Assembly: GCF_018320785.1 (NCBI RefSeq)
Contig: NC_054867.1
Coordinates: 30,135,855-30,199,854 of the forward strand
DNA: 64,000 nucleotides
Origin: Cheilinus undulatus
Lineage: Eukaryota > Chordata > Actinopteri > Labriformes > Labridae
Reading direction: 5' to 3'
Notes under the pieces: model-generated
The model's input: the letters and a program-made list of their open reading frames with translations, nothing else
What the model was told of the DNA's origin: nothing
Databases searched by the model: none
Shown here: positions 1-64,000 of the stretch, one piece after another
Numbering within the stretch: the first letter of the stretch is position 1
Layout: each line of letters begins with the position of its first letter
Position numbers and translations under genes: made by a program

Positions 1-8037
<8,037 letters not shown>

Positions 8038-8350
8038 GTTGACAGTGAGTGAGTAACGTTACCTGGACCAGAAATGCAATAACCGTTGAGTCCTGATGAC
8101 AACAACGTCACACTCTAACGTTAATGATCCCCTCGCGCTGCTAGCAAGCTACAACTGACGGAAGAGGCTTTCGAAGTGCGTGCATCTAAAAACAGAAAGC
8201 TACCGCAACAATTTAGCAACTATCTGTGTGTACTTCACTTTTATTGAGCGCTGAAAGATGTCGTTGTGTTGTCTGTTATGGTGCGTAGAACACAGCCGTG
8301 TAGAATCCCTGCTAGCTCAGCTGTCACCTGGCTGAATTACTTTGTGGGCG
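8038..8350 (-). promoter_or_regulatory. ahcyl1 5' UTR and promoter region
   Basis: Locally GC- and CpG-richer sequence directly upstream of the minus-strand start codon. It contains GTAACGTTA/TAACGTTA-type and GCTAGC motifs that are common near fish promoters. No TATA box was recognised. The exact start site cannot be set from sequence alone. Confidence 0.5.
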
Positions 8351-10120
8351 GTAACCGAGGAAACGGGGGCGTTCACTACGAGCTGCTGCATTCAAGGTAA
8401 ATGGGAAAACGAAATTAGTATTTGGTTTTGGGTTTTTTGTTTGTTTGTTTGTTTTATCCAAGGTGTTGTGTTTTTATTACATTTTACGTATCCTAAGTAA
8501 TGTTTGATGTGGCACCGTTTCAATCAGTGTTATCTAGGGACACAGCAATGCATAGCCTTTCTAGAAAACGCTTTAGCAGTAAACACGATGCATATTTACA
8601 TAAATGTGATTTTTGCTGCCAATAAAAGAAATACATGCTTGGTTCCCTCGTTCTTTTATTTTATAAGATCCCACGGAAAAGGATTATGGCCACTGAAAAA
8701 ATGCGATATTTTTTTCTAATTCTGAGGAGGGGAAAAAAATCTGAATTCTGAAGTTCATCTCGTAACTCTGACTTCAATCTGAGAATTCTTCCTCTTTTTC
8801 TAAATTCTGACTATGATCTCTGAATTGATCCTGGAGAGTTCATTTGCAAAAGTGTAATTATGTTATTATTATTATCATAACTGTGTAGTACAGGTACAAC
8901 TAGTCAGACTGCACCTAGTGATTGACTCAGTAGAAATGACTTAACAAAATAAACAGAATTATATATATATAAAAACCTACTTTTGTAAATGAAGTCTTAC
9001 AATTAAAACAAACAAACAAAATCAGGTCTCTTTGACTCATGTAAATGGAGCGTACAAGCAATAATGAAAGATTTAGTCATGGTTTCGTCTGATGAAACTT
9101 TGGTTTTAAAAAAGGTCAACAAAGAGTTTCAGATTAATATTCTAAGAAAAGACAGGGTTAGACTTTTCCACTTAAACACTTGTCAAAAATAATTTTCAAA
9201 CTTTCTATACAATGACATTAGTTTGCTGTCTAGTCTGTTTCTGTGTTCAACGCGAACACTTGTCTACTTTATTTTATTTATGCACCGTTTAACAGGGTGT
9301 TATAACCTGGTAAAAAATGCGTTCAGACCTAGTACCGTCAATTCCCAGTTCAAACAAACGCATCATTAAGCTTGTTGGAATCCTCATTCCGCACGCATGC
9401 TCCCTTATGCTGGTGCAAGGTTGTGAAGTAAACATTATCGTCGCTTTCTTCAGTGTATGATGTCACGACATAGCGTAGCTATTGGAAAAAAAAACATTAC
9501 TTTTTAAAACTTTTAAATTCAACCATGTCTGACACTGCAAGTTCTCACCATCTGTACTTCAGCAACAATCTCAGCAGCATTTCAGTTCAGTAGTACTAAC
9601 TCGTGTTTGAACATTTAACATTTAAGTCTTTTTTTTTACTTGCAGCGACTCATTCTTGTTGCTCAGTTAGTTTGATGATTAGTTTACCTCCATGATGTTA
9701 ATGTGATGCTGTGTGGTGCAGCAACCTGGTGAAATCAAAAAGTCCCCAAAACCCAAAAGAGAAAGACAGACAGTGGTATTAGCCATTATAAGCCAGCAGG
9801 TGATATTAAGGATCTGATAGCATGACACATACGTACATCATCCTTAATTGACTGTCCTCAACTGTCATCCCTCTAAATCTGCAATGCTGATACCTATAAC
9901 CTTGCACAATAGTTGTCCTCATCTAAGTGGATTAGGTGAGTGAAGCTTGGAGTAGTGTTGTTTTGTTTGATTTAGTTCATGGACACAGAAATCTGTACAG
10001 TACACTACACACTCAATGTTTGAGCTCTATTCTCATCATAAAAATGGTAATGAAAATATCTGATCTTCCGCTAGGATGATCAGATGTTCTTGCTTTAGCA
10101 AAGCTAGAACTTAAGATAAG
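8351..10120. other. Intergenic DNA between ahcyl1 and the repeat block
   Basis: AT-rich with no gene recognised. A degenerate low-complexity stretch built on CTGAATTCTGA-type words lies at about 8712-8830, with short (TTTG)n near 8435 and (AAAC)n near 9005. Small open frames here have no family match. Confidence 0.5.
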
Positions 10121-10129
10121 TGTAAGTGC

Positions 10130-10700
10130 TCTTTTTGTATTTATTCATATTTAACCAGGTTAGTCCCACTGAGATCAGAGATCTCTTTTTTGAGGGAGGC
10201 CTGGCCACAAGAACGGCAGCAACACAGTTTCAAAAGTCATCAGCCAAAAAAGTGACATTCAGAACATTTTTATTGAAGAGTCTTCACCAGAGATTTAAAA
10301 ACATTCAGGTTCTGCAATTAAAAGCAGTCTGCAAAGTGTTCCAAGCAAAGGTGCAGAAAACCATAAAGCCTTCTTTCCTTACTTAGTTTGGACCTTCGGA
10401 AAAACAAATTTAGCAGAAAGTTAAATGAACGCAGGTTGTGCAAACCATCCTTCAAGGTAGTCCGTATAGTTGCCCAGAATGGCTTTAGAAATGAACATGT
10501 CCCAATGTCAAAGACCACATGTACTTAAGGCAGTCCAGTTGACTTTAGAGTATAAACAGCAATAGTGAGAATGAAATCCACAATGAGTGATAAACCTCAG
10601 AGCTCCATGATAGACACTGCCCAACATATGAAGACTCTGAGCAGAGGCATTCATGTAAAACACCCCCAATCAAGAAGGAGTAAAGAGGTCAATTAACAAG
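10130..10700. repeat. Dispersed fish repeat (unclassified)
   Basis: It opens with a TTTATT-CATATTTAACCAGGTTAGTCCC-type sentence followed by ATCTCTTTTTTGAGGGAGGCC. I recognise this as a frequent interspersed repeat in teleost genomes. The open frame across it (10126-10386) is repeat-derived and not a gene. Class and ends are uncertain. Confidence 0.45.
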
Positions 10701-10789
10701 AATTACTTCTGTAGAAAAGTCACATTAAAACCTTCAGTATTTTTAGTCACACTGAATATGCCTGTTAAAAGTAAAGTTTTTATCAAGTA

Positions 10790-12550
10790 AATAATAATAA
10801 TAACTTTATTTGTATAGCACCTTTTAAAAACTGAGGTTAACAAAGTGCTTTGACAATAAACAGAGTCACAGTTAGGACAAAGCATCATAACACAAGCGGA
10901 CAAAACCCCAACAACAGAAAAAACCATGAAAAAACATAACCTCAACATCATAACCATACTGGTGCACACATTACAAAGCTCAAACACATGTCAAGTTAAA
11001 AAGACATCATCATACCTTGGTATGTAAAATTCCAGAATAAAAATCATGACCAAGAATAAAAAATAAATAGAGAAATAAAAACCCAGAATAACTTAGACCT
11101 ATCAGGCAACACAGGTACCCAACTAGAGAGACCTAAGCACCAGAGATGTAAGAGCATCTCAAATGTTAGAAAGCAATAGAAAGGAATAAAACTCAGAGCA
11201 GTAAGAATAGAATAACACAATTAAAATATGTAGAGATTAACTAGTCATAAAACACAAATTAGAAAAGCTAAGAACTGTAAAATATTAGTCATAATAACAA
11301 TAAAAATCATAATAATGATGATAATGAGGTAGAATGGACACAACAGCAAAAAGAGGTAAAAATGATAAGAGCAGAGAGAGGGTTAAATGCTCTAAAATCA
11401 AATAGGAGAAGTCAAGATAAATAGTAGCAATCAGAATCAAACCAGGCATAAAATACAAAGCAGAGAAGAGCAGACGCTGATGTTTTAAGGTAAAATTTGT
11501 GGAAGAAGAAGAGAATTTAAGAGAGAAAACTGACAGGAAGAGGAAAGACACAGTAGACGACAGAAGACGACAGCACATAAAAGCAAGTCAATAGAAATGA
11601 GTTTTAAAAAGTGATTTAAAGATGTCACCGATTCAGCATGCCTTATCTCGTCGGGCAGGTCATTCCAAGGTCGAGGCGCCCTGACAGAGAAGGCCCTGTC
11701 ACCTTTAGTCTTAAACCCCGACTTTGGAACGACCAGGAAACCCCTGCCCGAGGGTCTAAGGCTCATAAGGGGTTAAAAGTTCTGTCAAGTAGCTCGGAGC
11801 CAAGCCCTTCAGTGCTTTAAAAGTGATAAGTAAAATCTTAAAATCAAATCTAAAACTCACAGGGAGCCAGTGTAAGGAGGCTAAAATGGAGATAATGTGA
11901 TGTTGTCTGTTAAAACCAGTTAGAAGCCTAGCTGCTGCGTTCTGGACCAGCTGTAAGCAAGAGAAGGATTTTTGACTGATGCCGGAGAGAAGAGTTATAA
12001 TAATCAAGTCTTGAGAAGATGAAGGCATGGATGACTTTTTCAAGGTCAGCCTTGGTGAGTACTGATTTTATTTTGGTGTTTGTTCGAATGTGGAAAAAAC
12101 ACGACTGGAGAAGTTTATTGATATGGGTGGTGAGGGTGAGGTCTGAGTCAAAACTACTCCTAGATTTCTGTCTGAGGGTCTGATGTTTTCTGAGAGGGTA
12201 CAAAGACTGGACAGCATGATATGGGTGGCATTTTGAATGTTAAAAAGTATTACTTCTGATTTTGATTTATTGAGTTGTAGAAAATTCTGAGCCATCTAGC
12301 AGGTGATATAATTTAACAGTCTATGACAGCAGCTAGGCTTCAAGGGTCCTCAGGGCTCAGGGGCAGGTATATCTGTGTGTCGTCTGCATAGCAGTGAAAA
12401 GAAACCTTATGATTCTGAATGATTTGGCCAAGGAGCAGCATATAAATAGAAAATAAAATCAGACCTAAAACACCAGCACACCACAGGTAAGAGTAGAGGT
12501 AGAGGAGGAGTGGTTACCTATGGTGACTGCAAAAGTTTGCTCTAACAGGT
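10790..12550 (-). mobile_element. L2-type LINE, 5'-truncated and degenerate, antisense
   Basis: Minus-strand frames carry the C-terminal half of an L2-clade reverse transcriptase, split by frameshifts. In order leftwards: a TCGV core block near 12480-12550, the catalytic YADDTQIYLPL near 12365-12400, KSEVILFN, NLGVV, SRLDYYNS, LQLVQNAAARLLTG, LASLHWLPV, FKALKGLAPSYL and RAPRPWNDLP. The 3' end at about 10790 sits on an AAT microsatellite, usual for L2 tails. It cannot encode an intact protein. Confidence 0.85.
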
Positions 12551-12779
12551 AAGAATAAAACCAAGATAAGATAAGATAGGAATAAAATTAAGTATAAGTA
12601 TTTAAAAGACAATAGCAAAACAATTTACCAACCATCTTTAGTCACAGTTTTCTCTGTCATTTTGCCATTCTTGAAGAAGTAAAAAACATGAGTTTAGTAT
12701 TTTCTGCATTTAGAATATGTTGCGGATGACGAAGATGATCTTGTACCATGTCAAAAGCATGAACCATCACACTGAACAC

Positions 12780-13310
12780 ACAAGGGTGTGTGCTCAGCCC
12801 CCTGCTCTTCACCTTACTGACCCACGACTGCACACCAATACACAGCACCAACTTCTTCATCAAGTTTGCGGATGATACAACAGTGGTGGGTCTCATCAAC
12901 AACAACAATGAGAGAAATTACAGTGACGAGGTGAGCCAACTGGCCATGTGGTGCAGTAACAACAATCTCACTCTCAATGTGGAGAAGGCAAAAGAGTGTG
13001 TTGTGGACCACAAGAGAGCTAACACCCACCATTCTCCACTGACCATTAACGGGGCTGCTGTGAGAGAGTGAGCAGCACCAAGTTCCTGGGTGTACATATC
13101 ACAGAAGGCCCCTCCTGGAACACTAACACTGCATCCCTGGCCAACAAGCCCAGCAGCGCCTTTATTTTCTCCATAAACTGCGGAGAGCCAAAGCCCCAGT
13201 CCCTATCATGTGCTCTTGCACCGCATCCTGCTGTAAGACCCTGTAGCACATAGTTAGAGCAGCTGAAAGGATCATTGGTGCCCTCCTCCCATGCTCAAGG
13301 ACCAGGGACG
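12780..13310 (+). mobile_element. Second LINE reverse-transcriptase fragment (Rex1/L2-like)
   Basis: A plus-strand frame from about 12780 reads GCVLSPLLFTLLTHDC, then the catalytic FADDTTVVGLI and LTLNVEKAKECVVD. After a stop near 13071 the next frame continues with TKFLGVHI. It belongs to the fish non-LTR group with HDC and FADD motifs and is distinct from the antisense L2 copy to its left. It is interrupted exactly where the Tc1 element begins, so the Tc1 may have inserted into it. Confidence 0.75.
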
Positions 13311-13312
13311 TA

Positions 13313-14932
13313 CAGTTAAAACCAGAAGTTTACATACACTATATAAAAAGGCACATAAACTTTTTTTTTTCTCACCGTCTAACATTAAATCAGATTAAAC
13401 TTTTCCTGTTTTTGGTCAATTAGGATTACCAAAATTATTTCTATTTGCTTAATGCCAGAATAATGAGAGAGATCATTTTTTAGACAATTTTTTATTATTT
13501 TTTTAAACGTCAGAAGTTTACATACACTAAGATTACTATGCCTTTAAACAATTTGGGAAAGCCCAGATGATGATGTCATGTCTTTGGAAGCCTCTGATAG
13601 GTTTATTGACAACATTTGAGTTAATTAGAGGCACACCTGTGGATGTATTTTAAGGCACACCTGAAACACACTGCTTCTTTGTGTAACATCATGGGAAAAT
13701 CAAAAGAAATCAGCCAAGATATCAGGAAGAGAATTGTAGACTTGCACAAGTCTGGTTCATCCTTGGGTGCAATTTCCAGATGCCTAAAGGTGCCACGTTC
13801 ATCTGTTCAAACAATTATACGCAAGTATAAACACCATGGGAATGTCCAGCCATCATACCGCTCAGGAAGGAGACGGGTTCTGTGTCCCAGAGATGAACGT
13901 GCTTTGGTCCGAAAAGTGCATCTCAACCCAAGAACAAAAGCCAAAGACCTTGTGAAGATGCTGGCTGAAGCTGGTCAGAGTGTGTCATTATCAACAGTCA
14001 AACGAGTCCTGTACCGACATGGGCTGAAAGGCCACTCTCCCAGGAAGAAGCCATTATTCCAAAAGAAACATAAAAAAGCCAGATTACAGATTACAGTTTG
14101 CACACAGGGACAAAGACCTTAATTTCTGGAGACATGTTCTGTGGTCTGATGAAACTAAAATTGAACTTTTTGGCCATAATGACCATCGTTACATTTGGAG
14201 AAAAAAGTGGGAAGCTTGCAAGCCTGAGAACACCATCTCAACTGTCAAACATGGGGGTGGCAGCATCATGTTGTGGGGTTGTTTTGCTGCAGGAGGGACT
14301 GGTGCACTTCACAAAATAGATGGCATAATGAGAAAAGAACATTATGTGGAAATACTGAAGCTACATCTCAAGACATCAGCCAGGAAGTTAAGCTTGGGCG
14401 CAAATGGGTTTTCCAAATGGACAATGACCCTAAGCATACTGCCAAACTGTTTACAAAGTGGCTTAAGGATAACAAAGTCAATGTTTTGGAGTGGCCATCA
14501 CAAAGCCCTGATCTCAATCCCATTGAAAATCTATGGGCAGAGCTGAAAAGGCATGTGTGAGCAAGGCGGCTTACAAACTTGGCTCAGTTACACCAGTTCT
14601 GCCAGGAGGAATGGGCCAAAATTCCTGCAAACTATTGTGAGAAGCTTGTGGAAGCACATCCAAAACATGTGACCAAAGTCATACAGTGTAAAGGCAATGC
14701 TACCAAATACTAATGAAATGCATGTAAACTTCTGACTCTCAAGAAAATAATTTTGAAAAAATGTCTAAAAAATGATCTCTCTCATTATTCTGGCATTTAG
14801 CAAATAGAAATAATTTTGGTAATCCTAATTGACCAAAAACAGGAAAAGTTTAATCTGATTTAATGTTAGACAGTGAGAAAAAAAAGTTTATGTGCCTTTT
14901 TATATAGTGTATGTAAACTTCTGGAAGAAAAC
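13313..14932 (+). mobile_element. Sleeping Beauty-like Tc1 transposon with IR/DR ends
   Basis: It begins CAGTTAAAACCAGAAGTTTA next to a TA at 13311. Long inverted arms of about 220 bp each contain two direct repeats with core AGAAGTTTACATACACT (13322-13339 and 13511-13528). The right arm has inverse copies near 14716-14738 and 14907-14923. The arms remain nearly identical, suggesting recent arrival. The last 10 bp of the right end are altered (AAGAAAAC instead of the inverse of the left end). At about 1.62 kb, the size matches Sleeping Beauty-class elements. Confidence 0.9.
13691..14713 (+). pseudogene. Tc1/mariner transposase, inactivated
   Basis: Starts MGKSKEISQDIRKR with the paired-like DNA-binding domain and a GRRR AT-hook-like motif, then the DDE catalytic domain: [18 protein letters not shown] and PNPIENLW-type ([13 protein letters not shown]) blocks, giving a DD34E arrangement. 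Three lesions are visible: a 7-bp tandem duplication GATTACA-GATTACA at 14082-14095, a one-base loss near 14388-14392, and a TGA at 14558-14560 where relatives have an Arg codon (CGA to TGA transition). The original reading frame ends at 14711-14713. Confidence 0.88.
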
Positions 14933-15300
14933 TAGGAAAGATGCATCATGTATTGATTGCACAACAAGCAGATTAAGTCTTTGACTCCTGGCACAGAATT
15001 ATAGTTAACCACAGTGTCTAGAAATGATCTTGAATCTTGGTTATAATTTGGTTTTATTTAATTAGCTTCACTAATACTTAGCTGTACAACTAATATTTCC
15101 ATAAGTTATGGTAATTGAGTAACCTTGCAAAGCAGATGGATATGCCCCTTTCCTTGTTTTTCACTGGCGAGATGAGTGAAACAAATCCATCTGGCGAGTC
15201 AGGTTAGTAATTGAGTTTACTTGGATTTCTTTGGGGGAGGGTGAAAGATACCAAACCAAGAAATAATGAAAAGCATCACGTTAGGATAGGCCTACCATTA
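14933..15300. other. Intergenic DNA right of the Tc1 element
   Basis: AT-rich sequence upstream of srsf3, with the 87-bp MITE listed separately as its only recognised element. A continuation of the interrupted LINE after the Tc1 element was not clearly recognised. Confidence 0.4.
15120..15206. mobile_element. 87-bp MITE with TAACC/GGTTA ends and 9-bp target duplication
   Basis: The element starts TAACCTTGCAAAGCAGATGG and ends with the inverse-type ATCCATCTGGCGAGTCAGGT plus TA. It is flanked on both sides by GTAATTGAG (15111-15119 and 15207-15215), a perfect 9-bp duplication. Its first 50 bp match the inverse of the right end of the 565-bp copy at 57609-58173, and its last 37 bp match the inverse of that copy's left end. 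It is therefore an internal-deletion derivative in opposite orientation. Confidence 0.85.
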
Positions 15301-15479
15301 GTTTCTTTCAATTTGCCTCCCATGTTTTCCAAAACAGTGCAGAAAGGGCTTTACTGTCTTTTCTAGGTAATACTGCATTTATCAACTGTGTTCACATCGT
15401 TCCCTTTTCAACATCTTTGTGCATCTTATCTTGTTCTTACTTTAAGCGTGTCCCGTTGTACAACTCTTTAAATAAAGGT

Positions 15480-15931
15480 TTGCCCGCGAAAAAAAAAGTC
15501 TAGTGCAGTGAACTCTGGACAACAGCGCCGAAACACATATGCAGGCTAAGGATGGTACTGCAATTTAACGCACCCTCATTTAAGTGTGCGTTCGTTAATA
15601 ATTACCGGCTCCGCCTTGTATACTTCCGACTGAAGTTCTGCCTTAAATTACCAAAGTATTTCAGAAATCTTTATCCTGAGCATTATTTCATGAAACTTTT
15701 TAAACACACGCTATCTTTAAAAGGACTTTTAAACGACGTGGATCCGGACCGAAGCTAGATTTACACGGGAATACTAACTAACCCCGCCCTCCCGGGAGCA
15801 ACAAGCTAGTTACCCTCCTGACTATCACTGGTCTTTTTTTTCCACCGTCACGCCATTTTCATCGACGACCGAGAGGAACAAGCCAGCGAGAGGATCGCGG
15901 ATAGTCTACACTGTGAATTGCATACATTAAG
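15480..15931 (+). promoter_or_regulatory. srsf3 promoter region and non-coding exon 1
   Basis: GC-richer block before the first donor, AAG|GTATTG at 15931/15932. A pyrimidine run (CTTTTTTTTCC) near 15832-15842 precedes the probable exon 1, which is untranslated. The acceptor before the start codon lies at 16560 (TTTTCCAG), with an alternative CAG at 16566. The exon 1 start is inferred and not seen directly. Confidence 0.55.
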
Positions 15932-16568
15932 GTATTGTTGGAACCACATGTGAACTGTGTTTTGTGGATAAAGCATTCAAGAATGTAATGTTTGTATTCG
16001 GTCGTTGTGTTGCATCATGCATTTTCTGTATTGTTTGATATGTGTGATTGTTAGCCAAATGCTGCTCCGTAAAAGCAGGCCTCAGGAGGTGTCAGCCATT
16101 TTAGCTGTCGTGAAAAGCGGTTACCTACTTTAGCTTCAAATCGTCGAATCATACCGTGTGTAAATACACACTATATTGAATAGCCGATAAAGGTACCATG
16201 TTATGTTTGTATTTATGCAGTTTACTAACTATCTGTAAACACAACAAGGGCAAGCAAGAGTGTAACGACCGGAAATAAAGCGGCCTGTAAGGCCTTGGTT
16301 AGCACAACGTTGGACTGCGCCTCAGAAAGAAAAGTAGGCCAAGCGTAATTTTCTCTTTCAAACATTTTTTGTTTGTTTCAATTCCCTGTAGATGCATTTC
16401 GGTGATTATAACTCTTTTCTTCTCTCATAATAGTAAATGCTGCATTGTGTTTTAGTGGTTGGCATGAAACATGGAGGCGCTCGCGCACCTTTCGTAGAGG
16501 AAATGGGGGCATCTTCTGCTCCAACCTTCGACTGATTACTGAATTTGTTTTCTTTTCCAGTTTCAGTC

Positions 16569-19500
16569 ATGCACCGTGACTGTCCTCTTGACTGCAAGGT
16601 CTATGTTGGAAATTTGGGCAACAATGGGAACAAGACGGAGTTAGAGAGGTCTTTTGGCTACTACGGTCCCCTCCGCAGTGTTTGGGTGGCCAGAAACCCC
16701 CCAGGCTTTGCCTTTGTAGAGTTTGAAGATCCCAGAGATGCAACTGATGCAGTACGCGAGCTTGACGGAAGGTGGGTTTAAATCTTCAGACTTCTAAAAA
16801 ATGTTATACATGTGGGAAGTTAGTCAGCTCTTTTTGTTACAATCAGCAGAGTGCTTAATCCTGTTTTCTTGTTTTACAGGAATTTGTGTGGTTGCCGGGT
16901 CAGAGTGGAGCTGTCAAATGGTGAGAAGCGCAGCAGAGCCAGAGGCGCTCCCCCTTCATGGAGCAGACGTCCCAGAGACCGAGATGATTATAGGCGTCGT
17001 AGCCCACCACCTAGACGAAGGTGACCCATTTTGTTGTTTGGTAGTGGCCAACAGAGTAAAAATGTGTTATATCTTGTGCCTACATTTCTGTGATATACTG
17101 ATACCATCCTCTAATCCACATTATAATTTCTGAGAACTGCATATGTTCTTCAGACTAGTTATAGTGTTAGTCCACACTGCTGATGATACATTTGTGATTG
17201 CCTCAGGCTTTCTATTTCATCTTCATTTGTATAATTGTTTATTTTATACAGGTAGCCGAACCGGTTCATAACCATATTCTTACATATATTTTTATTCTAG
17301 GTTATTTGATATATCATATCTATACAGAACTGCATCTTAAAATTTGACTTGAAAGTCTCAAAACAACTTCTTCAGGCACAAATTATTTTTTGATGCAAAC
17401 ACAAAACTCAATGTTTGAACTGCTTTAAAATGGCAGAAAGTATTCCATTATAGGAAAAAAATACAGCCTGTTAACATTTGGGGGGAATTTAAGTGCCAAA
17501 TATGATGCATTTTTCGTTTTGTTTGAGGATGCTTTTTATTTTTCATCTATATTAATAAGAATGAAACCCGTTGCAGAGCCACCACCATGCCTCTTCTCAC
17601 CACCCTCTGAGTCAATCAACTAGTCCTCTTTCAGCATCATGTGACTGCTGACCATCGTGCCCCAATCAGCTTGGCTGGTGCTGTCACATGACCCAGGCAT
17701 GGCCAGTCGTCAGGTTGCACCAACCCATTGGTTCCTCAGCATGCCCTTCTCAACCTCCTCCTCCTTCAGCCTAAACCCAAACGGCAGCGGCCCACCTCTC
17801 ATTCCCGACCAATCAGCGTATTACGTACTCAAATGTCTACAACCTACCAACAGCAGCCTTCGGCTAACCAATTAAAGCAGGAAAAAAGCCACAGCCAGCC
17901 CCCATCTGCCTGCCACCTAATCACCTTGCAGCATCTGGCCACTCCTATTCAGCCAATTCTACCTACCCGGCCGACAGTCTGCCTCCCTTTCGTCATATCT
18001 AGCTTGTTGAAAACCAAAAATACTAGTAAGTTTTCCTGCTTCATTCAGTACACTGCTGATTTCAGTTATGAAAGTGAAGAGACAGCTGGTTTCAAAAGGT
18101 TTTTCTTTTTCAATTCTTACATCTGTCTGGAACTTCACATTTCAGAAGATTTTATTTATGAACAAACATCTAGTGTGTCTTTGGGGCTCTACGAACAATC
18201 ATAGTCACACAAATCAAAACTCTTGTCAGCCCCTCAATGAATATCGCAAAGTGTTTTTTCCTTTTTGCTAGATTTTTTTCTTTATTTTTATATATTTTTA
18301 TTGTGCTGTATGGTTGATCATAGCCCATTCCAATCGGGTTACTTCACAACACTTAGTCTAATTGACCAATATATTGTTTTGTTTTCTAGTGTTTTTTTTT
18401 CTGTTTTTTGTTTTTTTTACTCCTTTAATTCAGTGCACACATTTCATAGAGTTTGCGGCCTCTTGTGTTTGTCTTGTTATGACCATACTTTGGTCAGTCA
18501 TAATGGGGTATTAAATGATCTGATGGGGGCAAAGCTTTCCTTTGTCATATAAGCTTTGATACTCAAATATCATGACAATTCTCAGTAATTACAGAGGGCA
18601 TTCTTCTATACCAATCAATGTTGGTGAATTTATTTAAAGATGCTTATTAGTGTGGGATAGGAGAGTGCTAGTTACTGAACATCTTCATCTTTATGCACTC
18701 GGTCCAATGCAAGTGAGTATTATTTGTCTGATTTGAGATGACTGTTCCTGGAAAGAAAAAGAACATCCAGGTTTATTTCCATTTTGAGTTGCTGAGATAG
18801 ACAATGGGCTGTTTTTGAAGGAGGCCCATGTAAGAAAGGATCAGAAAAGTGTGGAGCTCTGCAAGGGAACAGTTTACATGTGTTTGTTCTTAATACTTGT
18901 GTATTTTTCCTGCACAGATCGCCACGCAGGAGGAGCTTCAGCCGCAGCCGAAGCAGGTATGTTAATTTTAAATTGAGTCCACTCTCTATAGGCAATCTTG
19001 ACAATGCCCACGTAAACTGCCTTGGCATGGAGGAAAGATGCAACATAGTACATTTGCTCAAGCATGCACACAAGCAAAGGTGGGCAGCATGGTCGTTTTA
19101 AGTCAACAAAACTATCGCTTAAGCTGTGATGTGGGTATCACAGTTACCATTTAAACTGGTAGACGGCAGGTTGTGCTTTAAAGGGGTGTCTTGGAAATGA
19201 TAGCTAAATGTTTTCTGACATTAAAAAAACATCTGTAAGAGGAAATCCACTTCCACCTGAACTTGGCTTCCCTTTGCTAAGCAAATTTTTAGATATCTGC
19301 GGCCTGAACAAAAGCACCTTAAATTTAATACTGTTACATGAATCCAAACCTAGTTGTCATGCACCAAACCAAAAAATTGTACACCTGATATTGTAATAAA
19401 TTAATGAATTATTAGTCTAAGAAATGTTTTTTCCATGATCTGTTCTCTTTCAGGTCTTTCTCCAGAGACAGGAGGAGGGAGAGGTCCCTTTCACGGGACA

Positions 19501-19711
19501 GGAACCATAAACCTTCGAGGTCTTTCTCACGATCTAGGAGGTATTGATATCTTCTAGCTTCTTTGCAATTGCTTCAGTCTTGCTTTGTAACAGAGATTTG
19601 GAAGACACAGCTGATAGTGTCGGCTAGAGTGAGGCCAGTAATTTCTATTAACTCAAAATTTTGTTTCTTTTTCTTCTCCACAGCCGCTCCAGGTCTGCAG
19701 ACAGGAAATAA
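16569..19711 (+). CDS. srsf3: SRSF3, serine/arginine-rich splicing factor 3
   Basis: Coding exons 16569-16771, 16880-17020, 18918-18956, 19454-19540 and 19684-19711 give 165 residues (human has 164). The N-terminal RRM has RNP2 (VYVGNL) and RNP1 (GFAFVEFE) within the near-invariant stretch from [10 protein letters not shown] to AVRELDGR. A short linker with PPSWSRRP and [12 protein letters not shown] leads into an RS domain of repeated RS/SR dipeptides ending in SADRK. Family role: nuclear-shuttling SR protein for exon definition, alternative splicing and mRNA export via its arginine-rich linker. The skipped poison exon in intron 3 (17577-18025) implies autoregulation by nonsense-mediated decay. 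It is transcribed divergently from ahcyl1 and lies head-to-tail upstream of cdkn1a, as in mammals. Fish often carry two srsf3 copies and I cannot tell which this is. Confidence 0.95.
17577..18025 (+). other. srsf3: srsf3 poison (premature-stop) cassette exon
   Basis: Inside the 1.9-kb intron between 17020 and 18918 lies a 449-nt stretch with a good acceptor (TTGCAG|AGCC) and a consensus donor (ACTA|GTAAGT). It is more C-rich than the surrounding intron. Spliced in phase after exon 3, it meets TGA at 17608-17610, eleven codons in. Mammalian SRSF3 has an ultraconserved poison exon of about 456 nt in the same intron, used for negative feedback. Position, size, phase and early stop all agree. Confidence 0.82.
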
Positions 19712-20510
19712 GAGTGTCTGTGAGGCCTAAAGGGAGCTGAAGATGAACGGTTTTACAAGCGTGGCCGTTTCGTTTGTTGGATTTAAACCTGGCCAACATG
19801 GTCATTTTTGTGTTGAGTTTTTTTTAAACAATCAAGCATTTTAGTGTCCCTCCCCCTTTCTTGTTATAGTTATACTCAGTTACATCAAGTGGGTGTGTTC
19901 AAGTGTGAAGTCACGTCCATCTTGTCTGTCCTGAAACATTTGTGCCACCCAGCATTCCAGTTTACCAGTTAATCTCTTAAGAGCTTTGGTTTGTCAATGA
20001 ATGTACTGTGTAGTTTGACGTAGTGTTAGTAGTTCCTCATTTTTTTCCATTGTGTAAACGCCAGCATTTTGTTTTTTCTTTTTAAAGGAAAGGATGGGAT
20101 GGTTTATAACTGCAGTCCCTCCTATTGATTGTCTCTAAATCCAACCTATTTTCATTGTGCTACTTTCTTACTTCATACTGAAGGTTTCTGTCAGTTTGTG
20201 GTTGGTTGTGATAAATGCACCCCCTAATTCAAAATGCAAAAATAGAGCATTGAGTTATAAGGTGTACTGAACACACAGTTTAATTTTTGTCTTTGAAATT
20301 TTCTTTTGTTTGATACTCTGTGAAATGGTCTCGATTAAAATTCTGGTTGCTCAAAAATACTTTTATGTAATGTTATTCAATTGAATTTGTATCCTTTTTA
20401 TAAATGTATTGTTACAGGGCACTCTTAGCAGGATTCCCTCCACATACACCGAACTCTGCGGTGGGATGAATCCCACTGAGAATTGCATAAAATAAAATGA
20501 CTAAAAGGAG
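19712..20510 (+). other. srsf3 3' UTR with poly(A) signal
   Basis: Follows the TAA at 19709. AATAAA lies at 20491-20496 with no other strong downstream signal nearby, so the transcript probably ends near 20510. An ATTAAA-like variant occurs near 20335 and could give a shorter form. Confidence 0.6.
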
Positions 20511-21559
20511 AATTATTTGTATTCCTGCCCACATTAATTAACACACATTATTGTCTGTTTTAAGCAGCGTATTTTCCTTTAAACAGTTGAAATGAGTAAC
20601 AAATTCCTCATTTCTTGGGTGTGATGCCCATCAGTGACAGTTGGTGGTGCTGATGAGACAGTGCCCTTTTTACTTTTAACGTGCTTTTAACTTTAATACA
20701 ATGTTTGAGCCAGCACTAAATTGTCCTAAAAGATAAACAAAAGAAGTAAATGTATTTGAATTAAAGCCCACACAAATGTTCTGACGATTCCTAACTCCAA
20801 TTCTGACTATTTAAGTATACAGGGTTTGACACCCTGGTTATCATTAGTGGTGGTGGGCTATTTATACTATTAAGTATTAAGATGCATGTTGAAGTTTTGC
20901 ATAGTTGTAACAGAGCTTGTAATCTATTTAGCTTGAAAATTATTACACATGTAAAAGGAGCAGAGGGAGGCATTCACTACTGCAGCCTTTTCTGAATCTG
21001 ATTCTGAAAATGACTAAAATTTACCTCTCATATCTTTGTAATTTGCGACCAAAGTACAAAAGTATGCGAAATTTTGGAAATTAACAAACATGTTTTCGTG
21101 TTGAAGAGCTGACGAGGTAGTCTTCTCTCTCTTGTTACATGTCAAAGTCAAGAGGTAAAAAAAAACACCCAACACCTTACCTGGCAGGTACATGACCTGG
21201 TTTTCCCCGCAAATTTCCCTCCTTTTTTGTCGTACTTGGTGTCCAGTATGAGGTTATGTAATCTGATTGATGGTTTAAATTTTCACTAGTGTAGAACAGG
21301 AGATAAGCCATCCAAATAATGGCTTCTTTATGTAGCCCATAAATTCTCTATGTTTATGGTGTCGAGAATATTCAAAGTCCCTCAGGGTTGTAGGGAGTGT
21401 GCAAGTATTATAATGTTGGCTTAGAAGCGACTGTTTCTATTTTAATACATCATTAAGGTTGTTGTTTGGTCACTTAAAACTTATAGTTAGGCTTTAATTG
21501 GCTTTTACGTAGCTAAATGCGATCAGAAAAGGTGCTCTTTCTCATGTACAGCTGTGGGT

Positions 21560-21910
21560 TTCTTTACAGTTCCCACGGACACAGCACCGACTCCTCTCCC
21601 ACTGTCCAATTGTGTTCCCCGGTCACACCCCTGTCAAACCCACGGCTCCCAGTTCACGCAGACGGTCCACGTGAACCGGCATAACACAGGCACAACGTTT
21701 TCTCAAATCTGCGCGCGCTTTTCCACGAGTTGCTCAAGCTCGCATGACATCACAGGAGCCATGAGTCATGGTATCCACGGTGACGGGTCTCACACTCGGG
21801 GAACTCGCGGGAATCCACTCAGAAAGCCGAGATATTTCCACCCAGTGTTATGTAACAACAGTTCAGCCTGTGTTTGTCGCCCACGGAGAAAAGTGCGTGA
21901 GTAATGACCA
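21560..21910. promoter_or_regulatory. CpG-rich non-coding block upstream of cdkn1a
   Basis: GC-rich with many CpGs in an otherwise AT-rich gap. It includes CCACGTG, a TGAGTCA AP-1 word near 21763, CATGACATCA and GCGCGCGC-type sequence. The plus-strand open frame over it (21554-21904) has no family match. It is likely a promoter or enhancer, perhaps of a non-coding transcript, about 5.9 kb upstream of cdkn1a exon 1. Confidence 0.45.
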
Positions 21911-23177
21911 GTCAGAGAAACCTGGTGTAAAGCTCTAATTTTAAACATGGTCACTCTAAATTAACTTGTGTCGCCCTTTATGTGTAACTGAGTCACTTGG
22001 TCAGTTCGCTTAGTATTAAAAGATAAAAAATGCCAATCGGAGAGGGAAATTAGAGCTGTTTTTTTAGGTTAAAAAAATCACTTAACAGCAAATATGGGTC
22101 CAGGATAGCATTCTTATTTGAAGTGAATCTTAAAGATAACTGAGAGGACTAGCTTAGCTTGGCTTGCACAGGTTCGCATAATAACTAAAGGAGTGCATGG
22201 CGAGCTTGACTAGCTGTTAATAACAGAACATGTACCAACCGCTATTAAGCTCACTATTAGATGGGGACAGGGGTTTTTATGTTGGTCTGTCTCTTAGCAG
22301 GAGTTAATGACTTTAAACATGTCCTTCAGGCACCCTCACTAACTTCTATCTTTGAGAACATCTTGATGACAACACCTAGTCCATTATGAACTGTACTTGT
22401 GAATTTTTTTTTCCCCCCAAAAAAAAAACAAAAAACAATGGTACCAATATATACACACCTTATTGTCAAACACATCAAGTGTCTTTAGTCCAAAAAGAGG
22501 CTGAGTCAAGTGAGGCTGGGAGCAAAGTATGGCTGTAGACAGTCTGGAAGTTACAGAGGAAGATTAGGGCCAGTGGTGAAGGACAAATAATGTTATGCAT
22601 TTCAACAATAAAATTGAAATGTAGAGAATAAAGTTAAAAATAATTTTGTGAGAGGAAAAAAAACATAATTTTGCGACAAAACGTCAAACCTTATTAGACT
22701 ATAACAAACAGCTGATCTTGACTATCTCTACAAAGCCTTGTAATGATGAACAGAGTTAAGAAACCCCAACCCCACCATAAAATACTGTTGGTCATTGGTC
22801 TAGTAACGCTTTAGAGTTTGATTTAACAATAAAGAGATTCGTTTTAGCTCATAAACACTGTAGTTGTTGAGTGCTGTCAGTGTTATTTTGTTATGGCTCT
22901 GGCAGCTCCCATTGCTGTCACTTGCTCCCCAGGCTGGTGAGGAAGCTGACTTTACTCTCGGCATTTTGACCTTAATGCCGACATTGTAGTTAGACTTTTC
23001 TTTTTCTTTATTTCGACTTTTTTCTCCAGGTGCAAAGCATTTTGTATGTTCCTGCACCCATGGCCCTAGTCCTCTTCCATTGGAAGTTCTACAATTTGGG
23101 TTAATTCAAAATGTGAAGGGCTGTTAGTGGGAACCAGTGGTGTAGTGGTGTGTGCAGAAGTGGGCATACTGTTCTTT

Positions 23178-23385
23178 TTTTTTTTTTTTTTTTTTTCTTC
23201 TTTTTAAGATTTACTTTTTGGGCTTTTCGATTCTTTAATTGACAGGGTAGGACAGTGGATAGAGTCGGAAACGGGAGAGAGAGTGGGGAGAGACATAGGG
23301 CAAAGGGCCACAGGCTGAATTCAAACTTGGGCCTCCTGCATACATGGGAAGCGCCTAAAATTGCTAGGCTATCTGTGCACCCCAG
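23178..23385 (-). repeat. SINE-like dispersed repeat with T-run
   Basis: A poly-T run at 23178-23198 is followed by TTTTGGGCTTTTCGATTCTTTAATTGACAGG-type sequence, a GGGAGAGAGAGTGGGGAGAGACAT segment, CAAAGGGCCACAGGCTGAATTC, and GCTAGGCTATCTGTGCACCCC. I recognise this organisation from a repeat frequent in percomorph fish genomes; its far end looks tRNA-like. The T-run suggests insertion on the minus strand. Confidence 0.6.
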
Positions 23386-25081
23386 AAGTGGGCATACTCT
23401 TTATTTTGTAGTGAGTATACTCTATGAAGACAAACTACAACACTGGTGCCCCCCCTTTGAGTGTGTGGCACCCTAAGCAACCACCTATACCTGATGGTAC
23501 ATTTGCGCATACAATATTTACATTCCATACATCAGCAGAAATTTTCCTATCTGCAATACGATATTCAACATTTACGGTGAACTAATATCTGCCCATACAA
23601 ACATGATGTCAATAATATTGTACATCCTTTACATAATGTTGAATTCACCCTTTGAGAAATGATGTTAGATATTATAATGCTAACCCTGTTTTCACACTAA
23701 CAAACAAGTTATCAGAATTTAAACAGAAAACATTTCCTGAGTTTTGTGACACTTTGATGTTAGAGTTGAATTTAAGCAGTTAGAAAAAAGATTGAAATTG
23801 GGTCCCTTAGACCTAATTTTGATGTATATTTAAATACATTTCAATGTGAAAATCCCCACCAGTGCTCATTGGATTCTTACATCAACTATGTATACCTCCA
23901 GGAATCATAAAATGTATATATATCTTAGATAACATGAAGCATATTAACATCATATAAATGAGCACTGATTGTAGGCAAAAGTATCTTGTGTTTATTCAGG
24001 ATATGTAAGCCTACTCATTACTTAACAGCTGCCTTTCATTACACAGTCACCGGGTAACCTTTCCTGACCCTTGAGTGTGAAAAGTCAGTTGTTATCTTTA
24101 CATATACAGATGTTGCATAACAAAAGTGGCAGGTAATGAAAAGGCAAAGAGCTCTGATGTTGTCATCCATGATGCTGTTAAATAAGTCTCCTTGTATAGT
24201 TTTTTGTTGCTTTATTTAAAACCTCGTGTGACACATTTCTCCGAGAAAGCAGGTTAAATACCTGAATGGCAAAGCACACAATGGGTAAGGTTTTTACAGA
24301 GCCTTGCAGACCCCCTAACTCTGCATATGCCCAAAGCTGAGAGATAATAAAGTGTCTACTCAGCTGTAACAACGTAGAGCTCCTTTGTATCCTTCCACCG
24401 CTGTTGTAGAGTTACAAATGGTGTGCATTAATTGCATCCTGGCATTTTGTTTGAACTTTTTATCATCAGTACATATCAGGGATGAATATTGTTGAACTGA
24501 ACATTTCTGAACTGCTTCCAAGTCTCAGTGTGTTTCTCTTGTGTCCTGTTCTCTGTAAAACAAAGGACCCACTGTGCTGTCAGATCAGTTGGGCCTTTAT
24601 ATGCTTCATCCTGCAGTTAGGACTGCTGCTGACATTTTGAGAACCATACTTAAGGACATCAAAACAACACAACAACTGCAGACATTTGAGTACAAAAACA
24701 AATACTCTTATAACAGGCATTTAAGGAGCCCAGAGAAGTGGGCTACAATGTCCTTGGTTCCTTTAGGAATTAGGCTATGTCATTCTTTTTACAATTGCAT
24801 GAGTTTACGGTTTTACTACCACAACACGACAAACAACCCCTCACTTTTAACAAAATGTATTTAATATTTCAGAAAATGTAAGCTTAAAAAGTGATTTTTT
24901 TGTATTTGGTTGGACTAATTTAGTGAAGTAAGTTTTGACAATACACTTGGCCTTTATAAAAAAAAACCACACATAGCAATGAATTCAAAGTTATAATGCA
25001 GTCTTTTTCATTATTTGATTCATATCTGAAATACAATGTATTGACCATATATGGTTTTACATTAACACATATAAAGAAAGA

Positions 25082-26323
25082 CAGTCCTTACCAGAAGTTT
25101 TTCACTCCCTTGTACCTTTTTATTGATTTTATAAATCAGTCATGGTCAATAAAGTTTAAACTTTTTTTGGACAACAAAATGCCTTTAATGTCAAAGTGAC
25201 AGATTTCTACAAGTATCGTGAATTAAATTAAAACGTAATCTAAAATAAGTGACTGCATGAATATTCACCCTCTTCAAGTCAGTATTTAGTAGACAAGCCT
25301 TTGCCTGTAATCACAGCACTTAGTGTATGTGGACAAGTCTCTTAGAGGCTTTTACATCTGTACACTGCAGTTCTACTCCATTCCTCTTTGCAAATTTGCT
25401 AAAGCCCTTATAGGCTGGATAGGGATCAGGCGCGAACTGCCCTTATCAAGTCCAGCCACAAATTCTCTATTTGATTGAAATCATAACGTTGACTCAGCAT
25501 CTCCAGGGTTGTCCTCCAGGATTTTCCTCTATTTTCCGGCATTCATTTTCCCTTCTACCTTTACAAGCCTTCCAGGGCCGGCTGCCAAGAATCATCCCCA
25601 CAGCATGATGCTGCCACCACTGTGCTTCACAGTGGGAATGGCGTGTTTATGGTGATGTGCAGTGTTTGCTGTCCACCAAACATGGTGTCTTGTTGACGAC
25701 CGTGTCTTGTAACTCCTTCAGAGTAGTCATAGGTGTCCTGGTTGCCTGTCTCACTTAACTCCTTCTTGAACAGTGATTCAGTTTGTGAGGCTGGCCTGAT
25801 CTAGGTAGATTTACACGTTCCATATTCCTGCCATTTTTTTAATAATGGTTTTGTATCATCCCCTGACTTATACTTTTCAATAACTTTTTTTTCTCTGAGT
25901 TGCTTGGAGTGTTCTTTTGTCTTTGTGGTGTAATGGTAGCCTGAAATACTGATTAACCAGTGACTGGACCTTCTGGACACAGGTGTCTTTGTACTACAAT
26001 CACTTGAGACACATTCACTGCACTCAGGTGATCCTCATTTCACTAATTGGGAGACTACTAGAACCAATTGTCTGGACATCTGGTGAATTAGTCTGTCATT
26101 TTTAAGAAGGTGAATATTTATGCACCTGTTTTTCCTGATATATTTTTATTTAATTGACATTTCTTAGTAGGAATGTTTTTACTTTGACATAAAGAGGTTT
26201 TAGGTTATTTTTATTTGTCAAAAGGCAAAATTATGTTAGCCATGATTTATTTATAAATCAATGATTAATAAAATCAATAAAAGGTTGAAATATCCAAAGA
26301 GGTTAATATTTGTATAGGCACTG
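25082..26323 (-). mobile_element. Degenerate Tc1-like element, minus strand
   Basis: The same family as the copy at 39171: shared sentences such as TTCAAGTCAGTATTTAGTAGA, TCACAGCACTTAGTG and CAGCATGATGCTGCCACCAC in the same order. The right end TATAGGCACTG is followed by TA at 26324. The left end (CAGTCCTTACCAGAAGTTTT) is badly eroded. The transposase is broken throughout. Confidence 0.8.
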
Positions 26324-26662
26324 TATTTGGCAATGTAAAAACTAGTAGCATTATATTTTGAATTTTTTTTCTCATGGGTAAATTGCAAAAGTCGACTTAA
26401 AGTCAAATTGGTTGCTGTCAAAGTCACTCTTGTGTTTCTATTATTATGCATATGTAATGTTTAAAATGATAGGGGGGACATAATTAAAATTCTAGACTTT
26501 TAGAGTTAATAGAACTTTTTTTAAGTTCAGACCTTTTGTTCATTTTTCGCAGTATGCATTCGAAATTTCATCATTGTTTTGTCTAAATCATTAGATGTAT
26601 TAATAGTTTTTCTCAAAATAAAACCAGAATAACCAGTTGCCTTCCAGCACCATCCTCCAGTG

Positions 26663-27280
26663 CAGTGGTTCTCAAAAAGTGTGCCGTGGCACACAGGTGT
26701 GCCTTGAGGCGAGTCTAGATGTGCCGTGAGATTTTTTTGCTACTAGAAGTCATATTTACAACTATTCAGCAACACATGATTTATTTTTTTTAAATTTACA
26801 TTATCAGTATTTTATAAACATTTATTTCCATGTACGGCTGCAAATTCTATTCACCTAATTTAAAAATCCCTGTAACACCTTAAAAGGAACGCCGTCTTTG
26901 CAGTTTGTTAAATCAGCAGGTGGGAGGATTGTTAGAACGACACACATCAAAGGGCTTGATTGACGGAGTTTTGTGATGGAGGGAAATCAATGGAAAATGG
27001 ATCGTTGAGCGTATAAAACCCCAAAGAGCTGTTAATGAGGAAGACCCACCAAAAACAAAAGAAAAAAAAATCAGCCAGTAGACAATATCATGATAATTAT
27101 TTGTCATTTGGCTTATATTAGACATTAGATGCCATCGTAATGAACAGATTAAGTCAATATTAGGAAATGATTTTTTAACAGATGTTAGGTAGTTTTGCAT
27201 GGAAATGAATATGGTGTGCCTTGAAAACTTGGCTGGATGTTAGGTGCGCCTTGGGCAAGAAAAAAGTTTGAGAACCACTG
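26663..27280. mobile_element. 618-bp non-autonomous hAT element
   Basis: Starts CAGTGGTTCTCAAA and ends TTTGAGAACCACTG, perfect 14-bp inverted ends. It is flanked by an 8-bp target duplication with one mismatch, CTCCAGTG (26655-26662) versus CTCTAGTG (27281-27288), as expected for hAT. Subterminal GTGCCGTG/GTGCGCC words recur near both ends. Its internal minus-strand frame (26913-27200) has no recognisable transposase motif. It sits directly upstream of the cdkn1a promoter. Confidence 0.92.
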
Positions 27281-27752
27281 CTCTAGTGAAACAGCGTTTC
27301 CGGGATATCGCTCCGTCAGGCAGCCAGCTGACATGCGCACTGAGACGTAGAGAGTTGGCTGCCTTGCTGTGCTGGAATTTCCTCCAGACTCGTACCGAGC
27401 CAACTCTTCACGTGTGTTCATGTGTTTACCGGGCGAAATCCACGTGTATGACCCGACAGAGCCCGCCCCTGCACGAGTGAGGATGATATCCGCCCCTCGA
27501 AGTTCATAAAACTTCAAGCTGCTGTCCAAGTGAGGATACTTGGAGAAGTCAACTAGGAGGACGTTGGTCGAATAACTCAGTTTACGGTTACTTGAATACT
27601 TCGCCAGGAAGTTGTTTGTTAATACCTCTTATTTAGGGAGATATTATCATCAGAACTGGGAGGAAAAAAGCAGGACAAGCAGATAAACAGAGCTGCTTCA
27701 TTCATTAAATTTGAAACAATTTCACTGGAGTTGACTGCAGACGACTTACAAT
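27281..27752 (+). promoter_or_regulatory. cdkn1a: cdkn1a promoter and non-coding exon 1
   Basis: CpG-richer block with GC boxes (CCCGCCCCTG near 27462 and CCGCCCCTC near 27491), E-box CACGTG words near 27410 and 27443, and a TATA-like CATAAAA near 27506. Exon 1, untranslated, probably starts about 27530 and ends at the donor CAAT|GTAAGT (27752/27753). Intron 1 then runs to 30193. The start site is inferred. Confidence 0.6.
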
Positions 27753-28129
27753 GTAAGTAGACGACTCTTGAGTTGTTTTAAGTGCTTAGTTTTAAGTTTT
27801 ATTGAAGTTGTATTGTGTTCTTTTAGCTCTAGAGACAGATGGTTTACATGGCAAAATATTGAGATGTAGATAGTGCTGTTTGTTTGAGTGTACACATAGT
27901 TTACATTCAATTCATTGTTATTAAGCTTCACAAAATGTTAGTATGGATATCAAGCCTGGACAGACCACTTTAACCAGATAATTATAGTCAGTTCTAGTGT
28001 TTTTCGTATTATATTTGAACTGTACTTCGGTTGCCTGAATGTCTCTTAGATTATACTGACAACCTTAAAAAAAAAACCATTCAAACGTCTTGTTTGAGTT
28101 ATTTTGTGAGTGTGTGTACGGACGGTGAG

Positions 28130-28345
28130 GGAGGTCTGTTAACCTCCAGTGACAGCCCATTGACACTGGTCGACACGAGCTCCAGCCTCACGTGGAGCTC
28201 TGTAGTGAACTGGGCAGGGTCTTTCTGATCTCGCCCTCCTCTGCCGAGCACGAGCCGGCTTTTCGCTCTCCCGCCACAGCCTTGAATCAATCTTCCCTCC
28301 CTGAACGCCCCGCCCTCTGACGTCACATCCCGCGAATAACAAGTG
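28130..28345 (+). promoter_or_regulatory. CpG-rich block with CRE in cdkn1a intron 1
   Basis: GC-rich segment with a perfect cAMP-response element TGACGTCA at 28318-28325, a CCCCGCCC GC box and CCACGTGG-like words. It is followed by an unusual G-run purine stretch (28345-28390). It may be a second promoter or intronic enhancer of cdkn1a. Mammalian CDKN1A also uses alternative first exons. Confidence 0.5.
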
Positions 28346-28399
28346 GGAATAGGGGGGATTGGGGGAAAAAATAAGGGGGATTTGGGGGTACTCCAAAAT

Positions 28400-30193
28400 T
28401 TCGTTCCCATCCTTACCAGGAATAGGTGTTTATTTTATGTTTCTCGGCCTTTTTTTTAAATAGTATTTTTTGAGTGATTAACCTCTCTTGACCTAGGCTT
28501 ACCTTGACTGTTATATAACAGTGGGGGAATGGTCTGAGAAGCACATGATTGAAAAATAAGACTCAGAATTAACCATTATGCTACTCTGTCTCTTTATATA
28601 TTTATTTTTAAGCTAACAGAAGTTTAATCTATGTACAGATAATTTAGTAATTAACAAATATATAGTCTCAAATGCTTTAGGAGGTCCCCCACTGGTCTTG
28701 GCTAAATACTGGTCATCAGTCCTGATAATATTAAACATTGTCCCTGCTTTTTGTTTGTTTGTTTGTTTTTTACAGAATTTTCGCTAAATTTACTACCTTC
28801 TAATTTACTTACTACCATTTAATGGTAACTTTACATGGTAACTCTAAAATATGCTGTCACAATGAAATTAAGAATTTGGTTTTATTTTTACTTATTACTA
28901 AAATGTAGATGGGTTTTGGTGAATCAGGAAGTTGAGTTTATGTGTATCCCTTAAACTGAAAAGCGAAGGAACTTCCTGGAAAAATGCATTCCCCCACAGC
29001 CTTTATTTCTCTCTCTGCTGAGCTGTTCAAGTGAGGCCACAGCCCAGTCATATGAGGCAAGAAGACATGTTTGGCTTGCCTTACAGCCATATTTACATCA
29101 CTTTATAGCTGTATTATCAGATAATTTGAACAGGATAATGTGGCAAACATTATCACAGTAAAGATCTGTCTCTATGGACCACTTTCTGGACTTTCCGTAC
29201 ACTACTTTTCAAACTGTATAAGATCAGCAGAATTGAAAATGTGTTGTTCTTCCAACTACTTTTCTTGTAATGGCAACACCCTCCCCCTTCAGCCTTGCTG
29301 AGTTATTAGGGTGGGCTGTGAAAGTTTTCTGCTGATTGTTCCCTCAAATGGGAATCCTGCCAAGCCCTTCCTAGTGAATTTGACTTCTTATCCTCCTGGG
29401 ACACAGATGTTTCCTTCCTGGAGCTCGTTCAGAAAAATGCCATAATATTGCAGTGTAGCCAGTTTGCATCGTTCTGTGCAAAAGCATAAACGCCAGCTGA
29501 TTACATCCATGAATCTCACACTCTCTTTTAGCTTTATCAATGAAATATTCGTGATTATCTGCTCATTGTATCTGTGGTGTGGAGCTGGCTGTCTGTAGGA
29601 CAGTCTGTTATCACCACCTAGTGGTGACCGCAGTCCTGACAATCTCCTCTGAGGACTTGCCCCACTTGTCTGTGTGAGATTATGTCCAGGCATGTACCAG
29701 TGATTCAGGCAGGAGGGATCAGTGAGTCAGAGTGTTTGTCTGCTGTCTTATAAAGAGCTCCACAGTATCACCAGTATGAGATGCTCTGAAGTTTTCGTTG
29801 AAGAAACACAGTCCTGGTTAGAGTCATGGTAAGGCGGATTTCTCCTTTAAAATTAAGGCTGGCAGAATTTCTTTGACAAGGGGTTGGGAATGATTTGGAA
29901 AGCCTGACACTGGAATTAAATGGGATGAATTATTTTTTAAAAATGCATTGTAGGAAATCTTTTTGTTTTGCGTGTGTGAAATGATATCAAGTGTCTCAGC
30001 GCAATAAAAGTATGGCAGAAACTGATGTTTTTGCATGTTGTTAGATCAACTTAAAATGCTGCTGCTGCTGTACTGGGAGGTAGAGAGCTCTTATACTCAT
30101 AGAGGAATAACTGTCACTGTGACCACTTTAGCTTTTCTTCAATGATGTCACCTTGCTCAACCATTATTATTTTTTTTTCCCATTTTCCTGCAG
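28400..30193 (+). other. Remainder of cdkn1a intron 1
   Basis: AT-rich intron up to the acceptor TTTTCCTGCAG at 30193. No repeats or exons were recognised except an overlapping pair of p53-half-site-like words at 29063-29081 (AGACATGTTT and TGGCTTGCCT). Confidence 0.45.
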
Positions 30194-30202
30194 TGTCGAA
30201 CC

Positions 30203-30780
30203 ATGGCTTTCAACAAACGTATCTTGACCTCTATGGGAAATGGCCCCGCTCGCCGAGTCCTGTTTGGCCCAGTAGACCGTGAGCAGCTGCAGATGGAGTA
30301 CCAGGCTGCCCTGCGGAAAGACCTTGATGAGGCCTCGCAGCGCTGGGGTTTTGACTTCATGTCAGATAAGCCTCTGGAGAGCAGTGATTTCCAATGGGAG
30401 GGAATCCCAGGAACCAAGGTGCCGCTGCTTTATAGATCCTGCATGCTTGGTCTGGGACAGACTGGAGGTCAGAGGGCTACGGCCAAGGGAGGAAAGGTGG
30501 GGTCTTCACAAAGGGAGAAGGAGAACATTCCCCGCTCTCCTGAGAGATGTGCTGCACTTGACCTGGGAAAACTGGAGAAAACACCAGAGAAAAGAGAGAA
30601 CAGGGGGCTGAAGAGGAAGCAGACAAACATTACAGGTACTGGTTTAAATATCGTACGTGTCACAAAAGAAAGGAGTTTAAATATGTCTTTTATGGGTCTA
30701 AGTTGTTGATCTTTATCCCAACAGATTTCTATCAGGCTAAAAGAAGAGTGGTTGGGATGCCACGCAAATCCGGTCAGTGA
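30203..30780 (+). CDS. cdkn1a: CDKN1A (p21/Cip1), cyclin-dependent kinase inhibitor 1A
   Basis: Coding exons 30203-30635 and 30725-30780 give 162 residues (human 164). The start codon has an ACCATGG context nine bases after the acceptor. The CDI domain is clear: cyclin-binding ARRVLFGPVD at 16-25, RWGFDF at 47-52 and a CDK-contact region PLLYRS near 73-78. The C-terminus carries a PCNA-binding PIP box QTNITDFY (140-147), split by the intron after T144, next to basic KRK and AKRRVV that serve as nuclear signal and second cyclin motif. SP/TP sites (RSPER, KTPEK) lie between. Family role: nuclear inhibitor of cyclin-CDK complexes and of PCNA-dependent replication, usually induced by p53. Order after srsf3 matches mammals. 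CDKN1B/C are excluded by the PIP box. Confidence 0.95.
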
Positions 30781-32290
30781 TGCTCGGCACAGTTTACTGT
30801 AAAAGTGCCAATTTTCCAAAAGAACCACACAGACTCTCAGGAACACTAAGCTCTGCACACTCTGCTGTCGCTCGATAGGGGGTCCTCTATCAAACAGTTC
30901 ATCTTACAACAGAAGGGACCTCAGCTACACATCATCACTACGGTTAATTAGGGTACTGTATCAAACATGGTGGGGTGGGATGGGTGGTTTTTTTTTTATC
31001 TTAGTGCTAAGAAGAAGGGGACATTGGAGCTGAGAAGATTAATGGTAATCTCTCAGATCAGTGGATTTATACTCATTTGGATCATTTGGATGCCAAAGTG
31101 TTGACTGACATTTCCTACTGTACATTCCATCGTGCTGAAAACACTCTGCTGCAGTATAGAGACATGACGGATGAATATAATACTGTACACACTTGAACCA
31201 TATGCCACGAAGTTAAATCATTCTGTGCTGAAAGTAAATTAAGGAGCGACTGTGTTAAATCTGCAGAATGATTGAAAATTGGTAGAGAGTGGATGACGCT
31301 TTCCTGTTCATCTGTTCAAATCCACTGTTGTTTTTCTACATTGTTTTTTATATGTGTTATGGGGGCCAGGAGTCTTTTTTTATACTAGCACATCCTGTGC
31401 AAAGTGTGTTGTACTATATATATCCAGATGTACTGTCATGTTTTGTTTTACCATCATGTACTCATAGGAAAATGCTTGAAGACTTGTAATATCGTGAACA
31501 TGCAGATGCTTTGCTTAGATCCTCAATGACAGAAGTGCCATCATGTCTTCCCTCTGCTCTTCCATCTACTGTATGCTGATTTATTTTCAGAGATCTCCAG
31601 AAATGCCCAGCCCAGACCCCAGACTTAGACATGTGTATATCACCAAATAGTGTAGATTTAGAGTGTTGCACCATGTCTGTATAAAACTTGTATTAAGGTT
31701 TATTTAGATATATATCAGAGATTTATCTTTAGATTTAATTCAGCACTGTTAAGTAGCATTGACATTAATCTATTATTGCAGTATTGCACAACATAGCACC
31801 AGTACTAAGTGCCTTCAAGGTATTTGTTTCGGTATTTGAAGCTCCATAAACGACAATCAGAAGTAAGTGTTCTCATAATCATATGTATTATTAATTAAGC
31901 TAAATCTAAGTCATAGAAATGTGTTATCTGCCTCACCTTTTGTTTGTTCATAGCCTTTATGTTTTTACGTTGGCAAACCCAGCTGCTATGAGTGACCAGA
32001 ATAAGTTAAACACGGTCACTGTAATGGGAAAGCTTACCAACTGCCAAGGTTAGAAATGTTCACCTCTGCAATTAGAAAACAAAGCAAGTAACATTTGCCC
32101 CAAATGATGAATGCACTTCTGTTAATAGATGCTTGTGCACAGGGCCTTTATATTGTATTTTTGTTTAAAGCTGAGAAGAATGAGAAGATCTATCTTTATT
32201 TATTGTGTTATACTTTGCCTTTTGTTCATTCCGTTTTTTTCTCTTTTTGTGGCGATTCCAAATCACAATAAAATGTTCAACTCTGTTTTT
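30781..32290 (+). other. cdkn1a 3' UTR with AU-rich elements
   Basis: About 1.5 kb without genes, ending after AATAAA at 32267-32272. Three ATTTA pentamers cluster at 31702-31737, with others near the end. Such AU-rich elements in mammalian p21 mRNA bind HuR and set mRNA stability. The open frames inside are chance frames. Confidence 0.65.
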
Positions 32291-32571
32291 TTCTCATCAT
32301 TTATTGTGTTTGATCCTTCCTAAGTATTATTCATCTTCCATATGAAAAAGACAAGATTTTTAATTAATAAGTGTTTCAGAAACATGGAGTCATCTGTGCT
32401 ATTTCCCAACAGTGTGTTTTTTAAAAGCCCAATTTAATGGCAGTGATGAAATCATTCTACCATGACCACATTCACTCAAAAGTGCTTATAATATATATTA
32501 TTAGAATGAAATATATACTCCAGAAAACTATAAAAATATATATGTAATAAGTCTGTCAATCTCCTGCTCAC

Positions 32572-32628
32572 ACGCACACACACACACACCCCTACACACA
32601 CACACATACACACATACACACACATTAT
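32572..32628. repeat. (CA)n microsatellite
   Basis: Imperfect CA repeat interrupted by CCCCTA and CATA units. Confidence 0.9.
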
Positions 32629-32684
32629 TTTTACTCTTGGTTAAATTTTTTAAAAAGAATTACAAGTGAGCTTGCCCAAACCAG

Positions 32685-33650
32685 TGCTGGGTTGGAAAGT
32701 AATTTATTAATTTTTCTCAAAGTATAGTAAATGAGTAGTTTCTTTTGGTACTTGTATTTTTTTAGTACATTTTGAAATCAGTACTTCTACTTTGATAAGT
32801 TTTAACTAGAGTAACTGTACTTTTAATTGAGTACAAAATTCTTGCACTTTTTCTACCTCTGCTGACTACAGTAGCACATAACAAGAGAATGATTCCATAT
32901 CCCAACAGCTGATGTACTAAAACCAGAATGATGATACTTCAGGCTTAAACATTTAAATTTTTACTCCATTCTGAGTGGAATGGTCTTCAGTGTTGGAGTT
33001 ACTTAACAGCGTTAATCCACTAGTGTTAGTTCAACTCTGTAGAGAGTCAGTTGATCTACCCTCTACCCATTGCCATTTCTAATCTGGGGGGATGTGTGGG
33101 CGGAGTTCCCCTTTCCTTGCCCCCAAAACAGAGTGGTAAGAGGTAGGGGTGAAAACCTCCCCTTAGAAACAAGACACTACTTGATTGCTGTTCATCATCA
33201 CACATTGCTTCAAAAGAGAACTGGGACACCCCTTCACCTGACATGAATGTGCAAAACCAAGAGGAAGAGCTAGGATGAGGACTAAGGGGTAGAAATTAGA
33301 TTAACCTGTATGTAGTGTGAACCAGTAGAAACACTTTTAAAGTGTCAATTTAAACTATATATATATATAAGTTTAATTAACACTGTACTTTTGCTGTGCA
33401 TTTTACTTTAATATAGAGGTGTGACTTTACCTGAGCAACCTGGTTGGAGATCTATTCTCTTGTTCTTAGGAAAGGAAAGATCATATTTTACTGTACAACT
33501 CCTCACTATTTAAAGTAAACTTCAAATGAAATACTTTTTATTTTTACTTGAATAGATTTACAGACCAGTACTTTTACTTGAGCAAATTTTAACCAAAGTA
33601 GCTGTACTTTTACTTGAGTGAAACAATTGTAATGTAATTTACATGAAAGT
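32685..33650. repeat. Dispersed fish repeat, two arms
   Basis: The left arm (about 32685-32870) starts GTGCTGGGTTGGAAAGTAAT and carries many AGTACTTTTACTT/GTAC words. The right arm (about 33480-33650) has the matching CAGTACTTTTACTTGAGC. I recognise this as a frequent fish repeat split by about 600 bp of unrelated DNA. Another start of the same sentence, GGGCTGGAAAGTAAC, lies at 38830. Confidence 0.45.
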
Positions 33651-35330
33651 GCTGAAATTCTGAAACGACTGTCATCTACTACTTGCTTTAGAGAATTATC
33701 TGCCCAACATGGATGCCGTGGCCTCTAATGAAATCTAGTGCAGTGACTGTATGAATCATCTAAATCTAATATATCTAAATCTAAATATATCTGATTTCTA
33801 CAGTCACTCAATTTTGAGCAAATGGGTGAATATCTAAACCCAAATTCAAGAATTTGTTATAGATTTGTACACTGTTTTGGGAGGAGAATGAAGTGTTACA
33901 GTGCATCACCAACACCCCCTGCAGGAGAAAAAAAAACAAAGGAAAAGGGCATTAATCTATGGGGCAGGTTTAGACATAGTTATTCAGTCCCAAGCATTTT
34001 GGTAAATGATTAACCACTATGATAAGTATCTGTAGGTAAATATTTTGGGAAAAAAATACATGCTGTTGGGATTTTTATGTGTTTTCTTTTTTTCAATGAT
34101 GTTAAAGACAGGCCAGTACCCTCTTATCAATCTCAGTAGCAATCAGTACTTATGCTCTGAAAAAAACAGGTTTATCACAAGACATCTGCATTGGGATTAG
34201 TGGGACAGGAGTTATCAGTTTTAGCCCAAACGTGGGAGGGGTTGAGGTAGACCCCCCCCCCCCCGATATTCTGTCATTCTGCTGGGCAACGTTATCAGAC
34301 ATCCAACCTGTTTGAATAAGTTGACTTTCTGTGGCTTTAATATTTCTTTTGGAAGAAATTACACAACACAACACAATTTCTGTTGGAAATTACACAGAAT
34401 CATTCCAGCTGTGTTTAAAAGTTAACAAGGGGGTAAAACAGTCCAAGACAACACTGATGAAATGGTCCTCCAGATGACCTAGGAGTACTTTATAAACAGG
34501 ATACCCTTGAGGACGAGGTCATCCTTTGAACACTTATCGATTAAGCAAATCCCAACAAACTTACCCTGCTATGGTGGCTGAGTCCTCCACCCTATGGTAG
34601 AATCATGGTTCTACATAATCCAGTCAGTCAGAGCCTGCTTTCTATAAATATGGAAAACTTTCAAAGAATGGATGGGCAGATTATACCCCAATAATTGGAA
34701 CAAAACCAGTTATTTGGCCCACCACCTTGGTATCTCCCTGCCACTGTCCCCCCAGCAGACATTGTCTCTTGGGGGACAAGGTATCAGCTAGGTAGACCAT
34801 CACCACCTTGTGGTGACACTCATCTGCATGTTTGCCTTTCCACTGAGGAGCATCTTAACTATCTCAGAGACCTTTCTCAAGAAATAGATGAAGGATCTCC
34901 AAGGATTTAGACTCTGCCTCCTCAAAGAAGGAAATGATGGATGCATTTAAGGCTTCCTCAGAGCGTTCTTTTCACAGCACAACATAAGAACTTCTAGAGG
35001 GAAGCAGTGATTTGCCCCCTATTCAAAACATTCCTAGTTACCAGAATTCCCATGAGGCCATCAGAAAGTCCTTCTCTATAACTCTGGGGATCCTCTTCTA
35101 CATTCCTGATCTTGTTTACATGGTCACTGAAGTAACATGCCTCTGGGCTTCTCTTATTGACCTCTACTTGAAGAGATTTCTGAACTAACAAGGCCTGAAA
35201 GACCACCTCCTGAGCCTCTCAGCTTCATTAACTGCTGCTGCTTAGTTTGACACCAGGACAAACACAACCTTCTCAACAAAATGTCTTCAACTGACTCAAT
35301 GATAGAGACTTTCAGAAAATCCAATTTACA
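33651..35330. other. Intergenic DNA, no gene recognised
   Basis: Contains a C-run at about 34251-34264. The plus-strand frame 34695-34910 has no family match I can name; it could be a decayed retroelement piece, but no motif supports that. Confidence 0.4.
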
Positions 35331-36965
35331 AACCCCAATCCGAAAAAGTTGGGAAATTGTTGTGAATAAAAGTAGAATATGAACATTTTCAAATCTGTTT
35401 CCCCAGCAACAAGATATTCACTCTTCAAAATTTGATGCCTGCAAAATGTTGCAAAAAACATTGGGACAGTAGCACGTTTACCACTGTGTTACATCCCCTT
35501 TCCTCCTAACACTGTCTGAGGACAGAAGACACTAATGGATGAAGTACAGAAAGTGGAATTCTTTCCCATTCTTGCTTGATGTAAATCCTAAGTTGCTCCA
35601 CAGTGCAGGGCTTCTGTTGTCAGATTTTTATGCTTCAAAATGTGCCATACATATTCAATGTATGGACATGTCTGTACTGCAAGCTAGCCAGTCTAGTACG
35701 CACACTCTTACTGTGAAGCCATGCTGTTGTAACTTGTGTAGACTCTGGCTTGCTGTCATGCTGAAATAAGCAGGGATGATCCTGAAAAAGAGGTAATCTG
35801 GAATGGAAGCACACTGTATGTTGCTCCACATCCTGTATGCAGTAATAATGGTCTGTTCACAGAGGTGCAGGTTACCCATGCTATCAGCATTAACACACCC
35901 CCACACCATCACAGATGCTGACTTTTGAACTTTGCATTGATATCAGTCTGGATGTTTCTTTTGCCTTTAGCTTAGATCAGTGGTTCTCAGCTGGTCCGGC
36001 CTCAGGACCCACCAGTCTGTCTTATGACAGATTGTGACCAAAGTTTCCAAAACATTTTCAACAATGCATGTTTAGTTAATTGATCATTTGCCGTTTGGAG
36101 CATGATTGGTGCAAAAAAAAACCTGAAATGAAAAAGAAAAGGGACAAAACTGACAAATTTCACACCCTCTTTCCCCATCTTTATGTGTCAATGTTCGCCA
36201 GTTTTACGGATAACTTGTGAAATTACTTCTTTATCATGGGAAAAGTAGCCTTTATTACAAGAAGAGGAGATGAATTAGTGAAAATATTGATTAAACATTT
36301 AGACCCAATTGACCCAATTTGACCCAATTTCACAGTAAAACAGAGTCAAATAAAAGGTACGGATGCATGTCCAATAAGGACTTCAGGACTTTTGCTTTTA
36401 ACTGACAGTGGTTTTTCTGAAGTGTTCCTGAGCCCACTTTGTACAATCCATCAAGAAATTATGCCAGTTTTAACGCAGCGCTGCCTGAGAGATTGAAGGT
36501 CATAAGCATTCAGTGTTGGTGTTTTGCCTCGCCCTGTGTGTGCAGACTTCTCTGAATCTTTTGACAATATTGTGGACTGTAGATGGAGAAATCCAAATTC
36601 CTTGCAATTGTACATTGACAAAGTGGAGAACCTTGCACCCTTTTTTAGATTATGAATGACTGAGTACTTCAGGAGCGCTCCGTTCATGCTCAGTCATGTT
36701 ACTTTTACCTGTTACCAACTAGCCTGTTAACCTGTGGAATGTTTCACGTGTTTTTCAGCTTCCCTCCACAACTTTTCTTGCTCCTGTCCCAACTTTTTTA
36801 ATGTTTTGAAGGCATCAAATTCATAATGTATGATTTTTTTTTAAATTCTATTTATACTTTGGACATCAAACATCATGTCTTTGTGCTGAATCCAGTTGAA
36901 TTCAGGTTGAAAGGAATTTGCAAATTACTGTATTCTGTTACATTGAACAAAATGTCCCTACCTTT
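35331..36965 (-). mobile_element. Decayed DNA transposon of the 'AACCCCAATCCGAAAAAGTTGGG' type with nested hAT piece
   Basis: The left end ACCCCAATCCGAAAAAGTTG and the inner phrases AAAGTTGGGACAG and TTGCAAATTACTG-type end mark a DNA transposon family common in fish. Minus-strand remnants read MMVWGC, FQHDS and RGKTPTLNAYDLQSLRQR, in keeping with a decayed transposase of Tc1-like or unassigned type. From about 35978 a CAGTGGTTCTCAGCTGG hAT-type end begins a nested insertion that runs to about 36355 and has lost its other end. Class is uncertain. Confidence 0.6.
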
Positions 36966-37429
36966 TCTTTATTCATTTACATAATTTAAGATATTACTTT
37001 TACTTAAAACTGGTTGTTTATGATCTAAGTTTGGGTGTATCCCCACACAGACTACAGTGAAATTTCAAATTTGGTAATGCTACATGAAGAAGCCCACATG
37101 ATGCCTCTTTCTAATCTAAGAAAGGAATAAAGAGTGTGAGTCACATCTCAAACACACACTGTGTACTTTGGCACCACATCACTGCAGCCCCACATCAGCG
37201 CACACTGGGTCTATGTGTTTGTATTGGGGGAGTTTAGGGGATGAAAAGCCTGGAGCAGGCCCTGCCACAGGCCTTGCTGTGTTCCCTCCCTCCCTCATGT
37301 GGCCACAGCAGCACAGAGGCACCTGCACGCCTGCGCTAAGCTCTCCCATCCCCCCCCCACCCGTTTCCCTCCATCATCTGTCCCTTAGCTCCCACATCCA
37401 TTACAGGGCAGGACAGCTTGCATTTGCAT

Positions 37430-37776
37430 TTAGACTGAAAGAGAGGGAGAGCGCGGGAGAGAGAGGTAGGAGAGACGGGGGGAGGCGGGAGGACCATATG
37501 ACACAAAGGAGCCGGAGAGAGAGAGAGGGAGAGAGAGAGAGATCAGAGCATCAGTGAGAGGGAGAGCTGCAGATATCGATGGCATTACCAATGGAGCATT
37601 AGGATCCACTGAGGTGATAGTCAGCCATACAACGGCTGAGGGTGAAGATCTTTGAGGAGGGGGGCTGCTCCTCCTCGGTGAGCACAGGGGGAGGAGGAGG
37701 AGGAGGCAGGAGGAGGAGGATGGGCCTCGAACACAGACTTGCAATGGCACTGCAAAAATTGGATTAAAGCAGTATG
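37430..37776 (+). promoter_or_regulatory. tmcc2 5' leader: GA- and GGA-repeat tract with upstream ATGs
   Basis: Purine-rich leader with (GA)n at about 37434-37545 and (GGA)n at 37690-37720, ending in ATG|GTAACG. A good donor directly after the ATG would join it in phase to the exon at 41147. Fish promoters with GA tracts are common. Assignment as tmcc2 exon 1 is inferred from position and phase. Confidence 0.5.
37720..37767 (+). CDS. Upstream ORF in putative tmcc2 leader (15 codons)
   Basis: Reads MGLEHRLAMALQKLD then TAA, and ends seven bases before the putative main ATG at 37774. It directly follows the GGA tract. If the leader assignment is right it would limit translation of tmcc2. No evidence that the peptide itself has a function. 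Confidence 0.3.
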   Translation: MGLEHRLAMALQKLD

Positions 37777-40700
37777 GTAACGTTTCTGATTTCAATTTCT
37801 CGCTGTGTGCAGCTTGTGTCTCATCCTCGTGCGCTCTCATTCACGCTTGTTGACATCCATCGGCCACCCATCATGTCACTGTGTGTCTTCCATCGTGAGG
37901 GGAAGGCACAGGTCGCCCCCCCCCCCATCTCCTACCCCACTGTCCTCTTGTTTTTGTGTTTGCCATAGACATCTGTCATTTTCATCCTCAGCGCACCCCT
38001 TTGTATATCTCCTCTTCATCCACGAGCCTTTTAAATCATGGCAGAACATTCACCCCCGCGTGCACCGTTAGCTCTGTGCATCTGCTCCGTGTTGTTGTTT
38101 TCTGTCCTCTCTCATAACGTACCGATGGATACCGCATCGTTTAGCCTTTCTGAGACTCTGCATAAGCATCCCTCACAAGATCAGGAATTACTAACCACCA
38201 GGGGTTCTAATAATCATCCGTTTCCTCTCCACTACGATGTGATTGTAACCTACATTGCTTTAAAAAAAAAAAACATCATCGCCTGCCTTGCGTCTCTCTA
38301 GTTGATTCATGCTGGCCCGTGTGCTCTTTTCACACTGTCACGCAAATAAAACGCATAAATCCTTGCGCAATCTTGTCTGGGAAAATTGGAGCATCGTTGT
38401 GAGATATTTTGGTGTCATGTGTGTTCCTGAGCCCATGTTTGCAGGGCGTGATTACACTCTTTTGACGTCAGGCTAAAGGGGTCATTAACAATCCTACCAT
38501 CTGCCATGCTAAAGATAGGCTATAGATATTATCCTGACCAGGGGATCCCCTCATGCATCAATGAGCTCAAGGGTTATTGTTTAAATAGATGAAAACTTGA
38601 TGCTAATGCAAAAGTAAACACAGCATGCTTGAACCATCATCATTTCATCTTCCATCTCATGAGCATCTCAGAGTGAAAGAAAGTTGCGCCAGAGTCAATA
38701 GTCTTCAGTGATCAGTATGAGTCTGCAGGCCAGAAAGCAGAGTTATAATGTATCATCTAATTAATGCATGATGGCCCTTCTGTATGCTCTCTCATTCCTC
38801 CACCAAATCAATTATGTGCATGACCACCAGGGCTGGAAAGTAACTAACTGCAAGTCATTTCAGAAGCTTAAGCAGAATGATTTATGAGCTGTTTAAGGAG
38901 TTTCCCTGAACAAAATTTCTCATTTGGCCCACATCTGAGACTGAGGGAAAAGAAAGAAGAAATGTTCTGTTTGTCAGATTTATTTGAAAGTCCTAGCCCA
39001 GATGACTGCTATGTTGTGTTCATTTAAAAATGTTATGCTGAGGTTTCACAAAGTGGTCTTTTAAGTTTTATTCAGCACACAATTATATGTTTCAACTGTC
39101 AAAAGCTTGAAAAGGTGCCAAAATAACGGATCTGTTCTGGCATCCTTCTTTTTGGGCCACCAAGCACTTACAGTGCCTATAAAAAGTATTCACCCCCTTG
39201 GATGTTTAACTCTTTTATTAACTTTATAAATCAACCATGGTCAATATAATTTGGCTTTTTTCATAGAAAAAATGCTAAAAACCTCTTTAATGCCAAATTG
39301 AAAGCAGATTTCTACAAGGTAGTGTCAGTTACACATAAATATGTAATGTAAAATAATTGATTTCATAAATATTCACCCCCTTCAAGTCAGTATTTAGTAG
39401 ATGCGCAATTGGCTGCAATCACAGCACTGAGTCCGTGTGGATATGTCTCAATAAGGCTAGCACATCTGGATGCTGCAATTTTACTCCATTCTTCTTTGTG
39501 AAAGTGCTCAAGCTCTGTCAGCTTGCACGGGGATCGGGTGTGAACAGCCCTTTTCAAGTCCAGCCACAAATTTTCTATTGGATTGAAGTCTGGGCTTTGA
39601 CTCAGCCAGCCCAGAATATTCACCTTATTTCTTTAAGCCGTTTCTGTGTAGCTTTCACTGTATGCTTCAGCTCATTGTCTTGTTAGATATAAATCTTCTC
39701 CTGAGCAGTAATTCTCTTTAACACCGAATAAGATTGTCCTCAAGGATTTTCCTATATTTTGCCACAGTCATTTTATCCTCTTCCTATATGAAATTTCCAG
39801 GTCTGGCTGCTGAGAAGCATCCCCTAAGCATGATGTTGCCACCACCGTGCTTCACAGTGGGGATGGTGTGTTGGTGGTTATGTGCAGTGTTTGGTGTCTG
39901 CCAAACATAGCGTCTTGTCTGATGGCAAAAAGCATCATTTTGGTCTCATCAGACCAAAGAACTTTTTCCACTTGGTCATGGAGTCTCCCACATGCCTTTT
40001 GGCAAACTCTAGTGGAGCTTTAATGAGTTTTCTTCAACAGTGGCTTTCTCTTTGCCACTTTCCTATAAAGCTTTGACTGGTGAAGAACCCAGGCAACAGA
40101 TGTTGTACGCAGAGTCTCTCCCATCTCAGCTGCTGAAGCTTTTAACTCCTTCAGAGCAGTCGGTGTCTTGGTGTCCTCTCTCTCTAGTGTCCTTCTTGCA
40201 CAGTTGCTCAGTTTGAGAGGACGGCCTGATCCAGATAGATTTGCACGTGTCATATTCCTTCCATTTCTTGATGGATTTAACTGAACTCTGGGGGATGTTC
40301 AGTGCCTTGGCATTTTCTGTGTCCATCCTCTGACTTAGCAATTCAATAACCTTTTCTCTGAGTTGCTTGGAGTGTTCTTTTATCTTCATGATGTAATGGT
40401 AGCCAAGAATACTGATTAACAGTGACTGGACCTTCCAGACATATGTGTCTTTATACTTGATAACTGCACTCAGGTGATCTCCCTTTCACTCATTGTGAGA
40501 CTACTAGCACCAATTGGCTGGACTGCTGTTGAATTAGGTCAGTCACTTTAAAGGGGATGAATGCAGTCCTTAAAGGCTGGAGCTAGAAAAACTGCTAGCA
40601 TAATCCACCACTACCAAGTAAGGATGCATTTGCTGTAAAAACCTGAGTGAGACCAAACTGTACAGAACCAAACCAGATCACTTGGTGGAAATTCACCACA

Positions 40701-43700
40701 GTAATAAATTCATAAATAAAGCATCGGTCAATATTAAAGGGAAGCTATAAAATCAGATTACCATGGGTTTTTTCAAATGACTTACTTTCATATCATGATT
40801 TATTAGTAAGACAGTTCTCAGAAGAGACTTTTACATTACAGACTCAAAGAAACAAATTGCTTTATTTTTCTCAGAAAATGCAAAGACAATAATGATTCAC
40901 TACTCTCTAAAGGTAGTATCAGATGGAAACTACTGATTTCTCATGAAGAAAAATGGACCATGAGTAACAATCACTTTCAATTAGACAGACATAAACTTAC
41001 CTGTCAGAATGATTCAATTATACCTAGAGTAGATTTAAATGAATGTGATGTTTCCCCTGCTTGAGACAAGTTCTGCTAGTTTTACTTCATCTGTACTAGT
41101 CTCTGTCGAACCCTGATAACCTCTCCCTGCCCTTTCATCCCCTCAGCTGGACAAGAGCGAGGTGGCAACTCTAGGCTTACCCTCCACCACCAGCCATGGA
41201 GGCTCTGACAGTAACATCAGTGCAGACGGCGCGGGGGCAGCAGCAGCAGGGGTCACAGCAGGCGGTGCAGAGTGTTCAGGGGCTGGCGAGCCGCAGAGGA
41301 CGCGTGCCGCTCTGGAGCATCTGCAGCAGAAGATCCTGAAGGTCACCGAGCAGATTCGCATCGAGCAGGAGGCTCGTGACGACAACGTTGCAGAGTATTT
41401 GAAGTTGGCCCACAACGCAGACAAACAGCAGGCGTCTCGGATCAAGCAGGTGTTCGAGAAGAAAAACCAGAAGTCAGCACAGACCATCGCACACTTGCAC
41501 AAAAAACTAGAGCACTATCACAAGAAGCTAAAGGAGATAGAACAGGTAAGTGAGCAGGTGCATTCGTGAATGTGGTGTTTTTATGTGCTGCTGTGGCTGT
41601 CTCTAACAAGTGTTGGATCACCCAGGATGTTTGTGTCCAGAAATAGACTGATGATTTTCATCTCTTAACACTTGTTTCAACCAATGCATCATCTTGTGTC
41701 TCACCTAACTCTCTACAGCCTGCTTTCCTCATCTATCATCCTGAAACCTAATCACCTTTCTCCTGCCTGTGAGATCCTCCACTTCTCTGCTTCCTCACTT
41801 CTCTGCTTCCCTCTCTGCAGAACGGACCAGCCCGCCAGCCTAAAGATGTCCTCCGGGACATGCAGCAGGGATTAAAGGACGTTGGTGCCAACGTACGTGC
41901 TGGGATAAGTGGTTTTGGTGGTGGGGTAGTTGAAGGGGTCAAAGGTGGAGTATCTGCCCTGACTCACACAGCTGTGGTCTCCAAGCCGAGAGAATTTGCC
42001 AGTCTCATCAGGAATAAGTTCGGCAGTGCAGATAACATCGCTCACCTAAAGGACACACTTGAGGACGGAGTTGGGGTACACTCTGAGGACACCCCTACAC
42101 CTCGCGCCCTGAGTGGAAGTGCCACTCTGGTGTCCAGCCCAAAGTACGGCAGTGACGACGAGTGTTCCAGCGCCACGTCCGGCTCAGGAGCAGGCAGTAA
42201 TTCTGGTGGGGCAGGAGGAGGAGTAGGAGGAGGAGGGTTATTAGGACCAACCATGGGGAGCCCCAGACTGGATGGGCATCATCACCACCATCATCACATG
42301 CACAGCTCTTGGGACTCTCTACTGGAGAGCCTGCAGGAGATCAAAGCCAGCCAGGCGCACATGGAAGATGCCATCGAGGACATGAAGGGCCAGCTGCAGA
42401 GCGACTACTCCTACATGACACAGTGCCTGCAAGAGGAGAGATACAGGTGCACAGCCAAAAACAACAGTTTTCATAAAGAAGAGGTCAAGACAACACTCAG
42501 AATAAATCCACCAATAAGCAAACACTAGACAACAGCAAAAAGTGAAAGAAAGAAACAAGAAAAAATCTCAAACAGATATAAACAAAAACAGAAATATAGA
42601 CTGGCAGGCAGCTTAAAACATGGCAACAGAAAATAGAGCTAGACCACCAACGATCAAAATAACGGTAGGAAGTGACTTCTATTAGCAATAACAACTAGAG
42701 ACTGTTAAAAGCTGCATTAGTAGGAGTCAAACACAGCATTCGAAGAGATTCTTCAGGAGGAGAGAGAGCATACTAACTCTAGGAACCTCAAACCAGAATC
42801 ACACCCAGACTAACAATGAATAAACCTTTTCACTTAAGCATTTACTTCCTACCAGCCTTGTCTATCAGGAGATAGAAGAACTTTCCAAAAATCACACAAC
42901 AGAATCTATCACTATCATTTATCTCCGCAAAACCAAATCTAATTTTGCAATACGTGGATTTCCAGTGCACAACATGCAAATGAATCACATTTTAAGATCG
43001 TAAATGTCATCTTTTCATTATTTTGGCCATAGAGAATGACTTTTTCTTACCTTTCAAACTGGCATATAAATGTCTTGTCTCTTGTTGATAGTTGGCTGGC
43101 CCTGATTGATCGCCATGGCCAGGAAAACAATAGAAGAAAAAATTGGAGCATCATCATTGACTAACAGGAAGTTCTCTTTTAGTTTTGGTGTCAAAATGGA
43201 GGAGTAATAGCAACACTGCTTTGTTTTTCCTAGTTATAAACATAATTACTAGTCATATTATCATGAATTTGGCTATGGAGATTAGTAAAATCAGGCTCTG
43301 AGAAAACACCAGGCTTTGCACCTGGAATAAAAATCTCCTGGAAGGGATATAAACGCCAGTAGCTGCTTGTAGATCGGCAAGAAGGAACGCTTCAGGTCAC
43401 AATTGAAGTCACAGAGATCCTTATGGTCTTATGGTTCCTGAGATACCGTAAACAACGCATGCAATACTGCTTGGGATCATTGTTAGCTCTGGAGGGTTTG
43501 GAGGGTTAACCTTGGGGAATTTAAAGTTATTAACATGCATTAGGGTACATAAATTCATTTAAATAAAGTCTGAGCCTTTAGCAGTATAACCATGGGTTGG
43601 TCCAACAGAGGTATTGGTTACTCTTATCAAAGAGGGAAGTTTAGTGCTGCAGTAGAAAGAAAAGAAAGCCTTTACCTCCTTAAGTGGACTTACTAAGTAT

Positions 43701-45610
43701 TCTCCAGGAGAGGGCAAGATCACCCATAAGGGGGAATAAAAGGGAGAGCTTTCAAAATCACGGTCCACTTAAAGCTAGCCTGTGATAATAATATTTTTCT
43801 TTCAACCTGTATAATAACCGCTCTAATCATAAAGCAACAAAATATATAAAATAGATTTATGCTGTAGTGCAAATATAGACTTTTTAAAAAGGAAACCCCT
43901 TTTAAAAAAAACAAACAAAATAACCTTATTACTGGTAATGTTAACAATGTGGATGGGCACACTAAACTAAAACATTTGGAAAGTAATGTTAGACTACAAA
44001 GGTAGGCCATGATGTGCACAAATGTTTGGACCGAAAGAGTGAAAAGCAGCTACAATGAGCACAAAGCAACAAAAACTGGTTAAATAAATAAAAACAGGAA
44101 AAAGGGCATACATGGGCATAAAGAGGCAAAGAAGTGGCAATAAAGGGTGAACACTGCAAAAATGGGTTAGAAGTGGCAAAAAAGGGAGAAAAAATGTTGA
44201 AAAGGGGTTAAAAAGTAGCACGAAAAAATAATTCTAACAACTGAACCCAGTAATAGTTTGACACACTTTTCAGGTCCAAAATGAGGTAACTGTTAGCCAG
44301 GATGCTAGCACTAATGCTACATATCCAACACACACAGGTATTAATAACATCAGTAAATCAGGGGAGGGTCCATTCTCTAGGGTTCTCAGGGGCTCAGCCA
44401 ATCTGTGGGCAGCTCTGCCTCCCATACTGCTCTTGGAGTAGTGAGGGAGGCAACTAAGGAGTTGGAGTTTCAATTTTAAGATCTTTAATTTTCTTTTGTG
44501 TGTTTTGTAATTTCTAATCAGGTACGAACGACTTGAAGAACAGCTGAACGACTTAACAGAGCTGCATCAGAATGAAATGACCAACCTAAAACAGGAACTG
44601 GCCAGTATGGAGGAAAAAGTTGCATACCAGTCTTACGAGCGGGCAAGGGACATTCAGGTAAAACATTGGCCCATTTTTGTAGACTTTTAACATCACAGAA
44701 AAAAAAATTCTGTATCTATACAACTCAGATTTTTTGTGTACCATTTAAAATGATTAATTTTAAAGAAAGAGTTTTTAAAAATATATTGCATTGTTATAAA
44801 GCAATTTGAAAAGTGTGGATTAGTCAGAACTGATGAACAACTACCAAATGATACACCTATGTTAATATGACTCCAACAAAGACCCCAAGTCTCACCCCCT
44901 CCAGTAAACACAATGGGATCAGGAGAATTGACCAGTCAGTGGTAATTCTCTCTATATCATTTTTTATTGAACAGTAACTCACTCATATTTAGAAGTGTTA
45001 GGTTATCAAAGTAGTGTTTGGGGTGTGGTGCTAATTCCTTATTTTAATTCCCCATCTGGGACAAATAAAGTGTTTTGAATTGAATTGAACTGAATTAAAT
45101 ATTTCTCCAGTATTATACTTCCAAGTTTTACTATAAACTTTGACTTTGTGTACAACGTCCATGTATTACTTTAGCAAACTTTAAAGGAGGTCAAACTTTA
45201 TTTGTTTTTGCCGTTATTGGCTGCTTTAAAATTATTTCACAAAAAAGATACTGTTGCAACCAAAAAGCAGAGAAGCAGCTTATCCCAACGTGGTTTCTCT
45301 GTTCATACAGGAGGCTGTGGAGTCCTGCCTGACCCGCATCACTAAGCTAGAGCTGCAGCAGCAGCAGCAGCAGGTGGTCCAGTTGGAGGGAGTCGAGAAC
45401 GCTAATGCTCGAGCTCTTCTGGGAAAACTCATCAACGTCATCCTGGCACTTATGGCGGTGCTTCTGGTCTTTGTCTCCACCATGGCCAACTTCATCACCC
45501 CACTGATGAAGACGCGAGCCCGGGTCGGTGCCACTGTCCTCCTGACTTTGCTGCTGTTCATCTTGTGGAAGCAGTGGGACTTTTTGGAGCCGTGGCTGCT
45601 GCCCAGCTGA
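37774..45610 (+). CDS. tmcc2: TMCC2, transmembrane and coiled-coil domain family 2 (short isoform)
   Basis: Exons: putative ATG-only end of exon 1 (37774-37776), 41147-41545, 41821-42446, 44522-44657 and 45311-45610. Joined phases are clean, giving 487 residues. Coiled coil: [20 protein letters not shown] to [15 protein letters not shown]. Then comes the family block [40 protein letters not shown], a fish-specific Gly-rich and (His)7 linker, a second coiled coil ([13 protein letters not shown] to SYERARDIQ), a (Gln)6 run and two membrane segments at about 424-447 and 460-474, ending LLPS. The C-terminus and [10 protein letters not shown] favour TMCC2 over TMCC1 and TMCC3. Family: ER-anchored protein, related members binding ribosomes or scission machinery. 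The long mammalian N-terminal exon was not found in this window. The start codon is inferred; exons from 41147 on are certain. Confidence 0.9.
39171..40565 (-). mobile_element. Tc1-like transposon, minus strand, in tmcc2 intron 1
   Basis: The left end CAGTGCCTATAAAAAGTATT follows TA at 39169. The minus-strand transposase is in pieces: N-terminal [17 protein letters not shown] (40389 leftwards) with the helix-turn-helix and [16 protein letters not shown]-like block, and C-terminal [13 protein letters not shown] (39610-39550). The catalytic middle is frameshifted, and the right terminal repeat is missing after about 40565. Same family as 25082-26323 and the 214-bp MITE. Confidence 0.85.
42447..44521 (+). 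other. tmcc2 intron with low-complexity repeat
   Basis: Intron between the coding exons ending 42446 and starting 44522. It contains a degenerate array of AAAGTGGCAAAAAAGGG / GGGGTTAAAAA words at about 44040-44225, a form of low-complexity repeat. No hidden exon was seen. Confidence 0.5.
45000..45100 (+). repeat. Retroelement 3' tail fragment in last tmcc2 intron
   Basis: CCCCATCTGGGACAAATAAA followed by GTGTTTTGAATTGAATTGAA, the typical end of a fish non-LTR element with a GAATT-repeat tail. Only the tail is present. Confidence 0.45.
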
Positions 45611-46490
45611 GCTCCCTGAGAGAGGCTGCCTTCAACTCAGTCACCACTTGAGGATGCAGAGACTGAAATAGAACGAGGGCGACTGCATTTGTTCTCTTTG
45701 CGTGTGGAGGTGGGGCATCTGAGGACAAAACATTTTAGTGGAGGAGTGGACAAGATCTGGCTGACAGAGAGTGTGATCAGAGGTGTTTACAACAATTCTC
45801 TGTTTGCCAAGTGACAAAAGAAAACGTCTCATCTTGTGAGGGATGAGGACAAATCATCGGTTGCATTGCTGTCACCAAAAACTCAGTTTCTTTTCAGAAA
45901 TCTTTTTCCCTCCTTTTCTAATAATTTATGATAAATGAATTGCAAAAACCCCCAATGACTTTAAATGCTGATTATATTTGCTGTAACCTTCATGTTGAAG
46001 CTTCAGTATAATTGAGAGGAAAAGTTTTTTTTCATGAATGTTATGTGCTCATGCATGTCCTCAAATGTGCACTAAGATGCATCTAGCTGGCATGAGTTGA
46101 CATTTCATTAATGACAAAATGAATCTTCTGTAACTGCCATTTTGTTGTCAGAAATGTAGTGCAGATTTGTTGTCATTTCCGGTTTGTTGCACATCCTTTT
46201 TTGGTGCTTTTTAGATGCATTTCTTTTCTTTTTTGGTCCTTGTTCTTGAAGTTCAATGAACTGTTTAAATACGCTGATATCTGGAAAATTTCACCATAAT
46301 CCAACCACATAAACTGTTATGTCCATAAAGACTACATTAAACCACAAGTAGGAATACTGTAGAATTTCAACTATCCACTATGTCAGTTTAACAGGCATGT
46401 CAAATTCTATCAAAGTTTATATCCAGTTTGCAAAAAATAAAAATTGCTGTTTTAATAAACAATATAAGAAATAAAGGATTTCTTAAATTA
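45611..46490 (+). other. tmcc2 3' UTR with poly(A) signals
   Basis: Three AATAAA words at 46436-46441, 46454-46459 and 46470-46475 mark the probable end of the transcript. Frames inside are chance frames. Confidence 0.6.
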
Positions 46491-47279
46491 TGCTGACCTA
46501 TTTGTACTTTTGCTGACACTGGAATCTTGAATTGCACCTTGGGACACCTTTCACAGAGTGTTTAATAGTGCGACTTATGGGTACACACTGTTAGTATGAG
46601 TAATTGTAAGCTTGTCAGTTCATCACCTGAAAGAAAGACAAACACTAGTAAAGGGGATTTTGTTGTAAACTGACAACACAGTTGTTCTTGTTCCAATTTC
46701 TCTGTTAGGCAATGTTATAACATTTTTAGACCATGTGTATCGCTGATAGAAACAATGATCAAATATACTCAATAATAAATTAAAACCATAACCCTTTACA
46801 TAAGCTTTCATAATGGATGCATGCTAGTACACCCATGTTTTGTGAAATCCACTACATACTACAAAAGAAATAGCTCATTGCAAGGAAAAGCCCAATGTTA
46901 AAGAAAAGTGAGCGTATGATAAACAGCTGTGTAACTGTATTTTTTATGAGTTTTCAAAGTTACAGGAAAGTCCTATATCGAGCAAGTTTTCATTAATTGT
47001 AACTGCAGGGAGTCAAAAAGTCGGCAAATTAGTATTAAAAAGCATTATCTATTTGCAAGCATAACTCTCCCCAAGGCAAAGGCCAAACTATGCCAAGTTA
47101 GGCCGTTTACATGTAAAAACATAAAGCCTTGGTATTTTCTTTTCTTCTGAACCTCCTGAGATTGGCTTGGACATAAGACAGCATTACTTTTAGCCTTCCA
47201 ACAACACAGTATAAATTCTGCTATCAAGATTGTTTTGAGATCATTATCTTCAATTTCCACTGAAGTTTAAGAAATTTGC

Positions 47280-48200
47280 TTGGAGTGTTGGTGGAATTTA
47301 CTTTAATATTTTTAGGAATTTTCATTAAATTGTTGGGAATATGGTTGTACATTTTAGCATTTTTTATTTTGGGGAATTTAATTGAAAATTATTGGGGAAA
47401 CTTCCTTCAAAATTTTTCCTGACTTCTAATGGAAATTTTGTGGATGTTTGGGGGAATTTGGAATTTTTTTCATAATTTTTGATGAATTTTTGGGATATTT
47501 GTTTGTAAATTTCAAAGAGGTAATGGAAATTTGGGGGGTAATTTACTTCTTATTTTTTCCAGCCTTTTTATGCAAATTTTTTAGATGTCTGAGGGAATTT
47601 GTTAGGAAATTTTCCAGAATTTTAGATAAATTTGGGGGAATTTTTGATTGTTGTTGGAAAATTAATTTCAAATTTTGGTTGGAATTTCCTTTAATTTTTT
47701 TTTCCTGACTTCTCATGGAAATTTTATTTATAATTTTTCAGGTTTTCAGTGTTTAAGGGAATTTGGACATTTTTCATATTTTTTAAATGAATTTTGGGGA
47801 AATGCATTTGTAAATTCTTAGGAAGTCAATTGGAATTTTTGGGGGATATTACCTCAGAATTTTTCCAGACGTTCATGGAAATTTTAGGGATTTTTTAAAA
47901 TGTTCACTGGAACTTGTTTTGAAATTTTCCTTAATTTTCAATGTACTTTTGGGAAATTAATGTCCAAATTTTTGTTATGTTAATCGGAAAGTCATGGTAG
48001 GATTTGCGTTTTTTTTTAATGACTTTTCATGAAAATTTTCAGGAATTGTAATGGAATTTTAGGGCAAAATTTCCATTGAAATTTTTATACTTTTTTCAGA
48101 AAGTTTCTGTGAAACATTTGGGACTGTTTAAAGGAATTTTTTACTGGATTTTTTAAAAGATGTATAATAATTTTCACATAAATTTTAAATTATTTCTTGG
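47280..48200. repeat. C-poor tandem repeat, unit about 150 bp
   Basis: Built from GGAATTT / AAATTTT words. A recurring block of the form TTTTTCCTGACTTCTCATGG then AAATTTT occurs with anchors at about 47421, 47561, 47707, 47868 and 48021, spaced 140, 146, 161 and 153 bp. Between anchors GGGGGAATTTG and GATGAATTTTGGG recur. Copies are strongly diverged. The plus strand has very few C residues. Confidence 0.65.
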
Positions 48201-51200
48201 ATTGTTTTTGTGTTCTTGAAATCTCTGATAATTTGACAGAAAAATTCCAAGACCTCAAAAACTTTAGGTAGAAAAACATATTCTGAGTATTTTGTATTGT
48301 GCAGTAAAATAGGTCTATAATCCTCATACGAATACATCCTTTTTGGAGAAAGCTATTTCCTGCCTATGTTTTATTCTTATCAGGCCCCTCTTGTCCCAAA
48401 TAAGTGGAAGAAAATAAAAATGTATCCCAAACAAAAACTCAGGTCTCAGGAGGTCAACTCAGCTTTTCATTTGTAAAAGGAAGAGGATATCAGAACAGTT
48501 TACTGCTTTAACAGTGATAATCCTCTGAGATTATTTACATGTAATTCCCTCTCATCAGAAGCAGTATCTTTATCCATCTGAGATTACATTTCTTCTGCAA
48601 ATCTTAAATCATTAATCATTAAAGAAGCTGAACGAATGAGGTTTCAGATCAGCTGTGCACACATCTGGTACTCCTGTGGATTATTTTAGTGTTGAGCCAT
48701 TGTATCTGTGAAGATTGTGATGCTAAATTTATGCAAATACTAAGAGACACTTTCTTATTTGTCTTCTGTGCAAGTCGTGAATTGGCCATAACAAACACAC
48801 TGTTTGGGCACAGGGTAACTAACCAGTTTACTCGGTACCAGAAGCCCTCAAACTAAGGATTAATGGCTAACTCTGTCTTTCATCACATCTTTAGATATTT
48901 GTCTTGGACACCTGGATAAGGAAAAATAAAACTGTCAGTTAATCCCCACCTTGTCTTGAGTAGGATCAGGTGGTGAAGGAGGTTGACTGAAAGAGATGGG
49001 ATCAGTTACTGGATTCTCTGGTGCTAGACATAATCACCTTCCACCTCTGGTGGACATTCATGCTTGCCAAGGGGAAGATGGGGTCAGAGAATTTGTAGAA
49101 TTGACTGTTAGGAGCTGTTGCTAGCCTCCCTGTGGTAATAGTGATGGTAATTCAAGACTGTGGGGATGAAGAAAGTTCCCTGGCTTAAGGAGGAGGCCTT
49201 TGGTGTTGGATTACAGTTAGGTCTCAGGAAGCAGTAGACAGGTATTGGGTAACGTCTGTGGTTGACAAAGTGAAAGAAGGGATGGGAGAAATTCAGGTAG
49301 GCCATGGAACAGGACCTCTCGTAACCTTGAGATTGGAAAAATGGTGGAAGACTCAGGAAGGGAGAACAGGGTTTGAATCAGTTTGGTTTTAACAAGGGCG
49401 GAGAGATGCTGACCCATGTTGTTGGTTTGGGTGACGTTAGAGGGAACACTTCTAGGAACTACTGAACTACCGAGCAATACATCCTCTGACATGGAGAGAG
49501 TTTGAAGACCAAGGGGAAACCTTGATGATATACTTAAAAAAATCCCCGAGGTAGTCAAAATGCCCCTCAGAGGCAGAGCACCAGGTTTAGATAGCAATCA
49601 CCTTAGATGCTGACACCCAAGTGACATTGTTGGAGGATAAACCTCTTTAATGTCACTTGGGTGTCACGGGGGTATCATACTTCTCAGCCTAACAGCACAT
49701 GTTGATTCCTTGAGGCTGATGATTAAAGATATACAGAGGGAATGATAAAGGTCTTTCCTGGGTGTGGAACGGTGGTTCAAGTCTTGATTCTTGGATACGA
49801 GATTTCTGGTTCAGCCTGCACGCATATTCTGGACTTGAAGTAGATTTTGTGTTCCAGGAAGTCCTGTAGGGGGTCTGGTAAAAATATGGGGTGTAGAAGC
49901 GTTTGCTGAGTCTCCCTAGCTCCTGTATGAGCGCGATGAGAGCCTCGTCAGGGTCCAGCCTGCTGGCCTCAGAACTACAAGTCAGTTATTTGTGTTAGCT
50001 TCATGGACTGACTAAGAGCAGGCACTAGGATAGTTTTCTGCATTGAATTTGCATTGAAAGGAGGTGGTTCAGGCATCTGATAATGATACCACTTGCTCAC
50101 TTCTATTTGAAGGTTGTCTGGTTTTCCCAACTGACAGGAGATCCCAGGTTAAACCCAGTGCCTCCTCGATGGACTTTATCTCCCATCTTTTCTTGGAAGT
50201 GCCTCAGAAGTCCAATGAGGAGCTGAAAAATGTTGCTTGAGGGATGGACGTCTGTGCTTACATGCACAACCTGCTGTCACTGCGAAAAGATAAGCAGAAA
50301 AAACAGCATCCAGTTTCCACTCACAGTTCAGAATGATCAGCCAAAAACAAGGTTTCAAATTTGCTTTGTCTTTTAATAATACAGTCAGGCAAACCCCATA
50401 TGACCATTACATTTATGACAGGTAATCTTACAGTACAAGACAGAACTCAAGGAGATCAGAGCCAGTGGCATGACCACACCTGACCACTAAAAAGTAAGAC
50501 ATTCATCGTCATTAGATTGTTCCAACTTTTACATAGAGTTCACAAATGTTTACTTTGCATTTGACTCGTATCAAACACAACAGTTTTCTCTTGATTACCT
50601 AGCAAATTCTAAAGACCTTGATAGAAACAGCAGAGTAGAAAAAAACATTGTATAACAAGCAGAAGAATTCCTGATTTTACCTTAATTTCCTGTCAAGATG
50701 CAAGATGTACAATATATTGCTTTCAGGTGCTCAACTCAAAATGGATACCCCTCGACTCCCAAACACATTCTTCAGTATGGCTGTCTGCCCTTTCTCTTTT
50801 TTTTTTGTTCATCTCCTGCAGGTAAAACACAGGTGCAGCAGTGTCTCTGACCCTCTCCTACGAGTTACACTGTTAATCCACAGGGGGAGCTGCCAGTTAA
50901 AGAAGATAAAGGAGCTAAAAGATCAACAATCACAAAGATAGGACCAAAGATATTAGCCCCTCCTCAAAAGTGCAGCTTTCAATCAAACTTTTTGCTTCTC
51001 TTGTGATGAAAGTGAAACATACAGTGACTACAAAATAAACTAAAAAAATCAAAAACTATTCTTATCCACTGAGAGCGCGGGACACAGTATCCAGTCAGAG
51101 CAGTACAATTGAGGAGAGGGTGACATATAAATGACACACAGTGACAAGATTCCCAAAGTGACACAATGATAAAAAAGGTGAACAGGTGGCAACACAGAGT

Positions 51201-53798
51201 CTAGATTAAATCATTGACCGTAGTCACACTGCAACCATTTTCCTCTGACATCAAGCTAAAGATGGTAAGATCAAATGCTGATTGATTTTTACTGCTGTGT
51301 TCTGGCTTTTAAGCGGAATAAACGACTTCATGTTTCAGTAACTAAAAGACAATGAACATTTAAAAAACAGATGTTTCAGGTCAGATTCCAAGGAAAAACA
51401 TTTGATGACCCATTAGCTACAATAGCTAATATAAACATTCAGCCAATAACTTGCTAGTATGATCATCTGCTAGGAATAGTCTAAATGCTAATGCTACCTC
51501 ATGAAGGTTTTATACTGGAAAATTAAGAAAGAACAGCAGAATAGACTCTATTTAGTAACCAACATATCTGAAAAGGAAATGCTGAGGTAAAGTCGTAAAA
51601 AGGTCATATTAGCATTGAGCCACCTCCTAACTAATGGTAATATTAGCAAGTGCATAGTTCAGAGTTCCTACACATTTTTTTTCAAAACTCAATTTAAAAC
51701 CTTTAAGACCTGAACTGAAAAAAATAAGCCCTGTCAAACAGTTCAGAGCAGAGATATTTTTGGGCCATAAATGCACAAATTTGATAATTTCTGGCACATT
51801 TAATGCCTCTGTTCTATCTTTATGCTGTCTGGTAATATTCGTCATAACATATTTTAGCGGGTGTGCTGAGTTTTTTCTAAACATTTTAACTATCAAAAAG
51901 CAGAACTTTTTTTTTTTTTTGGCAATGAAGACTTGTTAAAATAAGGGTAAACTGCTTACATTTTTAAGTGGGCAAATTGGTAGATCAGATTGGTTCCCAA
52001 CTGGACCGCCTAGAGGGGTTGCCAATAATCTCAGGGGAGTACAAGGCTTTGTCTAGCCTGAGGCGGTCAAAACTACATTGGATTATATGAAGTAAGATCA
52101 TGTAAAAACTCTTTTTTACTAAAATTAATGTAGATTTTTGACAGCACTCTATCACCTTTTTTTTTTTAATTTGTGTGGGTCTGGGGAGCACCCAACACTG
52201 AATTCTCTGTATTTTGGAGTATATTCATGAAAAAAACTTTAGGAGGAAATTCAGTTAGATATAAATTATTCACTATTAATTAAAAAGAACACAATTATCT
52301 TCACAAATTTTAGCTTCTAGTTAGCCTGAATTAGGGATTTTTTTAAATTTAAAACTGAATAGTTTCATACTAAATAATCACATAAGGCCTGTTTACTGAT
52401 TTAACAGCTAAAAAATAAAGGCACTCCAAAACTAAGAGGTTAACTTTTTAATGTTGCTGAGAATCAAAGACAGAAAGATTTTTAAAAGTTTTGAAATCTC
52501 AGAAACTCTGACTGTAGCATGCTATTTCTTCCTGTCTCACTCTCTTCCTACATCAGTGGCTGGTTTTGTAGATTTTAAGATCATTTGTCTTATTTCATCT
52601 GTTCAATTATTGATATTCTGTGTGTTACTAAAAGGTCTATCATATATGCAGTGGTGTGTCTGGCTATATGTCATAATTTTTAAATAACAAGCTAAAATGC
52701 TGTTTTGTTAGCGCTAGATTGTTATTTTTTAGCGTAACTAGCCAAAGTGCTTTATCAGCTTAAAAAGTTTATTTCAGCTCATTCTATACAGAGGCGGGAT
52801 GCAGACACAAGGGAGCGACTGTGAACATTGAAATTTAAAAATGGCCACTGTGCTGTCAAAATGCTGCCACCGGTATTCCACTGTTTCCTGCGGCAGTCTT
52901 TAATAACGATGACGCCTCTCTTTATAGTTGAAGACATTTCTTCTTCTTTTCTCTACTCTCACGGGTAAAAGTTAGACTTTTTAACGCCTTACATTTAACT
53001 TACTTTCAAGAAGTGTTTATCTAACTAATGGGTGGTCAAATATAATGTGAAACTCAAATATGGCCTGAAGTCCCTCCAGATTTTTGAATGGTTCATACTA
53101 AAATGTATGAACTTACAGACATTTGAACATCCATACTGTGAGCATGCTGTCAGAGGAAGTGGCAATTATATGAATGTGGGAAATTGAATCCATACAATAA
53201 AGTTAACTGTTCTTTTTTTAGGTAGTGTGTAGTGAATTGGCAATAAATGTTCTGAAACAGCATTTAACAATCCAAAACCTGTGTTGCCTTTAAATGTAAA
53301 ATGCTGTCTCAGGAGAACTCCTGGTTTGTTCCAGACTCAACAGACAAGAGCCTGATTGTTTACCTAGAAAGAACATGGACACACACAACTTGGTGTTCAG
53401 CAGGACAAAGAAAGACCTGCTCCCAGTCTTCAGGCCGTTAACCACTATGCTGGTCCCATGGGCTGAAAGACCTGTGGCCTCATTTATGAAAAGGTTTTTT
53501 GCGTGTTAAAAGAAAAAGCGTAAAGATGTCAATCAGAACATTTTAATTCAGATCACCAATAGTATTTCCTTGGCAACAATACAGCATGTATACTATCCTC
53601 TTTCTCATCTGAAATACTCTGCTAAAACTTTCACCTTGCCTCATAAATGAGGCTGTCCTACTGCCCTCGTTTCAGTCTTTTTTAGGAAGTGGATTTAAAG
53701 TGATTGTTTCTATGACATCTGGGAAAACATCAAGAGAACATTTTCATAAATGCAGCCATCGGCTGCTGCGTACAGGTCGACATCACAGCGAGAGGTAT
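48201..53798. other. Intergenic region between tmcc2 and usp49 (convergent genes)
   Basis: No gene recognised. A perfect hairpin lies at 49611-49666. The minus frame 49217-49597 has no family match and may be decayed repeat. A short hAT-like phrase TTGGTTCCCAACTGG lies near 51990, and T-runs lie at 51909 and 52157. The usp49 3' UTR must lie in the right part; a reverse-strand AATAAA occurs near 52768, and its true end is unknown. Confidence 0.45.
49611..49666. repeat. Perfect 18-bp inverted repeat (hairpin)
   Basis: Left arm TGACACCCAAGTGACATT (49611-49628), right arm AATGTCACTTGGGTGTCA (49649-49666), loop of 20 bases that itself pairs GAGG with CCTC. No mismatch in the arms. Confidence 0.9.
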
Positions 53799-56700
53799 CT
53801 AGGCAGACCTCTGGGTGTAAAAGAGAATATAGGCCTGAGTGTTGCACACCTCCTCCACACTGCAAACCTTCATCTCAGAGTCGTTACAGTGGACCCAGAA
53901 ACCTGAAGACACACAAAAAAGGTTAAAGATGTTGTAAAGAAATCAGATTTCACATGCTGATCTGGATCATGATGGGTCTCTTCTCACCTCCTTCTGTATT
54001 GTAGCAGTATGCAGTGTAGTGCCCTGAGCCGAAGCCTTTACCGTGATGCATAACTACAGCAGATAGATCGTAGGTGTAGCCTCCTCTGTGGACAGAGTGA
54101 CCTGAGCCTGTGCAGCAGTATGGTTTGATGTTCAGAACTTGGTCAAAGGCCACATGGACGCCGATTTTCTCCCTATGGTTCCGCCCTGACCATCTGCCAT
54201 ACAACAGGGACTTGTTAGCGTCACATGCATCCGTGATAAAAACAAATGCTGCCTGTACTTAGCACTGAGATTTCAGCATAAAAAACTGAGAACTGTGTTA
54301 AATTCAGGACATTTAATGAGAAGTTAAAATAATTTAAATATCAGGATGTAAAGAAACTTGCCTGAAGCGTTTGAGGTGCAGCCGTAGAACCTGAGGTAAA
54401 CGGTAGATCAGAAGCTGCTTACGTGCCTCTGACAGAACTAAGGGTTTGTGGGATGATTTCCGTCTTCTCTCTGTCAACCCAGGAAACAAAAAAATGTTAA
54501 GCTATTCCCCCAGTAAATCCAAAACAAAAATGCAAACATATGCAGGCATCACTGCCTTCTCCTGATCACAGTGGGCTAAATTCCCAACTCCTCCACAAGG
54601 TAAGTGTCCTCCATACTCCCTGCTCAACCACTCAGAGGACAAGTGTTGGCTCAATGCTAAAGGCACTTCCTCTCAGGGAAAGCAGATTAGACTTTTTTTG
54701 TTGTTGTTTTGAACAGCTTGAAATACCACCTTCAGGGCAAGTCCCATTCGATTTTAAACCATTCCTTATTGCCTTTACCTTAATTTTTCTTACGTCTGAA
54801 GAATCCAATTCTCTTTTCTAGTAGAACGTAGGAGATCAAATATGTGGAACACACGGCTTTGATAGAGAAAGTCACGTAATTTGTGTCATAGTGTTAAAAA
54901 GACGTAATGCAATGAAATCATGTTAAATAGTGAGAAGCATCCTACAAGGAAACTGCATGTATTAAACGTCAGCAGCAGTGCAGTGCAAATAATAACATAA
55001 GAAAGAGCCTTTGAAAAGACTGGATACAAAGTTTACTGACTGTTGCAGCTGTTGCAGGCATAGATGCAGCCTTCAAGAGCCTCCATCTCGGTAAACTTGG
55101 ACAGCATCTCGGTGAGGGTGCAGCTGCGTTGGTACGCTGTGGAGCCTGAGCTTTTGTCTATACTGTGGTATCGCTCTGGAAACTCCAAAGACAAATCCCA
55201 GAATGGCTCGACTGTGTTAGACTTGTGCTTACAGGACAGACATGTAACCTAAAAGAAACCATAAGCAGAGAGGAGAAATAGGTAAGGGCCCCAGCTGAAC
55301 GTAAATAGGAGGGCCTTTTTCTGTAGTTATCAGTTTCTGTATTGATCATGAGATGTGTTTTGATAACACTGCCCATGTGAAGAGAATTGTTATAATAACA
55401 GATGCCTTAAACCAGAGGGTTCTTTAGGAAAATGTTAGGATAAAGTTTATGAACATGCTCTTACAGTGTTTGCAAATGCCACGCAAAAAACAAAACAAAA
55501 CAAACAAAGAAAAAAAAACAGGAAAAATCAAATCTTGATACACTTTCATATTTGAAATCTGTGTTTTTGCTGAGCTGATGTGACAATATCAACTCAGTTT
55601 AGATGGTTAGTGCTTTACAAGAAGCAAAGTTGTCTTACAGGTATCTTCATCTTGATGTTTTAATTGCTAATCACTGGCCCACATAGCAGGGTCTTCAGCA
55701 TATAAGTTAATTTCTTTTGAGGACAAATAACTGGCCCAATCATGTCTCCTAGAGGGCCGTCTACACCCCTTCCCACTCTGTTTTCTCCTGCTCAGAGAAG
55801 CATATCCAGAAGAAACAAAATATCAGTATGAAAAGAATAAGTAGGATATGTTAAAAAGGCATAAAGTCCAAAAACACAATCATGAAGCTGCAAAAACTGT
55901 CAAGACTTCGCAGACCTGGTCTGCTACTGCATTACCCACTGTCAGGAGCGGGTGGAAGAGGCGAGGTGTGTGACACTGCCAGATAGGAAACAGAAGGAGC
56001 AGGTGTGTGTCAGGGGAGTGGAGGTACATCGTGAACATGAGGGGAGTGAGGCCGTAGTAACAACAGCATTGTCAGTGTTGTGTTTATCTGGCCATGCAGT
56101 AACTAAGGTAGATCTCTAGAGTATCCTAATACAATAAACAGCACTATTACACCTAAGGTTCTCTTTATAAAAGTTTATGAAAACGTTTATAAAGATGGAC
56201 TTTGAATCCATTGAATCATCTTTCAAATGTTTGTGAAAAGGTTGTTAGAGGTTAGATCTGTAGCTCTTCTGCCTACAAAGCATACAAGGATGTTTGTAAA
56301 AGAACTCTGAGTGCTTGTACTCCATTACAAGCAAAAGTCCTTCATTCAAAGAGGCCTTATTTGCAAGTATGTCAGTATATTTTTCATCATTACGAAGTTT
56401 GAGTACTCAGGGTTCTTGTAGTAAAGTAAAAAAGTTTTCTAAGAAAACTTAACTACTATACCAGTATTACAGCTGCATAAACATGTATGTTGCATGTTTA
56501 TGTTCTAGATCAACTGGCAGCCTGGGTGCCATATCATGCCCCCAAAAGATGATTCAATTCAGAAAACCTAAGGTTTAGGGTATTGTTTGTCTTTATGTCC
56601 TTATAACAACTAAGTCAATCAGTTTTATTGGGAGTAGCATATCCTACAGGTCTGACCTCTGAGATATAAAGGTGTAGAAATATGAAGTATGATAGAATGG

Positions 56701-59700
56701 AAGTAAATGTAACATAAGAGTTAGTATTTCTGAAGTGTTCAAATTTGTAATGATCTCCATTATTCCAGGAACATTACTTGCATTAAAAGCATTTAATGCA
56801 TATTTTGAAAATATTTGCTTACTTTTGATGCAATCTTACTTTCAAAAAGACATCATGTCCTCTATATTTACCACAAGCGACTTAGTCAAAACAGAGTGAA
56901 CCCTAGTGTTGTAGCTATTCACATCATTTCTTTTGTTTGATAATTTTACATTTATTCATTATTTGTTTGGGGAGAATTTAAGGATTAATTTTTATACAGC
57001 TAATGTTATCGTATAGAGTAATTAATTATTGAGTGGGGCTTTTGTTTTGATATATTTGGTAGTTTTGCACAAGGTGACGTCTATATTATGGGCAGGTAGG
57101 ATAGGATGGGCGTGCACCGGGGAAGGTGAATGGTTTTTTACCAGGAAGGCATGAGTCAGGAAGGCGGAGAACGCCAATTGTTTGTGAGAAGCTTTTGTGA
57201 ATAAACGCCTCAAAAGTTATAATTTTTGCATGGACATTGACATTTTTGATCCTGCGTAAGATCTACTATCCCTGAGCCACAGTGGTCGCTTTGATTTTTT
57301 TTGAGTTTTGAAATTGTTTGTTAATTGAAAAGAACAAATCGCCGCTATACCTAGCAATGCAGATACGCATACCACTGTCAGATAACGATGCTGATACCAT
57401 GCAGAAATACTTGTATTCATAAAACGTTGCTGATATTGAATTCAATATAATTTACAGCATGATGTAAGTCACTCATTATTTGAGCTGGTAGGTTAAGCTG
57501 GAGCAGTGTCTACAGGTACAAACTTTCAAAATATCTTTAAAAACAAGTTAAAGTACAATAAAGTGTTTTTTATGCTTGGTATGAATGAGTGCCCTAAATG
57601 TAAATACCTAACCTGACACGCCAGATGGATTTGTTTCATACATCCATCTGGGAAAGCTTCAATAGGAAACGTTTGAGAAAGGGCTGAGGCTTTGAAAAAA
57701 AAAAAACTAACTTGAGTGTGGTTGGGTGAACGTTCTGTCTGTCACATCTCTATGGGCCAATCAGAGCAACAAAACACGTGACTTAGCCGCTATCAAGCTG
57801 CCCGTGTGCAGTTACTGAGGATTAACACGAAACATGGTGACTATAGACATGTAAGTACTTGACTTTTGTCGTTTTTGAAAAGAAAACAACCCACTGCTGT
57901 TCTTTGTTCTTCTTTTAACGAAGAAATGTCGTCAAGTTGATAAAACTGGTGCTTTAGCAGCATCCATGTAATCTCTTCCTCCATAACTGCACCGGCTCTT
58001 GCTGCTGCTTGTTTACGTCACAACTTTGCTGCACCTGAAAGTACTGCCCCTTGTCGCTGATTGGTACCTGTCACTTTCTAACCAGGCCCAAATGGTTCAG
58101 ATGGGAGCTTTGCAAGATGGATACGCCAGTGAGAAACAAGGAAATGGATGTATCCATCTGCTTTGCAAGGTTAGTAAATACCTGAACTTGGTCTGAAAAC
58201 ACTGGTCTTGTTGCATCTCCAGGGAACAAACACCTTTAAATGTGTTTAAATTAGGGCTGTCAAAAGGTTAGAATTTTATTCGCAATCAATCACACCCTTT
58301 TCCCATTATTTTAGAATTGCACTATTTTGCATTTTAAACCATTTTGGTCTCTTTCTGGATTTTTCTACAGTCTTTAACTAAGGGTAACTGACTTTCTAAT
58401 TGGATACAGGCCTGCTTTTAGAGGCTGATTGTAGATTATAACATGAACTTGACCACAAAAAGGATATTGTTATGGACTGAAAATTAAATAAGAGAACATT
58501 AAAAAGGTCCAGATGACTTCTGACTGGTCCACTGAGCCGTCTGAGTTTTTAAAGTGAAATGAGACATGGAGGAGCAATGGTGGACTTATATCACATCACT
58601 ATGGCTGTAGGGAGATGCTGACGTGTCTTAACCAAAGTGTGTTGTAAGTGATAATCACGCATGTGGTTAATTGCAATTTTTTTAAAAAAGAGCACTAATT
58701 GTTGACCTTAGTTAATTGTGATAAATTTGATAAATCTTAACAGCCCTGGTTTAAACGTGTCCATGGTGTTAATTCTCAGATTGGGGAATAATGTGATAGA
58801 CCTATTGGGAGAAGGTACACTTAAGTCTCATGTGACTGGTTGTAAAGGTGCCAGCTAGAGCCAAAAATGCCAGGGCTAAAATTTCTTTTCAATCTAGCAC
58901 TGGGAGTGTGACTTATTTAGCAAAACAAAATATCAAAGTATGTTTGGGACACAGGCTAAAATATATTGACTGACTATTGTTTGTATTTCTGGAGTATGAC
59001 AGTCTCTTATATCTAACCATATTGTGTAAATAAAAAGGATCCAAAAGTTTTCATTGCATTGGAAATCTGCCCCTCGATTGTTTTGAGAATCAGCTCTAAT
59101 TAGAAAAAAACCTTATAATATATGATTTATTCAAACAGTAACTAAACACTGCCATCATCATAGCGAAATCGTCATAGTAAGAATCTAAGGTATACCCGAG
59201 GAACTCCTAAAAAACATAATACCCAGTGTAAATATGGAAGGTGATACAACCTAAAAGAGAATTTTTCAAGAGATAATATTCGGTCACAACATTACACCTA
59301 ATGTATAAAGCAGAAGTATTTGTGTAGAGGTGTTGAAAGTCTTACCTGGCTGAGTAGCTGCCCATGAAAAATGGTGTTAAGAACCTTTAGCACTTTCTTG
59401 GATAGCTTCCTCTTTGTGATCGGGATAACTATCCTGCGTTTGGACCCCTCTGTGTCCAGCTCTTGCTGCACCTTGTCCAGGAGCTCACACAAGAACTCCT
59501 GAGCGTCCTGCTGGTCATAGCCCCTAAAGGCTGGGATGAGGTTCCACACGGAGTGCAGCATGGCAAAAGGGGACACTAAAGACCACCGGCCTGACCACAT
59601 TACCCTGAAAAGTGTGTGTAATTCATGGCACAGAGACATCTGCTGGCGGGTGGAGCAGCGGGACTCCTTGGGCTGGACCAACTCTGCAGCCTGTGGGGGA

Positions 59701-60758
59701 GGTGGGACACTTTCTTTTTTGCCCAAGGGCAAGTTCCAACTGCCCGCCCTCCCTATACGTCCAAGAGGGCATCCTGCCAGTGATGTGTTACCACTGCTGA
59801 CTACACCTCCTGTCACACCTTTCATCCCTGGGGAGTGATTGGTCTTGGCCAGCAGCTCCTCAGTCTCACACAGGTCCAAAGTGAGAAAACACTCCCTGAA
59901 TTTCTGCAGGTGGCTCAGCACTTGCAATATTGAGTTCATGTAGCATGTGTTTCCCAAGTTGCGCAGACCAGTGACACCTGGAGCCAGTCTCCGGCGGGTT
60001 ACCGTGTGTGTGGAGTAGTATCTCCTCAGTTTAGCAGCTCTGCCATTCTGAGGACTCTTACGGGTCAGGGTTAAGAGGGAAGGCTTCTTGGGAGGAGGGT
60101 GTGGAGGTAGGCGTTCTGGAGGGTCGCGAAATTTGCGAGGAATGAGTGTGATGGTTGAACGTGGCGCCTGAGTGAGAAGCCTAGCACTCTTTCTGGGTGG
60201 GACATTACCAAGCTCTTCCATGAGTCTCCTTTTTACCTCTTTCTTTTGTCTTCTAGCTTCCTCAAGTTTCTCTTTACGTTTGTCCTGCAGTTCCTGGTGT
60301 TTGCTGAACCACACCTGAAACATCTTCCCGAGAAGTGCTTTCCTCCTGTGACGCAGAGCCAGCTGCATGGCGGGCTGTGGCCCACTGTCTCCAACCCAGG
60401 GGGTGCAGTCCCCCCCAGTGGAGGAGCGGAGTGAGCGTCTACCTGGGCTGCGAACAGTAGAGAGCGCTCCTCTGAGGAGTTTGAGGTCACCCTCAGCATT
60501 GTCATTGAGAACATAGTCTCCACAGGCAAAACAGAAGACATCCAGCTCACGCACCTCCATAGCCAGAGGGTGTTGAGACTCCTGAAAGTGTTTGAGTGAG
60601 TGCTCCTCCATGAAACGTCCACAGGCCACGTGGGAACACTTGAGGCAGGCCCACACTGAATCGGTCGTTCTGCAGTCGACACAGTGCCATTTTTGTGGAT
60701 TGAGGATAGAATGGTCCTGGCCCAGACGAAGGCGTCCCACGTGCTTACAACGATCCAT
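53799..60758 (-). CDS. usp49: USP49, ubiquitin carboxyl-terminal hydrolase 49
   Basis: Five coding exons on the minus strand: 60758-59346, 55248-55041, 54470-54362, 54193-53988 and 53902-53799 (stop TAG), 679 residues (human 688). The N-terminal zinc-finger UBP domain has C4, H6, C26, C29, C38, C41, C46, H53, H57, H63, C76 and C79. A basic, coiled linker with PPRKSARLL follows. The USP domain holds catalytic C272 (GNTCYMNS), zinc pairs C474/C477 and C536/C539, H635 (GSGHYTAY) and D653 (HCNDS). [12 protein letters not shown] and NPQKW are USP49-like; USP44 begins MDTCKHVGQLQL. Family role: nuclear deubiquitinase acting on histone H2B and linked to co-transcriptional splicing. Intron 3 uses a GC donor. 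The start was chosen as the first in-frame Met, opening the zinc-finger domain. Confidence 0.95.
55249..59345 (-). other. usp49 intron 1 (coding part), 4.1 kb
   Basis: Between the donor CAG|GTAAG at 59345 and the acceptor TTTTAG at 55249. It contains the 565-bp TAACC-family element and a short CAAAA repeat near 55490. No further exon was seen. Confidence 0.7.
57609..58173. mobile_element. 565-bp element of TAACC/GGTTA family, 9-bp target duplication
   Basis: Starts TAACCTGACACGCCAGATGG and ends ATCTGCTTTGCAAGGTTA. It is flanked by a perfect 9-bp duplication GTAAATACC (57600-57608 and 58174-58182). Each end forms a subterminal hairpin (CCAGATGGAT...ATCCATCTGG at 57621-57651 on the left; GATGGATAC...GTATCCATC on the right). 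The interior has a CCAAT box (GGGCCAATCAGAGC) and a short ATG frame ending at a GTAAGT donor near 57851, resembling the promoter and first exon of a gene. Confidence 0.88.
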
Positions 60759-60800
60759 CTCTCCAGATACACATGTGGCCTCAGTGATAGGACACGCGTC
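60759..60800 (-). other. usp49 5' UTR part of coding exon 1
   Basis: On the minus strand a good acceptor TTGGTTACAG precedes 60800, leaving 42 untranslated bases before the ATG. At least one upstream non-coding exon is therefore likely, probably in the CpG-richer region near 62.6-63.4 kb. Confidence 0.6.
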
Positions 60801-62640
60801 CTGTAACCAAGCAGGAACTCATTCTAGAGAAGGTAAAAAAAAAAGAAATTTCACGTGAAATCACAAAATGACTGTTAACCAACTTCTGCTCTTGTTTTAG
60901 TGCACATTTTGGCCAACATTCCACTGATTTTAAATTCTTATTCTCTGATTCTTATTGATAGCATGTGTTTTAATTTTCCAATGATCAACAGTATCAGAAA
61001 GTAAAGAAGCTTAAAAAAGACAGATCTTCATTTACATTCTCACTCCAAAGCTGCTGCAAGCATGAGGGAGCACGACAGTGATCCAAACAAATTCACAGAT
61101 CAGAATATTTCTATTTTTTAAGTCATGTTTTGCATTGAAGTAGTATTCATGTCTTTGGCGTACAGAGAGCAGTAGAAGTGACGCATATATAGTAAGCAGG
61201 AGATGAATATGCTTGCAATTTTAATGATAAAAAAAATAGGAATTTCCCCTATATCAGAAGCTTAGGAGGACTTCTATTTTTGATGCTGTGGTATCAAAAC
61301 AGGTATCAATAATGTCTTATTTCACTAGCATCATATTAAACTCCAAAATTTCAATCATTACAACCCTATAAGAAGCATTCTGGATTTAATTCTCATAGAA
61401 ACTACTGTGCTGGTACTGTCACAAAGTTAATTAAGCTCTACTTACTGCAAAAGTAGTTTGCTTTATCAGGTTTTGGATAGTACATCACACCATCTGAAGT
61501 GAACTCAAATCCAAAGTCCAGCAAGGTCATCCATGTCTGCTGCCACCATCAGCATCAACAGGAACTCTCTGAAGAACAGGGATGAAGACAAGTGAATCAA
61601 TGCCTGGAAAACCAGATGTGACAGCAAACTTTTATTACACATGGGGCATCAAAGAATGACTGTGTTTTTGCTTTTTACCTCAATTTAGCAAATCATTACA
61701 TATACTATGCGTAAAAGCCACTTGATCAGCAGAAGGCTCAGAGCACATGCTATTATACAATACTCCTTTTCATTTGCTTTGGTTTTTTTTTTTTATTTGG
61801 ATTTTTTCTCCATTTCTTAGAATTTCCCTCCATTTCTTAGAAAGCTTAGACTCAGAGGTAGTTGGTTGTGTAGTGTGGGGTTTACTAGAGGATATGGATT
61901 ATATCCACTTATGTTTCAGTCTCCGCTTCTTAATAAAGAGTATATCTCATAAAGAATAGACAAATTAACACTACACCCACTTCCGCTTGCACCACTACAC
62001 CACTGGGGATAACCAACTGATATTGTAGTTTTGTACTGCATGAGGAACTCTGTAATATTGAGCTGTACTAAATAACTTGACATTAGATAGAATAATCCGT
62101 CTATGTCACTGGAAATTTTAGGTTAAAATACATGACTAATGGTAGCCTGCTGCAATGAAATGGAGACATGGTAAACACAGTTTTAAAGAAATAGTTAACG
62201 CTCTTGAATGGGCTAAAGTACAGGCAGAAATGTTGACATTAAGGAGAATGGCTGTCCATCCATTAAAATAGATGTAATTATTCCATGTAATTGTCTACAT
62301 GCACGGCATCAGCGCTGAGCATGAACCTTTGTTCTTGCTTTTTATTTTCCTCATTGTGTAAATCATCTACTTCTTTTCAAAATAAAAATTTCCAAAGGAA
62401 AAAACATCGATGCAACTGGTTCCGAGTGAGTTGCAAAGCCAGATCGTGCAATTATTTTGAGCCATTGACGCTGTGTCTTTATGACCAAGTGGCGATGGTT
62501 CAAACAAATGTTACAGTATCTTAGCTTTATCCGTCCGTGTTCTAAAGCCTGTTGTCTAAATCCGACTGGCTGGTTCTTATCGCCATGCTAAGCTACCCCA
62601 TCATCACCATGTCCAGCCAGAACAAAGAACAGCAAGAGAG
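60801..62640 (-). other. Putative usp49 5' intron
   Basis: AT-rich sequence with no recognised exon or repeat, between the acceptor at 60801 and the promoter-like block. Open frames here (61747-61959, 62291-62524) lack family matches. Confidence 0.4.
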
Positions 62641-62649
62641 CCACTCTCC

Positions 62650-63420
62650 AGGAACATCCAACAACTTTGTTGGTGTGGGGCAGCCCAGCAACCAATAAGT
62701 TAGCCACCGCTGCTAACCGCTAGCTACCGCAGCTCCGTTTAGGATTAGCGGTGCCTAGCCTTTTTACCGACGTAACTAACGATATATTTTGTTGAGCACT
62801 GATGCTGTGATTGGTACCAATTAGCTAACATTTATGTTATTAGTTTGACACAGAGGCTAGCTTTAGCAGCGAGGCTAACGTGTCTGCTAAGGACAATCGA
62901 AGTTAACCTAACGGTTGTTGTTGGTCGCTAACGTTCACTAACTATTAACACTGTGCGGCTTAGCACGCTAACAAACTGCGCCGTTAACGGTTAAAAACTC
63001 CCCGGTGACTTTCATCACAGAAAGCCGGCTGATAGAGTGCACATAAACCCCAGGCCTTATCCGTATTCATTACTACATTCATAACATCTGATAATGGAAG
63101 AGCTGTGTAACGTTACCATCGCCAACATCCATCCGGTTGGTACACTCAGAGCTGGTTGTTGTCCTCACAGATTGAACAACCCAACTCTCGATCCGAGTCC
63201 AGACCCCGTCGCTCTCATTGGATTGGGACTGAGCGGCAGACGGGCTCTCATTGGCGGATTGGCTGAACAACAGGCAGCACGGTGGACCGTCCGTCCGTCC
63301 ACCCACCGAGGCCACATGGAACAATACCCAACTGAGGCTAGACTGCAAGCCGGGCGAACAGGAAGGCTGCCCCTGAGCGCCTGACCCCAGTGTCCACGAA
63401 AGCCCCGTGCCCGCCCTGCG
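62650..63420. promoter_or_regulatory. Promoter-like region rich in GCTAAC/GTTAGC words, CpG-rich right part
   Basis: From 62695 to 63000 words such as GCTAAC, GTTAGC, GCTAGC and TAACGTTA occur many times on both strands. CpG-rich sequence follows to about 63420. This is the expected place for the usp49 first exon, and possibly a divergent gene to the right. Overlapping frames at 63079-63384 on both strands have no family match. Confidence 0.5.
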
Positions 63421-63896
63421 TCAGCTGGTTTGTGGTAATCTCATAAAATGCATTTGGGGAATGAAGCTTTTAAGCACAGTATAAGCTGAATCCGGTGCAG
63501 AGGCTGCCATGTGGAGGGGACTTAAAAATCAAGAATTGAGGCTTATAATGACTGTGATTCAAGTTAACACAGTGTAACACACAGGCTGAAACTGGTGCCA
63601 AGTGCTAATCCAGCTAAAGGCTGCTGTCTGTACAAACATGGACTTAATACGGAGACGTTTCCGATCATTTTCCTTGGTTCATTTTAAACAAATGTTTTAA
63701 AAATATAATAAAAACATATTTAAAATCTTACTCCCCTTATTCAGCACTTGAAATCATAATTAAAACACTCTTGTGTTCCTCTGCCAGCTTTTTCTGACTT
63801 TCTGTCGGAAATCCTTAGATGCTTGATCCTCGCAAACAATAATTTGGACATTTATGTTGAAGTAGCACTCGCTGCTCCATGTTAAAGTCTTTAAAG

Positions 63897-63928
<32 letters not shown>

Positions 63929-64000
63929 GATAAAAATCTATTTTTTAAAAGTACGTGTATTCTAATGGCTCTTATTTCTCATTATGACACATCAGGACAG
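63421..64000. other. Unassigned right edge with ATT microsatellite
   Basis: No gene recognised. A pure (ATT)n run of about nine units lies at 63900-63928. The remainder is AT-rich. Confidence 0.6.

Follow-up and report, generated by a model that had tools for sequence, protein, structure and literature searches.

A stretch of 64,000 nucleotides of the Cheilinus undulatus genome (hereafter the window) contains two short elements with the same ends, and the question they raise is to which kind of DNA transposon they belong and which proteins could have moved them. A preliminary description of the window reported an element of 565 bp and a copy of 87 bp in inverted orientation, each between perfect 9-bp duplications, and both are found as described. 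The features discussed below are the following, the window positions of the left part, the right part and the helicase remnant having been counted by hand.

15111..15119, unstranded: target site duplication of the short copy, GTAATTGAG, read from the sequence
15120..15206, minus strand: short copy of 87 bp, internally deleted, consensus positions 1-36 plus 509-559, at 94% and 96% identity
15207..15215, unstranded: target site duplication of the short copy, GTAATTGAG, read from the sequence
57600..57608, unstranded: left target site duplication, GTAAATACC, read from the sequence
57609..58173, plus strand: probable non-autonomous AcademH-like element of 565 bp, with the ends TAACCT...AGGTTA
57609..57886, plus strand: left-end-derived part, consensus positions 1-270, from two blocks (93% and 84%) aligned to the left end of a long copy, L052
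57621..57651, plus strand: left subterminal hairpin CCAGATGGAT...ATCCATCTGG, from an opposite-strand self match and the consensus fold
57881..57984, minus strand: probable remnant of the first codons of a RecQ-like helicase gene, from the consensus frame (40 protein letters, not shown)
57881..58173, plus strand: right-end-derived part, consensus positions 265-559, a consensus block that aligns to the right end of L052 at 85% identity
58174..58182, unstranded: right target site duplication, GTAAATACC, read from the sequence

The ends of the 565-bp copy are imperfect inverted repeats of 22 bp, 77% complementary, of the form TAACCT-N7-CAGATGGAT. Each 22-bp end is found at two places in the window, one per copy, with at most 3 mismatches, and 100 shuffles gave 0 matches. 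The window copy diverges by 5.8% from a 559-bp consensus of 30 copies, in which a computed fold places a hairpin near each end. It carries the start codon of a forward gene at 57834-57836, within its left-end-derived part, and lacks two consensus bases in the helicase remnant. The 87-bp copy is a further deletion, in which consensus positions 1-36 are joined to 509-559.

Elsewhere in the window, 13322-14924 is taken up by a Tc1-type element whose long inverted ends are 90-98% complementary; about 195 bp separate it from the 87-bp copy. Its transposase is split over two frames, one at 13625-14122, with a Sleeping Beauty-type HTH, and one at 14028-14546, which has no Pfam match and was assigned by eye. 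Likely host gene exons encode a cyclin-dependent kinase inhibitor domain (30146-30709, plus strand), a Tmemb_cc2 (TMCC-type) protein (41773-42528 and 45230-45610, plus strand) and a ubiquitin hydrolase with zf-UBP (59298-60818, minus strand).

Searching the genome with the ends had been proposed as a check on the family, and in the 1.17-Gb assembly that contains the window it returns thousands of matches. With as many as 2 mismatches allowed, 7,069 sites match the 30-bp left end and 16,519 match the 23-bp right end, both being tallies of ends and not of complete copies, while the reversed-sequence controls for both searches gave 0 matches genome-wide. A DNA search with the whole element produced 8,412 first-look candidates, 40 of which were scored. 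Among the 41 matches listed, one spans 45 bp and 40 are full or near full length, namely the window copy itself and others that are 89-92% identical.

The duplications were compared in 30 copies of full length, namely the window copy itself and those that match it best. The 9-bp duplication is perfect in 18 of them and has at most one mismatch in 25; the flanking 9-mers of the remaining five differ at 2, 2, 2, 5 and 7 positions, and in the last two (L009 and L026), as judged by eye, a 9-bp repeat reappears once the loss or displacement of a few bases at one end is allowed for. In the same register, perfect repeats number 18 at 9 bp, one at 8 bp and none at 7, 10 or 11 bp, and a control in which the right flank was slid along gave 0 perfect and 1 one-mismatch repeat in 6,000 comparisons; the duplication is therefore 9 bp long. 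These counts bear out the earlier claim of a real mobile family. They rule out the alternative offered with it, an 8-bp duplication with a preferred G, since the first base of the duplication is also mixed (G 13, C 8 and A 4 in 25 copies).

A second sample, not selected for overall similarity, was drawn from the first 22 exact right ends listed on contig 1; 20 of these were used, and two were left out because they already belonged to a set of copies with both ends exact. In these 20 copies, the 9-bp duplication is perfect in five, has one mismatch in three and more in 12, several of which are old or truncated. Among the seven copies picked for exact left and right end patterns, three have a perfect duplication, two have one mismatch and two have none. 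Over their aligned parts, the 20 copies share about 77-96% identity with the consensus, whereas the 30 best copies diverge from it by 3-6%, which argues that insertion was spread over time and that most copies are not recent. Two copies lying 0.5 Mb apart on contig 1 (L063 and L074) have near-identical flanking 9-mers, GATCCGTCA/GATCTGTCA and GATCCGTCA/GATCTGTCT, which suggests that they sit inside another repeat or a duplicated segment.

The interior of the consensus gives access to the parent of these copies. Its six-frame translation contains a forward start, MATIDM*VLDFCRF*KEN, corresponding to MATVDKSVHDFCRFCKEN in L052, and, in reverse orientation, a frame of 40 protein letters (not shown) that forms a convergent gene start; from its pattern, we take the latter to be the start of a RecQ-like helicase. 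CCAAT-like boxes are seen by eye upstream of both starts. A candidate first exon with a splice donor, ATGGCGACTATAGACATGTAAGT, was discarded when comparison with L052 identified it as the mutated first codons of the forward gene. The consensus had been read as containing a helicase start prior to the genome search that used this reading, in which the query was the reverse frame joined to a generic helicase motif I. This query recovered copies that run on into helicase motif I, and at L033, within L052, the reading extends through LIVVSPLVALTEDQI.

The 10-kb locus L052 contains a long copy of 8,995 bp (L052:825-9819) with the same ends as the 559-bp consensus. Its flanks, TCTGGTTTT and GCTGGTTTT, agree at 8 of the 9 duplication bases; its left end is identical to the consensus at positions 1-21, and at its right end the last 10 bp are identical and the 11th is mismatched. 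The Repbase rule for non-autonomous elements, as worded in the excerpt of PMC4455052, asks for termini that are alike at positions 1-11, one mismatch being allowed, and for the same duplication length, and the present copies stand in this relation to L052 within the same genome. Aligned to L052, the consensus consists of two element ends fused at a 6-bp overlap, with blocks at positions 1-168 (93%), 204-270 (84%) and 265-559 (85%, at the far right end) that are collinear with both ends of the long copy. Since these three blocks match both ends across the overlap, the consensus is an internal deletion of an L052-like element. Internal gene starts that persist in MITE-like copies thus allow such copies to be assigned to a parent.

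A second deletion class, represented by eight loci (L032, L034, L036 and L038-L042), retains more of the helicase start. In all eight, the break falls directly after the same motif, KSLI or KSVI, and this uniformity points to a separate founding deletion; the copies with both ends located (L038, L040 and L041) measure 448-513 bp.

Ten stretches of L052 were scanned against Pfam. On the forward strand they contain DUF6589 (8.5e-15, with a weaker piece at 0.01, below the cut-off), and on the reverse strand Helicase_C (1.2e-12) and DEAD (7.8e-5, just under the cut-off), the best PDB matches of the C-terminal piece of the helicase being WRN, BLM and RecQ. The copy is decayed, with frame breaks and one stop within the DUF6589 stretch. 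A near-palindrome of about 263 bp (about 8425-8687 of L052, 71% self-complementary) lies in the helicase gene region and is possibly a nested insertion. The longer copies with the same ends that the preliminary description had proposed to look for are thus represented by a decayed element with DUF6589 and RecQ-like helicase genes.

Mutator-like elements make 9-bp duplications, and a non-autonomous Mutator-like (MULE/MuDR) family, with a MULE transposase in its parent, would share this property with the copies described here. The ends here, however, are short, at 22 bp and 77% complementarity, and the ten stretches of L052 hold DUF6589 and a helicase but no MULE domain, which makes this origin very improbable.

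Other loci hold parts of the same two genes. A whole-genome profile search for DUF6589 gave two candidates and one match, which is located in L052 and has one internal stop. The C-terminal piece of the helicase gave 15 candidates and six matches; these include L052 as well as decayed loci at L058 and at the overlapping L059/L060, and two of the six are distant and may represent host genes of the RecQ type. With forward-gene DNA as the query, five candidates and seven pieces were obtained, in L052 and on contigs 7, 10 and 22. On contig 10, L092 shows a left end with 4 mismatches in 22, followed by forward-gene blocks ordered as in L052, and its right end was not found within the 14 kb examined; on contig 7, L093 contains forward-gene blocks and no recognisable end, a further 0.6 kb upstream included. 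The forward gene is therefore joined to the left end at two loci, L052 and L092, and the sole long copy found with both ends is the broken one in L052. Relatives of DUF6589 were sought in viral and prokaryote contigs, where none was confirmed, and a PDB search with the DUF6589 stretch gave no match. In the partial collection of full-text literature searched, no mention of DUF6589 and nothing on Academ-H in fish was found; the Pfam accession string of DUF6589 turned up in an optics paper, where, judging from the title, it has another meaning. The 20-base left end, searched literally in the papers, did not occur in any of them.

Altogether, we consider it probable, at roughly 0.8, that the family is made up of non-autonomous elements of the AcademH kind, which a parent of about 9 kb, now decayed, mobilised in trans. 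The original description of AcademH is said to be that of Kojima 2020 (Mob DNA 11:15). In the excerpt of PMC10045372, AcademH is the helicase-encoding group with 9- or 10-bp duplications, and a title cited there reports it from animals and fungi. Here, the duplication is perfect at 9 bp in 18 of 30 copies and at 10 bp in 0 of 30, L052 agrees at 8 of 9 bases, and L052 encodes a helicase (Helicase_C 1.2e-12; DEAD 7.8e-5, under the cut-off); the assignment rests on duplication length and helicase, AcademH being compared by its description. What speaks against it is that L052, the sole long copy found with both ends, is decayed, that L092 shows a left end alone and L093 neither end, and that 12 of the 20 copies taken without regard to similarity differ at two or more positions between their flanking 9-mers. 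Because the helicase and the 9/10-bp duplication match AcademH as excerpted, the simplest reading of DUF6589 is that it forms part of the Academ transposase.

DUF6589 could otherwise be the transposase of a separate, undescribed superfamily that resembles AcademH just in its helicase and duplication length. DUF6589 is a Pfam family of unknown function without a mention in the partial literature collection, which would suit such a superfamily, but a helicase with a 9/10-bp duplication is the very combination stated for AcademH in the excerpt of PMC10045372, and we regard a separate superfamily as improbable. A broader conjecture, rather unlikely though slightly less so, is that DUF6589 represents a transposase domain so far unrecognised, and that a helicase-assisted lineage defined by it, whether AcademH-related or separate, underwent here one of the largest expansions of its kind, with thousands of MITE-like copies, before the autonomous parent was nearly lost. 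If the link to DUF6589 is true, a Pfam family so far without a known function would acquire a transposase role open to testing, and elements with such ends would provide a substrate for asking what the helicase contributes to such transposition.

Under the AcademH reading, the autonomous parent would have been an element of about 9 kb in which two genes, each beginning close to one of the ends, converge, the forward one encoding the DUF6589 protein, a putative transposase, and the reverse one a RecQ-like helicase. Internal deletion, at the 6-bp overlap in the case of the 559-bp consensus, would have left both ends, the two gene starts and the subterminal hairpins in place. The transposase, probably together with the helicase, would then have worked in trans on copies with the imperfect TAACCT-N7-CAGATGGAT ends, inserting them by way of a staggered cut of 9 bp. 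Cut-and-paste in trans with such a stagger is what the duplications and the internal-deletion anatomy suggest; the DUF6589 protein is most likely the transposase, as it is the product of the only other gene recognised in the parent, and a part for the helicase is presumed from its presence there. The system has probably lost its activity today.

Compared with known systems, the family shares with AcademH, as excerpted from PMC10045372, the 9-bp duplication and the helicase in its parent copy, and differs in that the window copies have no intact gene; the other gene of the parent is recognised here as DUF6589. AcademX belongs to the same superfamily, but in the same excerpt it encodes a nuclease and makes 3- or 4-bp duplications, and it is ruled out by the 9-bp duplication here and by the ten scanned stretches of L052, which hold no nuclease domain. 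A Kolobok-type element with a RecQ helicase (KolobokH) would also bring such a gene with it, and in Kolobok-1_CCri the helicase even lies on the complementary strand (PMC9587614, in excerpt). According to that source, however, Kolobok elements have a 4-bp TTAA duplication and 5'-RR/YY-3' ends, as against varied 9-bp duplications and TA...TA ends here, and KolobokH is found in fungi only, so that we give this origin next to no credence. The preliminary description had set the family apart from hAT, Tc1, PIF/Harbinger and piggyBac, which agrees with the duplication length and with the genes of the long copy. It had also called the family possibly new and had not recognised it; a real family with 9-bp duplications it is, yet a parent with a RecQ-like helicase fits AcademH, and in all likelihood the family is a non-autonomous representative of an already known kind rather than a categorically new one. 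Where it stands out is in number: Table 2 of PMC4746887, also in excerpt, gives 987 Academ copies for zebrafish, 791 for medaka and 334 for stickleback, counts of fewer than 1,000 per genome that depend on the repeat library of that study, whereas the end matches here are far higher (7,069 and 16,519), a sign that fish genomes may hold more Academ-derived DNA than such counts show, its MITE-like copies being unclassified.
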